Origin: Anaerolineales bacterium | GTDB taxonomy: Bacteria > Chloroflexota > Anaerolineae > Anaerolineales > UBA11858 | Direction of reading: 5' to 3' | Length of the DNA stretch: 64,000 nt | NCBI GenBank assembly: GCA_028278545.1 | Contig: JANQED010000033.1 | Span: 102,344 to 166,343 of the forward strand | Part shown: piece after piece, positions 1 to 64,000 of the stretch | Layout: each line of letters starts with the position of its first letter | Position numbering within the stretch: position 1 is the stretch's first letter | The notes under the pieces: generated by a model | What the model was told of the DNA's origin: nothing | What the model saw: the letters and a program-made list of their open reading frames with translations, nothing else | The model's database searches: none | Made by a program: the position numbers and the translations under genes

Positions 1-2
1 TG

Positions 3-161
3 CATTACAGCATGCCTAAATGCAAAATCAAATTAGACCCGCTCAGCAAATTCCTCAAAGAGATGGGCCTGGGAACGATCAAGCCTGTGGAAGAGCTATC
101 AGTGACGCCTTCATCCGTCCCGGCCGAGACTCAGGTTGTGGTCTTGGAGTATCAGGCGTGA
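3..161 (+). CDS. C-terminal end of a small uncharacterised protein, possibly truncated by the window start
   Basis: Open frame HYSMPKCKIKLDPLSKFLKEMGLGTIKPVEELSV...VVVLEYQA* ending in TGA at 159-161; ATG possible at 12. Confidence 0.35.
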   Translation, partial: HYSMPKCKIKLDPLSKFLKEMGLGTIKPVEELSVTPSSVPAETQVVVLEYQA

Positions 162-177
162 TATCTGGAGAGAGATT

Positions 178-480
178 GTGGCCGTAAAGCTGTTGATGAC
201 CTGGAATATCCTGCCGGGGCGCGAACAAGAGTACTTTGAATTTGTGGTGCGTGAATTTATCCCGGAAGTTCAACAACTGGGACTCGAAACGACCGAGGCC
301 TGGGTCACAGTTTATGGCGATCACCCTCAAATCCTGGCCGCGGCGAAGACTAATGACCCCAACGAGCTGCGCCGGATTATCCTCTCTCAAGAGTGGGATG
401 GTCTGACAGCGCGTTTGCAAGATTACGTCAAAGATTTGGAGTTCAAAACCGTCCAAGAGCAGCCTGGCTTCCAAATGTAA
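178..480 (+). CDS. Conserved hypothetical protein, possibly a dimeric alpha/beta-barrel fold
   Basis: ORF 136..480; GTG at 178 is a more plausible start (VAVKLLMTWNILPGREQEYFEFV...). Confidence 0.6.
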   Translation: MAVKLLMTWNILPGREQEYFEFVVREFIPEVQQLGLETTEAWVTVYGDHPQILAAAKTNDPNELRRIILSQEWDGLTARLQDYVKDLEFKTVQEQPGFQM

Positions 481-488
481 ATGTCCTG

Positions 489-535
489 AAAGAAGCGTAT
501 GCCAGACAGTGCTGCTGCCTGGCATACGCTTCTTT
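489..535 (+). terminator. Hairpin with perfect 17-bp arms (AAAGAAGCGTATGCCAG / CTGGCATACGCTTCTTT)
   Basis: Arms 489-505 and 519-535, 13-nt loop, between two genes. Confidence 0.6.
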
Positions 536-547
536 GCTTGCATACCT

Positions 548-1606
548 ATGGTTACCCCATTTGCTGAAAAATTGTTGGATTGGTACGCTGAAAACGCCCG
601 TGACCTGCCCTGGCGCGGGATGGCCGATCCCTACGCGGTGTGGGTCTCGGAGATTATGCTCCAGCAAACCCGGGTGGAGACCGTGATCCCCTATTTCGAA
701 CGGTGGTTGGCGCGCTTTCCGAATCTTCGTGTACTGGCTGAGGCCTCGCAACAGGATGTACTCAATCTGTGGGAAGGTTTGGGCTACTACAGCCGGGCGC
801 GCAATCTGCACAAGGCGGCAAAGATGGTCATCAATCAGCATGGTGGCGAATTACCCGCTGATGTGGCTTCACTGAAAAGCCTGCCAGGGATCGGGCCTTA
901 TACGGCTGCTGCCATTGCCTCGATTGCCTTTGGCTTGGATGAAGCCGCCCTGGATGGCAATATCCGCCGGGTGTTGTCGCGCACCTTCAACGTCAGCCAA
1001 GCGCTAGGCTCGTCCGCTGGGGAGCAGCGTCTTTGGACTTTGGCGCGCGAGCATCTGCCATCGGGTCAAGCCGGGGACTACAACCAGGCCTTGATGGATT
1101 TGGGGGCCACGGTATGCGTGCCGCGCGAGCCGGCGTGTGATCGGTGCCCTTTGTTTGAGCTATGTGAGGCGCGCGAGCTTGGCGTGCCAAACCTGCGCCC
1201 GGTTCGAAAGAAGAAAGATAGCATCCCCCACCATACGGTTACCGCGGCGGTGATCCAGCGTAATGGAAATGTGCTCATCGGGCAGCGGCCAGAGGGTGGT
1301 TTGCTGGGAGGGATGTGGGAGTTCCCGGGGGGTAAAACCGAGCCGGGAGAGACTCTGCAAGCCTGCCTGAAGCGCGAAATTTGCGAGGAGTTGGGTGCGG
1401 ATATCGAAGTCCGGGAGCCTCTCGGCGTATACGAGCACGCTTATACGCACTTCCGGGTCACCCTGCACGCTTTTCGCTCTGCGCTGCTCTCTGGGGAACC
1501 TCAACCATTGGGCCATGATGCCCTGCGATGGGTGCCCACCTCAGAACTCAACGATTACCCCATGGGGAAGATCGACCGTCAAATTGCGGACTCATTGAAA
1601 GGCTGA
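548..1606 (+). CDS. mutY: A/G-specific adenine glycosylase with C-terminal NUDIX-like domain
   Basis: HhH-GPD region (LPGIGPYTAAAIASIAFG), Fe-S Cys cluster CVPREPACDRCPLFELC, C-terminal Nudix motif GGKTEPGETLQACLKREICEELG; ATG at 548 preferred over 509. Confidence 0.93.
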   Translation: MVTPFAEKLLDWYAENARDLPWRGMADPYAVWVSEIMLQQTRVETVIPYFERWLARFPNLRVLAEASQQDVLNLWEGLGYYSRARNLHKAAKMVINQHGGELPADVASLKSLPGIGPYTAAAIASIAFGLDEAALDGNIRRVLSRTFNVSQALGSSAGEQRLWTLAREHLPSGQAGDYNQALMDLGATVCVPREPACDRCPLFELCEARELGVPNLRPVRKKKDSIPHHTVTAAVIQRNGNVLIGQRPEGGLLGGMWEFPGGKTEPGETLQACLKREICEELGADIEVREPLGVYEHAYTHFRVTLHAFRSALLSGEPQPLGHDALRWVPTSELNDYPMGKIDRQIADSLKG

Positions 1607-1614
1607 TTTTATCC

Positions 1615-2688
1615 ATGCTGATTGTAGACGCGCATCAAGACCTGGCCTGGAATGTGCTCGCCTTCGACCGTGATTACACCCTCTCGGCGTCTGAAACGCG
1701 CCGCCGGGAACGCGGCAGCGAGGCCCCCATCCACAATGGCGATACATTGTTGGGCTGGCCGGACTATCAGCGTGGGCGCGTGGCAATCGTCTTCGCAACG
1801 CTTTTCGCAGCGCCTGCCCGACGTAAGCTGGGCCCTTGGGATACGCAATGTTATCGTGACTTCGCGGAAGCAGTTGATCGCTATCAGGCTCAAATCGACG
1901 TCTACCACCGTTTGGTAGAGGATCATCCCGACAAGTTCCGTCTGTTGCGGGCGCAGGAAGAATTGCACGATCATCTGGACGAGTGGGAATCTGATGCTTC
2001 CTCTCCGCCGGTGGGCCTGGTCATTCTGATGGAGGGTGCTGAGGCTGTAGGCGATCCGTCGGAGCTGGCTGAATGGTGGGAACGCGGCGTGCGCATCATC
2101 GGCCCTGCCTGGGCAGGCACCCGTTTCTGCGGCGGCACTGGCGAACCCGGCCCAATGACCAAAGAAGGGCATGCCTTGTTGGAGGGCATGGCGGATTTGG
2201 ACCTGATCCTGGACATCAGCCATATGGATGAGAAGGCGGTGTTGGGGGCTTTGGATGCATACCCTGGTTCGATCATTGCATCCCATTCGAATGCCGCCGC
2301 GCTGCTCGATGGTCTCGACAGCAACCGCTTCCTCTCTGATCGCGTGATCCATGGCTTGATGGAGCGCGATGCTGTGATCGGTGTAGTCCCCTTTAACCGC
2401 TTCTTGCTTTCTGGGTGGCAGGAACGCGACGGACGCCATCTCGTCACCCTGGATTCTGTGGCTGCACAGATCGATTATATCTGCCAAATGGCGGGGGATG
2501 CCCGTCACGTGGGTTTGGGAAGCGACTTCGATGGCGGTTTTGGTTTGCAGAATACCCCCCTAGAGATCGACACCGTCGCTGATTTAGGGAAGTTGTCCCC
2601 TATCTTGATCAATAAGGGTTATACTGAGGAGGATGTTTCTGCCATTCTAGGACGGAATTGGATCACACTTTTAGAGAACGGCCTGTGA
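1615..2688 (+). CDS. Membrane dipeptidase family (peptidase M19) protein
   Basis: MLIVDAHQDLAWN start, LDISHMDE, ASHSNA, HVGLGSDFDGGFG motifs. Confidence 0.88.
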   Translation: MLIVDAHQDLAWNVLAFDRDYTLSASETRRRERGSEAPIHNGDTLLGWPDYQRGRVAIVFATLFAAPARRKLGPWDTQCYRDFAEAVDRYQAQIDVYHRLVEDHPDKFRLLRAQEELHDHLDEWESDASSPPVGLVILMEGAEAVGDPSELAEWWERGVRIIGPAWAGTRFCGGTGEPGPMTKEGHALLEGMADLDLILDISHMDEKAVLGALDAYPGSIIASHSNAAALLDGLDSNRFLSDRVIHGLMERDAVIGVVPFNRFLLSGWQERDGRHLVTLDSVAAQIDYICQMAGDARHVGLGSDFDGGFGLQNTPLEIDTVADLGKLSPILINKGYTEEDVSAILGRNWITLLENGL

Positions 2689-2692
2689 AAGG

Positions 2693-3157
2693 ATGAGTGT
2701 TGTGGTTGAGGTAAGGTCTCAGAATGGGTCTCGCAGGGAGGGGGTTGGCTTGGGATTAGCGATCTTTGGCTTTGTGCTATTTCTGATGGGCGTCGAACCC
2801 GGTATTTTCAACTTGGACCGCAGCCCGGTGGTGGGGTTTGTGCAGATCGCGGTCTTTTTAATAGGGCTGGCGGTTATTTGTGTTGGAGGATATATCAGTT
2901 TTTCAATTCAGTGGACAGCGGGAGAGCGGTCCCTGGCTGCCGATATCGGCCTGCGCCTGGTCAGTACCGGTTATGTGATCGCTTTTGTCTCAGGATTGGC
3001 AGATGTGTTCGGGTTTGGCACCCAACCCTTTCCGATGGTGCCATATTTCGGCCCCTTGCAAGCCGCGGGGGTAGTGGTGGGGGAAGTTGTCATCGCAATC
3101 GGCTTTCTGTTGGTGATTTTGCCCAAAAAATCGCCCGACTCCCACATGGAAGAGTAG
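2693..3157 (+). CDS. Hypothetical multi-pass membrane protein
   Basis: 154-aa ORF with several hydrophobic segments. Confidence 0.6.
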   Translation: MSVVVEVRSQNGSRREGVGLGLAIFGFVLFLMGVEPGIFNLDRSPVVGFVQIAVFLIGLAVICVGGYISFSIQWTAGERSLAADIGLRLVSTGYVIAFVSGLADVFGFGTQPFPMVPYFGPLQAAGVVVGEVVIAIGFLLVILPKKSPDSHMEE

Positions 3158-3171
3158 GAAACGCGGGGGAA

Positions 3172-4503
3172 TTATCCCAACGCTTCAAGCATTTCTCGAT
3201 TTGTAGCGAATTTAAAGTCTTCCAGGCCGTGGGCTTCAGCTTGCGCCCTTTCGATCTGGCTGAGTCTTTCAACACCGGCCTTATCAACCACGGGGTGAGG
3301 CAGTTTCGCCATCCTCTCAGCAACAGCTCCAAGATGGTTAGCGGTGTCTTCGGGAGCGGGTAAGGTTTGAAGATATTGAAGCACGGCCTCGGCGCCATTT
3401 TCTCCGTCTTTACGGGCATAACCGACCAATCCGCTGCTGGCCTCGCGCGACCACCCAGCTACGAAGACACCTTCTAAGGGTTTTTGCGTTTCCGGGTCGA
3501 ACACTTCGTAGGAAAGCTCGTTGATCGGGTAGCGAGGGGTGGGATGTTTGACGAAAGCATTCCACTGGACCGGAAGGCCAAACGATTCATCGACCTTATC
3601 CCCGATACAGAACACGACCGTGTCCACATCTAAGACGCGCCTGGTGCCCAGCGGGTGGGTTTTCGTGCCCCCATTGCGGGCGACCAATTTTGTGTCCTCA
3701 ACTTCCAGGCCGCGCACCTCTCCACGGTCATCTCCAAGCATTCGCGTTGGCGATGAGAGGAACTGAAATGTGAAGCGCGATTCCGAATTAGGCTCTTTGG
3801 CCTTTGGCAGCGCCGAGAGGATGAAATCCTTGGCTGCCGTGGGGTCTTGATCTACGGCGCGCATGTGCACGGCAACGCGCTCGAACTCAGCCTCTAGAGC
3901 ATCCAGATCGAGGTTGAGGGCTACACTTTCCATCTCTTTTTTGGTGAATTTGACTTCTGCTGGGCCTCGCCTTGCTACTGCGATCACTTCATCGACTTTC
4001 TTGTCGCGGATCATCCAATGGGCAATATCGATCATCACATTGCCCACACCGATCAGCGCGACGCGCCTCCCGATGGCGAACTGGCGTTCACTGAAGGGCG
4101 GCAGCTTGTTATAGTGATAGACCAGGTCTTTGGCATGGAAAACCCCTTTGAGGTCTTCTCCGGGCAGCCCCAGCCATTTGGTGCCCTGAGCACCAACAGT
4201 CACGACGATGGCCTGAAATCCGATCTGGCGCAGGTCATCAAGGTTCAAATCCCCGGCATTTCCGACCCTGACATTCCCGTAATAAGTGATCTTCTGCTCG
4301 GCGAGGATCTTTTGAAATTGTTTGCGCAGACCAGCCTTCATACGATATTTGGTGTGATAAATACCATATTCAGCCAGGCCGCCCGGTTTGATGTCGCGGT
4401 TAAAAATGACCACCTCGACCCCAGCCTGGGCCAGTTTTTTAGCAGCATATAAGCCAGCCGGGCCAGCGCCAACGACAGCCACAAGATAATTCCCATTTTC
4501 CAT
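3172..4503 (-). CDS. FAD-dependent pyridine nucleotide oxidoreductase (adrenodoxin/ferredoxin-NADP reductase-like)
   Basis: VAVVGAGPAGLYAAKKLAQAGVEVVIFNRDIKPGGLAEYGI; second nucleotide-binding region VALIGVGNVMIDIAHWM. Confidence 0.85.
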   Translation of the reverse strand: MENGNYLVAVVGAGPAGLYAAKKLAQAGVEVVIFNRDIKPGGLAEYGIYHTKYRMKAGLRKQFQKILAEQKITYYGNVRVGNAGDLNLDDLRQIGFQAIVVTVGAQGTKWLGLPGEDLKGVFHAKDLVYHYNKLPPFSERQFAIGRRVALIGVGNVMIDIAHWMIRDKKVDEVIAVARRGPAEVKFTKKEMESVALNLDLDALEAEFERVAVHMRAVDQDPTAAKDFILSALPKAKEPNSESRFTFQFLSSPTRMLGDDRGEVRGLEVEDTKLVARNGGTKTHPLGTRRVLDVDTVVFCIGDKVDESFGLPVQWNAFVKHPTPRYPINELSYEVFDPETQKPLEGVFVAGWSREASSGLVGYARKDGENGAEAVLQYLQTLPAPEDTANHLGAVAERMAKLPHPVVDKAGVERLSQIERAQAEAHGLEDFKFATNREMLEALG

Positions 4504-4759
4504 GTAGTGTGTTCCTCCGAGGGTTGGTTAGCTTCTGTGGGTATTATACCTGCCCTTGTTTGTGACCTGCCAGCCTCGCGCGATGGAAAGAGGCCATCTT
4601 AAAGCGGTTGTTGATGATACAATTCCAGTTTGATTGTTGACGAGACAGCCCCCGTTCACCTGGCTGTGCCGGTTTGTTCCTGGGTGGTTCTTGATCCCAA
4701 AGGGATAGCTGTCTCCGGAGTTGGTCGCAATAAAATCTTTTTATGAGGTATTGCTTTAG

Positions 4760-6049
4760 ATGGACTCTCCCATAACTGAATTAAAACTTTCCAATGGGAT
4801 GCGAGTGATGCTCAAGGAGATCCACACAGCGCCGATCATCAGCAGTTGGGTCTGGTATCGGGTTGGGTCGCGCGATGAAATCCCCGGCAAGACGGGGATA
4901 TCTCATTGGGTGGAGCATATGCAGTTCAAAGGCACCCCCCAGTTTCCTGGCGGCGTTCTCGATAAGGCCGTCTCCAGGGAAGGGGGTGTCTGGAATGCCT
5001 TTACCTACCTGGATTGGACAACTTATTTCGAGACCATGCCCGCCGACAAGATCGACCTGGCCCTGCGCCTGGAAGCGGACCGCATGGTCAACAGCATCTT
5101 CGACGCCGAAGAAGTAGAATCTGAGCGCACGGTGATCATCTCTGAGCGGCAAGGCAGCGAGAACCAGCCTCTCTTCCAATTGGGTGAGGTGATGCGGGCC
5201 GCGGCCTTCCGGGTGCACCCCTATCATCATGAGATTCTTGGAGATATGGCCGATCTGCAAACCATCCAGCGTGATGATCTTTACAATCACTATCGCAGTT
5301 ATTACCGGCCTAATAATGCCGTGATGGTCGTGGCGGGAGATTTCGAAACCCAGGCGGTGAGGGAGCGCATCGAAGCGCTGTATGGGCCCTTGGGGGCTGG
5401 TGATGATCCCATACGACCGGCACGCCCCGAGCCCCCCCAGCGTGGTGAACATCGCCTGACCGTGGAGGGTTCTGACGATACAACGTATGTGCAGGTGCTC
5501 TATCACTCTCCGGTCGCCTCAGACCCGGACTTCTTCCCCTTCATCGTCCTGGATAGTTTGCTGACCGGCCCCACGGGTTTGAACATGTTTGGCGGCGGGA
5601 TTTCCAACAAGACCTCGCAACTCTATCTCAAGCTGGTGGAGGGCGACCTGGCAGTGGGCGTGCGAGGCAGCCTGCCTGTGACTATTGACCCTTATGTTTA
5701 CAACATTACAGTGACCGTCCATCCTGACCGTACGGCTGAGGAGGTCATCACTGCGCTGGATGAAGAGATCCAGCGAGTGCAGGAGACGCCGCCGACCCAG
5801 GAGGCCGTCGATCGGGCGGTCAAACAAGCGCGGGCGCTGTTTGCCTACGGCAGTGAGAGCATCACCAACCAGGCTTTCTGGATGGGCTTCACGGAGATGT
5901 TTGATTCTTACGACTGGTTTACTGGTTATCTGGATCGTCTGGCTGCTGTGACGACCGATGATGTGCAGCGCATTGCACAGACGTATTTGGTGCCCCGCCA
6001 GCGGGTTTTGGGAACCTATTTGCCCACCAATGGGGAGGTGTCAAAATGA
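4760..6049 (+). CDS. M16 family zinc peptidase, catalytic-type subunit
   Basis: HxxEH zinc motif (SHWVEHMQFKG), M16 C-terminal domain features. Confidence 0.9.
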   Translation: MDSPITELKLSNGMRVMLKEIHTAPIISSWVWYRVGSRDEIPGKTGISHWVEHMQFKGTPQFPGGVLDKAVSREGGVWNAFTYLDWTTYFETMPADKIDLALRLEADRMVNSIFDAEEVESERTVIISERQGSENQPLFQLGEVMRAAAFRVHPYHHEILGDMADLQTIQRDDLYNHYRSYYRPNNAVMVVAGDFETQAVRERIEALYGPLGAGDDPIRPARPEPPQRGEHRLTVEGSDDTTYVQVLYHSPVASDPDFFPFIVLDSLLTGPTGLNMFGGGISNKTSQLYLKLVEGDLAVGVRGSLPVTIDPYVYNITVTVHPDRTAEEVITALDEEIQRVQETPPTQEAVDRAVKQARALFAYGSESITNQAFWMGFTEMFDSYDWFTGYLDRLAAVTTDDVQRIAQTYLVPRQRVLGTYLPTNGEVSK

Positions 6050-7323
6050 AGCTCGCAATTAGCCAGTCTTCTCTCCCTGGCCCTGATGACATTACTTGCG
6101 TTGAGCTTTCCAATGGCATCACCGTATTGGCCCGGTCAAATTTCAACAGCCCGTCCGTCACGGTGAGCGGTTACCTCGCTGTGGGGGGATTATTCGATCC
6201 TGACGAGAAGCTGGGCATTGGGGATTTCGTCTCTGCGGCCCTGATGCGCGGCACCGAGAAACGCGACTTTCAGGGGATATACCAGGCCCTGGAGTCTGTG
6301 GGGGCCAGTTTGAGCTTCAGCGGCGCGACCCATACGACCGGCTTTGGGGGAAAATCGCTGGCGGAGGATTTGCCCCTGCTGTTGGAATTGCTCTCCGAGG
6401 GGCTGCGCCAGCCGGTGTTCCCTGAGCAGCAGATCGAGCGCTTGCGGGCACAGTTGCTGACAGGGTTGACTCTGCGCGCCCAGGACACGCGCGATATGGC
6501 CGGGTTGACCTTCGACCAGATGGTCTACAAAGGCCACCCTTACAGCCGACCGGAAGATGGCTACCCGGAGACGATCCAATCGATCACTCGCCAGGATTTG
6601 GTCCACTTCCACAAAAAGCATTATGGGCCGCGCGGCATGGTCGTCGCTGTGGTCGGCGGGGTGTCGCCCGAAGAGGCGGTCGAAAGAGTTCGGGCCGCCC
6701 TGGGGGGTTGGGAGAACCCCGATCAACCGGACCCGCCTCAACTCCCGTCCGTCGCTCCGCTTGAGAAGGTGATCAGCCAACGGGTAGAAATCCCTGGCAA
6801 ATCTCAGGCCGATATCGTGGTCGGCGCGGCCGGTCCCCCCCGCAAAGCGGAGGAATTCTTCGAGGCTGCCCTGGGGAACAGCGTCTTTGGACAGTTTGGG
6901 ATGATGGGGCGCATTGGTGAGGCAGTGCGGGAGAAGGCCGGCCTGGCGTATTACGCCTTCAGCCAGATGAGCGCCGGCATTGGCCCAGGCCCGTGGTCGG
7001 TGAGTGCGGGCGTCAACCCGGACAATGTTGAGAAAGCTATTGACCTGATCCGCGCTGAGATCAAACGCTTTGTGACGGAATCGGTGGCCGAGGATGAGTT
7101 GAGTGACAGTAAGGCCAATTTCATCGGGCGTCTGCCCCTGGCCCTGGAGTCCAACGGCGGGGTAGCCGGTGCGCTGCTCAATCTGGCGCGCTATGACCTG
7201 GGAATGGATTATTATCAGCGTTATGCTGGCCTGGTTGAGGCCGTGAGTCCAGAGGGCGTGCTGGCGGCAGCGAGCAAATACCTGCACCCCGACAAGCTGG
7301 CAGTGGCCGTTGCTGGCCCTTAA
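6046..7323 (+). CDS. M16 family peptidase-like protein, non-catalytic partner
   Basis: ATGA overlap with previous gene; M16 fold sequence, zinc motif absent. Confidence 0.85.
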   Translation: MKLAISQSSLPGPDDITCVELSNGITVLARSNFNSPSVTVSGYLAVGGLFDPDEKLGIGDFVSAALMRGTEKRDFQGIYQALESVGASLSFSGATHTTGFGGKSLAEDLPLLLELLSEGLRQPVFPEQQIERLRAQLLTGLTLRAQDTRDMAGLTFDQMVYKGHPYSRPEDGYPETIQSITRQDLVHFHKKHYGPRGMVVAVVGGVSPEEAVERVRAALGGWENPDQPDPPQLPSVAPLEKVISQRVEIPGKSQADIVVGAAGPPRKAEEFFEAALGNSVFGQFGMMGRIGEAVREKAGLAYYAFSQMSAGIGPGPWSVSAGVNPDNVEKAIDLIRAEIKRFVTESVAEDELSDSKANFIGRLPLALESNGGVAGALLNLARYDLGMDYYQRYAGLVEAVSPEGVLAAASKYLHPDKLAVAVAGP

Positions 7324-7356
7324 TCAATTTAATTATGCGTTTAGCGTGAAAGTGAT

Positions 7357-7761
7357 ATGAAACTGGCAACCGGCGTTGACATCATCGAGATCGAACGCAT
7401 CGAAGAGTCTATCGCCCGCAACGGTGAGCGATTCTTGAAGCGCGTTTACACTGAGGATGAGTTAGCGATATGCGGCGATGACCCGGCCTCCCTGGCGGTG
7501 CGCTTCACTGCCAAGGAAGCCGTCGCCAAAGCGCTGGGCTGCGGCATCGGTGATGTGCGCTGGCAGGAGATCGAAATCCTGCGCGATGAAAAGCGCGCCC
7601 CAGTTTTGCATCTCTATGGGGCTGCCCAGGCATTAGCAGATGAACTTGGACTGGAAAACTGGTCGCTCAGTCTCAGCCACACTAAGAGCCATGCGGTGGC
7701 GTTTGTGGTGGCCCTTGGAGGTTGGGGGTTGGAGGGTGGAAATTGGATGTTAGAAGTTTGA
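7357..7761 (+). CDS. acpS: Holo-[acyl-carrier-protein] synthase
   Basis: GVDIIEIERIEESI...FLKRVYTEDEL...LAVRFTAKEAVAKALG...LSLSHTKSHAVAFVV. Confidence 0.93.
   Translation: MKLATGVDIIEIERIEESIARNGERFLKRVYTEDELAICGDDPASLAVRFTAKEAVAKALGCGIGDVRWQEIEILRDEKRAPVLHLYGAAQALADELGLENWSLSLSHTKSHAVAFVVALGGWGLEGGNWMLEV
7713..7761 (+). repeat. Degenerate heptanucleotide tandem repeat, 7 units, at the 3' end of acpS
   Basis: CCTTGGA GGTTGGG GGTTGGA GGGTGGA AATTGGA TGTTAGA AGTTTGA. Confidence 0.7.
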
Positions 7762-7790
7762 CGATGTTCTTTTCAGTGCTTTAGAAATTG

Positions 7791-7827
7791 AAAACCCGGT
7801 TCATCTCTGGAGAGCGAACCGGGTTTT
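7791..7827. terminator. Bidirectional hairpin between convergent genes
   Basis: AAAACCCGGTTC (7791-7802) / GAACCGGGTTTT (7816-7827). Confidence 0.75.
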
Positions 7828-7846
7828 GATATTTGCCTGTATTCTT

Positions 7847-8515
7847 TTATGCTTCGGCTTCTGCTTCCGCTTTTTCGGCTTTGATTTCTGCTCTGGCCTT
7901 GAAGAACTCGTAGACCGGCGGAATGAACGAGATAAAGATGATGGCGAAGATCACCAACTCGAAGTTGTTCTTGACGAAGGGCAGGTTGCCGAAGTAATAG
8001 CCCAACAATGTGAAGCTGGTCACCCAGACGATGGCACCCACAACGTTGTAAGTGACAAAACGGCCATAGCGCATCGTCCCGACACCGGCTACGAAGGGGG
8101 CAAAGGTGCGGATAATGGGGACGAAACGCGCCAGGATGATGGTCTTGCCGCCGTGCTTCTCGTAAAACTGCTGGGTCTTTTGGAGATAATCCTGTTTCAG
8201 CCAGCGGATGTTGCCGCTGAAGGCTCGATCTCCAACATAGCTGCCGATCCAGTAGTTGATTGTGTCTCCGAGGATCGCGGCGACTATCAGGAGGCCAATG
8301 ATCGTCCAATGATTCAGGTCTCCCTTGGCTGCGAAGCTCCCTGCGGCGAAGAGCAAGGAATCGCCGGGCAGGAAGGGGGTCACTACGAAGCCTGTTTCCA
8401 TGAAGACGATCAAGAACAGGATGATATAGGTCCAAGTGCCGTATTGGGAGATGATGGTGCTCAGGTGTTCATCTATATGGAGCACGAATTCGATCAAGAA
8501 GGTGATGAGTTCCAT
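7847..8515 (-). CDS. DedA family membrane protein
   Basis: [56 protein letters not shown]-type sequence. Confidence 0.9.
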   Translation of the reverse strand: [222 protein letters not shown]

Positions 8516-8620
8516 GGGGTATCCTTTTGAAGGTTAAAGCGGGCGGAATTATAGCCTGTGACCATCAATCGAGCAATGCAAGGACGCGGTTCTTCCATGC
8601 AACCGCGTCCCTGATGAGCG

Positions 8621-9934
8621 TCATTGTTCTGTGATAATGACCGTAATGATGTTATCTCCCGGGGGCAGCTCCCCACCCTGGGATGGATCGCGAGGCGTGA
8701 AATCTTGAACCACTTCCATGCCGCTGATCACTTCCCCAAAGATGGTGTAACCACCGTCGAGGTGAGTGGCGGGGCCGTAAGTGATGAAGAACTGGCTGCC
8801 ATTGGTGTCCAGGCCGGAATTAGCCATGGCGACCAAGCCCTCACGGTCGAAGGATAGATCTTCTGATGTTTCGTTCTTGAAGGCGTAACCTGGGCCGCCC
8901 AAGCCTGTTCCCGTGGGGTCCCCACCCTGGGCCATGAAGCCAGGCAGCACGCGGTGGAATGGTGCGCCGTCAAACCAGCCTTCTCGGGCTAAGAAGACGA
9001 AGCTGTTGACCGTTATGGGGGCCACATCGGGGAAGAGTTCGATGACAACGTCGCCCTTTTCAGTCTGAAGGGTGGCAGTGTACCCCTTGAGTGGGTCGAT
9101 GACCATTGGGGGACATTCGGTATATTGCTGCTCGGCGAATTCGGTCAGGCTGAGGATGGCGGTGATGCTGGCAGAATCCAGCGGGCCGTTGTAGGGGTTG
9201 TTGTTGAGCGCAAAGAAGGGCGTGCCGGGAAGCCCGATCCGCTGACCCTCTTCCCAGGTATTCTCTGCCAGGGCGACGATCTGCTCGCTGTTGAGATCAG
9301 CCTCGAATTGGGCTGCATCTATCTCCAATGCAGGGGCATTGTCGATCAGCCAACTCTGGAAGCCTTCTACGGAGAGGCCGGTCCAATTGGAGATGTTTTC
9401 GTAGAGGAAATTGTGCATCTCCCAGAATTTGCCTTGCAACCCGGCTGCTTCTGCGGCCTGGGTAGCCAGCAGCGCTTTATCATGAATGGAGGCCAGAGGG
9501 AAATGACGGTAGACCACGCGCACATCTTCGGGAAAATCGACTTTGAGTTGCGCCAACACGGGCGCAATTTGAGCGCAGTATGGTCATTGATAGTCGCCGT
9601 ACTCGACGATGGTCAGGGCGGCGGTTTCGGGGCCTAAAACCCAGTCGTCGTCGGTGACAGCGAAGATGTCCGCGTAGGGTGTTTCTGGGTCCATGGGCGC
9701 GCTGACCATGGTGCACTCACTGACGAATTTGGCCGGGGTGGGCTCTTCTTCGGCGGCGAGAGCGGGGGTCTCCGTGGGGGGAGGTTGGGTGGGGGGAGGT
9801 TGAGTATGGGTGGCTTCGGGAGTAGGGGGTGCTTCTTGTGCAGAAGTCTCCCCGGCCTGAGTCGGCGCCTCCCCGCCGCAGGCGGCCAATAAGAAGGCCA
9901 GTACCAACAAAGGGATTAGAAAACGTTTGTACAT
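8621..9934 (-). CDS. Candidate selenoprotein: lipoprotein with Pro-rich linker, DsbA/thioredoxin_4-like domain (UPYC) and C-terminal cyclophilin-type PPIase; in-frame TGA at 9584-9586
   Basis: ORFs 9584..9934 and 8621..9559 share a frame, separated only by TGA: ...TIVEYGDYQ-(TGA)-PYCAQIAPVLAQLKVDFPEDVRVVYRHFPL...; lipobox LLAACGG; cis-Pro GTPFF; cyclophilin FHRVLPGFMAQGGDPTGTG. Confidence 0.8.
9548..9567 (-). promoter_or_regulatory. Putative bacterial SECIS hairpin just downstream of the in-frame TGA
   Basis: Transcript: UGA-16 nt-UUGCGCC-CGUGUU-GGCGCAA; 7-bp perfect stem, 6-nt apical loop containing GU, loop starts 24 nt after UGA. Confidence 0.65.
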
Positions 9935-9943
9935 GAATCTCTC

Positions 9944-11242
9944 CTAAGGGGTTAGATTTTTCTCCACAGCCGCTTGCAACTGCTCGAAGGACCACATCCA
10001 AGAGATGCGGTTGACGAAAGCAGCCAGCGAGGGGCTTTCGGCGCGCAGGGCGCGTACAGCGGCACCAATAGGGTCTTCACTGACGCCTGCCGCGCCGCCG
10101 GGTTGGTCTGCGTAAGCGCCGTGAAAGGCAAAATAGGCCTGATTGAGCTTGCGGATACGGTAGCCGTTCTCAACGAAAAGTTGGCGGCGGGTCTCCATAT
10201 AGGCTTCGGCTTCTTCGATCTCCCCTTCGGCCAGCATCTGATCGACGTTGAGGCGGGTTTCGTGCATTTCAGCCCTGAAATCGAAGGCCGGGGGTTCGGG
10301 TTCGGGGGTGATCTCTTCACTGGGCTCCGCGATTGGCTGCGGCGGGGGCGGGACGAACTCTGGATAATAGCGCTCGATGAGTGCGGCGCCGATTTCTTTC
10401 CCGGCGATGTTGGCTGTCGTCTCGTTGATGGTGCGCAGCTCAGCGTTTTTCATGTAACTGGCTCCCAGAGGGCGTAGGGTGAGGAAGTTGTGGATCCATT
10501 CGTGGGCCACTACCTCAGCCAGCCAGTTGATGTTCGTGGTCTGGACAACCATGGTGGGATAGGTGCCCACGCCGCCGATATTTACGACCAATGAGGATAC
10601 GTTCAATGCCTGGTCAACCTGGGTTTCGAGGGTAGCGCGCTGGTCGGTGGGGTACTCGTGCTGGAGAGAGATGTTGGCATCTTGCTGGATCACGTCCCGA
10701 GGGGAGACGATCAGGGCCAGCGGCAGCGGCGTGATATGGTAAAGCACTGGCGGTATGGATTGCCCCCCAAAGGTCAGGTCTAGTTCTGCGGCGGTAGTCC
10801 TGAGCTGGTTCTGAAAGATCGATTCGGCCAGGGGAGCCAGGTGTCTGCGGTGCTTGTAAAGCCGGTCCAGTTCTTGGCGCAGCGGTTCTGAGGCCGCCTC
10901 AGGGTTGGCGATTTCTGGGTTGGTGTAATACTCGTCGAGGTAGCCTTCGTATTGGGAAATTTGCGCGACCAGATCGAGGTAGTCCAGCACAAGCAGGCTT
11001 TGATCATCTGGGGTCAGGTAATCGGCTGTTCCTATGCCGATCTGACCCAGTTTGTCCTGCAGGGCATCCAGAGTCCAGTTCACGTAGTCGAATTCGATCT
11101 GACGTGTGAAGGCGCGTACGCGCTCGACTTGATCTCCTGGCTCCAGGACGCTGCGCTGCAGGGAGAAAACGGCCATCAGGACGACAATTGTGGGGCGGAG
11201 AAAAGGCCTTATCAACGACCATAAACCGGGCATAACGGGCAT
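9944..11242 (-). CDS. Putative exported zinc metallopeptidase-like protein
   Basis: N-terminal hydrophobic segment; HEXXH motif in VVAHEWIHNFLTL; 9 nt upstream of the selenoprotein candidate, same strand. Confidence 0.65.
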   Translation of the reverse strand: MPVMPGLWSLIRPFLRPTIVVLMAVFSLQRSVLEPGDQVERVRAFTRQIEFDYVNWTLDALQDKLGQIGIGTADYLTPDDQSLLVLDYLDLVAQISQYEGYLDEYYTNPEIANPEAASEPLRQELDRLYKHRRHLAPLAESIFQNQLRTTAAELDLTFGGQSIPPVLYHITPLPLALIVSPRDVIQQDANISLQHEYPTDQRATLETQVDQALNVSSLVVNIGGVGTYPTMVVQTTNINWLAEVVAHEWIHNFLTLRPLGASYMKNAELRTINETTANIAGKEIGAALIERYYPEFVPPPPQPIAEPSEEITPEPEPPAFDFRAEMHETRLNVDQMLAEGEIEEAEAYMETRRQLFVENGYRIRKLNQAYFAFHGAYADQPGGAAGVSEDPIGAAVRALRAESPSLAAFVNRISWMWSFEQLQAAVEKNLTP

Positions 11243-11290
11243 GATTGTATCACGGCGAGCTTAGAGGGGAATGAATGCAGTCAGATATCC

Positions 11291-11334
11291 TTGACATACG
11301 ATTAGATTATCAGTATTATTAAGTTAATAATACT
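11291..11334 (+). promoter_or_regulatory. Sigma70-like promoter with perfect palindromic operator upstream of padR-like gene
   Basis: TTGACA (11291-11296), 17-nt spacer, TATTAT (11314-11319); AGTATTATTA-agt-TAATAATACT (11312-11334). Confidence 0.7.
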
Positions 11335-11440
11335 TGTAGCTGGTCATATGTTTTGGAGCAAGATGATGCCTGCGTTGATCGCTTCATCATGAAGTCATAA
11401 TCAGTTTGGAGTTCACAGTTACAAGGAAGGGAGCAGTTTT

Positions 11441-11809
11441 ATGGATGAACAACCCCTCAACAAAAAATTTCAAAAAGAACTGCTTACCGGGATTTCATCC
11501 CTGGTATTGTTGAGCATCATGGGGCGCAGCGAAGAACCGATGTACGGTTATCAGATTACCAAGATGCTGGATGCCAGCAGCGGGGATGCGGCGATCATCA
11601 AGCAGGGAGCGCTTTATCCGGTGTTGAGATCCTTGGAGAAAAGCGGGCTGCTCTCAAGCTCTGTGGAGCCATCGATCTCTGGCCCCCCGCGCCGGTATTA
11701 CGTCATCACCGATTTGGGCAGTCAAACACTCGCAGAGTGGAAATTAATCTGGCAGGAAATGAGGACGTTTGCAGAAACGATTCTCCAAGGAGCTGAAGAT
11801 GAAAAATAG
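11441..11809 (+). CDS. PadR family transcriptional regulator
   Basis: MYGYQITKMLD...QGALYPVLRSLEKSGLL...GPPRRYYVITDLG. Confidence 0.9.
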   Translation: MDEQPLNKKFQKELLTGISSLVLLSIMGRSEEPMYGYQITKMLDASSGDAAIIKQGALYPVLRSLEKSGLLSSSVEPSISGPPRRYYVITDLGSQTLAEWKLIWQEMRTFAETILQGAEDEK

Positions 11810-12692
11810 AGTCATAGAAGATTATCTGGCTGAATTGCGTAGCGAACTCTCAGGCCTGGATAGAGCCATCATGCGCGACGCGCTTGCCGATGCAGAGGAG
11901 CACCTCCGTACGGCGTTGGACAACGAGGCGGCTGCGCAGCCAGATGCGCCCGAGAATGATGTCGTTCGGTCCATTATCGATGAATATGGCACGCCAGCCG
12001 AGATAGCCGATGCCTATCGAGTGGTCGAAATCTATGCCAGCCCGGCCCTGGGCAGCGGAAGGCGCTCCACGAATGGCAATGCCCTGGCACGTTTTTTCGG
12101 CGTCTATGCCGACCCGCGAGCCTGGGGAGCACTGCTGTATATGCTGATCTCATTATTGACCGGGGTGGTCTATTTTACCTGGGCAGTCACGGGCATATCG
12201 CTGGCAATCCCTTTCGCTTTATTCATCTTTGGGCTGCCCTTTGTGGTGTTATTTGCCATATCGGTCAAAGGCATAGGGCTGTTGGAAGGCCGCATTGTGG
12301 AGGCCTTGTTGGGCGTGCGCATGCCTCGCCGGGCGGTCTTCTTTCCCAAAGACCTGTCCTGGCGGCAGCGTTTGCAGGCTCAGCTTACGGATAGAAATAC
12401 CTGGTTTGGGTTGTGCTACATGGCCTTGCAATTGGTTTGGGGGGTGATCTACTTCACATTATTCGTAACCCTGATATCGTTTTCGCTTTCCTTTATGGCT
12501 ATGCCTGTTGTCCAGATTGGCTTTGGCGAACCTGTCATCGACCTTGGTAACGCGCAATACTTTGTGCCAGATGCGGCTCTGCCGCTTGTGGTGCTCTTGG
12601 GTTTCGTGCTGCTCACGGGGACGCTTCATCTGGCGAAAGGCATTGGCAAGCTGCATGGGCGATATGCCAAGTTCGTGCTCGTTGGTGAGTAG
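11799..12692 (+). CDS. Membrane protein with N-terminal HAAS-like region and C-terminal sensor-type transmembrane domain
   Basis: MKNRVIEDYLAELRSELSGLDRAIMRDALADAEEHL; DPRAWGALLYMLISLLTGVVYFTWAVTG; overlaps padR by a few nt. Confidence 0.75.
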   Translation: MKNRVIEDYLAELRSELSGLDRAIMRDALADAEEHLRTALDNEAAAQPDAPENDVVRSIIDEYGTPAEIADAYRVVEIYASPALGSGRRSTNGNALARFFGVYADPRAWGALLYMLISLLTGVVYFTWAVTGISLAIPFALFIFGLPFVVLFAISVKGIGLLEGRIVEALLGVRMPRRAVFFPKDLSWRQRLQAQLTDRNTWFGLCYMALQLVWGVIYFTLFVTLISFSLSFMAMPVVQIGFGEPVIDLGNAQYFVPDAALPLVVLLGFVLLTGTLHLAKGIGKLHGRYAKFVLVGE

Positions 12693-12725
12693 GTAGCAGC
12701 AGTCTGCAAAATGATTCATGTAGAC

Positions 12726-12750
12726 GTCCGATTTCGTGAAGAAATCGGAC
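12726..12750 (+). terminator. Hairpin GTCCGATTTC-gtgaa-GAAATCGGAC
   Basis: Perfect 10-bp arms in intergenic region. Confidence 0.6.
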
Positions 12751-12848
12751 ATCCAGGCTTTAAGGGGTGATAAAATGGTGTTGGCGAAACGGAACCTCGC
12801 GTTGGGAAGTGGGTTTATTCTGCTGAGAGATAACTACAAGGAGTCGCG

Positions 12849-14225
12849 ATGAGTTCAGCTGCAATAGATCAACCGGTTGTCAATGATCGACGTGAAATTT
12901 TTGGATGGGCCATGTACGATTGGGCCAACTCCGCCTTCAGCACCACCATCGGTACTGTTTTCCTGGGCCCATATCTGGCATCGCTGGCCGCGGGCGCGGC
13001 CTCGGCACATGCCGATGGCATGGCGCGCTTCTTTGGGATCCCTGTTGCGCCAGATTCCTTTTTCCCTTACGCGGTCTCTTTTTCCGTGGGCCTGCAGGTG
13101 CTCTTTTTGCCCGTTTTAGGCGCTATTGCCGATTATTCCCAACGCCGCAAGCAGTTGATGCAGCTTTTCGCCATCTCAGGCGCATTGGCGACGATTGGTT
13201 TGTTCTTGGTGACAGAACCATTGTGGTGGTTGGGCGGCGTTCTCTTTATCATCGCCAACCTTTGTTTTGGCGCGGCGGCGGTTTTCTATAACGCTTATCT
13301 GCCCGATATCGCCGATGAAGAACAGCGCGACCGGGTTTCGTCCTTTGGTTGGGCGATGGGGTATTTGGGCGGTGGCTTGTTGTTGCTCTTCAACCTGATC
13401 TTCTACCAATTTCACGAGAAGTTGGGCGTGCCTACAGGATTAGCCATCCGTATCAACCTGGCCTCGGCCGGTCTGTGGTGGTTGGGTTTTTCATTCATCA
13501 CCTGGGCGCGACTGCGGACCCGGCGTGCTTCGCGCCGGTTGCCCGAAGGGACCACTTATCTCAAAGTTGGCTTCAGGCAGCTGCTGCACACCATCAAGGA
13601 GATCAGGAACTTCCCCGAAACACTTAAATACCTGCTGGCCTATTTCCTCTATAATGATGGCATTCAAACTGTGATCGCTGTTTCAGCCACTTTCGCGGCT
13701 GCACCGCTGATCCGCGGCGGCCTGGAGCTCGATCAGGGCACGCTCACCATGGTCATTTTGATGATCCAGTTTGTGGCCTTTGGCGGCGCCCTCTTTTGGG
13801 GAAGATTGGCCGGGTGGGTCGGCGCGAAGCGCTCGATACTCATCAGCCTGGTTATTTGGGCCGGGGTGGTGACCTACGCTTACATCGGTCTGCGGGGCGA
13901 GTCGCGCGTGCTCGAATTCTGGATTCTAGGGGCCTTCATCGCCCTGGTAATGGGCGGCAGTCAGGCCATCAGCCGCAGCCTGTTCGCCCAGATGATCCCT
14001 TACGGTCAGGAGGCCGAGTATTACTCCTTCTACGAAGTCAGTGAGCGCGGCACCTCCTGGATTGGACCGTTGATCTTTGGCCTCGTGAATCAGGTTTTTG
14101 GAAGTTTGCGCCCGGCGATCCTCTCGTTGATCTTTTTCTTTGTGATGGGCTTGATACTGCTGCCCTTTGTGAATGTCGAAAAGGCCATCTCGGACGTCAA
14201 AGCCTATCAACCGGAACAACCTTAG
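12849..14225 (+). CDS. MFS transporter, Atg22/UMF1-like
   Basis: GWAMYDWANSAFSTTIGTVFLGPYL; QAISRSLFAQMIPYGQEAEYYSFYEVSERGTSWIGPLIFG. Confidence 0.88.
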   Translation: MSSAAIDQPVVNDRREIFGWAMYDWANSAFSTTIGTVFLGPYLASLAAGAASAHADGMARFFGIPVAPDSFFPYAVSFSVGLQVLFLPVLGAIADYSQRRKQLMQLFAISGALATIGLFLVTEPLWWLGGVLFIIANLCFGAAAVFYNAYLPDIADEEQRDRVSSFGWAMGYLGGGLLLLFNLIFYQFHEKLGVPTGLAIRINLASAGLWWLGFSFITWARLRTRRASRRLPEGTTYLKVGFRQLLHTIKEIRNFPETLKYLLAYFLYNDGIQTVIAVSATFAAAPLIRGGLELDQGTLTMVILMIQFVAFGGALFWGRLAGWVGAKRSILISLVIWAGVVTYAYIGLRGESRVLEFWILGAFIALVMGGSQAISRSLFAQMIPYGQEAEYYSFYEVSERGTSWIGPLIFGLVNQVFGSLRPAILSLIFFFVMGLILLPFVNVEKAISDVKAYQPEQP

Positions 14226-14247
14226 CCCTTCCCGCCTTAATGTAGAG

Positions 14248-14282
14248 ATAACGCGACGCGCATGTATCGTGCGTCGCGTTAT
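14248..14282 (+). terminator. Hairpin ATAACGCGACGC / GCGTCGCGTTAT
   Basis: 12-bp perfect arms followed by TTTT. Confidence 0.65.
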
Positions 14283-14333
14283 TTTGTGTGAGGGGGCACT
14301 CTATCCCCCTTTCTTCATGGTAGACTCTGCCTC

Positions 14334-15038
14334 ATGACTGATCTGAGCGGTTCTGAAAGGGCCAGCTATGTCAGGGGCATGTTCACTCGCATCGCTCATC
14401 GCTATGATTTGATGAACCGGCTGATGACTGCCGGACAAGACGCGGTCTGGCGTCGTGAGGTGATCCGGCGCGCTGCCCTGCCCCCGGGGGGGAGCCTCCT
14501 GTTGGACCTCGGGTCCGGTACCGGTGATTTGGCCTTAGAAGCCCTCCGACAGCACCCCAAAGCGACCCCCATCGCCGCGGACTTCACCCTGGCGATGATG
14601 CAGGTTGGTCGCAAGCGCCAGAATGGCCGCTGGGTGCACTGGTCTTCTGCTGACGCTTTGAAGCTGCCCTATGCTGAAGGCACCTTTGATGCCGTGATTT
14701 CGGGCTTTTTGCTGCGCAATGTGATCGATCTTCAGGAAACGCTCGCCGAGCAGTACCGCGTGCTCAAACCCGGCGGCGTGATGGTTGCCCTCGACACTAC
14801 CCGCCCGCGCCAGAACCTGCTTTCACCTTTGATCCGCTTTCACATGCAAACCGTGATCCCGACCCTGGGGCGCTTGCTGACAGGTCAAGCCGATGCTTAT
14901 ACCTATTTGCCGGATTCATCAATCCATTTTCTACGTGCAGAGGAGTTGACTGCGCGCATGGCTGCGGTTGGTTTTCGCCAGGCAGATTTCCAGCGCAAGA
15001 TGTTTGGGGTCGTAGCGATTCATTGGGGGAGAAAGTGA
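14334..15038 (+). CDS. ubiE: Demethylmenaquinone/ubiquinone biosynthesis methyltransferase UbiE/MenG
   Basis: MFTRIAHRYDLMNRLMTAGQDAVWRREV; LDLGSGTGDLA; YRVLKPGG. Confidence 0.9.
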   Translation: MTDLSGSERASYVRGMFTRIAHRYDLMNRLMTAGQDAVWRREVIRRAALPPGGSLLLDLGSGTGDLALEALRQHPKATPIAADFTLAMMQVGRKRQNGRWVHWSSADALKLPYAEGTFDAVISGFLLRNVIDLQETLAEQYRVLKPGGVMVALDTTRPRQNLLSPLIRFHMQTVIPTLGRLLTGQADAYTYLPDSSIHFLRAEELTARMAAVGFRQADFQRKMFGVVAIHWGRK

Positions 15039-15628
15039 AACGGCGACTGGGCGAGTCAACGAGTCAGCGGAGGCTGGTTGTGGGGATCAGCGGGGCCTCG
15101 GGGGCCATTCTTGGGGTCCGGCTGCTGGAAGTGCTGCGCACGATGGATTGTATTGAAACCCATGTAGTGATCTCTCCTGCTGCCCGAATGACCATCACCC
15201 AGGAAACTGATTGGAAGGTAGAGGATGTGCTGGCGCTCGCCGATGTGGTTTACAACCACGGAGATATCGGTTCATCGGTCGCCTCTGGTTCCTTTGACAC
15301 TTCTGGAATGGTGATTATCCCTTGCTCGATCAAGACTCTCTCCGAAGTCGCCAACGCATATTCCGAAAACCTGCTCTCCCGCGCCGCGGATGTGACCCTC
15401 AAAGAGGGCCGTCCGTTGGCCTTGGTGGTACGCGAGACCCCTCTGCACCGTGGTCATCTGCGTCTGATGGCTCAGGCTGCCGAGGCCGGTGCGGTGATCT
15501 TCCCGCCGGTACCAGCCTTCTACACGCGGCCAGAGTCAATCGCGGAGGTTGTCGATGATATAGTAGGGCGTGTATTGAATCGTATTGGAGTCAACAACGA
15601 ATTGTATGCGCGCTGGAGGGGCAAATGA
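15023..15628 (+). CDS. ubiX: UbiX family flavin prenyltransferase
   Basis: VVGISGASGAILGVRLLEVL; VIIPCSIKTLSEVANAYSENLLSRAADVTLKEGRPLALVVRETPLH. Confidence 0.93.
   Translation: MGEKVKRRLGESTSQRRLVVGISGASGAILGVRLLEVLRTMDCIETHVVISPAARMTITQETDWKVEDVLALADVVYNHGDIGSSVASGSFDTSGMVIIPCSIKTLSEVANAYSENLLSRAADVTLKEGRPLALVVRETPLHRGHLRLMAQAAEAGAVIFPPVPAFYTRPESIAEVVDDIVGRVLNRIGVNNELYARWRGK
15043..15074 (+). repeat. Degenerate octanucleotide repeat in the ubiX N-terminal coding region
   Basis: GCGACTGG GCGAGTCA ACGAGTCA GCGGAGGC. Confidence 0.5.
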
Positions 15629-15674
15629 GCAAAAAGGCAAATCAGCAAGGGAGCAGATCAGCAAAAGAGCGAGC
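15619..15674 (+). repeat. Degenerate octanucleotide tandem repeat, 7 units, at the ubiX/four-helix-bundle junction
   Basis: GGGCAAAT GAGCAAAA AGGCAAAT CAGCAAGG GAGCAGAT CAGCAAAA GAGCGAGC. Confidence 0.65.
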
Positions 15675-16107
15675 CACAAAAAACGTGCATCTTCAAAATC
15701 AAGCTGTTTTGACGTTTGAAGAATGGAAGTTACAAGTAACAGAAACAATTCGTAGCGAGAATTTCTGGCAAATGATCGCTTATCAAAAGGCATTGTATTT
15801 GTATGAATTGATTTGGGCTGATACAGAGCAGTGGTTAAAAGATATCCGCGGGCGCGAATTGGCACGCCAAATTATCAGAAGTGCTGATTCTATTTGTTCA
15901 AATATTGAGGAAGGGTATGGGCGTGGTTTTGGCAAGGAAATGTTGTACTTTTATCGAATTGCCCTTGGCTCTGCTCGTGAAACGAAAGGCCATTACTATC
16001 GAGCTAAGGGGCTGCTGAGACGTGAAGCATTAGAACATCGACTAAAGCTGGCAGGGGAAGTGATTGCTCTTGTTCTTACTGAAATTAACCGCCAAAAGAA
16101 AAGGTAG
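15625..16107 (+). CDS. Four-helix-bundle protein (S23/Avd-like, 23S rRNA intervening-sequence protein family)
   Basis: FWQMIAYQKALYLYELIW...LARQIIRSADSICSNIEEGYGRG...FYRIALGSARETKGHYYRAK. Confidence 0.85.
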   Translation: MSKKANQQGSRSAKERATKNVHLQNQAVLTFEEWKLQVTETIRSENFWQMIAYQKALYLYELIWADTEQWLKDIRGRELARQIIRSADSICSNIEEGYGRGFGKEMLYFYRIALGSARETKGHYYRAKGLLRREALEHRLKLAGEVIALVLTEINRQKKR

Positions 16108-16120
16108 TTGTGTGCTGCGA

Positions 16121-16156
16121 ATTTGCCATTTGCCACTTGCTGATTTGCTATTGGGC
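16121..16156 (+). repeat. Degenerate 7-nt repeat, opposite orientation to 15619..15674
   Basis: ATTTGCC ATTTGCC ACTTGCT GATTTGCT ATTGGGC; CTTGCTGATTTGC (16136-16148) is the exact reverse complement of GCAAATCAGCAAG (15637-15649). Confidence 0.6.
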
Positions 16157-16159
16157 ATT

Positions 16160-16900
16160 ATGAACGAACGGAATTACGAAAAAGCCGCCCTGCGCGGCGA
16201 ACCCTCTTACGTCTGGCGGGCTGGGCAGGAGCGCCGCTTGAAGATGGTCCTCGATGCTGCGGGGGAGCGCGTCACTGGCCGCGTGTTGGAGAATGGCTGC
16301 GGTGTGGGGATGTACGTGGAGAAGTTGAGCGCTTACGGGGGCGACGTGATTGGCCTGGAATACGATTTCGAACGCGCGCTTGAAGCACACGTGAACTCAC
16401 CTCACATCACCAATGCCGCCGGGGAACATTTGCCCTTTCCCAAGGGCGCATTTGACCTGATCCTGAGTCACGAGGTCATCGAGCATGTTCAGGATGATCG
16501 GACAGCGATCGCCGAGATGGTGCGGGCTTTGCGCCCAGGGGGTCGGCTGATGCTCTTTTGCCCTAACCGCGGCTATCCCTTCGAGACCCATGGGGTTTAC
16601 TGGCGCGGAGAATACAGGTTCGGCAACATCCCCCTGGTGAACTGGCTGCCGCGGGCTTGGCGCAACAGGGTAGCACCCCATGTACGCGCCTACTGGCGCC
16701 GAGATGTGGAGCGGTTGTTTGGGAATTTGCCGATACGCGTGATTGAGCAGAAGATAATATTCGGCGCTTACGACAATATCATCGCCCGATTTGGTGGTTT
16801 CGGGCGTGCCATGCGAGTGGTGCTGCAATTCCTGGAGCGAACGCCGTTGAAGATATTGGGATTATCGCACTTTTGGGTTATCGAAAAGATTGGGGATTAG
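16160..16900 (+). CDS. Class I SAM-dependent methyltransferase
   Basis: VLENGCGVGMYVEKLSAYGGDVIGLEYD; LILSHEVIEHVQDDRTAIAEMVRALRPGG; ATG at 16160. Confidence 0.85.
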   Translation: MNERNYEKAALRGEPSYVWRAGQERRLKMVLDAAGERVTGRVLENGCGVGMYVEKLSAYGGDVIGLEYDFERALEAHVNSPHITNAAGEHLPFPKGAFDLILSHEVIEHVQDDRTAIAEMVRALRPGGRLMLFCPNRGYPFETHGVYWRGEYRFGNIPLVNWLPRAWRNRVAPHVRAYWRRDVERLFGNLPIRVIEQKIIFGAYDNIIARFGGFGRAMRVVLQFLERTPLKILGLSHFWVIEKIGD

Positions 16901-16958
16901 CTAAAAACTTTGTTTGAATACAAAGATTGATGGTAGAGGCTTTATTGATTAGCGATCT

Positions 16959-17870
16959 TCAATCGTCTGTGCTCCCATCCCTACCCCGAAAATCGTAAAT
17001 CCCGTCCACGATGGGCCATACTGCTCCGCAGCGGGGACATTTCAGCGATCGTGAGGTTTCTTCTAGCTCGTCTATCTCACACTTCGGGCAGCGGAAGAAA
17101 GCGCCATTGTGGGGCCGGATGGCATTTTGTCCGACGGCTAGCGATTTCACAAACACGCTGGGGGTCAGTTGCCACCAATCTCCGGTCCACTGGGCCAGGG
17201 AATCCAGCGCGACCAGCAGCCTGGTTGGCACCAAGTGCTTGAGCAGCCCAATCCGGAAGTGGGAGACGGTCAGTTGGCGCTGGACTTGGAAGCCGGATTC
17301 TGTCAGCCAGGCGCGCACCGTCTTTGGGTGAAAGTTGAAATTGAGGGGTACAAACTCCACTGGCTCTGGGGTGAAGGGATTCCAATCTTGCCGGCGCAAG
17401 AGATAGCGCAGGATGGCCTTGAGATTCTGTTTGCTGGCAAACTCCAGGATGAAAGTGCTCTGGGGACCCAGCACACGGCGGATTTGGGCCAGTGCTTGGG
17501 GAGCATCGGCCAAATGGTGCAGCACACGGATCATGGTGGCGGCATCGAAAAGACCATCTACGAAGGGCAGGCGGTACACATCCCCGGTGACGTAGATGTA
17601 GCGGTCGCCCCTCCCAAGACGCTCTTGGGCTTGCTGGAGTTGGGTCAGGGAGTAGTCCAACAGCACAACCCGCTCGAACCCCTGGTAGCGGGGGGTGTTG
17701 CGACCGGCCCCGGCGCCGAGTTCTAAGAGCAGTTTGCCGCCGGGGGGCAGCAGACGCCGAAGGGCCAGGGCTTCGGCCTGGTCTTCGTAAGCGCGTCCGC
17801 CTTGATCCCAGAAGCTGGTCTGATAATCGGAGCCCTCATAGTCGCAGATGGGGGGATGCCCTTCGGTCAT
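16959..17870 (-). CDS. Class I SAM-dependent methyltransferase with C-terminal zinc-ribbon-like segment
   Basis: LLLELGAGAGRNTPRY; IRRVLGPQSTFILEF; FRCPKCEIDELEETSRSLKCPRCGAVWPIVDGIYDFR. Confidence 0.85.
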   Translation of the reverse strand: MTEGHPPICDYEGSDYQTSFWDQGGRAYEDQAEALALRRLLPPGGKLLLELGAGAGRNTPRYQGFERVVLLDYSLTQLQQAQERLGRGDRYIYVTGDVYRLPFVDGLFDAATMIRVLHHLADAPQALAQIRRVLGPQSTFILEFASKQNLKAILRYLLRRQDWNPFTPEPVEFVPLNFNFHPKTVRAWLTESGFQVQRQLTVSHFRIGLLKHLVPTRLLVALDSLAQWTGDWWQLTPSVFVKSLAVGQNAIRPHNGAFFRCPKCEIDELEETSRSLKCPRCGAVWPIVDGIYDFRGRDGSTDD

Positions 17871-17899
17871 TTCGGAGTAGGGAAGCCGATTCCCCTGGG

Positions 17900-19225
17900 T
17901 TATTTCTCGGCGGTGCGGGTGCCGTTGTAGCCGCGTCCCACACCACGATAGCTGAAGCCCAATTGAGCCATCTCTTCAGGGTCGTATATATTGCGACCGT
18001 CGAAGATCACCGGTTGTTTCATCACCTGGCTCAGCTGGCGGCGATTCAACTGTTTGAACTCATTCCATTCGGTGTTGACGATAATGGCGTCGCAGCCATC
18101 GGCCATGGTGTAGGGGTCGTCAAACATCTCCACCTGAGGGAGGAGTGGTGCGGCAACCTCCATGGCGACCGGATCGTAGGCGCGCACGGTGGCGCCGCGG
18201 GTGGTTAGTTTGTTGGCAATATCAATTGAGGGCGCGTCGCGCATATCATCGGTGTTGGGTTTGAAAGCCAGCCCCAACATCCCAATGGTGTGACCATCTA
18301 GTTTTCCATCGAGCAGATCTGTAAGTCGTTCGATAGCCATCGGCCGCCGATCGGTGTTGATCTCCATGACGGCGTTCAAGAGTTGGGGGTGTTTGCCTTT
18401 TTCCTCAGCCATATGTGCCAGGGCGAGGACGTCCTTTGGGAAGCAAGAACCCCCATACCCCAGGCCAGCGTTCAGGAAGTGCGGCCCAATGCGCTCATCG
18501 TAGCCCATGCCGGTGGCTACTTCGGTGACGTCAGCCCCCAGGGCTTCGCAGATGTTGGCAATCTCGTTGATGAATGAAATCTTGGTTGCCAGGAAGGCGT
18601 TCGAAGCATACTTGATCATCTCAGCGGTGCGCAAATCGGTGATCACAATGGGCGCGCGCAGCGGAAGGTGGAGTTGGGCTACTTTGTCGGCGGCTTCACG
18701 ATCCAGAGAGCCCAAAACGGTTCGATGGGGGTTCATGAAATCGAAGATCGCCGAGCCCTCTCTGAGGAACTCTGGGCAGGAAACCACGGAAAAGGGGATG
18801 GATTCCTTTTGGTTGCGCTTGACGATCTCAGCGACCCAGTCGCCAGTGCCCACAGGCACGGTGGATTTGTTGATGATGACCAGCTCAGCGCTCATCACCT
18901 CGGCGATGGAGCTGGCAGCAGCCTCGACGTATTGTAAGTCGGCCTCGCCATCGACACCGGAGGGCGTACCCACGGCGATGAAGATGAATTCTGTATCCTT
19001 GATGCCTTCGGCGTAGGATGTGGTGAAGGTGAGACGCCCCGATTTCACATTGCGTTCGACCAGCTCTTCCAGGCCAGGCTCGTAGATAGGCATCTCGCCG
19101 CGCTTCAGGCCTTCAATTTTCTCTTCGCTGATATCCAATGCGATCACGCGGTTGCCCAGATCGGCAAATCCGGCAGCTGTGATCAGGCCCACATAGCCGA
19201 CGCCTACAACACAAATCTGTTTCAT
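17900..19225 (-). CDS. UDP-glucose 6-dehydrogenase
   Basis: [57 protein letters not shown]. Confidence 0.93.
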
Positions 19226-19419
19226 TCTTTACCTCCGAGATTCAAGGGAATTTGACATTCAATGCCGTTTCCCACCTCAGGTTGTGTGTTTGATTGTCTG
19301 ACAAGTCATTTGGGTGACTTTCATAGCCCGCAAATCTTACCATAAGCTGTACTATTTGGCACGAGCGCGCGTTTTAGGGTGTGCGCAAAAGGTCATTTCT
19401 GAGCAATGATCTCTGTCAC

Positions 19420-19469
19420 TTGCAGATCGGACAAAAACACTCTAAAATATTGGCGATAAATCTTGTCCG
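19420..19469 (+). promoter_or_regulatory. Putative promoter of the Rrf2 gene with an inverted repeat
   Basis: TTGCAG (19420-19425), 17-nt spacer, TAAAAT (19443-19448); CGGACAA (19428-19434) / TTGTCCG (19463-19469). Confidence 0.5.
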
Positions 19470-19495
19470 TAAGGCCAAAAAAGGAGAAAATTATC

Positions 19496-19915
19496 ATGCA
19501 GATCACACGTCAGGCCGATTACGCAGTGCGAGCGGTGTATTATCTGACTACGCTCGGCAAGGGCAGCCGGGCGGCTACCAGTAAGATCGCTTCTGAACAG
19601 CATATACCGCCTTCGTTTTTGGCTAAGATCGTTTCCCAATTATCGGTAGCGGGGTTGTTGCACACGTCACGCGGCGCTCGAGGAGGTGTCTCCCTGGCGC
19701 GTGAGCCTAAGGAAATCAGCCTCCTGGATGTGGTCGAGGCCATTGATGGGCCGATCCAGTTGAACGAGTGCGTGGGTGATGATGGAGTGTGCATGTTTGA
19801 TGACACCTGCCCCATGAGGCCGATTTGGTGCGATGCACAGCAGGATTTGGTCGACCGACTGGACTCAACGAAATTCTCTAAATTTGTAAATGGGCAGAAA
19901 GCCGCCGTAGGGTAA
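19496..19915 (+). CDS. Rrf2 family transcriptional regulator with Cys-containing C-terminal segment
   Basis: MQITRQADYAVRAVYYLTTLGKG...IPPSFLAKIVSQLSVAGLLHTSRGARGGVSLAR...ECVGDDGVCMFDDTCPMRPIW. Confidence 0.9.
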   Translation: MQITRQADYAVRAVYYLTTLGKGSRAATSKIASEQHIPPSFLAKIVSQLSVAGLLHTSRGARGGVSLAREPKEISLLDVVEAIDGPIQLNECVGDDGVCMFDDTCPMRPIWCDAQQDLVDRLDSTKFSKFVNGQKAAVG

Positions 19916-20136
19916 CGGAATCAGCCCTGGCCTGCGCCCTGAATCTCCTTTTCGGCGACCGCGCTCCTCCAAGAATAACTCAAAAACTGATCGTTTCATC
20001 CCCTCTTGGCGTATAATTGATCAAGAGGGGATTTCTGTTATCACTCGGCCAAGCGGGAACGCGCTCCCAACGGTTGAGCGTTACAGGAATAGGAAAATGT
20101 GTTGTCGGAGAAATCGACAAATAATAGGAGGCTGAT

Positions 20137-21789
20137 ATGTCCAAACCTCGTACGGTGCGTGCCCCGCGCGGTACCCAACGAACCTGCAAATCCTGGCTGA
20201 CTGAAGCGCCGTATCGTATGATCCAGAACAACCTGGACCCTGAGGTCGCTGAACGCCCTGAAGACCTGGTGGTGTATGGGGGGCGTGGGCAGGCGGCCCG
20301 TAGTTGGGAGGCATTCGATGCGATTCTGGCTACCCTGGCTGACCTGGAGGATGACGAGACCTTGCTGGTGCAGTCTGGCAAGCCAGTGGCTGTGTTCGAA
20401 ACGCACGAGGATGCGCCGCGGGTGTTGATAGCCAACTCCAACCTGGTCCCCTGGTGGGCTACTCAGGAGCATTTCGATGAACTGGCTGCCCAGGGGTTGA
20501 TGATGTATGGGCAGATGACCGCCGGTTCGTGGATCTATATTGGCACGCAGGGCATTTTGCAAGGCACTTATGAGACCCTTGGCTCGTTGGCTAAGCAGCG
20601 CGGCTGGGGCTCGTTGAAAGGCAAGTTTGTGCTCACAGCCGGGCTGGGGGGCATGGGGGGCGCCCAACCCCTGGCGGTGACCATGAATGAGGGCGTGTGC
20701 TTGATCGTCGAAGTCGACCCTGAACGAGCTAAACGCCGCCTGGAGATCGGGTATGTGGATATGGTGGTGGATACCCTCGAAGAGGCGATGACTTTAGTTG
20801 AGGAAGCAGTAGAGGACGGCGTGCCCAAATCTATCGGCCTGATTGCCAATGCCGCCGATATCTATCCCGAACTGGTTCTGCGCGGCGTCATCCCAGATGT
20901 CGTCACCGACCAAACGCCAGCCCATGATGTCCTCAGCTACATTCCCACCGGGCTGGGTGTGAAAGAAGCCGAATTCTTGCGCGAATCCGACACAAAGGAA
21001 TACGAACGCCGCACATTGGCCTCTATGGCCCGGCATGTCGAAGCGATGTTGGCATTCCAGAAGAAGGGCGCTGAGGTATTCGATTACGGCAACAACCTGC
21101 GCCAGCGCGCCTTCGATCATGGTGTGGAAAAGGCCTTCGATTTCCCCGGCTTTGTGCCCGCTTATATCCGGCCGCTGTTCTGTGAGGGGAAAGGACCCTT
21201 CCGTTGGGTGGCGTTATCCGGCGATCCCGAGGATATCTACCGCACTGATGAAGCCGTGATGGCATTGTTCCCTGACGACGAGCATCTACATCGCTGGCTG
21301 CGCATGGCTAAAGAGAAGATCCCCTTTCAGGGGCTGCCCTCGCGCATCTGCTGGCTGGGATTTGGTGAACGAGCGCAGGCGGGCCTGGCCTTCAATAACC
21401 TGGTCGCTGAAGGGATTGTCAAAGCGCCGATTGTGATCGGTCGTGACCATTTGGATGCCGGTTCGGTGGCCTCCCCTAACCGGGAGACTGAAGGGATGAA
21501 AGATGGCACGGACGCGGTCAGCGATTGGGCGATCCTCAATGCCTTGATCAATGCGGTTGGGGGCGCAACCTGGGTTTCGTTCCACCATGGCGGCGGTGTG
21601 GGCATCGGCTACAGCCAGCACGCCGGACAGGTGATCGTCGCCGACGGCACTGAAGCGGCGGCGCGCAGGCTCAAGCGGGTACTGACGGCTGATCCGGGGA
21701 TGGGCGTTGTGCGCCATGCGGATGCGGGGTACCGGCAGGCCATTGAGGCGGCTAAACGGCACGGCATCAAGATGCCGATGCTAGGATAG
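20137..21789 (+). CDS. hutU: Urocanate hydratase
   Basis: [69 protein letters not shown]. Confidence 0.95.
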
Positions 21790-21906
21790 GGGTATAAGGA
21801 CTTTGTTTAACGTCCTGTAAAAGTTTCTTGCATTGAAACAACCGCTTTAGACTTACGGTAAAATTCAGGCGATTGTTGATACAAGTTAAAGTCAGGTGAA
21901 GTGAGC

Positions 21907-24132
21907 ATGGCTATCAAGCGAGTTGCAGTATTCACAAGCGGGGGTGACGCCCAGGGGATGAACGCCGCCGTTCGATCGGTGGTGCGTACCGCTTTGGACC
22001 GGGGTCTGGAAGTTTTTGCGATCTATGAAGGCTACCGGGGGCTGGTCGATGGCAGTGATCGCATCCGCGAGATGAGTTGGGATTCCGTCGGCGGGATATT
22101 GCAGGGCGGCGGCACGGTCATCGGCACAGCGCGTTGTGAGGAGTTTCGTACCCGAGAGGGGCGTCTGGTGGCTGCCAACAACCTGATCAAACGCGGCATC
22201 GAGGGATTGATCATCATTGGTGGGGATGGGTCACTGACCGGGGCGAATATCTTCCGTCAAGAGTGGGGCGAGTTGGTAGCGGAGCTCGTCGATAGAGGGG
22301 AGATCAGCGCCGATGATGCGGCGGCGTATCCCAACTTATTGATCGTTGGTTTGGTAGGCTCTATCGATAACGATTTCTTCGGCACAGATATGACCATTGG
22401 GACCGATTCGGCGCTGCATCGCATCACCGAGGCCGTCGATGCCATTGCCAGCACGGCCGCCAGCCACCAACGCACCTTTGTGGTCAAAGTGATGGGGCGC
22501 AACTGCGGTTACCTGGCGATGATGGGCGCGCTGGCCTGCGGCGCAGACTGGGTGCTAATCCCCGAAAACCCTCCTGATGTCGAGAACTGGCAGGAGGTCA
22601 TGGCTGAGCGCTTGAAGACCGGTCGGGAAGCGGGTCGGCGTGATAGCATCGTCGTCCTGGCTGAAGGTGCCCGGGACCGAGATGGCAACTATATTGGCAG
22701 CAGCGATGTCGCGAGAGCACTGGAAGAGCGCCTGGGCGAGGAAGTGCGCGTGACGGTGCTGGGACACGTACAGCGCGGGGGTCGTCCCAGCGCGTTCGAC
22801 CGCAACCTGGGTACGTTGCTGGGATATGAAGCTGTTAATGCCATCATCGAGGCCAAGCCCGAAGACGAGCCCGTCCAGGTGGGCTTCAAGGGCAACCGTA
22901 TCGTCAGGCTGCCCCTGATGGAATGTGTGGAGAAAACCCACGCCGTTGCCAATGCGGTGGAAGCAAAAGATTACGAGAAAGCGATGTCGCTGCGCAGTTC
23001 CAGTTTCACGGAGGCCTTTCAGACGTTGCGAATCATGGTGCGCGCTATTCCCCACACCCCTGACCCGGATCAAAAACACTTCCGCATCGGCATGCTCAAC
23101 GCTGGCGCCCCCGCTCCGGGGATGAACACGGCTTCGAGGGCGGCGACTCGCCTGGGGCTTGATAAGGGCCACATCATGCTAGGCATCTATAACGGCTTTG
23201 AGGGGATGGCCGAGAACGAAGTAGAGGAACTGAACTGGATGAGCATGGGCGGCTGGGCGTCTATGGGCGGCTCTGGCTTGGGTACCAGCCGCCGAATCCC
23301 TAAAGGCAAGGACCTGTATGCCATTGCCCGCACCATCGAGGTCAATCAAATCGACGCCCTGCTCGTGATCGGGGGTTGGAATGGCTACGAAGCCGCTTAC
23401 AAGTTGTATACGGAGCGGCCGAACTTCCCGGCCTTTGATATCCCTACGATCTGTCTGCCGGCTTCGATCAATAATAACCTGCCCGGTTCAGAGCTCAGCA
23501 TTGGAGCAGATACGGCGCTTAACAGCATTGTCAGCGCGGTGGATAAAATCAAGCAATCGGCGGTGGCTACCCGGCGCTGTTTCGTCGTGGAAGTGATGGG
23601 GCATTGGTGCGGTTACCTGGCCTTGCTGGGCGGATTGGCGACCGGTGCCGAACGGGTATATATGCACGAGGAAGGCGTCACACTGAGCGACCTGCAAGTT
23701 GATGTCGAAAATTTGAGCCGGGGTTTTCGGGCTGGGAAGAGGCTGGGATTGATGATCCGCAACGAGTACGCCAATGAGATTTATACGACCGGCTTCATGT
23801 GTGCGCTCTTTGAGGAAGAGGGGCGCGATCTCTTTGATGTACGCCCGGCGATATTGGGCCACCAGCAGCAAGGAGGCGACCCTTCCCCATTCGACCGCAT
23901 CCAGGCCACGCGCCTGGCTCGATTATGCCTTGAGTTCTTGATCGAAGAATGTGGAAAACGCTCTGTCCGCAGCGCGTTTATCGGGTTGGAGGAAGGCAAA
24001 TATAAGCACCACGATATGCGCGATTTTCAGCGCATGGTCGATTTGGCGTATCAGCGCCCAAAGGAGCAATGGTGGCTGGCGCTGAGGGATGTGGCTAGCC
24101 TGCTGGCGAAGCCAGGGCCCGGGGGGAGCTAA
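21907..24132 (+). CDS. pfkA: Two-domain (tandem) 6-phosphofructokinase, eukaryote-like
   Basis: N-half GGDAQGMNAAVR, GGDGSLTGANIFR, GSIDNDFFGTDMTIGTDSALHR; C-half GMNTASRAATRLGL, IGGWNGYEAAYKL, PASINNNLPGSELSIGADTALN. Confidence 0.92.
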   Translation: MAIKRVAVFTSGGDAQGMNAAVRSVVRTALDRGLEVFAIYEGYRGLVDGSDRIREMSWDSVGGILQGGGTVIGTARCEEFRTREGRLVAANNLIKRGIEGLIIIGGDGSLTGANIFRQEWGELVAELVDRGEISADDAAAYPNLLIVGLVGSIDNDFFGTDMTIGTDSALHRITEAVDAIASTAASHQRTFVVKVMGRNCGYLAMMGALACGADWVLIPENPPDVENWQEVMAERLKTGREAGRRDSIVVLAEGARDRDGNYIGSSDVARALEERLGEEVRVTVLGHVQRGGRPSAFDRNLGTLLGYEAVNAIIEAKPEDEPVQVGFKGNRIVRLPLMECVEKTHAVANAVEAKDYEKAMSLRSSSFTEAFQTLRIMVRAIPHTPDPDQKHFRIGMLNAGAPAPGMNTASRAATRLGLDKGHIMLGIYNGFEGMAENEVEELNWMSMGGWASMGGSGLGTSRRIPKGKDLYAIARTIEVNQIDALLVIGGWNGYEAAYKLYTERPNFPAFDIPTICLPASINNNLPGSELSIGADTALNSIVSAVDKIKQSAVATRRCFVVEVMGHWCGYLALLGGLATGAERVYMHEEGVTLSDLQVDVENLSRGFRAGKRLGLMIRNEYANEIYTTGFMCALFEEEGRDLFDVRPAILGHQQQGGDPSPFDRIQATRLARLCLEFLIEECGKRSVRSAFIGLEEGKYKHHDMRDFQRMVDLAYQRPKEQWWLALRDVASLLAKPGPGGS

Positions 24133-24190
24133 TCCCGCGCTTCGACCTGCCAGGGCATCTTTGCCCATTTTGGGAGAGGGGGAAAGCGTT

Positions 24191-26065
24191 TCAATCTTTG
24201 TCAGGCTTGCAGGGGTTATCGGGGTCGGGGTCCCCTGGGGGCATGCCCGAGGTGCCCGGGCCGTACTCGCAGACGGCGCGCCAGGGCATATAATGCGTCT
24301 CGAAGGTATCCTCGTCGATGATTTGACCGTCTCGCCACACGTCACGGGTGACGGTCACGACAGCGCCTTCGACCGACCAATCTACCTGTTTGATCTCACC
24401 CTTATCTAAATCTTCGTTCTCCTCGTAGCGCGGTTCTGGGGGGTCTTGTTTATCGGTCAGGCCGGTGGTGCTCCAATCGACGGTGCGCCCATCGCCGGTG
24501 GAGTAGAACTTCCAGGTCAGGTAATTTGCCCCTACATAGGTCTCCATCAACAGCCAGTAGCCAGTGTCGTTGGTGAATTTGAAGTCCACCACCGGGACGT
24601 AGACTGTGGCATCCAGCCCGGCCCATTTCGCGTCCTGGCCGCCACCGTATGTCTGCTCGTAATAGTAGACGCGGTAAGCGTGGGGGTGGCGTTCGGCGAT
24701 GGGAAAGCCCCCGAAGAAGACCGTGCGGAAGAGGGTGGTGCTGACCTGGCACACCCCGCCACCGACCCCTTTGATGGTGCGATCGCCATAGATGATCCAG
24801 GCTTCGGCGTAGCCGGTGTCCAGGCTGACATCGCCCAGGGCCTCGGCCATGGAGAAGGTCTCGCCGGGTGGGATCAACAGGCCGTGGAAACGCGCCGCCG
24901 CGGTGGCGATGTTTTGACGCCGCGAGCTGTCGGAGCCATAGTAGTATGTGGTGTGCGAGCTGACTAACTCGCTGATCCCCAAGGCCTCAGCAGTGGCATC
25001 GTCGGTGACCTTCGGCGTGGTGTATTCCATATCCAATGCGACTTCATGTTCCCCGGCCAAGACGCGCTCATTGATGACCTGGATGGTGGTCTCCACATCC
25101 AGTGTTTGGCCGTAGATGGCCGGTTGGATCAGGTCAAGCTGGCGGGTGTCATCGTTGAAGATGAAACGGGCGTTTTCTTCTTGGATCTCCAGGCCGGGGG
25201 CGATCTCGGTCAGGAAGCGGCGCAGACGTTCATCGCTGAGCCCGATTTGGTATTCCGCTCCCCCGGGGGTAGTCACCCGCTCGATGACCAGCATGCCGGC
25301 CAAATCCTCGCGGGCGAAGGCCCAGGGGCCTGGGTTCCCTTCCTCTGCGCCGGGAAATTTGACAATCAGAGGCGCGCTGATGATCTCGCGGGCAACCTGC
25401 GCCTGTTGGTTGACATCCATGATCACCGGGGGGTCTTCATCCACCACCAATGGTGTCTCACCGTCCATGAGCGACTGGGTAAGCGCTTCGATGGAGATCA
25501 CGGTGGCGGAGATGTCTACCTGGCGGCCGATTTGACCGGGTTGGACGAGGACTTCCAGGCCTTCGACGTGCAGGGAGGCCTCAATGGTGGGGATATCGAC
25601 CTGCGCAGCCAGGGATTTGAGGTAATGCGCGGCGATGCGCTGGTCGAAGCTCATTTTGAGGGGCAGGGTGAACCCGTGATACCAGGCCTGGAATTGATCC
25701 CCCAGGCGTTCGACGACCGAACCGCTGCGACCGAGGTCGTAGGCCTGTTGGGCGTTCATCAGGGGGTCGAAAACCAGGCCGACCTCTACGGGGGAAGCCA
25801 GCCAGGTTCGTTCACCATCCCTGAGCAGGATTTGCCCGTTGTGGGGATAATCGTACTCGGCGGCCAGGAGCACGGCGGCTTCTGCAGGGGTCTTCCCGGA
25901 GAGATCAACCCACCCCACGCTGATCCCAGGGTAGATGCGCCCGGTGAAGTTGATATGAAAGCCGAGGGTGAAGATCACCGATGCCAGGACGAAAAGGCTG
26001 ACGCCGCCGATGGCGGTGATCATCCCGCGCTGGAGAGAGTGTATGGTGTTCCTGCGCATAAGCAA
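24191..26065 (-). CDS. VanW family protein with N-terminal TM and YoaR-type/peptidoglycan-binding-like repeats
   Basis: ETFSMAEALGDVSLDTGYAEAWIIYGDRTIKGVGGGVCQVSTTLFRTVFFGGFPIAERHPHAYRV. Confidence 0.9.
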   Translation of the reverse strand: MLMRRNTIHSLQRGMITAIGGVSLFVLASVIFTLGFHINFTGRIYPGISVGWVDLSGKTPAEAAVLLAAEYDYPHNGQILLRDGERTWLASPVEVGLVFDPLMNAQQAYDLGRSGSVVERLGDQFQAWYHGFTLPLKMSFDQRIAAHYLKSLAAQVDIPTIEASLHVEGLEVLVQPGQIGRQVDISATVISIEALTQSLMDGETPLVVDEDPPVIMDVNQQAQVAREIISAPLIVKFPGAEEGNPGPWAFAREDLAGMLVIERVTTPGGAEYQIGLSDERLRRFLTEIAPGLEIQEENARFIFNDDTRQLDLIQPAIYGQTLDVETTIQVINERVLAGEHEVALDMEYTTPKVTDDATAEALGISELVSSHTTYYYGSDSSRRQNIATAAARFHGLLIPPGETFSMAEALGDVSLDTGYAEAWIIYGDRTIKGVGGGVCQVSTTLFRTVFFGGFPIAERHPHAYRVYYYEQTYGGGQDAKWAGLDATVYVPVVDFKFTNDTGYWLLMETYVGANYLTWKFYSTGDGRTVDWSTTGLTDKQDPPEPRYEENEDLDKGEIKQVDWSVEGAVVTVTRDVWRDGQIIDEDTFETHYMPWRAVCEYGPGTSGMPPGDPDPDNPCKPDKD

Positions 26066-26201
26066 TTCAAAGTGATTGTACCAAATGCAGGTCTATGGGG
26101 GTTTGCGAAACTCCTTAAGGGATGATGAGTGTTGTTAGGGTTATAATTACACGGTATAGGTGGTTGTTGCCATTAAGCACACAATGTAATAAAATGACGA
26201 T

Positions 26202-26480
26202 ATGAAATATCTCTCATGGAGTGTTGAGAAGAACCAGAGATTGAAGTCAGAAAGAAGCGTATCTTTTGAAGAAGTCGTGTTTTGTATTGCCAACGGACAA
26301 CTCCTTGATGTAGTCAGGCATCCAAATCAACAGAAATATCCAAGCCAAAGGATGTTCATTGTTGAAATCAATGATTATGCATTTTTGGTGCCATTTGTAG
26401 AGACGGAACGAGAAATATTCTTGAAAACAATAATTCCAAGTCGAAAAGCAACCAAAGAGTATCTACTTGATAGAGAATGA
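26202..26480 (+). CDS. Putative toxin (BrnT/DUF4258-like) of a type II TA pair
   Basis: Small protein SFEEVVFCIANGQLLDVVRHPNQQKYPSQRMFIVEINDYAFLVPFVE...KTIIPSRKATKEYL, next to CopG-like gene. Confidence 0.7.
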   Translation: MKYLSWSVEKNQRLKSERSVSFEEVVFCIANGQLLDVVRHPNQQKYPSQRMFIVEINDYAFLVPFVETEREIFLKTIIPSRKATKEYLLDRE

Positions 26481-26493
26481 AGCAGGTATAGAA

Positions 26494-26778
26494 ATGAACA
26501 AAAAAGATTTGAATCTCACTGATGAAGAACAGGATATTCTTGATAGCTATGAAGCCGGGGAATGGCAGTCTGTTGATGATAAGGTATCAGAGATGAAAAC
26601 TTATCAAGAGTATGCTCGCGCAACCCATAAAAAAGACAGGAGGGTCAATATCCGCATATCGTCTAAAAACCTTGATGCCATACAGAAAAGAGCTTTAGAA
26701 GAGGGTATTCCTTATCAGACACTGATATCGAGTATTCTTCACAAATATGTGAATGGCAGATTGGTTGAACGGTCGTAG
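26494..26778 (+). CDS. CopG-like (ribbon-helix-helix) antitoxin
   Basis: MNKKDLNLTDEEQDILDSYEAGEWQSV...RRVNIRISSKNLDAIQKRALEEGIPYQTLISSILHKYVNGRL. Confidence 0.8.
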   Translation: MNKKDLNLTDEEQDILDSYEAGEWQSVDDKVSEMKTYQEYARATHKKDRRVNIRISSKNLDAIQKRALEEGIPYQTLISSILHKYVNGRLVERS

Positions 26779-27287
26779 CGTTACTTGGTTTAAGGAGAAG
26801 CTCTGCCTGATTCCGCTCGCAGGTGACCGGGACTGTCGCTGGTGGGCAAGCGGCGCGATTCTGTCAGATTGGTTATGGGCAAAGGTTGTTTCGGGTCAAA
26901 GTTGCTCTGTCGTCTGTAAAAAGATGCTGAAGCGTTTCTATTTGGTGGGGGAGAGACGCGCGTGAGCGCAGATTTCCACAGTTGCCCTTTTTTAGGGAGG
27001 TTCGAGATGAAGATTTACGTTCATTTCAGAGTCGCTTTTGGTTTTGCGCCGTGATGTTGAGGTTGTTTGACTTGTCTTATTACGTATTGGGGATAAAGTA
27101 GTCTGAAAACCCCGCAAAAACATGCCCTTGTTGCGACAAAAGCGACAATATGTCTCTCCTAAACAGGCACTTTCCCCCTGAAAAAGCGAAATCTGCAACA
27201 CCTGCGACATTAGCATCACTCCGTAGTATACTGTGAACACCGGAACTATTATCATCGACGTTTCGTCCTCTCCCTGGAGAGTTTTCC

Positions 27288-30200
27288 ATGACCCCTAGTC
27301 AAGCCCCATTTTCTGTGAGATACCGGCGGGTTGCTGCAATCACGGGTTTGCTGCTGCTCACGCTGGCCTGCGGCCTGCCTGCGGCAATCCAATCCCTGGC
27401 CCCGACAGAGACGCCCACATCCCCCCCCACCCCAACGGTTACGCCTACCCCTCAGCCGCTGCCCCCGGCCCTGGTGGAGGTCGATCCGCCGCCAGGGAGC
27501 AGGCTGCCCCTGGATGGTTCGATCACGCTGTTCTTCAATCAGGCCATGGAGCGCGCCTCCGTAGAAAAGGCGGTCAGTGTGCAGTTCACAGACCTGGAGG
27601 CTGGAGATCAAATCGGGATGGTGGACTTCACCTGGCTCGATGATGCCACGCTGAAACTCTCGCCCCCTGTGCTGTGGACGCAGGCCGTGAATTACCAGGC
27701 AGAGATCACCGCTTCGGCGCGCGCCGCCAATGGCCTGGCCATGCCTGAAGCTGTCAGCATCCGCTATTCGACGCCGCCCCCACTGAAAGCCGTTCAGGTC
27801 TTGCCTGAACCCGGCCTCAGCGAGGTGGACCCCTCCTCGGCTGTGGTGGTGACGTTCAATCAGCCAGTGGTGGCGTTGGGCGCTGACCCCGATACCCTGC
27901 CGGAAGCCTTGATCATCGAGCCGTCCCCTGAGGGATATGGCGAATGGGTTAACACCAGCACGTATATCTTCTATCCTGAGACGGCCCTCTTTGGCGGCAC
28001 GACGTATACGATCCGGGTCAACCCAGAACTGAGCAGCACCAGCGGGGCCTCGCTGGCTTCTGCTTTGGAATGGAGCTTCGACACGGCTTTACCGCGCTTG
28101 GTCTCTATTGAGCCTGGCGACGGCAGTTTCTTCGTGCCCCTGGATCAATCTTTCACCGTGACCTTCAACCAGCCCATGAACACCACCAGCGTTGAAGGGC
28201 TCTTCACCCTACAAGATTCGAGGGGGGATGAAGTCCTTGGAAGTTTTGCTTGGGAGCAAGATGATACCGTGATGGAGTTTACTCCTTCTGAATTGTTATC
28301 TCGCAGTACGGTTTACACGCTGCAAGTGCCTTTTAGCGCCCGGGCGCGCGGCGGGACGCCTTTGGGGGAGGATTACAGCGCCTCGGTCCGCACCGTTTCT
28401 GAGCTGGTGGTGGTCTCCACTGATCCCCATGACGGGGAAGCGACGAACATCTACCAGGGGGTGACCCTGTATTTCAGCGGCGCTCTTTCTACGGATGATG
28501 ACCTCCTGGACTATGTGACCATCATCCCAGAAGTGAGCAACCTCTATTATTGGTTGGGGAATGGGCATAGGAGTCTCAACCTCAGCGGGAGTTTCGACCC
28601 TCAAACCGAATATCTGCTCACTGTCGAGGGAGATTTACCTGACCCCTGGGGTGGCACGCTGGGGACGAATTTCGATTACCGTTTCGAGACGTTTCCCCTG
28701 GATGCCAGCCTTAATTTCGCTCATTATTCGTCTTATCTGTTCATCACCCCGGGCGATACCGGCCTGACGGCCCAGGCCAGCAATATCAACGACGTGGATA
28801 TGGTGCTGGGCGAGGTGCCCTATCTTGACTTTGTGAGTTTCTTAGACCCGGGCGGCTACGATTTACTCAATGATTACCAGCCCAGCAACCCACAAATCTG
28901 GGATCAGGAGCTGAATCTGCCCGGAGACCGCATGTATAAGGTGCAAATTCCAGTACAGCCGGATGAGAGCGGCCTGTCTCCAGGCTTTTACCATCTCAGC
29001 CTGAACGCACCGGAGATTGATTATGCGCCTGGCCCGTTTGCGCTTGTTTCCAGCAATCTGAATCTGACCTTCAAGCTTAGCGCTACCCAAGCCTTCATCT
29101 GGGCGCTCGATCTGCGCACCAATGAGCCGGTGCCCGATGCTCCTGTGGCGGTGTATAAGAGCGACGGCACACTGCTCACCAGCGGCGTGACTGATGAGAA
29201 AGGGATTTTCCAGTCGGCGATCCCTGCGCAGGAGAATATTTATGGCACTTATTACGCTATGCTTGGACAGCCTAGTGAGGAGAATTTCGCCTTCAGCCTA
29301 GGTGACTGGAATCTGGGCATCGGTGGCTACAATTACGGGTTTTCTACTGATTTCAAGGGGCCTGAAACCGAGGCCTACGTCTACACCGACCGGCCTATTT
29401 ATCGCCCGGGGCAAACGGTCTCTTTCCGGGCTGTGGTGCGTCAGGCTTACAACGGCCGTTATACACCGGCCAATCTGCAGTCGCTGCCGGTGACGATCCT
29501 CGATCAAAACTTCACGCCCCTCTTGGAGCAGGATTTTTCACTCTCGTCTTTCGACACCGCCCACGGTCAATACACCCTGCCCGAGGACGCCCAACCCGGC
29601 ACCTACGAGATCAGCACCAAATATGGCGGCGTGTCCTTCGATGTCGCTGAGTACCGTAAACCCGAGATCAACCTGGGGGTGTCCACATCAGAGGAAGACA
29701 GCTTATCGGATCGGACGATCCAGGCAGAGGTGGAAGCGCGCTATTTCTTCGATGCCCCAGCGGGAGATCTTCTCTTGAGATGGGAATTGTTCAAAGAGCA
29801 AGGTTACTTCTACCTGCCAGGGTATCGGGTGGGGGAGGAGAGCTATGGCTGGATGTATCCCTATTGGATGGGATATTATTTTGGGTTCTATGGGGAACAT
29901 ATTGCCTCCGGGGAGGGGCGCACGGACTCGCAGGGGATTCTGTCAATCGAGCTTGAGATTCCCCCCGAGGAGAGCACCCAGAATTACACCCTCGAAGTCA
30001 CGATCACCGATGAGAGCGGCTTCCCGGTCAGCGCCCGCACGGCGTTGACTGTCCACCCGGCAGAGTACTACGTCGGCGTGAGGCCGGATACCTGGCTGGG
30101 TCAGGCGGGGAACGAGATCGCCTTTGATGTGCTGACCGTCGATTGGGACAGCGGGGCCGCTCCAAATCGTGATCTGAGGGCCATCTTTCAAAGGGTGACC

Positions 30201-33200
30201 TGGGTGCGCGAGGAGTCTGGTGACCCCTATGTGCCGCCCGAAATGGTGCCCCAATATACCGCAGTCTCCAGCGCCGATTTCCGCACCGGCTCCGACGGCC
30301 TCGCCCGGTTGGCCTTCACACCCCCCGAGGCAGGCACCTACCAGTTGGAAATCCAGAGCGATGACGGTGCTAAGACGCAGATATTGCTGTGGGTGGGCGG
30401 CCAGGGGCAGGCGGTATGGCCTAATCTGCCCAACCAGCGTCTGCGGATCAGCGCGGATAAAGACAGCTATGCACCCGGTGAAACCGCTCAAGTCTTCATC
30501 CCTAATCCCTTTGGAGCGGGGGCCCAGGCCCTGGTGACCGTGGAACGAGGACTGGTCTCGCGGCACTACCAATTCACGCTGGATGAATCCGGGTATACGC
30601 TGCCCTTACCTCTGACCGATGAGGATGCCCCGAATGTGTATGTCTCGGTCAGCCTGGTGGGGCAGGGGACTGAAGCAAATGTCGATTTCCGTCAAGGATA
30701 TCTCAATTTGCTGGTTGATCCTGCGGCGCAAGCGCTCAATGTTGAGGTGTTGGCCGTCCATGGGGGGCAGGATGTGGCCTGTGATGCGGGCGCGGATTGT
30801 CCCGAGCACCTGGAACCGCGCCAGGAGGTCACTTTTGACTTGAGAGTCAGCGATGCAAACGGGAATCCAGTACGGGGCGAATTTTCACTGGCGGTGGCCG
30901 ACCTGGCTGCCCTGGCGCTGGCGGACCCGAATTCCGTAGATATCCTGTCGGTCTATTATGGCGAGCAACCTTTGGGCGTCAACACCAGTATGGCGCTGAC
31001 CATGCACGTGCAGCGCCAGTTGTTCCTGCCCGGCGGGATGGGGGGTGGCGGAGAGGATGTCATCGCGCCTTTTGTGCGCGAAGAGTTTCCTGACACTGCT
31101 TATTGGAATGCTGAAATCGTCACCGATGCTGACGGTGAAGCTCAGGCTACCTTCACGCTGCCCGACAGCCTGACGACCTGGCATGTTGATATTCGCGGCC
31201 TGACGGCAGATACCCGCGTCGGCCAAGCGGAGACTCATGTGGTCACCAGCAAATCTTTGCTGGTGCGCCCGGTCACGCCGCGTTTCATGGTGGTTGATGA
31301 TCATCTGCGCATTTCTGCAATCGTTTACAACAACAGCGCTTCTGATTTGCGGGTCGATGCGGCATTGCAGGCGACCGGCTTCGTTTTGGATGATCCGACG
31401 GCCCAAATGCAGTCTTTCTCCCTCCCAGCAGGCGGTCGTCAACAGGTCATTTGGTGGGGCGTGGTTGAAGACTCGGATGCAGTGACGATGATCTTCTCAG
31501 CGTCCGGGGAGAATGCTCAGGGGGAGCTGCTCTATCAAGACATCACCAAGCCAGTTTGGGGTGATATCCCTGTGCTGCGCTATGTTGTTCCACAGACCTT
31601 CGGCATGGCCGGGATACTCGATGAAGGCGGCCAACGCCTGGAATTGGTCAGCCTGCCGCGCACCTATGACCCCTCATCGGGCGAGTTGGATGTGGCATTG
31701 GCTCCCTCATTGGCCGCGGCCATGACCGCTGCGCTGGACGTGCTGGAACATTATCCCTATGAGTGCACCGAGCAGACCGTCTCGCGCTTTTTGCCCAATC
31801 TGGAAGCTTATCGTGCCATTCAAAGCCTGGGATTGGATGCACCAGAAATGCAGGCGCGCCTGGAACGCACCCTCAGCGAAGGCTTGGATCGATTGGTCGC
31901 CCGCCAAAACGAAGACGGCGGCTGGGGCTGGTGGCCCGAGGACCAGAGTGATGAATATATCAGCGCTTATGTGCTCTTTGGCCTCAGCCGTGCCAAGGAC
32001 GCCGGCGCATTTGTGGATGAGGCGGTCATCCAAAACGCAGCCAATTATTTGATGACCAGCACGTCCGCGTTGTGGGCGGATTTGGACACCTGGCGGCTGG
32101 ACCGGAATGCATTTATTCAGTATGTGCTCGTTCAGGCTGGTGCTGTTGGGGTGGATCGTGTGGCTATCGATGCTCATGAGTTGTATCTGCATCGTGATCG
32201 CCTCAGCCCCTGGGGGCAGGCCACGTTGGCGATGACTCTGGAGGGGTTGAGCCCCGGTGATGACCGTGTCGATGCGCTCTTCTCCGATTTGGAATCGACG
32301 GCCATCCGCTCGGCGACCGGAACCCATTGGGAAGGGAGCGGTCTGCGTCGCAACATGGAGACGGCTGTTTTCAACAGCGCGGTGGTGCTCTATGCGTTGG
32401 CGCAGGACGACCCTGCCTCGACGACATTGCCTGAAGCAGTGCGCTACCTGATGGCCCACCGCGACGCGCGCGGGGCCTGGGCTTCGACTTATGACACCGC
32501 CTGGACTTTGATGGCCCTCACAGAGATGATGAAGGGCACCGGTGAACTGGCCGGGGATTTCAGCTTCTCCGCGGACGTCAACGGCTCGCAATTAGCCCAG
32601 GGACAGGCTGGTGGAGATACCCGTCTCAATGCTGTGAGCACTTCACTGCCAGTTGAACACCTGTTTGCGGATTATCCTAACGCCCTTACTATTCAACGTG
32701 ATGCCGGGCCAGGGCGTTTATACTACACGGCGCACTTGAATGTGCTTCGCCCGGTGGAGGATGTGGCCTCGTTGGATGCTGGGATCAGCGTAGAGCGGGT
32801 ATACTATCCTTTAGGAGCTGAGGAATCAACGGTCGATTCGGTGTCGAAAGCCGCTGCGGGTGATATGCTCGAGGTTCATTTAACTGTAACCCTTGAAAAC
32901 GAGGCTTATTACCTGGTTGTGGAGGATTACATCCCTGCTGGCGCTGAGATTTTGGATACCAACTTAAAAACCAGCCAGCAGTTCATCGAATATGACGTCA
33001 GCGACCCTTTTGGGGATGGCTGGGGCTGGTGGTACTTCAATGATCCCCAAATCTACGATGAGCATATTACCTGGGCTGTAAATTACCTCCCCGCGGGAAC
33101 TTATGAATTGACGTATATCCTGGTGCTCAACCAGCCTGGTCAGTATAGGGTCATCCCTGCGCAGGCCTGGCAGTTCTACTTCCCTGAAGTCCAGGGCAAC

Positions 33201-33233
33201 AGCGCCGGGATGCTCTTTGAGATTGTGGAATAG
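27288..33233 (+). CDS. Very large alpha-2-macroglobulin family lipoprotein with N-terminal Ig-like (Big_5/SbsA-type) repeats
   Basis: 1981 aa; lipobox LLTLACG; A2M core; thioester motif CTEQ at 31764-31775 (YECTEQTVSRF). Confidence 0.9.
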   Translation: MTPSQAPFSVRYRRVAAITGLLLLTLACGLPAAIQSLAPTETPTSPPTPTVTPTPQPLPPALVEVDPPPGSRLPLDGSITLFFNQAMERASVEKAVSVQFTDLEAGDQIGMVDFTWLDDATLKLSPPVLWTQAVNYQAEITASARAANGLAMPEAVSIRYSTPPPLKAVQVLPEPGLSEVDPSSAVVVTFNQPVVALGADPDTLPEALIIEPSPEGYGEWVNTSTYIFYPETALFGGTTYTIRVNPELSSTSGASLASALEWSFDTALPRLVSIEPGDGSFFVPLDQSFTVTFNQPMNTTSVEGLFTLQDSRGDEVLGSFAWEQDDTVMEFTPSELLSRSTVYTLQVPFSARARGGTPLGEDYSASVRTVSELVVVSTDPHDGEATNIYQGVTLYFSGALSTDDDLLDYVTIIPEVSNLYYWLGNGHRSLNLSGSFDPQTEYLLTVEGDLPDPWGGTLGTNFDYRFETFPLDASLNFAHYSSYLFITPGDTGLTAQASNINDVDMVLGEVPYLDFVSFLDPGGYDLLNDYQPSNPQIWDQELNLPGDRMYKVQIPVQPDESGLSPGFYHLSLNAPEIDYAPGPFALVSSNLNLTFKLSATQAFIWALDLRTNEPVPDAPVAVYKSDGTLLTSGVTDEKGIFQSAIPAQENIYGTYYAMLGQPSEENFAFSLGDWNLGIGGYNYGFSTDFKGPETEAYVYTDRPIYRPGQTVSFRAVVRQAYNGRYTPANLQSLPVTILDQNFTPLLEQDFSLSSFDTAHGQYTLPEDAQPGTYEISTKYGGVSFDVAEYRKPEINLGVSTSEEDSLSDRTIQAEVEARYFFDAPAGDLLLRWELFKEQGYFYLPGYRVGEESYGWMYPYWMGYYFGFYGEHIASGEGRTDSQGILSIELEIPPEESTQNYTLEVTITDESGFPVSARTALTVHPAEYYVGVRPDTWLGQAGNEIAFDVLTVDWDSGAAPNRDLRAIFQRVTWVREESGDPYVPPEMVPQYTAVSSADFRTGSDGLARLAFTPPEAGTYQLEIQSDDGAKTQILLWVGGQGQAVWPNLPNQRLRISADKDSYAPGETAQVFIPNPFGAGAQALVTVERGLVSRHYQFTLDESGYTLPLPLTDEDAPNVYVSVSLVGQGTEANVDFRQGYLNLLVDPAAQALNVEVLAVHGGQDVACDAGADCPEHLEPRQEVTFDLRVSDANGNPVRGEFSLAVADLAALALADPNSVDILSVYYGEQPLGVNTSMALTMHVQRQLFLPGGMGGGGEDVIAPFVREEFPDTAYWNAEIVTDADGEAQATFTLPDSLTTWHVDIRGLTADTRVGQAETHVVTSKSLLVRPVTPRFMVVDDHLRISAIVYNNSASDLRVDAALQATGFVLDDPTAQMQSFSLPAGGRQQVIWWGVVEDSDAVTMIFSASGENAQGELLYQDITKPVWGDIPVLRYVVPQTFGMAGILDEGGQRLELVSLPRTYDPSSGELDVALAPSLAAAMTAALDVLEHYPYECTEQTVSRFLPNLEAYRAIQSLGLDAPEMQARLERTLSEGLDRLVARQNEDGGWGWWPEDQSDEYISAYVLFGLSRAKDAGAFVDEAVIQNAANYLMTSTSALWADLDTWRLDRNAFIQYVLVQAGAVGVDRVAIDAHELYLHRDRLSPWGQATLAMTLEGLSPGDDRVDALFSDLESTAIRSATGTHWEGSGLRRNMETAVFNSAVVLYALAQDDPASTTLPEAVRYLMAHRDARGAWASTYDTAWTLMALTEMMKGTGELAGDFSFSADVNGSQLAQGQAGGDTRLNAVSTSLPVEHLFADYPNALTIQRDAGPGRLYYTAHLNVLRPVEDVASLDAGISVERVYYPLGAEESTVDSVSKAAAGDMLEVHLTVTLENEAYYLVVEDYIPAGAEILDTNLKTSQQFIEYDVSDPFGDGWGWWYFNDPQIYDEHITWAVNYLPAGTYELTYILVLNQPGQYRVIPAQAWQFYFPEVQGNSAGMLFEIVE

Positions 33234-33332
33234 CGGCGCAGATAGGGAAATCATAAACCTGGGAACGCTGCCAGGCGGGAATTGCGCCCGCCTGCGGACC
33301 TTCCTGGCTTTCTTATTGAAAAGGAGGTGAAG

Positions 33333-34274
33333 ATGAAGGAGAAATCTGTACTTTTACCATTTGCAGTGCTGCTGATTCTTGCCCTTGTGTTGACATCGTG
33401 CAGGTCAGAGCCGGAGGAGGAGCCAACTGCTACCTCTGTCCCTACTGCCACTGCACCTGTCCCTGATGTGGAGCTCACCCAGGCAGCGCAGACGATCATC
33501 GCCCGGCTAACCGAGACCGCTGTGGCGGCCTGGACGGCGACGCCTCTCCCTCCCTCGGCAACGGTTCCGCCCTCGCCCACCTCGCCACCGCCCACGCCGA
33601 TGGGAGCCACGCTCACGCCCTCCGAATCGCCCCCGCCGGCTGCGACGGGCCTCCCCACCATCACTTTGACCCCCACCTTCATCCCAGGCGATCCCAGGGG
33701 GGAGTTGGGTATGCCGGATTGGCAGGCGGATTTCTCTCTTGATTCGGATTGGTTTACCTTCGACGAGGAGAATGCCAGTATCTTGATGCGGGGCGGGAAC
33801 CTGGTGCTGACTGCCAAAAGCACGGATATCTTCGAGATTTGGAGCCTATCTTATCCCGTTCTCTCGGATTTCTATCTTGAATATTCCGTCATTACTGGTC
33901 AGGAATGTAGCAGCAAAGACCGCTACGGCATGATCATGCGCGCCCCCGACCCCGAAGAGGGCTATCTCTTTGGTGTAAGTTGCGATGGCGCGTTCCGATT
34001 ACGTTACTGGGGTGCTGAGGAGTTCACCACCCTTCAGGAGTGGATGGAAAGCGAGTTCATCAGCACAGGGCCGGGTGCATTCAACCGCCTGGGCGTCAAA
34101 GCCTTGGGGAGCAAGTTGTCTTTGTATGTCAATGGCAACTTGTTGGCAGAAGTAGAAGATGATAGGTTGGCCGAGGGTAAGTTTGGGGCTTTCATCAAAG
34201 GGGAAAGCAATCCCGGCTTCCGGGTGACGATTGTCGAAGTGCTCTATTGGGATTTAGCGGATGATGAGGGATGA
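33333..34274 (+). CDS. Lipoprotein with Thr/Pro-rich linker and C-terminal beta-sandwich (concanavalin-like) domain
   Basis: RBS AAGGAGG upstream of ATG 33333; lipobox LVLTSCRS; low-complexity PTPMGATLTPSESPPP linker. Confidence 0.7.
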   Translation: MKEKSVLLPFAVLLILALVLTSCRSEPEEEPTATSVPTATAPVPDVELTQAAQTIIARLTETAVAAWTATPLPPSATVPPSPTSPPPTPMGATLTPSESPPPAATGLPTITLTPTFIPGDPRGELGMPDWQADFSLDSDWFTFDEENASILMRGGNLVLTAKSTDIFEIWSLSYPVLSDFYLEYSVITGQECSSKDRYGMIMRAPDPEEGYLFGVSCDGAFRLRYWGAEEFTTLQEWMESEFISTGPGAFNRLGVKALGSKLSLYVNGNLLAEVEDDRLAEGKFGAFIKGESNPGFRVTIVEVLYWDLADDEG

Positions 34275-34302
34275 AGTTGCGGTTTCGGTGACTTAGGCAG
34301 GA

Positions 34303-34364
34303 GACTTCCGAAGTCTTTCAAACGCCTCTTCAACCAGTGGTGTCCTGGGAGGACTTCAGAAGTC
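34303..34364. repeat. Pair of short palindromes AGACTTC-c-GAAGTCT and GACTTC-a-GAAGTC
   Basis: Arms 34303-34309/34311-34317 and 34352-34357/34359-34364. Confidence 0.5.
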
Positions 34365-34387
34365 TGCGCATTTCATTGGAAGTACGA

Positions 34388-34840
34388 TCATTCATTGATA
34401 TAGCTGATCTTCAAGGTCAGGCTTTCGTCACCTTCGCCAACCTCGATGATGATCAGTAATTCATTCTGGGTGAGGGGTTGACCGTCGTCCCACTGTTGGG
34501 GGATGTTGAAAATGGTGGTGGTTTTGCCTTCGGCATCCGTCTTACCGGTGGCGGCAGGGTCCTTGTAATCTGTGCCGGTGGCACCCAAAAAGACTCGGAA
34601 TCTCGCCTCGGGCGTGAACCCCTGGGCTGACATGCGGATCAAGGCCCCTTTGGTGACGGCTACATTGGGGTCTGGGTCTGAGTTGGGGGAGATCAGTAAA
34701 GTGAGGTTGTTATACACTTCGGGTTCTGCGGGTGTTTGGGTCTCCGCAGTGGTGCCAATTCCGCCGGAACAGGACGTCAAAAGGATGCTCAGCAGCAGAA
34801 TACCTGGAACCAGCCATTTCGAGAGAGATATTCTTTTCAT
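34388..34840 (-). CDS. Small lipoprotein of unknown function
   Basis: Lipobox SILLTSCSGG; 150 aa. Confidence 0.65.
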   Translation of the reverse strand: MKRISLSKWLVPGILLLSILLTSCSGGIGTTAETQTPAEPEVYNNLTLLISPNSDPDPNVAVTKGALIRMSAQGFTPEARFRVFLGATGTDYKDPAATGKTDAEGKTTTIFNIPQQWDDGQPLTQNELLIIIEVGEGDESLTLKISYINE

Positions 34841-34960
34841 CTTAGGCCTCCGTAGCGTTTGGTTAACGTCCTACCGATTAATTTGCCCTTGGGTTCGATC
34901 ATAAGATTAATTGTAGCCTCCGCTTGTTAGAAAAAAGTTAATCCCAGTATAATTCATCCC

Positions 34961-36130
34961 ATGCACTTTGATTCGAGAATCAACCGCCCTACCATCACCA
35001 CGAACGATGTAGTGCGACCCACACTCATCGAGGTGGATTTGAGTCGCTTGGCCGAGAATTATCATGCCATTCGTGAGCAGATTGGCTCGGCAAAGATCAT
35101 GCCCATTTTGAAGGCCAACGCTTATGGGCATGGACTGGTGGAAGTAGCCCGTTTGGTGGAGTCGCTGGGGGCGGATTATTTGGGCGTGGCTGTCCTCGAA
35201 GAGGGCATCTTGCTCCGCGAGAAGGGCATCCAGATGCCCATTCTGGTGTTGGGAGGGATTCTGGGAAACCAGGTGCCCTACTTCTTGAAGTATGACCTGA
35301 CCATTACAGCCTCGTCCATCGAGAAACTCTGGCAGGTGGACGAGATCGCTGAACAGTTGGGTTCGAAGGCCAAAGTGCACCTCAAGATCGATACCGGCAT
35401 GGAGCGCATTGGCGTGCATTACTATAATGCCGGCGGGCTGCTGGAAGCCTCCGTGAAATGTAAGCATACGGATGTAGAGGGAATCTTCTCTCATTTTGCC
35501 AACGCCGATGCTGCTGATCTCAGTCATGCCCGGTTGCAGGTCGAGCGTTTCGAAGAGGTTTTGAGCTTTTATGAGAAGCACAGCTTACCAGCGCCCCGCC
35601 TACGACATATGGCTAACTCGGGAGCGATCTTGCAGCTTCCCGAAGCCTATTTTGACATGGTGCGGCCGGGTCTGATGCTGTATGGTGTTTACCCTTCCCC
35701 AGAGGTGGCGCGCACGGTAGCACTGCGCCCGGCTTTGAGCTGGAAGTCGCGCGTGGTTTACTTCAAGGTGATCAAACCTGGGCATCCCGTGGGCTACGGC
35801 TCGACCTGGCAGAGCGATCACATGGTTAGGGCAGTGACTGTGCCTTTAGGCTACGGTGATGGCTATTTTCGGTCGATGTCGCACAAGGCCCAGGTGCTGA
35901 TCCGCGGAAAGCGCTACCCGGTAGTGGGGCTCATCTCTATGGACCAGATTGTGGTCAATATCGAGTGGCAGAGCGCCTACAATGATGATGAGGTGGTGCT
36001 GATTGGCGAGATGGGGGATGAAGCCGTAACGGTGGAAGAACTAGCTGAATGGGCGGGTACCATCCCTTACGAGATTTTGACCAATATCAACACGCGCGTC
36101 CCAAGGGTATATATTGAGCGTCAAGCATAA
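34961..36130 (+). CDS. alr: Alanine racemase
   Basis: PLP-lysine motif ILKANAYGHGLVEVAR; HLKIDTGMERIGVHY; RPGLMLYGVYPSP. Confidence 0.93.
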   Translation: MHFDSRINRPTITTNDVVRPTLIEVDLSRLAENYHAIREQIGSAKIMPILKANAYGHGLVEVARLVESLGADYLGVAVLEEGILLREKGIQMPILVLGGILGNQVPYFLKYDLTITASSIEKLWQVDEIAEQLGSKAKVHLKIDTGMERIGVHYYNAGGLLEASVKCKHTDVEGIFSHFANADAADLSHARLQVERFEEVLSFYEKHSLPAPRLRHMANSGAILQLPEAYFDMVRPGLMLYGVYPSPEVARTVALRPALSWKSRVVYFKVIKPGHPVGYGSTWQSDHMVRAVTVPLGYGDGYFRSMSHKAQVLIRGKRYPVVGLISMDQIVVNIEWQSAYNDDEVVLIGEMGDEAVTVEELAEWAGTIPYEILTNINTRVPRVYIERQA

Positions 36131-36213
36131 AGCCTGGAACTTGGCCCCTTCCATTTTGCGCATCCCGTTTTCCTCCCCGCTTTTATGTTATACTCCGCCT
36201 CAAGAGGTTTGTA

Positions 36214-36735
36214 ATGCAAGCGCTTACTTTTTGGAAGGCGGTTACAGTGGACCAGGCTAACCTCCTCGAGCGGTTGATTGCGCTCTTAGATGAGCATGCG
36301 ATCCAGTATTGTGTTATCGGTGGTCAAGCTGTAAATGCCTATGTTGAGCCTTTGGTTAGCTTAGACTTGGATTTAGTTGTTGCCGTTGATCAAATTGAGC
36401 TCGTTGAAAACATCTTTTCTCAAACGTTTCAGGTCAGGCGCTTTCCTCACAGCATCAACGTTTCATTGAAAGGCTCTGACCTTAGGGTGCAGATACAAAC
36501 TGACCCACGCTACGCTAATTTTGTCGAGCGATGTGAGGAAAGAGAGATTTTGGGTTTGACCATGCCAGCAGCGAGCGTTGAGGATGTGCTCCAAGGAAAA
36601 GTCTGGGCAGCGCTTGACGTCGATAGACGGGTGAGTAAGCGCCAAAAAGACCTGGCCGATATCGCGCGTCTTGTGGAAGCGTATCCTGATTTGCGAGATA
36701 ACGTTCCTGATGAGATTTTGTCTCGATTGTTTTGA
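36214..36735 (+). CDS. Nucleotidyltransferase-like protein
   Basis: LIALLDEHAIQYCVIGGQAVNAYVEPLVSLDLDLVV; C-terminal KDLADIARLVEAYPDL. Confidence 0.6.
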   Translation: MQALTFWKAVTVDQANLLERLIALLDEHAIQYCVIGGQAVNAYVEPLVSLDLDLVVAVDQIELVENIFSQTFQVRRFPHSINVSLKGSDLRVQIQTDPRYANFVERCEEREILGLTMPAASVEDVLQGKVWAALDVDRRVSKRQKDLADIARLVEAYPDLRDNVPDEILSRLF

Positions 36736-36741
36736 GTGAGC

Positions 36742-37245
36742 ATGGTGCCCCAAGAGTACCGTCCCGAATTGATCCCCCGTAAAGGGGAACGGATTGCCTG
36801 GCTACTGTTGATTCTGTCGCTGGTGTACCTGGGCGTTGCGCTTTGGAGCGATCATGGGATAACCTGGCTGCCAGCGATATTTGTGGCGCTGATGTTCCTG
36901 TCTGCGGGGAGCATCACCCTGGGTAATTGGGTAGATCGCAAGACCGTATTGCGGCTGGACGCCGAGGGAGTCAGTTTCAGCAACGGGCTGCGAAATGTCT
37001 CCTTGACCTGGAAAGATATCCGGGAAGTGCGGGTGCTGGATTCTGCCTGGGGGCACAGGGTTCAGGTTCGGGGCCCAGCCACCAGCTTTGCTTTCCGGAC
37101 GTTGGGCGAAGTCTTCATGCAGGGTGAGCTCAAAGGGCGCATGGGATTCGCCGACGGCGAGTCCATCTTAAAGAAAATATTGGAAGTGAGCGGTCTTCGG
37201 GAGATTGAAGCTACAGAGAAAGTTCGCTATTATGCCCATTCGTAG
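36742..37245 (+). CDS. Membrane-associated hypothetical protein with PH-like C-terminal domain
   Basis: Two hydrophobic segments then LRLDAEGVSFSNGLRNVSLTWKDIREVRVLD. Confidence 0.55.
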   Translation: MVPQEYRPELIPRKGERIAWLLLILSLVYLGVALWSDHGITWLPAIFVALMFLSAGSITLGNWVDRKTVLRLDAEGVSFSNGLRNVSLTWKDIREVRVLDSAWGHRVQVRGPATSFAFRTLGEVFMQGELKGRMGFADGESILKKILEVSGLREIEATEKVRYYAHS

Positions 37246-37285
37246 GAGCGGAGCGGCTTGAGCGACAGCTACCCGGTCCTACGTG

Positions 37286-37309
37286 CGCCCTCCAATCCGA
37301 GGGCGTTTT
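37286..37309 (+). terminator. Intrinsic terminator just upstream of tyrS
   Basis: CGCCCTC / GAGGGCG, 6-nt loop, followed by TTTT. Confidence 0.7.
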
Positions 37310-37325
37310 CTTTGCGGAGGTTGAT

Positions 37326-38555
37326 ATGAACAAAAGGGAATTATCGATTGATGATCAGGTCGCCCTGTTGATGCAGGGCACCGAGTACGGCGATGAACAG
37401 CTCAAGCAGGCCATGGCTGGTGAGTTGATGGAGCGACTGGTCGAAGCGGAAAAGGAAGGACGCCCATTGCGGGTTTACTGTGGGTACGATCCGACTTCCA
37501 CAGACCTGCACCTGGGGCACACCATCACCATGCGCAAGCTGCGCCAGTTCCAGGAACTGGGTCACGAAGTGACTTTTCTGATTGGCAGTTACACTGCCCT
37601 GGTTGGCGACCCCTCCGACAAGAACCGGGCGCGCCCAATCCTGACCGAGGAGCAGGTAGCTGAAAACGCCCGAACCTATGCCGAACAGGCCTTCCGAGTG
37701 CTCGACCGCGAAAAGACAATCGTGCGCTACAACGGCGAGTGGCTATCGGAGCTATCCCTGGTAGAACTGATCCGCCTGGGGCAGAACTTCACCGTGCAGC
37801 AGTTCTTGGCGCGTGAGAACTTCGCTAAAAGACTTCAGTCTGAAGAACCGATTTACTTACATGAGACCTTCTACGCGCTGATGCAGGGCTACGACGCTGT
37901 GGCCATGGAGACGGACGTTCAAGTGGGAGGCACCGACCAGCTTTTCAATATCATTGTGGCAGGGCGCAAGCTGCAATCTGCGTTGGGCCAGAAACCCCTG
38001 GTGGGAATCATCATGGGCATTTTGCCGGGTACGGATGGCGTGCAGCGTATGTCGAAATCTACCGGGAATATCGTCCCCATCAACAGCGGCGCTGAGGATA
38101 TGTATGGCAAGGTCATGAGCGTGCCAGATGCTGCCATGGGCAATTTCTTCCGCCTGGCAACGCGTTGGTCGCCTGCTGAAATCGAGGCTGTTGAGGGCAA
38201 GCTGGCATCGGGTAAACTGCACCCGCGTGATGCCAAGATGGAACTGGCTCAGGAAATCACCACCATTTTCTATGGCGAGGATGCCGCCCGGGAAGCGGGA
38301 ATTGCCTTCGAGCGTGTCTTCCAAAAGGGGGATGTGCCCGAGGAGATGCCTGAATATAAATTACTCGCTGATCAGTCGGTGCTTGACGTTTTATCGGAGA
38401 GCGGCGTTGTGAGCAGCCGCGGCGAGGGGCGGCGCATGGTTCAGCAGAATGCCGTCAGCCTGGACGGCGAGAAGCTCACTGATATGCATGCGCCCTTCCC
38501 TGGCCCGGGGGTGCTGCGCGTGGGTCGGCGCAAATTCCTGCGGGTGGTTGAGTAG
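37326..38555 (+). CDS. tyrS: Tyrosyl-tRNA synthetase
   Basis: YCGYDPTSTDLHLGHT (HIGH-like), QRMSKSTGN (KMSKS), C-terminal S4-like domain. Confidence 0.94.
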   Translation: MNKRELSIDDQVALLMQGTEYGDEQLKQAMAGELMERLVEAEKEGRPLRVYCGYDPTSTDLHLGHTITMRKLRQFQELGHEVTFLIGSYTALVGDPSDKNRARPILTEEQVAENARTYAEQAFRVLDREKTIVRYNGEWLSELSLVELIRLGQNFTVQQFLARENFAKRLQSEEPIYLHETFYALMQGYDAVAMETDVQVGGTDQLFNIIVAGRKLQSALGQKPLVGIIMGILPGTDGVQRMSKSTGNIVPINSGAEDMYGKVMSVPDAAMGNFFRLATRWSPAEIEAVEGKLASGKLHPRDAKMELAQEITTIFYGEDAAREAGIAFERVFQKGDVPEEMPEYKLLADQSVLDVLSESGVVSSRGEGRRMVQQNAVSLDGEKLTDMHAPFPGPGVLRVGRRKFLRVVE

Positions 38556-38559
38556 CTTT

Positions 38560-38622
38560 CAGGAACCCGGTTTTCTATCCCCTGCTGTGCGTCGGGCGAT
38601 TTGTGGAGAAACCGGGTTCCTG
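38560..38622. repeat. Long-loop inverted repeat CAGGAACCCGGTTT...AAACCGGGTTCCTG
   Basis: Perfect 14-bp arms 38560-38573 and 38609-38622, 35-nt loop. Confidence 0.65.
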
Positions 38623-38648
38623 GGACTGTGCCTCAAAGGGGGATTGAC

Positions 38649-39119
38649 TTATTTCTGTTCCTCGTAAACCTCACCAGGGGTGGCCTCGATCAAGATGGTA
38701 TCGAGCGACCAACCCGAACCGGTGGTGTGGTAATTCCCCATGCCGCGCAAGGCGAAGCGTCCGCTACCGCGGGCGTACAGCCTGAGATGATCGCCCGTGA
38801 TCGCCACCGTGACCTGACTGCCGGAGACGAAGGCGTAGCCGTTGAATCCCCGGTAGTGGACCCAGCCGCTGGGGAATTCGTGCTTCACACCCGTGCCCTG
38901 GACATAGATGTACGCGTCACCTGCGGCATCGTAAATCCACAGGTCACCATTGCCAGTGACGGTGATGTTACCGTCTCCTTTGACGACCCCTTTGCCGGTT
39001 CCCCAGGCAGTTAAGGTTCCCGCCCCACCCCCGGAGGCTGCCAGAGCGACAGTAGGCAGAAGCAAAGCTGTGATGAGGCTGAGGATCAGCGCATGAATAA
39101 CGAAGCGTTTGATCTTCAT
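38649..39119 (-). CDS. Small secreted protein, beta-rich
   Basis: Signal peptide-like LILSLITALLLPTVALAASGG; Gly/aromatic-rich mature part. Confidence 0.65.
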   Translation of the reverse strand: MKIKRFVIHALILSLITALLLPTVALAASGGGAGTLTAWGTGKGVVKGDGNITVTGNGDLWIYDAAGDAYIYVQGTGVKHEFPSGWVHYRGFNGYAFVSGSQVTVAITGDHLRLYARGSGRFALRGMGNYHTTGSGWSLDTILIEATPGEVYEEQK

Positions 39120-39518
39120 GATATTCTCCTTTGTGGTGATAAGTGATTGGTGTTTCGATTGTATGTCTGGCTGGTGATGAGTTTTTTATAGCGATGTAAG
39201 AGGACTGTAAAATCTCTGGGCGCTTCATTTGCCCCCTAAACTCTCTGCAACTTTCGCCCCTCGATCATTGTGCAGTTTGACAGAGACGATTGTATGCGGA
39301 GGTAAACATGCAAAAGCAAAAGAGTGCCTTCGGAAAAGCCGGGAATGTCAAAGAAAGCCTGGGTGCTTTCTTGATCTTGATGGAAGTGGAGAACTACAGG
39401 TTAGTACCATGCCCTACACGCGAAAGGAGGCACAGAATCCTGATCATGTTAATGGGTCTGTGCCTCCTAACTCTTAATTCTTAACCCTTATTCCCTTTAT
39501 TCTTGGCCCCCTGATTAG

Positions 39519-40280
39519 TTACTCCTTCCCTTCGCAGTAGAACTGGATCGCCTCACACAAGAATTCGGGGAATTCGGGGCTGAACTTCTCGAAGGTCGCC
39601 CGGAAGTCAGGGCTGTCCCGGTAAAGTTGTCCTAATCCACGCAGGATCGCCCAGGTTGGCTTGTAGAAATAACGCAAGTTCTGGTGCCACCTGGCTACAC
39701 CGGCTTGAACCTCGGGGGTATCAGCCGCAAGGCCCTTTTCCATGTTCTCGAAAATCTCAGTGTAGATTTCGCTGCCTTCTGCGATGATGGCTTTTTGCTT
39801 CTCTGGGGAATAGCTCTTCCAGTGCTTCATGGATTCATCCACCAGAACGGGGCCCCAGCGCCGGCGGGCTTCCTCGGCGTATATTTCTTGTTGTTCTTCG
39901 CTGAAACCGGCGAAGATGTCTTGCTTGTTCATTTCGATACCTCCATTTAGATAGTTGATCGTCTTATCGACGGTGCTGATCAGACGGTTCAGCCGCTCGA
40001 CCTGGGCCCTCAAAGCAGTTTTGTGGGCGCGTAATGCGTCTAGTACATCGAAATCGGGTTGATCCAAAAGTTCCTGGATCTTTTGCAAACTTAAACCCAT
40101 TTCCCGGTAAAAGAGGATTTGCTGCAAGCGCAGCATGGCCTCATCGTCGTAATAACGATAGCGGTTTTCACCATAGGATGATGGTTTGAGCAGTTTGATC
40201 TCATCGTAATAGTGCAGCGTGCGGGGGCTGATGCCCGCCAAATCAGCAAGTTGTTTTACGGTGTAGTACACCATGGTCAT
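39519..40280 (-). CDS. MerR family regulator with TipAS-type C-terminal domain
   Basis: YYTVKQLADLAGISPRTLHYYDEIKLLKPSSYGENRYRYYDDEAMLRLQQILFYREMG; TipAS-like C-terminus. Confidence 0.88.
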   Translation of the reverse strand: MTMVYYTVKQLADLAGISPRTLHYYDEIKLLKPSSYGENRYRYYDDEAMLRLQQILFYREMGLSLQKIQELLDQPDFDVLDALRAHKTALRAQVERLNRLISTVDKTINYLNGGIEMNKQDIFAGFSEEQQEIYAEEARRRWGPVLVDESMKHWKSYSPEKQKAIIAEGSEIYTEIFENMEKGLAADTPEVQAGVARWHQNLRYFYKPTWAILRGLGQLYRDSPDFRATFEKFSPEFPEFLCEAIQFYCEGKE

Positions 40281-40293
40281 GACCTCGTGACGA

Positions 40294-40324
40294 AGTTTAA
40301 ACTATGACGTTACGTTAATGTCAA
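40294..40324 (-). promoter_or_regulatory. MerR-type promoter/operator: TTGACA, 19-nt spacer with dyad, TAAACT
   Basis: Minus strand TTGACATTAACGTAACGTCATAGTTTAAACT; imperfect dyad TGACATTAACGTAACGTCA (40305-40323). Confidence 0.75.
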
Positions 40325-40409
40325 GGGGGAAAATGGGCAAATCCACGCAGTTTGCCGCCGAAATCAGGAGATTTCGGAATCCGGGACTCTGGCTAAAACG
40401 ATTTGTTAA

Positions 40410-42896
40410 TTAAGGGGTCAGCGCGTTCAGCAGTATTTCTTCCCCGATCTGCTCTGCTAAGGTGGGATTGACTTCTTCTAGCGCGATCACGAGGGCAATT
40501 GGTTCTTTTTCCCACGCTGAGGTCGTGCCGCCGATGTGCCAGGTCAGCGCCTCGTCGGTGGGGGTCAGGGTCAGATGCCAGGTGGGGGTGTTGGGGTCTT
40601 TCAGGGACTCGGTGATCGCCTGGGCATCTTTGGGAGTGAGGCGTTCAGCGGAGTCTCCTAAGGGGGGCAGCAGGACCCATGTTTCGTCAGGACTTTGATA
40701 GGCCTGGGCGATGTACGGCGCGGGTTGCAGTCCCTCGTTGCTCAAGGAGGCGGCCAGGAGCGCCACGGCCATGGGGCTGGCGACCCCCTCCTCAAGTGGT
40801 GAGCCGCTTTCGGGCAGGCGCAAAGGAACGGGGTTCAGCCAGGAGGCAGGTGCCCCGTCAGGGAACAGGATCAGCTCCAGGTTCCCGGTCGAATAGCGCC
40901 CCTGAACCGCACGATTGAGCAAGGGGGCGCGTTCATCTTCAATCAGCTGATCCCAAATATCATCCAACAGGTTGGGGTTGTAGGTTGGGTGGGAAGCCAT
41001 CGCCAGGACCTCGCCGCTGGCGGCGTTCAGTAGGACCACTGCGCCAGTGCGGTCAGCAAGCAGATCGTCGGCGGTCTGTTGCAGTTCCAGGTTGAGGGTC
41101 AGGCGCACGTCCAGGCCGGGAGGTGGCTGGCCGTAGAGCAGGTGATGGAACCAGATGGTGAGGGCGTCCTGGCCCTGGAGGCCGCGCAAGATGGGGTCGA
41201 GACTGGCTTCGAGGCCCGCCTGCCCGTAGATGGGGTGGTTGTATCCTAGAACAGGCCCGAGGGCAGGAGCCAGGGTTGTGCGAGTGAAATCTCCACTTTG
41301 GCCGGTGGTTTTGACGAGAGGGGCATTGCCGCGGTCGAGCAGCGCGCCGCGTGGGACGGAGCGGTCGGCGATGGCGCGGCGGGGGTTATCGGTGCGGGTG
41401 AGCAGGTCTGGGCCGCGCTGGTAGGACCACCAGCCGTTGACCAGGGCGGCGGCCGTGAGGCCAGCGAACAGCAGCAGGGTGAGGGGCAGGAGCGGTGCGC
41501 GGCGGGCAGGGTGCGGCAAGCGGGGAGTGGTGTGCGGGGAGCGGAGTGCGGGGAGCGAGGAGCGGTGAGCGGTGAGCGGTGGGGCGACTGAGGCGCCACG
41601 CTTCAAGCTCTCCCCAGCGCTGATGTGGAGCAGGAGCAGGAGGGCAATAAACGAGATGAGCAGCGATGACCCCCCATAGGAGACGAAGGGCAGGGTCACG
41701 CCGGTGAGGGGTAGCAAACGCAGGTTGCCGCCGATGATCAAAACACTCTGGGCCACCAGGTAAGCGGTCAGGCCGGCGGCCAAATAACGCGAGAAGGCGT
41801 CGCCAGCGCGTAACGCAGTGCGCATACCCCGGTGGAGCAAGAGCGCCAACAATACCAGAAATCCCAGCGCCCCCACGAGGCCGGTCTCTTCGACCATGGC
41901 AACGAAGACGAAGTCGGAATGGGCTACGGGCACTACGGAGGGGTTGCCCATGCCGGGCCCGCGGCCGAAGAGGCCCCCATTGGCGACTGCGATCAGGGAC
42001 TGCACGATCTGGTAGGAGCGTCCGCTGGGGTCAAGCCAGGGATTGAGCCAGGCATCTACGCGCAGACGCACCACATCGAAGAGGGTGTAACCTGCCAGGC
42101 CAGCCAACCCCAACCCCAGCACGCTGAAAACGGGAATCAGGCGCCAACCGAGGGCCAGATAGATCATCACCGAGTAGATGAAGATGAACAGCGAGGCCGT
42201 GCCCAGGTCGCGCTGCACGAGCAGGAGCAGCAGGGCGACGCCGGTCATGATGAGCGTGGGGATCAGGATGCGCAGCCTGGGGATATCTGGACGGGGAAGA
42301 GAGGCGTTGGATGCCGGGATGTTTGGGCGAGCGTTGAAGGCATATCCCCAGTCGGCGAAGAAGGCCCCCAGGTATACGATCAATAATAACTTGAGGGGCT
42401 CAGATGGCTGAAGGTATATGCCGCAGCAGCCCAACCACAGGCGAGGGCCGAAGCCCATTGGATTGGTTCCAAAGATCAAGGTCAGGGCGGAGAGCAGCAA
42501 GCCGCTGGTCAGCCAGAGATATTTATAGCGGCGCAACATCCTGAGCGGCGAAGTGAGGCGCATTCCAGGGACCAACACCGCCAGGGCAATGGCCAGCCAG
42601 AGCGTTTGACGGAGACCAAAGCGTGTGGTCAGTCGCCAGACGGTCAGCAGGCCCCAGCCTGTCAGCAGACTGACGATGGGCAGCAAGTAAGGGTCACGTT
42701 TGGGCAACAGCCGGGTGCTCTGGCGGTGGGCGATGGTGAAACCGACCAGCCAGACGAAGTAACCCAGCCAGTGACTCCAACGATAGTCAACCTCCCAAGA
42801 ACGCGCCACCACGGCGGGGGATAGAGTCAACCCCAAGGCATAGAATCCCAAGAATATGGCTGCCAATGCGAACAGGCGGCGTCCCGTTTTATCCAT
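40410..42896 (-). CDS. FtsW/RodA (SEDS) protein fused to a degenerate penicillin-binding protein-like domain
   Basis: SEDS: QPSEPLKLLLIVYL, QRDLGTASLF, GRGPGMGNPSVVPVAHSDFVFVAMVEETG; PBP-like: AVVLLNAASGEVLAMASHPTYNPNLLDD...LLNRAVQGRYSTGNLELIL. Confidence 0.85.
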   Translation of the reverse strand: MDKTGRRLFALAAIFLGFYALGLTLSPAVVARSWEVDYRWSHWLGYFVWLVGFTIAHRQSTRLLPKRDPYLLPIVSLLTGWGLLTVWRLTTRFGLRQTLWLAIALAVLVPGMRLTSPLRMLRRYKYLWLTSGLLLSALTLIFGTNPMGFGPRLWLGCCGIYLQPSEPLKLLLIVYLGAFFADWGYAFNARPNIPASNASLPRPDIPRLRILIPTLIMTGVALLLLLVQRDLGTASLFIFIYSVMIYLALGWRLIPVFSVLGLGLAGLAGYTLFDVVRLRVDAWLNPWLDPSGRSYQIVQSLIAVANGGLFGRGPGMGNPSVVPVAHSDFVFVAMVEETGLVGALGFLVLLALLLHRGMRTALRAGDAFSRYLAAGLTAYLVAQSVLIIGGNLRLLPLTGVTLPFVSYGGSSLLISFIALLLLLHISAGESLKRGASVAPPLTAHRSSLPALRSPHTTPRLPHPARRAPLLPLTLLLFAGLTAAALVNGWWSYQRGPDLLTRTDNPRRAIADRSVPRGALLDRGNAPLVKTTGQSGDFTRTTLAPALGPVLGYNHPIYGQAGLEASLDPILRGLQGQDALTIWFHHLLYGQPPPGLDVRLTLNLELQQTADDLLADRTGAVVLLNAASGEVLAMASHPTYNPNLLDDIWDQLIEDERAPLLNRAVQGRYSTGNLELILFPDGAPASWLNPVPLRLPESGSPLEEGVASPMAVALLAASLSNEGLQPAPYIAQAYQSPDETWVLLPPLGDSAERLTPKDAQAITESLKDPNTPTWHLTLTPTDEALTWHIGGTTSAWEKEPIALVIALEEVNPTLAEQIGEEILLNALTP
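41513..41582 (-). repeat. Degenerate heptanucleotide tandem repeat, 10 units, in the linker of the SEDS-PBP fusion gene
   Basis: + strand GCGGCAA GCGGGGA GTGGTGT GCGGGGA GCGGAGT GCGGGGA GCGAGGA GCGGTGA GCGGTGA GCGGTGG. Confidence 0.75.
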
Positions 42897-42996
42897 GACG
42901 GCTATATTTTATCGGACAATGTGGAAAATGGGAGAGTTCGAGCCACAGCGAAGATGCCTTGATCCTTTGCACTGCGCTCGACGCGCTATTCTCAGC

Positions 42997-43911
42997 CTAT
43001 GTGTAGGTGACCTCGCCGTTCTGGACGCTCATTTTGCGGCGGCGATAAGCCCAGCACATATAGGATACCGAGACGAAATAGCTGGCGGGCAGGCGGTGCA
43101 GGTCCTTGATCTTGGTGCCCAAGACGGTGGTTTTGCCGCCGAAGCCCATCGGCCCGATGTCCAACTGATTGGCCTCATCGGTGAGGCGCTCTTCGAGGGC
43201 AGCCAGCTCGGGGTCTGCGCTGCGGTCATCGAGTTGGCGGAAGAGGGCTTCTTTGGAGGCCAGGAAGGATGAGCCGCGATCCCCCCCGATGGCTACACCC
43301 AAAGCACCGGGCGCACAGCCCTTGCCCTGGGCCTGGTAAACTGCGTCCAGGACAACTTTGCGCACACCCTCTAGGTCGCGCCCTGCCCCCAGACGATTAT
43401 CAGGTAGCTTGTATTGCGCCCCCACGTTCTCACAGCCGCCCCCCTTGAGCATCAATTCGATGACTAGGGGCTCGCCTTCATCGATCTCTTCGAAATGGAT
43501 CGCGGGATAGTGCTCGTCGCCGGTGTTGTCGCCGGTGTTGGCCCCGCTGATGGCGTTCACAGAATTGGGGCGCAAGTACGCCCTTTGTGTGGCTTGCACC
43601 ACCCCGGCCTGGATCTGCTTCCTGAGTTTGCGCGTGCTCCATCCCTCGGGGTAGTGGACGTAAAAGATGGGCGTGCCGGTGTCCTGGCAGATCGGGGTTG
43701 AGTTCTCACGGGCCATTTCGACGTTCTTGAGGATCGTGTCCAGAGCGCCCTCGGCGGCAGAGCCGTTCTCTTCCTCATCTTTGGCGGCGCGCAGCCTCTT
43801 TTCGATATCCGGGGGCAGGCTGGTTGATGTGAAACGGACCAGTTCGAGGATTTCTTGGGTGAGATCAGGTTGCATTTGGGCCTCCGGTGGGTGATGCTCA
43901 GTGAACAGCAA
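42997..43911 (-). CDS. Class I fumarate hydratase (or tartrate dehydratase) alpha subunit
   Basis: NSTPICQDTGTPIFYVHYPEG; VGAQYKLPDNRLGAGRDLEGVRKV; GCAPGALGVAIGGDRGSS. Confidence 0.9.
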   Translation of the reverse strand: MLFTEHHPPEAQMQPDLTQEILELVRFTSTSLPPDIEKRLRAAKDEEENGSAAEGALDTILKNVEMARENSTPICQDTGTPIFYVHYPEGWSTRKLRKQIQAGVVQATQRAYLRPNSVNAISGANTGDNTGDEHYPAIHFEEIDEGEPLVIELMLKGGGCENVGAQYKLPDNRLGAGRDLEGVRKVVLDAVYQAQGKGCAPGALGVAIGGDRGSSFLASKEALFRQLDDRSADPELAALEERLTDEANQLDIGPMGFGGKTTVLGTKIKDLHRLPASYFVSVSYMCWAYRRRKMSVQNGEVTYT

Positions 43912-44005
43912 CCCAATTTTCGTTAGTGGTCGCTGATTTTGGGTTGCTACACGTTGTTTCCTGTTGGCTACTATATCTTACCCCAAATTCTCTCAAAATT
44001 CCCTA

Positions 44006-44044
44006 TTGACAAAAAACCAATTATGATATATAAAAGTTTATATA
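44006..44044 (+). promoter_or_regulatory. Promoter and palindromic operator of the second padR-like gene
   Basis: TTGACA (44006-44011), 17 nt, TATAAA (44029-44034); TATATAAA-ag-TTTATATA (44027-44044). Confidence 0.75.
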
Positions 44045-44057
44045 AAGGAAATTACTT

Positions 44058-44609
44058 ATGCTTAAATATGCCCTGCTCGGTTTTCTCAATTATCTCTCAG
44101 CCTCTGGTTATGATTTGAAGCAACTCATGGATGTCTCCACGTCCAATTTCTGGCACGCCAAACAAAGCCAGATCTACACCACCCTCAAAAAGCTGGAAGG
44201 TGAGGGGATGGTCGTCTCGCATGTTGAACCCCAGGAAAGCCGCCCCAACCGACGCGTTTATCAGATCACCGAAGCAGGACAGGCGCATTTGAGGGAATGG
44301 CTGGATCAGCCGTTGATGGTCATCGAACCGCGCAAAGAGACCCTGCTGCTCAAACTCTTCTTCTCCGCCCAACTGGACCCACAAGCCATATTGACCCAAT
44401 TGCGGTTGCAGCGTAATTTGCACCAAGCCGACCTGGAGAAATATCAGACTGCTACTAGAGATGTGATCAGCCAATTTGCTGCCAGCACCGACATGGCTGA
44501 TGACGCCCAGTTATGGGAGGCGGCGCGTCGTTTCGGCGAGTTGTATGAAGAGATGTTCATTCGCTGGCTGGACGAAACGATTGCACTTGTAGAGGGCTGG
44601 GAAGCCTAG
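44058..44609 (+). CDS. PadR family transcriptional regulator
   Basis: YALLGFLNYLSASGYDLKQLMD...FWHAKQSQIYTTLKKLEGEGMV...RPNRRVYQITEAGQAHLREWL. Confidence 0.92.
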   Translation: MLKYALLGFLNYLSASGYDLKQLMDVSTSNFWHAKQSQIYTTLKKLEGEGMVVSHVEPQESRPNRRVYQITEAGQAHLREWLDQPLMVIEPRKETLLLKLFFSAQLDPQAILTQLRLQRNLHQADLEKYQTATRDVISQFAASTDMADDAQLWEAARRFGELYEEMFIRWLDETIALVEGWEA

Positions 44610-44677
44610 CTCTGCTCTCTTTTTTTGTCTCTTAATATAAACAATTATATATAACTAATAACCAGAAGGAGCATAAC

Positions 44678-45064
44678 ATGTCGAACCAAAACACGGATTT
44701 AGGCCCCAAAAACATCCTTCAAGCCATCGAGGGGATGACCCTCAGCCTCAACCCTGATGAGGCCAAAGACCTCAGCGCCACCATTCAGTTCCATGTCTCT
44801 GATGAAGGCGGTGGAGATTATTACCTCCGCATCGCCGACGGGGAATGTGATTTCTCGGTTGGTGTGGCCGCTGAACCAACCCTGACGATCACCACCCCTG
44901 CCGAAGTCTGGCTGAAGATCTCCCGTAAGGAGTTGAACGGCGCGATGGCGCTGATGACGGGCAAATACAAGGCCGGGGGGCAAATGAGTTTGCTGCTGAA
45001 GATGGATAATCTCTTTTCTCGCCAGCCCACGGAAGCAGAGCTGGCTGAAAAGGGCTGGCTTTAG
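44678..45064 (+). CDS. SCP2 sterol-binding-like domain protein
   Basis: AKDLSATIQFHVSDEGGGDYYLRIADGECDFSVG...PTLTITTPAEVWLKISRKELNGAMALMTGKYKAGGQMSLLLKM. Confidence 0.85.
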   Translation: MSNQNTDLGPKNILQAIEGMTLSLNPDEAKDLSATIQFHVSDEGGGDYYLRIADGECDFSVGVAAEPTLTITTPAEVWLKISRKELNGAMALMTGKYKAGGQMSLLLKMDNLFSRQPTEAELAEKGWL

Positions 45065-45116
45065 CACTGTTGCCTGGTATCAGTGATTGATCTGAAATGA
45101 ATATGGAGGTCTCCCC

Positions 45117-47051
45117 ATGAAAGTTCTTGCCCTCAACGGCTCTCCCCGGATGAAAGCCAGCAGCACCTATCACATGCTCACCCCCTTGCTCGAAGGAATG
45201 GGAGCGGCTGGTGCAGAGACCGAGTTGATCCACATCCGCAAGCTCGATCTTGAGGTTTGTATCGGTTGTTACACCTGTTGGGTGCGTACGCCCGGCGAGT
45301 GCATCCACAAAGATAAGGACAGCATGGTCGCCGCCCTGGAGAGCTACAATACCGCCGATCTGGTTGTCTTCGGCACACCGCTTTATCACTTCAGCATGAG
45401 CGGCATTATGAAAACCTTCATCGACCGCACGCTGCCGCGCATTGAACCCTGGCTGATCACCCATCCCGACATCCCAGGTGTGACCTTTCACCCGGAACGT
45501 TTTCACAAGCCGAACAAGATGATGCTGGTCTCCCCCTGCGGCTTCCCTGAATTCGAGCACTTCGAGTCTTTGGTGGCGACCTTCCGTCACATGGCCCGCA
45601 TGGAACGCCTTGAATATATTGGTGAAATCCTGCGCCCGGGAGCCGAAGCCCTCAGTCGCCGCTCGCTGCAAGGGTTGTTCACCTCCTATTATGATCTAAT
45701 CCGCATGGCTGGTGAGCAGATCGTTCAGGAGGGAGGCATCTCCGATGAGTTGCAGGCCGAGCTGCGGAAGGACTTATTCCCCGGCGGCAAACAGGCCTTT
45801 TATGATATGGCCGGCGCCTACTGGGAGCAGCAGATGGATCGGTTCAAGGTTCCTGAAGAGAAGCGGCGCACCGTCCCCATCCTGGCTACCGATCTAGATA
45901 GTATTCCTTATGTTCCTGGAGGAGGCGGATCGACCGCAGGCGTGGTTCAGATCGAGGGGCGTTATTATGTCCCCAATGAGTACATGCTCAATTACTTGGC
46001 CGGGATGTACAACCCCAAGGCCATCCCCGATCTGCGAGCCACAATTCAGTTCACCATCACCCGGCCCAAGGAGGTAGACTTCGATCCCGGCCCTGTTGAC
46101 TGGTACATGCATATCGACGACGTGAAATGTGAACTCCACCAGGGGCGTACTGCGCTGCCCACGCTGGCTATCACCACCCCGCACGAGGTCTGGCAGGATA
46201 TCGGCATGGGCTTGTTGGACGCCGAGGCCGCCTTTACCGATGGTAAATTCGATGCCAACGGCTCGATGACCCTGTTGGAGCAGTTCCCACAGATTTTCGA
46301 ATATCCCCAACCGGGCGAGGGCGGGCGCGTGAACCCTGAGTTGGACATGATCATGATGGGCATGCCCATGGTTTTCAGCCCGAAAGCAGCCGGCGATCTC
46401 GATGCCACCATTCAATTTGTGCTCGGCGGGGAGGGCGGCGGCATGTACCACCTGCGCATCCGCGATGGTGAATGCACTTCCCACCGCGGGCCGGTTGTCG
46501 ACGCTGACCTGACCATCAACGCCCCCGCCGAAACCTGGCTGGCGATCTCCAAGGGAGAGGTTGACGGCCAGCAAGCCTTTATGGAGGGGAAATACCGCAC
46601 CACTGGCGATATGAACGTGATGATGAAGATGAGCGATCTTTTCGATGCATCGGCTGCTCCCCAATCGTCGGTCTCCGGCACCCAGCCCCCGGAAACGCAG
46701 GAGGAAACACCTATGGTTGACTTGACCACTCTCAATTGCCGCGAGACGATTGCCGGGATGCCGACGGTCTTCGACGCCGGGGCTGCCGGTGACCTGATCG
46801 CCGATATCCAGTTCGATGTGAGCGGCGAGGAACCCGGAAGCTACTACTTGCAAATCGAAAAGGGTACCTGCACCTTCCATGAGGGTGAGTCCCCCTCCCC
46901 CAAGCTGACCATCCACTCCCCCTCTGAGGTCTGGCTGGCGGTCAGCCGCGGTGAAATGGATGGACAGGCCGCCTTCATGCAGCAGAAGTACACCGTGGAG
47001 GGCGATTTCAACCTGATGCTGAAGCTGAATGATTTGTTTGGGGCTGGGTGA
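45117..47051 (+). CDS. Fe-S flavoprotein/NAD(P)H-dependent FMN reductase domain fused to three SCP2-like domains
   Basis: MKVLALNGSPRMKASSTYHML; CIGCYTCWVRTPGEC (C-x2-C-x2-C-x7-C); three repeats ending ...TIHSPSEVWLAVSRGEMDGQAAFMQQKYTVEGDFNLMLKL. Confidence 0.85.
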   Translation: MKVLALNGSPRMKASSTYHMLTPLLEGMGAAGAETELIHIRKLDLEVCIGCYTCWVRTPGECIHKDKDSMVAALESYNTADLVVFGTPLYHFSMSGIMKTFIDRTLPRIEPWLITHPDIPGVTFHPERFHKPNKMMLVSPCGFPEFEHFESLVATFRHMARMERLEYIGEILRPGAEALSRRSLQGLFTSYYDLIRMAGEQIVQEGGISDELQAELRKDLFPGGKQAFYDMAGAYWEQQMDRFKVPEEKRRTVPILATDLDSIPYVPGGGGSTAGVVQIEGRYYVPNEYMLNYLAGMYNPKAIPDLRATIQFTITRPKEVDFDPGPVDWYMHIDDVKCELHQGRTALPTLAITTPHEVWQDIGMGLLDAEAAFTDGKFDANGSMTLLEQFPQIFEYPQPGEGGRVNPELDMIMMGMPMVFSPKAAGDLDATIQFVLGGEGGGMYHLRIRDGECTSHRGPVVDADLTINAPAETWLAISKGEVDGQQAFMEGKYRTTGDMNVMMKMSDLFDASAAPQSSVSGTQPPETQEETPMVDLTTLNCRETIAGMPTVFDAGAAGDLIADIQFDVSGEEPGSYYLQIEKGTCTFHEGESPSPKLTIHSPSEVWLAVSRGEMDGQAAFMQQKYTVEGDFNLMLKLNDLFGAG

Positions 47052-47061
47052 GGTTTTGACT

Positions 47062-48150
47062 ATGGGAATCCCCAGTGATCTCACTTTACGCCAGACCCTG
47101 GAAGGCATGACCCTCACCTTCAACGCTGAAGCCGCGGCTGGCCTCCGTGCAGTCATCCAATTCGATGTGACCCCTGCGAGTACCCTTGAGGGTGAGGCAG
47201 GAGAGGATTCCGACGTTTATCACCTGTCCATTGCGGATGGCGAATGTCTCTTTCACATCGGCCCCGCCGAAACGCCGACGCTGACCATCACCACGCCGGA
47301 AGATGTGTGGCTGAAGATCAGCCGCGGGGAACTCTCCGGGCAGGATGCGCTGATGCAGGGGTTGTACGACGCCAGCGGCGATCTTAGCCTGATGCTTAAA
47401 ATGGATAACCTGTTCAAGAGCGCTGACGAGGTTTCGTTCGAAGCACCCTCTGACCATCGCCCCGCCGGGCCAATCCCCTTGCCGGGAATGGCCTGGATGA
47501 CGGTTGCGTTCATCCCCTGGATGATCCATTGGATCACTTTCGATATCCCCGGCGTGGGCTACTGGATCAGCGTTGGATTGCCTCTGCTGCTTGCAGCGTT
47601 GATTGTCGGTTACCGCTTGGTCTTCGACCGCCCGACCTGGATGGAATGGGGCGGGTTGGGGTTCTTTTCAATGGCAGCCGCGCTGACGCTGACCGGAACC
47701 GAGGGACTCACCCAGGGTTATGCCCGTTGGGGTTCGATCCTCAGCAGTGTGGTGATGGGGGGACTGTGGTTGAGCAGTTTGCTGTTTGCGAAGATGCCGC
47801 TCTCGGCGGAGTATTCAAAATGGGGCTTCGTCAGAGCTTTGTGGCGAAACAGCATGTTCATCTACCCCAATGCCGTCATCAGCTTGATGTGGGGCTGGCA
47901 GTTCATCGCTGCGGCGTTCTTTGGGATCGCCGCGATCCTGCTCCCGGAGCACAGGCTGATCTTCACGCTCGCCCGCTACCTGCTGCTCGTGCCTGCATTC
48001 ATCTTCACATCGGCTTACCAGAAACGCGCCCCGATTGCCAATCCCCGATTTAGCGATGCCCAACTTCGCTTCTGGGCTGGGCTGGGGTTATTCGCGGTTT
48101 TTGGGCTACTGCTGACCGCGGCGATGCCCGGTGTAATACCCCCTTTTTAG
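47062..48150 (+). CDS. SCP2-like domain fused to a multi-pass membrane domain
   Basis: N-terminal SCP2 (TLTITTPEDVWLKISRGELSGQDALMQGLYDASGDLSLMLKMDNLF) then about 6 hydrophobic segments; ATG at 47062. Confidence 0.8.
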   Translation: MGIPSDLTLRQTLEGMTLTFNAEAAAGLRAVIQFDVTPASTLEGEAGEDSDVYHLSIADGECLFHIGPAETPTLTITTPEDVWLKISRGELSGQDALMQGLYDASGDLSLMLKMDNLFKSADEVSFEAPSDHRPAGPIPLPGMAWMTVAFIPWMIHWITFDIPGVGYWISVGLPLLLAALIVGYRLVFDRPTWMEWGGLGFFSMAAALTLTGTEGLTQGYARWGSILSSVVMGGLWLSSLLFAKMPLSAEYSKWGFVRALWRNSMFIYPNAVISLMWGWQFIAAAFFGIAAILLPEHRLIFTLARYLLLVPAFIFTSAYQKRAPIANPRFSDAQLRFWAGLGLFAVFGLLLTAAMPGVIPPF

Positions 48151-48302
48151 GATGGATCGCGCTGGTGCCGCTCTTGATGGTGGTCACGATATCGCCCCCC
48201 AAACAGCATTACGCTCTCGCGCTGCCGTTTGGCGTGTTCCTGTCCATTGGGTGCATAACTGGTATCCAAACATTTTCCCGCCAGCCTTGGGTTCTTCTTT
48301 AA
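48147..48302 (+). pseudogene. Out-of-frame hydrophobic extension after the SCP2-membrane gene
   Basis: -1 frame relative to 47062..48150: LGWIALVPLLMVVTISPPKQHYALALPFGVFLSIGCITGIQTFSRQPWVLL*. Confidence 0.45.
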
Positions 48303-48321
48303 TCCTGGCCGTGGGGACGTT

Positions 48322-49338
48322 TTACGCCGCTGTGCTGCGTTCGTGGGTCTGGCTGGGATGTTCCACTACAACGACGATTTTTCCCTGAGCATGTCCCTCT
48401 CCAAGATATCGAAGAGCATCCGCTGCGTCACTCAAGGGGTAATGCCGGTCAATGACTGGCTTGACTTTGCCAGACGCGAGAAGTTCTTTCATAAACGCTA
48501 AATCTTTTTGATTGATATTTGCTAGAAAAGAACCGATTTTCTTGTTTTCGGTTTTTAAAATCCACCACCCCTGGAGCATACCTACAAGGAGCTGGATGAT
48601 TGAAGTGCCGCCACCGCCAGCCAAAACGCAAATGCCATTTGGTTTCAGCGCTTGCTTGAATTTAGACATTGAGAGATTGCCATTCGCAACGAAAATCAGA
48701 TCGTAAAGTTTTCCATCTTTCAGAAAGTCTTCACGGGTATAGTCAATCACATGGTCAGCGCCGATTGAGTGTGCGATGTCCACATTCCTGGTACTACACA
48801 CAGCCGTCACTTCTGTTCCAAATGATTTGGCAATCTGAATAGCAAATGTGCCGACACCCCCGGAGGCACCATAAATCAAAACATCGTTGCCTGATTGGAT
48901 TTGGCCTTCGTCACGAAGCCCCTGAAGAGCAGTCAGTGCTGCCATTGATGCAGTGGATGCTTCCTCAAAGGAAACATTAGGTGGTATCAATGCCAGAGAC
49001 TTTTCATTAGCACAAACATATTCAGCAAAGCCGCCGCTTCCGCCCTTTGCAGCCCCGAATACTTGATCGCCTAGATGAAATCGGGTGACGTTTTTACCAA
49101 TAGCAACAACTTTTCCGGCGATGTCGGCTCCGAGGGTGTTCTTTTTTGGTCTGAGCAACCCGCCTCCCATCAAACGGATTAGGAATACATCTGCTGTCAG
49201 GAAGTGCCAATCATACGCATTGGCAGAAGCCGCATGAACTTCTACTAAAACCTCATCGTCGAGGGGAGTAGGTTTCTCTACATCCTTGAATTCAAGCACA
49301 TCTGGCGATCCATACTTTGTGTACACAATTGCTTTCAC
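48322..49338 (-). CDS. Zinc-less/quinone-oxidoreductase-type NAD(P)-dependent alcohol dehydrogenase
   Basis: MKAIVYTKYGSPDVLEFKDVEKPTP; VLIYGASGGVGTFAIQIAKSFGTEVTAVCSTRN. Confidence 0.92.
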   Translation of the reverse strand: MKAIVYTKYGSPDVLEFKDVEKPTPLDDEVLVEVHAASANAYDWHFLTADVFLIRLMGGGLLRPKKNTLGADIAGKVVAIGKNVTRFHLGDQVFGAAKGGSGGFAEYVCANEKSLALIPPNVSFEEASTASMAALTALQGLRDEGQIQSGNDVLIYGASGGVGTFAIQIAKSFGTEVTAVCSTRNVDIAHSIGADHVIDYTREDFLKDGKLYDLIFVANGNLSMSKFKQALKPNGICVLAGGGGTSIIQLLVGMLQGWWILKTENKKIGSFLANINQKDLAFMKELLASGKVKPVIDRHYPLSDAADALRYLGEGHAQGKIVVVVEHPSQTHERSTAA

Positions 49339-49444
49339 AGGCTACCTCCAATCCCGTGGGGTGTAAAAATTATATCCGGAAAAAATAGGTGAAAACATTC
49401 TACTTTCACTAAGTACCAAGTTTACCGGCAAATCACCACTTAAT

Positions 49445-49641
49445 CTACGGCAATCCCAACTCAGCGGCGCGGGCAACAGCCTCGATGCGTCAATGTCCCC
49501 GCAATTTCCAAAGATTTTCCGGTTATGCCCTTTAACGGTGTCTAGGGCAAGGAAAAGCCGCTCACCTGGCTCAAAATTTGAAAGTCCTTGGCAGATCAAT
49601 TGTAGCACTTCTAACTCGCGTTTGCTCAATGGCTTGATAAG
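49445..49641 (-). pseudogene. Remnant of a LuxR/MalT-type regulator C-terminal HTH
   Basis: LIKPLSKRELEVLQLICQGLSN..GERLFLALDTVKGHNRKIFG then frameshift and internal stop, tail RIEAVARAAELGLP* in another frame. Confidence 0.75.
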
Positions 49642-49661
49642 GGGCTGCGAAGAGAGAAGAT

Positions 49662-50381
49662 TCACCTTTCTGCTTGTTTTCGGAGTTGATATAGGGTTAA
49701 CAGCGTGCATATACAGATGAGCGTAAATGCTATTGTGCTGGTGAAAAGGCTGGTTTGGCCCTCGCTGCCGGTCACCTCTTGGTGGGCAACCGGCTCGATC
49801 TCTTTTGCACAGGTTTCGGGGTTGAAGTTTTCGTTCAAGGCGTATGAGATCGTAAACTGGACGGTGAAGATCTGCTCGTCATGCACCAGGTGAAATTCGC
49901 CCCTCTGAGCGATGGGCAGATAAACCAACCCCGGACGACTGAAATCCAAGATGTTGCGATCCTCGATGTAGGACACGAGTCTGGGCAGGTTTTGGGTGTC
50001 TAGGCGTAACGCTGCCTCACTGGTAACCACGTAGGCAGCCAGAGCAGGCACCTGATCGATCGACAAGATTTCGTCTGAGGTGCTCTCCTCGGCCAGCCCA
50101 TCCTGAGTTATGGAGGGTTGCTCTGTAACCAAGACGGCTGCGCGCGCCTCATGGGGCAACACGTACAGCGGCGTTTGAGCGTTGTTGTGGATGAGCAGGT
50201 ATCCTTTGGCTGAATCCCTCGGGGAAAGTTTGATGTCTATCTCTTCGGGCAGCAGCATACCCCCGATGCTGTAAACCTCGGCGAACCAGTAATCTGGCTG
50301 CGGCTCACAGGCTTTGGTTTGATGAGGGAGTGATAGTATCCCCCCGATCAGCACCATGAAAGTCGCAGTACGCTGTATCAT
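49662..50381 (-). CDS. Exported hypothetical protein with C-terminal TM anchor
   Basis: Signal-like N-terminus, C-terminal STIAFTLICICTLLTLYQLRKQAER. Confidence 0.6.
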   Translation of the reverse strand: MIQRTATFMVLIGGILSLPHQTKACEPQPDYWFAEVYSIGGMLLPEEIDIKLSPRDSAKGYLLIHNNAQTPLYVLPHEARAAVLVTEQPSITQDGLAEESTSDEILSIDQVPALAAYVVTSEAALRLDTQNLPRLVSYIEDRNILDFSRPGLVYLPIAQRGEFHLVHDEQIFTVQFTISYALNENFNPETCAKEIEPVAHQEVTGSEGQTSLFTSTIAFTLICICTLLTLYQLRKQAER

Positions 50382-50494
50382 GGTTGATATTTTATCGCGC
50401 CTCTGACCTCAGCAGGGGCACACCTGAAAGAAAGTGCACCCCGCCTGACGCGCCGTTTGGCGATATGGTAAACTCCTCTCGGTATTTACGCATC

Positions 50495-52903
50495 ATGGAT
50501 GAGAAAACGCTCCGCACCCTCGAATATCCTAAAATACTCGATCGCCTGGCTGAGTATTGTGCTTTCAGCGCCTCAGCCGACAAAGCGCGCGCCCTGAAAC
50601 CCTCCGTGAAGCTGCACGAAGCCCGTGAGCGCCTGGCTGAGACCAGTGAAGCCCGCCAACTTTTGGAGGAACGCCCCTCCACAAGCATCGGCGGGGCGCG
50701 TGACATACGCGAATCTCTCAAAGCGGCCTCCCGTCAGGCGGTTCTGGAGGCCGATCAACTGCTCGATATCAAGTACACCCTCATCGCCGCCCGCAGCCTG
50801 CGGCGTCTGTTCGAGCGCGAGGGAGACCGCTACCCGCACCTGGCGGAGATCACATTACGCCTGCCGCTTTCGACGGGGTTGGTCGATGCTATCAGCCGCA
50901 CGCTCAACGACCGTGGTGAAATCCTGGACTCTGCTTCGGATAAACTGGCTAACATCCGGCGCGATCTAAAAATCGAGCACGACCGCTTGCTCTCCCAGTT
51001 GAAGCGGATGATCAACAATCCTGACATCTCCCCTTATTTGCAGGAGACCCTGATCACACAGCGGGATGGCCGCTATGTGATCCCCCTGCGGGCGGATTTC
51101 AAAGGGCGCGTGAAAGGCATCGTGCATGATCAATCGGCTTCGGGGGCCACGCTTTTTGTTGAGCCGCTCAGTGTGGTAGAGAAGAACAACAAATATAAGG
51201 AATTGCAGCTTGAGGAGAGAGATGAAATACGTCGGGTTCTCTTAGCGCTGACGGCCCAGGTGGCTGAGCACGCTCTGGTGTTAGAGGAGATGATCGAAGC
51301 CCTGGCAGATTTGGATATTGCATTCGCCAAAGCGAAGTACGCGGAAGACATGGAGGCTGCCGAACCGAAACTGACTCCAATGACCGATGACCGAGGACCG
51401 AAGTCCGACTCCCGTCCTCCGACACCCATCATCCGTCTTCTCGATGCCCGGCACCCCATGCTGGACCAGGAAACGGTCATCCCCATCGATGTCGAGTTAG
51501 ACCCTCAAACCTGGGCACTCGTGATCACCGGTCCCAACACCGGCGGCAAGACCGTCTCACTGAAAACAGTCGGTTTGCTGTCCCTGATGGCCCAGAGTGG
51601 GCTGCATATCCCAGCCCACCCCGAGTCTGAGATCAGCCTCTTCAAATCGATATACGCCGATATTGGTGATGAGCAATCGATAGAGCAATCCTTGTCCACG
51701 TTTTCGGGGCATATCACCAATATCATCCGGATTTTGGAGCGCGCCGACTCCAGTTCGTTAGTGATCCTGGATGAATTGGGCGCGGGCACGGACCCCCAGG
51801 AAGGCGCGGCCCTGGCAAGGGTGCTGCTGACGCACGTAGTTCAGCGTGGGATTACCACCCTGGTGACGACCCACCATCCAGAGCTGAAAGCGTACGCCCA
51901 CGCCACCCCAGGAGTGATCAACGCCAGCGTGGAGTTCGATCTGGAGTCTCTTCAGCCTACCTATCACCTGACGATTGGCCTGCCCGGACGCTCCAATGCC
52001 CTGGCGATTGCCGAAAGGCTGGGGCTGCCAGCGGAGATCGTCAACGCGGCGCGGCAGGAGATTGATCCCGCCGACCTGCGCGCTGAAGACCTTCTGGATG
52101 ACATCTACCGCCAGCGGGATATCTCCCAAGAGGCCCGCCTGCGTGCTGAGGAAGCCAAACACCAGTCAGAGGAGCTGCACGCTGAATTGGCGGAACGCTT
52201 GGAAGCGATTGAGGACGAGCGCCGAGAAGTACTCGAGCAGGCCCGTCAGGAGGCCGCGGAGGAGGTCAAAGGCGTTCGGGATGAAATCCGTCATCTGCGG
52301 GCGGAACTGCGCCGCGCCCGCCAGCCCCTGGAAGTGATCCAGCAGGCGGAAGAGAAGATCGAGGAGCTGGCCGAAGAGGTTGAAATTCCGGTCGTGCGCC
52401 AGGTGCCAGATATTACGCCGGTGAGCGGCCCAATCCGCTTGGGCGCGAAGGTGCGCGTACCCAGTCTGGATAAGGAGGGGATTGTGCGGACTCTCGGTGA
52501 GGAGAAAGCCGAGGTGCAGATTGGTGTGCTGCGGGTGCGGGCGAAGTTGTCGGAGCTGGTGTTGGTCGGTGGTGGCGAAGCGTCCCCCAAAGAGAAGGGG
52601 GAGCCGCCGCCGAGCGCCGTTCGACGTCCAACATCCGACGTCGGCAGCCATCCGTCCCCTGGTGTCGAGCTCGACCTGCGCGGTCAGCGCGCCGATGAGG
52701 CCCTTGATCTGCTGGAGAGTTATCTTGATCGAGCTTATCTGGCGCGGCTGCCCTGGGTGCGCATCATCCATGGCAAGGGCACGGGGAAGCTGCGCAAAGT
52801 AGTGCGCGAGGCCCTGCAGCGCTATCCGCAGGTGAGGTCGTTCGAGGCTGGAAAGCATAATGAGGGCGGCGAGGGGGTCACGATAGCCGAATTGAGAAAG
52901 TAA
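50495..52903 (+). CDS. mutS2: Endonuclease MutS2
   Basis: MDEKTLRTLEYPKILDRLAEYCAF; Walker A ITGPNTGGKTVSLKTVGL; VILDELGAGTDPQEGAALA; C-terminal Smr domain VELDLRGQRADEALDLLESYLD...IIHGKGTGKLR. Confidence 0.95.
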   Translation: MDEKTLRTLEYPKILDRLAEYCAFSASADKARALKPSVKLHEARERLAETSEARQLLEERPSTSIGGARDIRESLKAASRQAVLEADQLLDIKYTLIAARSLRRLFEREGDRYPHLAEITLRLPLSTGLVDAISRTLNDRGEILDSASDKLANIRRDLKIEHDRLLSQLKRMINNPDISPYLQETLITQRDGRYVIPLRADFKGRVKGIVHDQSASGATLFVEPLSVVEKNNKYKELQLEERDEIRRVLLALTAQVAEHALVLEEMIEALADLDIAFAKAKYAEDMEAAEPKLTPMTDDRGPKSDSRPPTPIIRLLDARHPMLDQETVIPIDVELDPQTWALVITGPNTGGKTVSLKTVGLLSLMAQSGLHIPAHPESEISLFKSIYADIGDEQSIEQSLSTFSGHITNIIRILERADSSSLVILDELGAGTDPQEGAALARVLLTHVVQRGITTLVTTHHPELKAYAHATPGVINASVEFDLESLQPTYHLTIGLPGRSNALAIAERLGLPAEIVNAARQEIDPADLRAEDLLDDIYRQRDISQEARLRAEEAKHQSEELHAELAERLEAIEDERREVLEQARQEAAEEVKGVRDEIRHLRAELRRARQPLEVIQQAEEKIEELAEEVEIPVVRQVPDITPVSGPIRLGAKVRVPSLDKEGIVRTLGEEKAEVQIGVLRVRAKLSELVLVGGGEASPKEKGEPPPSAVRRPTSDVGSHPSPGVELDLRGQRADEALDLLESYLDRAYLARLPWVRIIHGKGTGKLRKVVREALQRYPQVRSFEAGKHNEGGEGVTIAELRK
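51374..51436 (+). repeat. Degenerate heptanucleotide tandem repeat, about 9 units, inside mutS2
   Basis: ACTCCAA TGACCGA TGACCGA GGACCGA AGTCCGA CTCCCGT CCTCCGA CACCCAT CATCCGT. Confidence 0.65.
52618..52645 (+). repeat. Degenerate heptanucleotide repeat, about 4 units, in the mutS2 linker before the Smr domain
   Basis: CGTTCGA CGTCCAA CATCCGA CGTCGGC. Confidence 0.45.
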
Positions 52904-52957
52904 TTGGACACGGGCGCATCAGGCGCGATTACGCATATTCGACTTATCTTTATTCAC

Positions 52958-53014
52958 TTGACAAGATTGCCCTTTTTGATATAACTAATATAACCCTTAT
53001 GGTCATATTAGTTA
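52958..53014 (+). promoter_or_regulatory. Promoter and long palindromic operator of the phd-PIN toxin-antitoxin operon
   Basis: TTGACA (52958-52963), 16 nt, TATAAC (52980-52985); TAACTAATATaACCcttatGGTcATATTAGTTA (52982-53014). Confidence 0.8.
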
Positions 53015-53026
53015 GGTGAGTGTGCT

Positions 53027-53296
53027 ATGGAAAAGAAGATCAGTGCAATGAATGCCCGGCAGAAATTTGGACAGATGTTGGAAGAGGCTTTCTACCGCGG
53101 AGATACATTTATTGTCGAACGCGCGGGTAAGCCAATGGCTGCTATTGTTTCGATTGAGCAATATCAGCAGTGGCAGGCAGAGCGAGAAGTATTTTTTGAC
53201 CGGATAACAAAGATACAAGAACGCATGGGCGAGTATGACGCCTCTGAGATTGAAACAGAAATCGCCGAAGCCGTCACCCTCGCAAAGGAAAGCTAA
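53027..53296 (+). CDS. Phd/YefM-like antitoxin
   Basis: MEKKISAMNARQKFGQMLEEAFYRGDTFIVERAGKPMAAIVSIEQYQQWQ. Confidence 0.9.
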   Translation: MEKKISAMNARQKFGQMLEEAFYRGDTFIVERAGKPMAAIVSIEQYQQWQAEREVFFDRITKIQERMGEYDASEIETEIAEAVTLAKES

Positions 53297-53308
53297 AACC
53301 TCGGGGAG

Positions 53309-53749
53309 ATGAGAGCCGTACTTGATGCCAACCAATTCGTGAGTGCGGTGCTTGTGCCTGTTGGTCATCCTGCACAAATCCTGTCGGCCTGGCGGATGGG
53401 AGAATTCGATCTGGTGGTCTCACCAGCCATCATAGCGGAAGTTCGGCGGGTTCTACTCTACCCTCGTTTGGTGAAGAAACACCAGATGGATGAACCTGAA
53501 GTGGATGACCTCCTGTTGGGGCTGAGATCATCAGCTATCATCTCGCCTGGTGCGCTTGAGGTACAAGTAGTAGAGGATGATCCTACGGACGACAAGTATA
53601 TTGCTTGTGCCCTGGAAGCCGGTGCAGAATATATTGTCAGTGGCGATGACCATTTGAGAAGCGTGGAAGAATATCAGGGGATAAAAATTGTCTCACCTGT
53701 TCAATTCCTCACGGATATATTGGGACACCATCTGGAGAATGTTGAATGA
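53309..53749 (+). CDS. PIN domain toxin
   Basis: MRAVLDANQFVSAVL...DDPTDDKYIACALEAGAEYIVSGDDHL. Confidence 0.92.
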   Translation: MRAVLDANQFVSAVLVPVGHPAQILSAWRMGEFDLVVSPAIIAEVRRVLLYPRLVKKHQMDEPEVDDLLLGLRSSAIISPGALEVQVVEDDPTDDKYIACALEAGAEYIVSGDDHLRSVEEYQGIKIVSPVQFLTDILGHHLENVE

Positions 53750-55161
53750 TAGAGCCTGTTGCAGCCATCCTGATCGGCGCGGGTCAGCGGGGGAGCGAGG
53801 TATATGGCGAGTATGCCTTGCAGCACCCGGAGCAAGTCCGCTTCCTGGCAGTGGCCGAACTGGACGCTGAACGGCGTCAGCGTTTTGCGGCACAACACAG
53901 TATCTCTCCCGAAGATCAATTCGAAAGCTGGAAGCCTTTGCTGGCACGCGATCAATACGGCCAGGCTGCGCTGGTCTGTACGCAGGATCAGCAGCACACC
54001 GCGCCGACGCTGGCTGCCTTGCGCGCGGGCTATGATGTGCTGCTCGAGAAACCGATGGCGACTACCCCCGATGAATGCCGCCAACTGGTTGATGTTGCTG
54101 AAGAAACCGGGCGACAACTGCACATCTGCCATGTTTTGCGTTTTACGAAGCATTTTTCGAAGATGAGAGAGATCATTCAGTCCGGGGAACTGGGAGAAGT
54201 GATCAATATCTCCCACCGCGAAAACGTCTCCTGGTGGCACATGGCGCACAGCTTCGTGCGCGGCAACTGGCGGCAAAAAGAGGCGAGCGCCCCGATGATC
54301 CTGGCTAAATGCTGCCACGATCTGGATATTTTGATCTGGCTGATGGGCCAAAATTGTGAGCAACTCAGCAGCGTGGGGAATTTGCTGCATTACCGCCCCC
54401 AAAACGCGCCTCCGGGAGCCCCTAAATACTGCCTGGAGGGGTGTCCTGCGGCGGAGACCTGCCCATATTACGCCCCTTTTATCTATGTGGAATTGCTGCC
54501 CCTGTGGCGCAGTTACGCCGAGACGGCTAAAGGGGTCTCCCGCCTGGCTGCCCAGGCCCAGGAGCGCGCGCCGGGGTTGGTAAATGCGCTCAGTAATTTG
54601 GCTCCAACGCTGCGTGGGATCAGCGAATATCGCGGCTGGCCCATCTCGGTTGTTGCCCAGGACCCCACACCCGAGAATCTCATGGATGCGCTGCGGGAGG
54701 GGCCTTATGGTCGCTGTGTGTATCACTGTGACAATGACGTCGTCGATCACCAGGTGGTCAACATGCAGTTCGAGGGGGGCGCCTCGGTTACTTTGACCAT
54801 GCACGGCCATGCGCATGTGGAAGGCCGTTTCACGCGCATACAGGGGTCGCGGGCTGAATTACAGGCGACCTTTGGGTATGGGGGTTCATGGATCGAGGTC
54901 AACGAGCATCGCAGCGACCGCAGAATCCATTACGACACCAGTGCTGACAACGCCTCAGGTCATGGGGGTGGTGATGATCGCTTGATGGATGCTTTCTTGA
55001 AAAGTTTAAGGGAGGGCGGGAGCGGTAAATTCGATAATTCGTCCCACCTATCGACGGCGCGGCAATCTCTAGAGAGTCACCTGATGGCCTTCGCGGCAGA
55101 GGAAGCGCGGCTAGAGGAAAAAGTTGTGCGTATGTCTGAATTTCGCGAAGCAGGACTCTAG
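53746..55161 (+). CDS. Gfo/Idh/MocA family oxidoreductase
   Basis: AAILIGAGQRGSEVYGEYALQHPEQVRFLAVAELD; DVLLEKPMATTPDECRQLVD. Confidence 0.9.
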   Translation: MIEPVAAILIGAGQRGSEVYGEYALQHPEQVRFLAVAELDAERRQRFAAQHSISPEDQFESWKPLLARDQYGQAALVCTQDQQHTAPTLAALRAGYDVLLEKPMATTPDECRQLVDVAEETGRQLHICHVLRFTKHFSKMREIIQSGELGEVINISHRENVSWWHMAHSFVRGNWRQKEASAPMILAKCCHDLDILIWLMGQNCEQLSSVGNLLHYRPQNAPPGAPKYCLEGCPAAETCPYYAPFIYVELLPLWRSYAETAKGVSRLAAQAQERAPGLVNALSNLAPTLRGISEYRGWPISVVAQDPTPENLMDALREGPYGRCVYHCDNDVVDHQVVNMQFEGGASVTLTMHGHAHVEGRFTRIQGSRAELQATFGYGGSWIEVNEHRSDRRIHYDTSADNASGHGGGDDRLMDAFLKSLREGGSGKFDNSSHLSTARQSLESHLMAFAAEEARLEEKVVRMSEFREAGL

Positions 55162-56133
55162 CTATTCAGCACTAATGAGATGCTCGGTGTGAACGATGCG
55201 CCGGGTGCCGGTCTCACAACGGATGATCACGGACGTGGTTTCAGCATAATTCCCGTGATACTGAACACCAGACAGCAGTGCCCCCCCTGTGATGCCTGTA
55301 GCTGCAAAGTAGATGTTGTTCCCCTTAACCAGTTCATCACAAGTCAGAATTTTTTTGGTGTCGAACTCAGCAGTTCGGACGGCAGCGCGCTCCTCGGCAG
55401 TTTGAGGGGATAACCTCCCCAGCATTGCCCCGTGTAAAGATTTGACCCCGCAGGCGGCGATGACGCCTTCTGAGATCCCACCGATGCCCATGAGAATATC
55501 TACATTGACATCGTTGCTGGCAACCATCAGTGCTCCGGCAATATCACCGTGGGCGTGAGATTTCACCCGGGCCCCTGTGGCCTGGATTTCGGCAATCAGG
55601 TCTTTATGACGGGGGCGGTCGAGCACGAACACCACCAGGTCGCGCACCGGCTTGTCCATGGCCCGCGCGACTAAGGCTATGGTCCAGGCCGCGGGGGCGT
55701 CCATGCACTCGGGCACCAGGGCGTCAGCAGCATCGGCGCAGACGACGATTTTCTCCATGTAGATGGCTGGATAAGGAGACCACATCGAGCCTTTTGGGGC
55801 GATACCAGCAACGGAGACAGCCCCGGGTTTGCCTTTGATCAGCAAGGATGTGCCGTCGATGGGATCCGCGACGATGTCCATCGCCGGGCCTTTGCCATTG
55901 CCAATGGCCTTGCCACTGTTCAGAGGCGAGTCCACCCCTAAGCGTCCCTCCTCTCCTATCACAATGCAGCCATTAACATCCAGGGTATTGAAGGTGCATA
56001 CCATTGCGTCTGTGGCCATGTGAGTGGCGAGAATGTCATTGCCACAACCCATCCAGCGACCTGCGGCCAGGGCTGCGGCTTCGGTCACCCGTACCAGGCT
56101 CAAACCTAAATTTGGGGATATTCGCTCGCTCAT
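55162..56133 (-). CDS. glpX: Class II fructose-1,6-bisphosphatase
   Basis: AAALAAGRWMGCGN; VIGEEGRLG; MDIVADPIDGTSLLIKGKPGAVSV. Confidence 0.93.
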   Translation of the reverse strand: MSERISPNLGLSLVRVTEAAALAAGRWMGCGNDILATHMATDAMVCTFNTLDVNGCIVIGEEGRLGVDSPLNSGKAIGNGKGPAMDIVADPIDGTSLLIKGKPGAVSVAGIAPKGSMWSPYPAIYMEKIVVCADAADALVPECMDAPAAWTIALVARAMDKPVRDLVVFVLDRPRHKDLIAEIQATGARVKSHAHGDIAGALMVASNDVNVDILMGIGGISEGVIAACGVKSLHGAMLGRLSPQTAEERAAVRTAEFDTKKILTCDELVKGNNIYFAATGITGGALLSGVQYHGNYAETTSVIIRCETGTRRIVHTEHLISAE

Positions 56134-56142
56134 CTTATCTTC

Positions 56143-58263
56143 CTAATCATCAATTGCTTCAAATAAACATGCCGCTTCCCAGGCCAACATCCCGCCGCGT
56201 AAAATCCTGATATTGTTGTGGCCCTGGTTGGTGAGCAGGTATGCTGCTCGTGTGCTGCGCCTGCCTCCATGACAGATGAAAACCACTGGCGTATCCTTTG
56301 GGATCGCTGACGTATCCGACAGCAGCCTGAAGAGCGGCATGGATTGGGCCTGCAGGACGTGCATCTTCTTGAACTCGCGCGGCTCCCGCACGTCGATCAC
56401 CAGGGGTGGATGTTCACTATGGAGTTCCTTCCAGAGCTCTTCCGGGGATAGCTCGGCTACTTCTGTCTTGGGAATCTCTGTTTTAAAAGGGGCTTCTGCG
56501 GGATGGTCGATCTTCTTGGGGAGATTCTGACATTCCAAGAAAACACGTTGGTCACACTCGTAGATGCAGATGGTCGGGTCGAGCACATGATGGTACATAA
56601 AGCCAATCGCATCATCGTAGCTGAGGATGTGGTCCTCACCAAGCTGCTTGTAAAAGCCGGTGGATTTCATTCGTTCCAGCACCGGGGCTTGAACGCGCAT
56701 GAAGTAGACATCCCCACCATGATCCCGCATCAGATTGGTGATGCTCTCCAAGGCATGGATGCCACTGATATCGCACTGGTCAACACTGAACATCCGCAAT
56801 AACAAATATCGCTGACTGGGATGCTTTTGGAGATGTTCGTGCAGGATGTCCTCGACATGATTGACGGCCCCAAAATAAAGATCGCCAAAAATATCGAAGA
56901 TGGCCATTTGAGGGCAGGGATCCATTTCGGGCTGATGAGTGAAATGGCGGAAGTTCTTTGCTGGAAGCACAGGGATCACTCGAGGTACGCTGGTGCGCAA
57001 AATGTGGATAGCCAGCGAAAGCATGATCCCGGTCAGGACGGCAAATTGGAGAGGCAGGAACAGCGTTGCCATGAATGTAACTACCATGATGAGCGCGTCG
57101 CCGCGCGTCCCCCGCAGAATGCGCAGGATTTTCTTTTTATCCACCATGCCGTAGGCTGTCACCAGCAACACGGCAGCCAATGCTGTTCGGGGTACATAGG
57201 CCGCCAAAGGGCCAAATGCCAACATGCTGATCAATACAAAGACCCCTGAGAAGATGCTTGCCAGGGGTGTTCGTCCACCGGCGTCGAAATTTACCCCAGA
57301 ACGGGTGAAAGACCCTGAGGTGGTATAGCCTGAGAACAACCCGGTAGCGATGTTGGCAATGCCCTGCCCTACAAACTCCTGGTTGCTGTCCAGGCGTTGA
57401 CCGGATTGACTGGAAATGGAACGAGCGATGGCCATGGCTTCGACGAGACCGATGGCCCCAACCGCTAATGCCCCAGTGGATAAATCCGCGATCCAGCTTA
57501 GTTCAAGGGAGAACTTGGTGAAAGAGGGTAAGCTGCGCGGCAATTCTCCGATCACGATGAGCCCCTGTTGGTCAAGGTTCAATATGGCGACGATGCATGC
57601 GGCAATGATCATACCTAGGAGCGGCCCAGGCCACTTGGGTTTGAAATTGCGCAGCAGGAGGATGAATATGAGGACACCGAACCCGAGGAACAGGCTCACC
57701 CAATGGGTTTCATGGATATGGGTACTGATCTCATTAATGGTAGCCAGCAATGAATGATGGCTGGGGAAATCCAATCGCAGAATATGGCGTACCTGGTTTG
57801 CGGCGATCAGCACACCCGCTCCTGTGGCAAAGCCGATGACAACGGAATCGGAGACGAAGTTCACCAATACGCCGAGCTGGGCCAGCCCTAAAACCAGTTG
57901 AAGGAGCCCCACCATCACTGCTATCACCCCGGCTGCAATCAAATACTCTGGTGTGCCGGGATCGGCAATCGGCAACAAGATCGTCAGCACCAACAGAGAG
58001 ATTGCATTGGTTGGCCCGGTATGAAGGTGGTGCGATGACCCCCACAGCGCGCCAACGATGGCAGCTATAATGGCGGAATAGAGACCCACTTCTGGCGGCA
58101 GCTCGGCGATCATCGCATAGGCAATCGCCTGGGGCAGCAACACGATTGCCACCGTCAGACCGGCGATAAGATCCGGGCGCAGATCGCTGAGCTGATAGTC
58201 TTTCAGGATATCAACCGGGCGAGATAAAAATTTGGGGAGATTTTTCCAGATTTGGTTTAGCAT
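56143..58263 (-). CDS. SulP family anion transporter with STAS and C-terminal rhodanese domain
   Basis: LRPDLIAGLTVAIVLLPQAIAYAMIAELPPEVGLYSAI; STAS-like segment; rhodanese active loop VFICHGGRRSTRA. Confidence 0.92.
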   Translation of the reverse strand: MLNQIWKNLPKFLSRPVDILKDYQLSDLRPDLIAGLTVAIVLLPQAIAYAMIAELPPEVGLYSAIIAAIVGALWGSSHHLHTGPTNAISLLVLTILLPIADPGTPEYLIAAGVIAVMVGLLQLVLGLAQLGVLVNFVSDSVVIGFATGAGVLIAANQVRHILRLDFPSHHSLLATINEISTHIHETHWVSLFLGFGVLIFILLLRNFKPKWPGPLLGMIIAACIVAILNLDQQGLIVIGELPRSLPSFTKFSLELSWIADLSTGALAVGAIGLVEAMAIARSISSQSGQRLDSNQEFVGQGIANIATGLFSGYTTSGSFTRSGVNFDAGGRTPLASIFSGVFVLISMLAFGPLAAYVPRTALAAVLLVTAYGMVDKKKILRILRGTRGDALIMVVTFMATLFLPLQFAVLTGIMLSLAIHILRTSVPRVIPVLPAKNFRHFTHQPEMDPCPQMAIFDIFGDLYFGAVNHVEDILHEHLQKHPSQRYLLLRMFSVDQCDISGIHALESITNLMRDHGGDVYFMRVQAPVLERMKSTGFYKQLGEDHILSYDDAIGFMYHHVLDPTICIYECDQRVFLECQNLPKKIDHPAEAPFKTEIPKTEVAELSPEELWKELHSEHPPLVIDVREPREFKKMHVLQAQSMPLFRLLSDTSAIPKDTPVVFICHGGRRSTRAAYLLTNQGHNNIRILRGGMLAWEAACLFEAIDD

Positions 58264-58309
58264 ACCTTCATCCGCATCTGGGAGGTAAGGTCATTATAAC
58301 GCCACTGGA

Positions 58310-59218
58310 TCAGCTACGGATGATAAGCCATATTCCGGCGAGGATCATTACCATGCCAACCAGCATCCCTGAGGTGGTTTGTTCTCCCAAGAGTAAGGCA
58401 CCACAGATAACTGCAACCACGGGGATCACAAAGGTCACCATCGAGGAAGTGGTGGCGCCGAATCGCTTTATGTTGGAGAAATCGAGCATCATGGCAAAGA
58501 AGGTTCCCACTATGGCTGCATAGAGGATCACCAGCCAGCCGATGTTGTTTACTTGAGGGACCTGCAACCCAGAATTCCACCAAGCGAGGGGTAATACAAT
58601 GATCATTGCTGTGATCATCCTGACTGTGGCAATGTCGAATGTGCTAAAATCACGCATTTTTTTGCGAATGTATATACTCATCGCATTGGCGCTCAGGATC
58701 CCGGAGAATGCCAATATATACCCCAAGGGATTGGCGCGTGCCAAACCGGCAATGCCGCTTTCGCCGCGCAACGTCAAGAGCAGGGCCCCGATGAGGGCCA
58801 GGAGCACGCCCGCCCCTTTTTTGAGGGTCAGTTTTTCGTCGGGGAGCAAAAAATGAGCCAGAATTGCCGTGATCGCAGGCGATGTGGTCATCAGCACCGA
58901 GGTGATTCCACTGGAAATATATTGCAGCGAGCTTACAAAAGAGACCATCGGGAGCGCGGTTCCAAAAATCCCCAAGATAACGCCCCGCTGCCAGAGGATG
59001 CGGTCGCGCGGCCACTTGCGCCTGCTGTTGGGCAGGAGATAAATCATCACAAAGCCAAGGGCCGCCACACCAAACCGCAGCCCAACGTAGGTCAGAGGTG
59101 CCGTTTGCCCGACGATGAAACGCGAGGCTACCAAGGTTGTGCCGAACAAGGTGCCCAGCAAGAGGATATTTGGGGCCGGGTGTGTTTTCAATGGTTGTCT
59201 CCTAATTTTTGCGGGCAA
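58310..59218 (-). CDS. EamA/DMT family transporter
   Basis: Ten hydrophobic segments, internal EamA-type duplication. Confidence 0.88.
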   Translation of the reverse strand: MPAKIRRQPLKTHPAPNILLLGTLFGTTLVASRFIVGQTAPLTYVGLRFGVAALGFVMIYLLPNSRRKWPRDRILWQRGVILGIFGTALPMVSFVSSLQYISSGITSVLMTTSPAITAILAHFLLPDEKLTLKKGAGVLLALIGALLLTLRGESGIAGLARANPLGYILAFSGILSANAMSIYIRKKMRDFSTFDIATVRMITAMIIVLPLAWWNSGLQVPQVNNIGWLVILYAAIVGTFFAMMLDFSNIKRFGATTSSMVTFVIPVVAVICGALLLGEQTTSGMLVGMVMILAGIWLIIRS

Positions 59219-59449
59219 GTTGATGATTTATCTTACTGGTTGAAAGTGAGATCGCACTATCATATCGCGAACCGTATATCAGGTAAAGCAATCCAGGCCA
59301 AAGTGGTGTATGAACCTCTCTCGATTGTGCCAAGTAATATATTCGATCGCTGCCCAGTCTAAATTTCAGGTTCGAGCGTGCACATCGGCGGTGGTGACTT
59401 TTCCACGGGCTTGATATTCTTCAGCAAACCGCACACCAGGAGATGATTT

Positions 59450-60601
59450 GTGTCCAAATTCATCCTTCGGCGAGTGATTAGAGGGATTGTTGCAATCATT
59501 ACATTCCAAACATTGTTGTTCTTCTTGATGCAGGCTTTACCCTATGATTTTACAGCTTTCCTGGTGTTGTCGCCTGCCAGCCGTCGCCTGGCCCAAACGG
59601 ATTTAGGCCAGGATTTGCCGCTTTGGCAGCAGTATTTTTCCTGGTTGGGGGGATTCTTCCGATTTGATTTGGGGCGTTCTTTCATGGCCTGGCCGACACC
59701 CGTGAGCACGGTTTTGTTGGGCCGGGCCCCTCGCACCCTGGTGCTGTTTTTCATGGCTGCGGTGCTGGCCTATTTATTGGGCATCTGGTTGGGGAAGATG
59801 ATCGCCTGGCGGCGCGGTGGGATATTTGAATTTGGTGTCACCCTGGTGGGCGTGGCTAGCTATACCTCTTTCGCACCCTTCTTAGGGTTTCTGCTGATCA
59901 ACATCTTCGGTTGGCATTTGGGCTGGTTTCCCTTTCACAGTATGGTGGATCATAATATCTGGTACAAAGAGACGGTGACCGTGGATTGGGTCTTGATGCG
60001 TCTGGTGTTCTCGGTTGTGTATGTGATGGTGGGCATTTGGGTACTTGGGTGGATGAGCAGACGAATCAGGTTTCGCCGTCGTCGCCGGGCGTTGAAGCTG
60101 GGCGGCAGCGTTTTGATCTTCCTCTCAGCCGTCATTTGGTGGGATCAGATCGGTTATCTGCATCTGGCCCTGGACGTCCTTGAACATATGGCATTGCCCC
60201 TGGTTTCTGTGGTCTTGCTCTCGTTCGGTGAGACGATGCTGCTCATGCGTACGACGATGTTGGAGACCATCGAAGATGAATATGTGCTCACCGCGCGCGC
60301 CAAGGGGCTTTCTGAGGCGGCAATTCGTGAGCGCCACGTGGCCCGCAATGCCTTCTTGCCAGTGTTATCTCGGCTGCTGCTCAATCTGCCACTGGTCTTG
60401 ACGGGCAGCCTCGCCATCGAAATGGTATTTCAATGGCAGGCGATGGGAGAGCTTATTTTTGTGGCGATCGATTTTCAAGATATCCCTCTGTTGTTGGGGA
60501 TCCTGTCCATCGTTGGGGTGCTGGCTTTGATAGGGCATGTCGTTCTTGATATCCTACACGTTTATATGGATCCACGCCTGCGCTTTGCCGAGAGGAGCTG
60601 A
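59450..60601 (+). CDS. ABC transporter permease, DppB/OppB-like
   Basis: TMLETIEDEYVLTARAKGLSEAAIRERHVARNAFLPVLSRL. Confidence 0.87.
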   Translation: MSKFILRRVIRGIVAIITFQTLLFFLMQALPYDFTAFLVLSPASRRLAQTDLGQDLPLWQQYFSWLGGFFRFDLGRSFMAWPTPVSTVLLGRAPRTLVLFFMAAVLAYLLGIWLGKMIAWRRGGIFEFGVTLVGVASYTSFAPFLGFLLINIFGWHLGWFPFHSMVDHNIWYKETVTVDWVLMRLVFSVVYVMVGIWVLGWMSRRIRFRRRRRALKLGGSVLIFLSAVIWWDQIGYLHLALDVLEHMALPLVSVVLLSFGETMLLMRTTMLETIEDEYVLTARAKGLSEAAIRERHVARNAFLPVLSRLLLNLPLVLTGSLAIEMVFQWQAMGELIFVAIDFQDIPLLLGILSIVGVLALIGHVVLDILHVYMDPRLRFAERS

Positions 60602-60602
60602 T

Positions 60603-61559
60603 TTGGCTAAACACGTTATTGCGGCACCTGAATATACTACTTTGGAGATCTATTGGCAGGGATTGCGCGCCCGTTGGGGACAAATCTGTTCTGGCTGGTG
60701 GGAGTTTCGCAGGAATCCTTTGGGGGTGATCGGCCTGGCCCTCATCGTTGTCTTTGCCTTGATGGTGATCGCCCACCCCATCTTGATGGGGACGATCTGG
60801 CGGCCAACCATTTACGATCCATACCTGGGTTTCGACACCACGATCTTGACGAATCCTTCTCCTCCCACTTCCAGACACCTCCTCGGCACTGATGGAATGG
60901 GGCGAGACGTGTTCAGCCAGTTGCTCTTTGGGGCCCAGATGTCCTTCCGCGTGGGGATCACCGCGGCGATCATCGCGGTGACTCTGTCAACGATCTTTGG
61001 GGGCATGGCAGGTTACTTTGGGGGAGGTGTGGATTTGATTCTCATGGGACTCTCTGATGTATTTGTGTTGCTGCCCGCATTGGTGATTATGCTGATCTTA
61101 GGCCTGCTCGTTCGCCTGGATTGGTTTTTGATCGCGCTGATCTTTGGGGTGCTGACCGGCCTGGGGAGTCAATCTATTGTGGTGAAGTCGCATACTTTAA
61201 CCATCAGCACGAAGCCGTATATAGAAGCGGCGCGCACCGCCGGGGGCAGCCATTGGCATGTGCTCTTGAAGCACATTTTTCCCAGCCTGATGCCGTTGGC
61301 CCTGGTGCACGCGGTGATGACGGTGGTTGGCGCGGTGCTCACGGAATCGCTGCTCTCCTTCTTCAGCAGGACACACGAGTATATGACCTGGGGTTCCATG
61401 ATCTGGCTGGGGCAGCGCACGTTTCGCTGGTTCGGTATGGGGCGGCAATGGAATGCATTGGTCCCTCCCGCGATTGCGATCATGCTGTTTTGCAGCGCGT
61501 TCTATTTGGTAGGGCGGGCACTAGACGATATCGTCAACCCTCGTTTGCGCAATCGGTAA
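60603..61559 (+). CDS. ABC transporter permease, DppC/OppC-like
   Basis: HLLGTDGMGRDVFSQLLFGAQMSFRVG; KPYIEAARTAGGSHWHVLLKHIFPSLMPL; TTG start at 60603 likely. Confidence 0.88.
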   Translation: MAKHVIAAPEYTTLEIYWQGLRARWGQICSGWWEFRRNPLGVIGLALIVVFALMVIAHPILMGTIWRPTIYDPYLGFDTTILTNPSPPTSRHLLGTDGMGRDVFSQLLFGAQMSFRVGITAAIIAVTLSTIFGGMAGYFGGGVDLILMGLSDVFVLLPALVIMLILGLLVRLDWFLIALIFGVLTGLGSQSIVVKSHTLTISTKPYIEAARTAGGSHWHVLLKHIFPSLMPLALVHAVMTVVGAVLTESLLSFFSRTHEYMTWGSMIWLGQRTFRWFGMGRQWNALVPPAIAIMLFCSAFYLVGRALDDIVNPRLRNR

Positions 61560-61635
61560 TCTGAATCCACCACGGGGGATTGCTTTGGCCCGTGCGCTTC
61601 GTCAAATTCCCTGATTCTATGCTAAGATTATCAGG

Positions 61636-62367
61636 ATGCGAGTACTACTGATCTCCGACGTTCACGCTAACCTAACCGCTTTGGAAGCCGTACTGAACGA
61701 TGCAGAGGCTTATGAAGGGGTCTGGTTTCTGGGCGATCTGGTTGGGTACGGGCCAGACCCTAACGAGTGCATCGAACGGATCCGCGCGCTGCCCGACCTT
61801 GTAGCCCTGATGGGGAACCACGACGCCGCCACATTGGATCAACTGAGTACCGATGCCTTCAACGAGGATGCGCGTCAGTCGGTGATCTGGACTCGAGATG
61901 CCTTGTCGCCGGAAAGTGTGGCCTATCTGGGTGAATTGCCGGATAAAGTTAAGGTGGTGGATGATGTCACGCTGGCCCATGGCAGCCCCCGCCAGCCAGT
62001 GTGGGAATATATTCTGAACGCTAAGACTGCGACAGAGAACTTTTTCTTCTTTGTGACCCCCTTTTGCTTCGTAGGGCATACCCATCTGCCCAGGATTTTC
62101 CGGTTGTCGGATAGCCGCGCGCAGGCGGATTTATTCGTGCCTATTGAAAACGCCTGTTTCGAGTTGAGCCCAAGGCTGATTCTCAACCCGGGGTCCGTTG
62201 GACAGCCACGCGACCGCGACCCCCGAGCGGCTTATGCGATATTCGATCTGGAGACCAAGATGATCGAGTTCCGGCGAGTCGCTTACGATGTTCGCGGCGT
62301 GCAAGAGCGTATGCGCCAGGCGGGATTGCCAGAGCGGCATATCAATCGCCTTGAAGCGGGCTGGTAA
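61636..62367 (+). CDS. Metallophosphoesterase
   Basis: MRVLLISDVHANLTALEAVL; GDLVGYGPDPNECIERI; MGNHDAA; VGHTHLPRIF. Confidence 0.9.
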   Translation: MRVLLISDVHANLTALEAVLNDAEAYEGVWFLGDLVGYGPDPNECIERIRALPDLVALMGNHDAATLDQLSTDAFNEDARQSVIWTRDALSPESVAYLGELPDKVKVVDDVTLAHGSPRQPVWEYILNAKTATENFFFFVTPFCFVGHTHLPRIFRLSDSRAQADLFVPIENACFELSPRLILNPGSVGQPRDRDPRAAYAIFDLETKMIEFRRVAYDVRGVQERMRQAGLPERHINRLEAGW

Positions 62368-62438
62368 GGGAACTTTTCTACCCCCAGGGGCGTTATATGG
62401 ATAACCGAATATAATCGAAATTTGAAGGAGAATTCCCC

Positions 62439-63368
62439 ATGTTGAACCGAACCTTGTTAGTTCTTTCCCTAATGGCATTATTGCTATCCGCTTGCGGAGC
62501 AAGAGTTGCTTCTGAACCGATGCTGGCGAGCAACGATTTCGGGGGTGGTTACGCAGAAGATGCTATGTACGCAATGGAAGAGTCTGCTGCAGTGCCGCTG
62601 GAATCGGAAGGTGAATTCAGGGCATCCGACAGCCCGTCATCGGCGATGGTCGAGCGGATGGTGATCAAGAACGCCTCGCTCTCCATCGTGGTTACAGACC
62701 CAGCCGTGGCGATGGATGAAATCATGTCCATGGCGGAAGAGATGGGCGGCTTTGTGGTCTCATCCAACTTATGGCAGACCGCCCTGGGCAGCGGTGTGAC
62801 CGTGGATCAGGCCTCCATCAACATACGCGTTCCCGTAGAGCGTCTGGATGAGGCGCTGACGCGCATTAAGGCGGGTGCAGGCGAAGTGCGCTCGGAGAAT
62901 ATCTTTGGCGAGGACGTCACTAGCCAGTATACTGACCTGCAATCTCGTCTGCGCAACCTGGAAGCTGCTGAGTCCCAGTTGATGGCGATCATGGAAGACG
63001 CTACCAAGACGGAAGATGTGCTCCAGGTCTACAACAACCTGGTCAGCGTACGGGAGCAGATCGAAGTCATCAAAGGCCAGATGCAGTATTTCGAGCAGGC
63101 GGCCGCGCTTTCTTCGATCAGTGTTGATATCATCGCCGATGAAGCCGACCAACCCATCCAAATCGGCGGCTGGCAGCCAGTGGGTGTAGCCAAAGATGCT
63201 GTAGAGGCGTTGATCAACACCTTACAGGGCCTAGTCAATGTGGTGATCTGGATGGTGATCTTCTTGCTCCCAGTCGCCCTAGTGATCGTCCTGCCGCTCT
63301 CGTTCTTGTGGCGTGGCTTCCGCCGCTGGCGCAAAAGACGTGTGGCGAAGAAGCAACCCAAAGAATAG
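62439..63368 (+). CDS. DUF4349-type lipoprotein
   Basis: Lipobox LLLSACGA; VIKNASLSIVVTDPAVAMDEIMSMAEEMGGFVVSS; C-terminal TM. Confidence 0.85.
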   Translation: MLNRTLLVLSLMALLLSACGARVASEPMLASNDFGGGYAEDAMYAMEESAAVPLESEGEFRASDSPSSAMVERMVIKNASLSIVVTDPAVAMDEIMSMAEEMGGFVVSSNLWQTALGSGVTVDQASINIRVPVERLDEALTRIKAGAGEVRSENIFGEDVTSQYTDLQSRLRNLEAAESQLMAIMEDATKTEDVLQVYNNLVSVREQIEVIKGQMQYFEQAAALSSISVDIIADEADQPIQIGGWQPVGVAKDAVEALINTLQGLVNVVIWMVIFLLPVALVIVLPLSFLWRGFRRWRKRRVAKKQPKE

Positions 63369-63386
63369 AACTCAGAAGTGAGTATG

Positions 63387-63410
63387 GGGCGGCGGAGCCG
63401 CCCCGTTTCT
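63387..63410 (+). terminator. Intrinsic terminator GGGGCGGC-gga-GCCGCCCC with downstream T-rich tract
   Basis: 8-bp perfect arms followed by GTTTCTTTTT. Confidence 0.7.
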
Positions 63411-63431
63411 TTTTCGGTATAATCCCCTTTG

Positions 63432-64000
63432 ATGCATGAACTGGCACAAGAACTCGAAGACCTGGTCGGCGTTGCGCTCAGCCCTCAGCAGTTGACGGCG
63501 TTGACGGTTTACGCGCAGGAACTGGTTGAATGGAATGAGCGTTACAGCCTGACCGCTATTGATGATCCCGGCAAGGTGCGCGTCAAGCATTTCTTAGATT
63601 CGCTCAGCGCGTTTCTGGCATTGCGCAATACTTCGGTTGAGAACGTGATCGATGTGGGGACGGGGGCGGGTTTTCCGGGTCTGCCGCTGAAGATATTGTG
63701 CCCGCAAATAAAATTGACGCTGGTGGAGTCGGTGACCAAAAAAGTGGATTTCTGCAAGCACGTGGTTGAGAAGCTGGCTTTGGATGATGTGGAAGTCGTG
63801 CGTGAACGCGCCGAGGTGATCGGCAAAAATGACACTTATCGTGAAAAATTCGATTGGGCGGTTGCGCGCGCCGTGGCCTTGATGCCAATTTTGATGGAGT
63901 TCTTGCTGCCCCTGGTGCGCGTGGGGGGGCGAGTATTGGCCATGAAGGGGGAGAGCGGCCCTGCTGAGGCGCATCCGGCTGACCGGGCTATGGGGATGTT
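63432..64000 (+). CDS. rsmG: 16S rRNA (guanine527-N7)-methyltransferase RsmG, truncated by window end
   Basis: WNERYSLTAIDDPGKVRVKHFLDSL; NVIDVGTGAGFPGLPLKILCPQIKLTLVESVTKKVDF. Confidence 0.93.
   Translation, partial: MHELAQELEDLVGVALSPQQLTALTVYAQELVEWNERYSLTAIDDPGKVRVKHFLDSLSAFLALRNTSVENVIDVGTGAGFPGLPLKILCPQIKLTLVESVTKKVDFCKHVVEKLALDDVEVVRERAEVIGKNDTYREKFDWAVARAVALMPILMEFLLPLVRVGGRVLAMKGESGPAEAHPADRAMGM

Follow-up and report, generated by a model that had tools for sequence, protein, structure and literature searches.

The stretch of DNA analysed here (64,000 nucleotides of an Anaerolineales contig, JANQED010000033.1, phylum Chloroflexota; henceforth the window) carries on its minus strand a long reading frame that contains one internal TGA codon, located precisely where a thioredoxin-fold redox site would have its first cysteine. 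The question that this locus raises is whether the codon terminates a protein or specifies selenocysteine (Sec) and, in the latter case, what kind of enzyme is encoded.

Reading frame and gene layout

Translated with TGA as U, the frame 9934..8621 yields 437 residues and terminates with TGA at 8621-8623. The sole internal TGA is codon 117 (9586..9584), with 116 codons on its 5' side and 320 on its 3' side, and it occupies the first-Cys position of a CPYC motif (YGDYQ-U-PYC). A preliminary description of this DNA, made from the letters alone, had reported a single minus-strand frame broken only by the TGA at 9584-9586, about 116 codons before and 320 after it and the replacement of the first Cys of CPYC, all of which is confirmed by the translation; the lipobox (LAAC, Cys19), the cis-Pro of GTPFF (Pro239) and the intact cyclophilin domain (PF00160) it listed were also recovered. 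The features of the locus are as follows.

8621..9934, minus strand: predicted DsbA-like/cyclophilin selenolipoprotein gene, 437 residues (ATG at 9934, terminal TGA at 8621-8623)
9584..9586, minus strand: in-frame TGA, residue 117, the U of UPYC, read as selenocysteine (translation and homolog alignment)
9575..9577, minus strand: Cys120, resolving Cys of UPYC (translation and alignment)
9548..9567, minus strand: putative bSECIS hairpin, UUGCGCC-CGUGUU-GGCGCAA (hairpin scan against synonymous shuffles)
9878..9889, minus strand: lipobox LAAC, residues 16-19, with lipid-attachment Cys19 (translation; Cys19 shared by 90% or more of 39 aligned homologs)
9152..9652, minus strand: DsbA-like thioredoxin-fold domain, PF13462, residues 95-261 (Pfam and NCBIfam)
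9218..9220, minus strand: cis-Pro239 of GTPFF (invariant among 39 homologs)
8696..9073, minus strand: cyclophilin-type prolyl isomerase domain, PF00160, residues 288-413 (Pfam and structure match)
9941..9945, minus strand: AGGAG, Shine-Dalgarno-like site 5' of the ATG (sequence reading)
9944..11242, minus strand: upstream co-directional gene, 432 aa, without Pfam match (adjoins the fusion gene also in the related loci L157 and L161)
7847..8515, minus strand: downstream co-directional DedA/VTT-domain membrane protein, PF09335 (likewise a neighbour in L155, L156, L157 and L161)

The stop of the upstream gene and the ATG of the fusion gene are separated by 9 nt and AGGAG lies just before that ATG, which suggests that the two genes form an operon. 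The upstream 432-residue protein (9944-11242, minus strand) contains HEWIHNF, i.e. a zinc-metallopeptidase-like HExxH motif.

Conservation of the TGA among homologs

Homologs were searched in genomes of the phylum (400) and of the class (396) (E-values of these genome searches are per genome), and full-length fusions were found in many families. From the same bacterial class 120 fusion homologs, mostly derived from metagenome-assembled genomes (MAGs), were taken and the codon aligned to residue 117 was read: it is TGA in 56, a Cys codon (TGC or TGT) in 44 and a different sense codon in the remaining 20, so that in the homolog check proposed by the preliminary description the column holds Cys or TGA in 100 of 120 cases. 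The TGA forms represent 56 loci in 55 independent genomes and, apart from the TGA in column 117, there is no stop in the aligned frame of any of the 120 homologs. Because the TGA recurs in the same column at all these loci and stops occur nowhere else, chance or assembly error can be excluded. Further TGA forms are supplied by a named collection of public genomes (Chloroflexota MAGs of Anaerolineales, Anaerolineaceae, Ardenticatenia, Thermoflexales and others), among them the nearest Sec relative (L156, JAADGN010000064.1), which is 55% identical to the window protein; the nearest Cys relative (L155, JALUWE010000007.1) has TGC and is 54% identical. The contig of L156 contains short runs of N within 1317-1693 and 4180-4887.

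On a tree computed with the residue-117 column masked there are 11 changes between Sec and non-Sec, at least 9 of which are forced by well supported branches, a pattern that is typical of Sec/Cys exchange. The approximately 320 codons that follow the TGA are under purifying selection, dN/dS being between 0.06 and 0.12 for eight pairs of closely related Sec forms, and 0.24 for the window compared with L156. The earlier view that the interrupted frame is not a product of random decay thus holds, given the shared TGA column in 55 genomes, the lack of other stops and these low dN/dS values.

The forms that have neither Sec nor Cys carry Ser, Asp, Ala, Glu or Thr at the first active-site residue, and therefore have lost the redox site; they belong mostly to one sister family (f2) of the same order. 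Most members of f2 lack the first active-site Cys/Sec while retaining the cyclophilin domain (L025, L027-L032, L034-L036, L038-L040, L042, L043, L045, L047 and L057), and judging from their sequences these would have a thioredoxin fold that is redox-dead yet apparently conserved. Part of the family can therefore do without redox activity.

Selenocysteine machinery

The genome from which the window derives (85% complete, 3.7% contaminated) encodes a tRNA-Sec with anticodon TCA (UCA; 75 bits), selA (532 bits) and selB (329 bits). The check for Sec machinery proposed in the preliminary description therefore succeeded for these three components and fell short for selD, for which no match over the cut-off was obtained in the own, 85%-complete assembly. 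Two weak selD-like matches proved on reading to be HypE and another AIRS-type protein and were rejected. Of 20 genomes examined for selD, 15 have it, among them all three further TGA carriers in that set, and in 14 of these 15 the selD gene is itself interrupted by one TGA, so that its absence here is most simply ascribed to the incomplete assembly. Over the larger set, 47 of the 55 TGA-bearing genomes have a selA above the cut-off and 2 more have fragments of it; the remaining 6, in which selA is missing, are MAGs that are 67-90% complete. Conversely, in all 7 genomes that are at least 94% complete and without selA, the residue-117 column holds a sense codon.

A hairpin downstream of the TGA

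Bacterial SECIS elements (bSECIS) are stem-loops located shortly after the UGA, with an apical loop 16-37 nt away and a G within loop positions 1-2. Since plain folding to minimum energy of the 40-60 nt that follow the UGA gave weak, unremarkable z-scores, we instead scored in each gene the best hairpin of bSECIS geometry (apical loop of 3-14 nt that starts 16-37 nt after the UGA and has G at its first or second position) against 200 synonymous-codon shuffles. The window gene has such a bSECIS-like hairpin at the expected place (9548-9567), as the proposed SECIS check had called for: a 7-bp stem and a 6-nt apical loop with G at position 2, the loop beginning 23 nt after the UGA (z -5.8). As a group, only the Sec forms have hairpins that are stronger than those of their shuffles: the mean z-score is -2.56 for Sec forms (n=60), -0.05 for Cys forms (n=53) and 0.02 for the others (n=20), and the difference between Sec and all non-Sec forms is highly significant (Mann-Whitney p 1.5e-16). 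When relatedness is controlled for by means of 9 independent pairs, the hairpin on average goes with the TGA in 6.4 pairs and against it in 0.3 (median p 0.031).

Among the Sec forms, 23 of 56 fall short of the strict hairpin threshold, and two placements of the hairpin occur, with the loop at +23 or at +37. Both stems show compensatory changes, in that the paired bases have changed on both sides: columns 23/34 appear as G-C, T-A and C-G, and columns 37/47 as G-C, A-T, C-G and T-A. The nearest Cys form (L155) retains a hairpin just after its TGC (UUGCGCC-CGUGCU-GGCGCAG, z -2.9), probably as a relict of a recent change from Sec to Cys.

Decoding of the TGA

The same in-frame TGA, together with a recoding hairpin, has been retained in dozens of related bacteria, and for that reason we consider it very probable that the gene 9934..8621 encodes a genuine selenoprotein, its UGA at 9584-9586 specifying selenocysteine. 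The initial proposal of a selenoprotein is strongly supported by the TGA/Cys column, by tRNA-Sec, selA and selB, and by the TGA-specific hairpin; it is from these computed properties (machinery, column conservation and hairpin) that we infer the decoding itself. In the proposed route tRNA-Sec, SelA and SelB would decode the UGA, directed by the hairpin that lies directly downstream of it within the coding sequence.

Could the TGA nevertheless be a true stop, the locus being either a decaying pseudogene or a gene for a 116-residue lipoprotein followed by a separately initiated C-terminal protein? The absence of selD from the assembly would fit this, as would the 312-residue GTG-started frame that follows the TGA (e.g. 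from GTG 9559), but re-initiation there would begin inside the thioredoxin fold, past an active site that would already be lost. Moreover, the recurrence of the TGA in 55 genomes without any other stop in the homologs, strong purifying selection on both sides of it and the specificity of the hairpin to TGA forms led us to reject both the pseudogene and the split gene, which we regard as very unlikely. Decoding as tryptophan or non-specific read-through is more improbable still, and hardly credible: the frame would be open under such a code, and that is its sole support, whereas the gene uses TGA as its own terminator (8621-8623), Trp is encoded at the column in none of the 64 sense-codon homologs (Cys in 44), and the genome possesses selA, selB and a tRNA-Sec with a UCA anticodon. 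This reading was rejected as well.

Domain architecture

In the window protein the lipobox is followed by a linker rich in Thr, Pro and Glu. The redox domain matches two Pfam families above their gathering cut-offs, PF13462 (E 4e-19, 69.9 bits against 23.2) and PF01323 (E 3e-13, 50.5 bits against 25.6), and the C-terminal domain matches PF00160 (E 3e-43, 148 bits, above the gathering score) and retains the FHRV, MAQGGD and QFFIT motifs. An AlphaFold2 model of the whole protein has a mean pLDDT of 89, and in a structure search its cyclophilin domain matches solved cyclophilins with a TM-score by target of up to 0.90. The best 50 matches of the whole-model search are nearly all cyclophilins, and the search is therefore uninformative on the redox domain.

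Relation to known families

Selenocysteine in DsbA/DsbG-like sites is already known (PMC1088965, PMC1794560, PMC9312934, PMC13188914). Judged by sequence similarity, the nearest family to the redox domain of the window protein is NF041057 (Rcas_1661 family thioredoxin-like (seleno)lipoprotein), which is listed as 'DsbG-like protein' with a UxxC site in Table 1 of PMC13188914. Its model is matched by all 39 aligned fusion proteins and by residues 9-250 of the window protein (E 2.5e-27), the score of 96 bits being below the curated cut-off of 190. The two share the lipoprotein character, the DsbA/DsbG-type thioredoxin fold and the UxxC/CxxC site, but the family consists of 247-residue single-domain proteins without cyclophilin, whereas the window protein is a cyclophilin fusion. 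DsbA-like selenoproteins (PF01323, UxxC; recorded by the Sargasso Sea survey, PMC1088965, and by inventories since then) likewise have Sec in place of the N-terminal active-site Cys, yet a fusion to a cyclophilin/prolyl isomerase and a lipoprotein architecture are absent from those descriptions: the word 'prolyl' does not occur in the searched text of PMC1088965, PMC1794560, PMC9312934 and PMC13188914, and PMC13188914 mentions neither cyclophilin nor PF00160. The C-terminal domain, for its part, resembles the bacterial cyclophilins PpiA/PpiB (e.g. M. tuberculosis PpiA, PDB 1w74) in sequence and fold, although the known ones stand alone and here the domain forms the C-terminal half of a redox lipoprotein.

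The fusion had provisionally been taken as unrecorded as a selenoprotein, and this stands in so far as we found no description of a cyclophilin-fused selenolipoprotein in the open-access literature searched; Sec in a DsbA-like site as such is not new. As the redox domain is a relative of the already listed NF041057, the new part is the cyclophilin-fused lipoprotein subfamily, which is widespread in Anaerolineae-type Chloroflexota. We hold it to be fairly probable that this is a large undescribed selenoprotein subfamily characteristic of these bacteria, a surface lipoprotein in which a Sec disulfide catalyst and a prolyl isomerase would act from one chain on the same exported client, with repeated switching between Sec, Cys and catalytically dead forms. 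Gene callers would cut such genes at the UGA, and the class-wide family is therefore probably mis-annotated as fragments. The family would bring selenocysteine and prolyl isomerase together in the extracytoplasmic folding machinery. Within one architecture and one class it also offers a natural series for the long-standing problem of what makes a protein retain Sec or exchange it for Cys, comprising at least 9 Sec/non-Sec switches, forms without the active-site residue and a Cys form with a relict SECIS hairpin.

Proposed function and redox partners

The product would be a lipoprotein on the outer face of the cytoplasmic membrane, most likely a cell-surface folding catalyst that combines selenol/thiol disulfide exchange with prolyl isomerisation, a chemistry that we infer. 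The N-terminal DsbA-like domain, with the predicted active site Sec117-Pro-Tyr-Cys120, precedes the C-terminal cyclophilin domain: Sec117 would attack or donate disulfides in newly exported proteins, Cys120 would resolve the mixed selenenylsulfide, and the tethered cyclophilin would isomerise prolyl bonds on the same client. Exchange at Sec117/Cys120 and cyclophilin activity on one client together lead to the proposal of a one-chain oxidative-folding catalyst. That the protein serves as a folding catalyst in general is likely, and that it does so as an oxidase rather than as an isomerase or reductase has about an even chance.

The window protein could also be a selenoprotein that works as a disulfide isomerase/reductase of the DsbC/DsbG kind, with the cyclophilin as a refolding partner, an option to which we give a smaller though still appreciable chance. 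The residue directly before the cis-Pro is Thr (GTP), as in DsbC/DsbG, whereas E. coli DsbA has Val. In addition, PMC13188914 lists the closest known selenoprotein family as 'DsbG-like', and the class has separate DsbA-like proteins beside VKOR that are possible dedicated oxidases. Against such a role, neither Pfam nor the model reveals a dimerisation domain of the DsbC/DsbG type, the N-terminus consisting of the lipobox and a low-complexity linker, and the Pfam/NCBIfam matches are to DSBA and Thioredoxin_4.

For the oxidase, a VKOR-type partner would plausibly re-oxidise the enzyme. Two VKOR proteins are encoded in the own genome, at sites not adjacent to the fusion gene, and might act as electron acceptors. 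Several relatives have, next to VKOR, a distinct DsbA-like gene that stands alone and in some cases contains a TGA of its own, so that VKOR may serve those proteins instead and the fusion could be a specialised second enzyme. The DsbA-VKOR pairs of bacteria of the Gram-positive type (e.g. M. tuberculosis Rv2969c, PMC3792642) share with the window protein the DsbA-like fold and a VKOR in the genome, but there the active site has Cys where the window protein has Sec, and the fusion gene lies apart from VKOR.

Stand-alone NF041057-like proteins with an in-frame TGA occur in the same class (L239-L241, L245 and L246; matches in G437, G519 and G562), the TGA being confirmed at the UPYC/UPFC site in L241, L245 and L246. 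Some of these genes lie next to VKOR genes (G519:C393 and G562:C358), forming a probable Sec-DsbA/VKOR pair. Finally, the proteins L242 and L244 (G659 and G713) are about 700 residues long and comprise three DsbA-like CPYC/CPFC domains in tandem.
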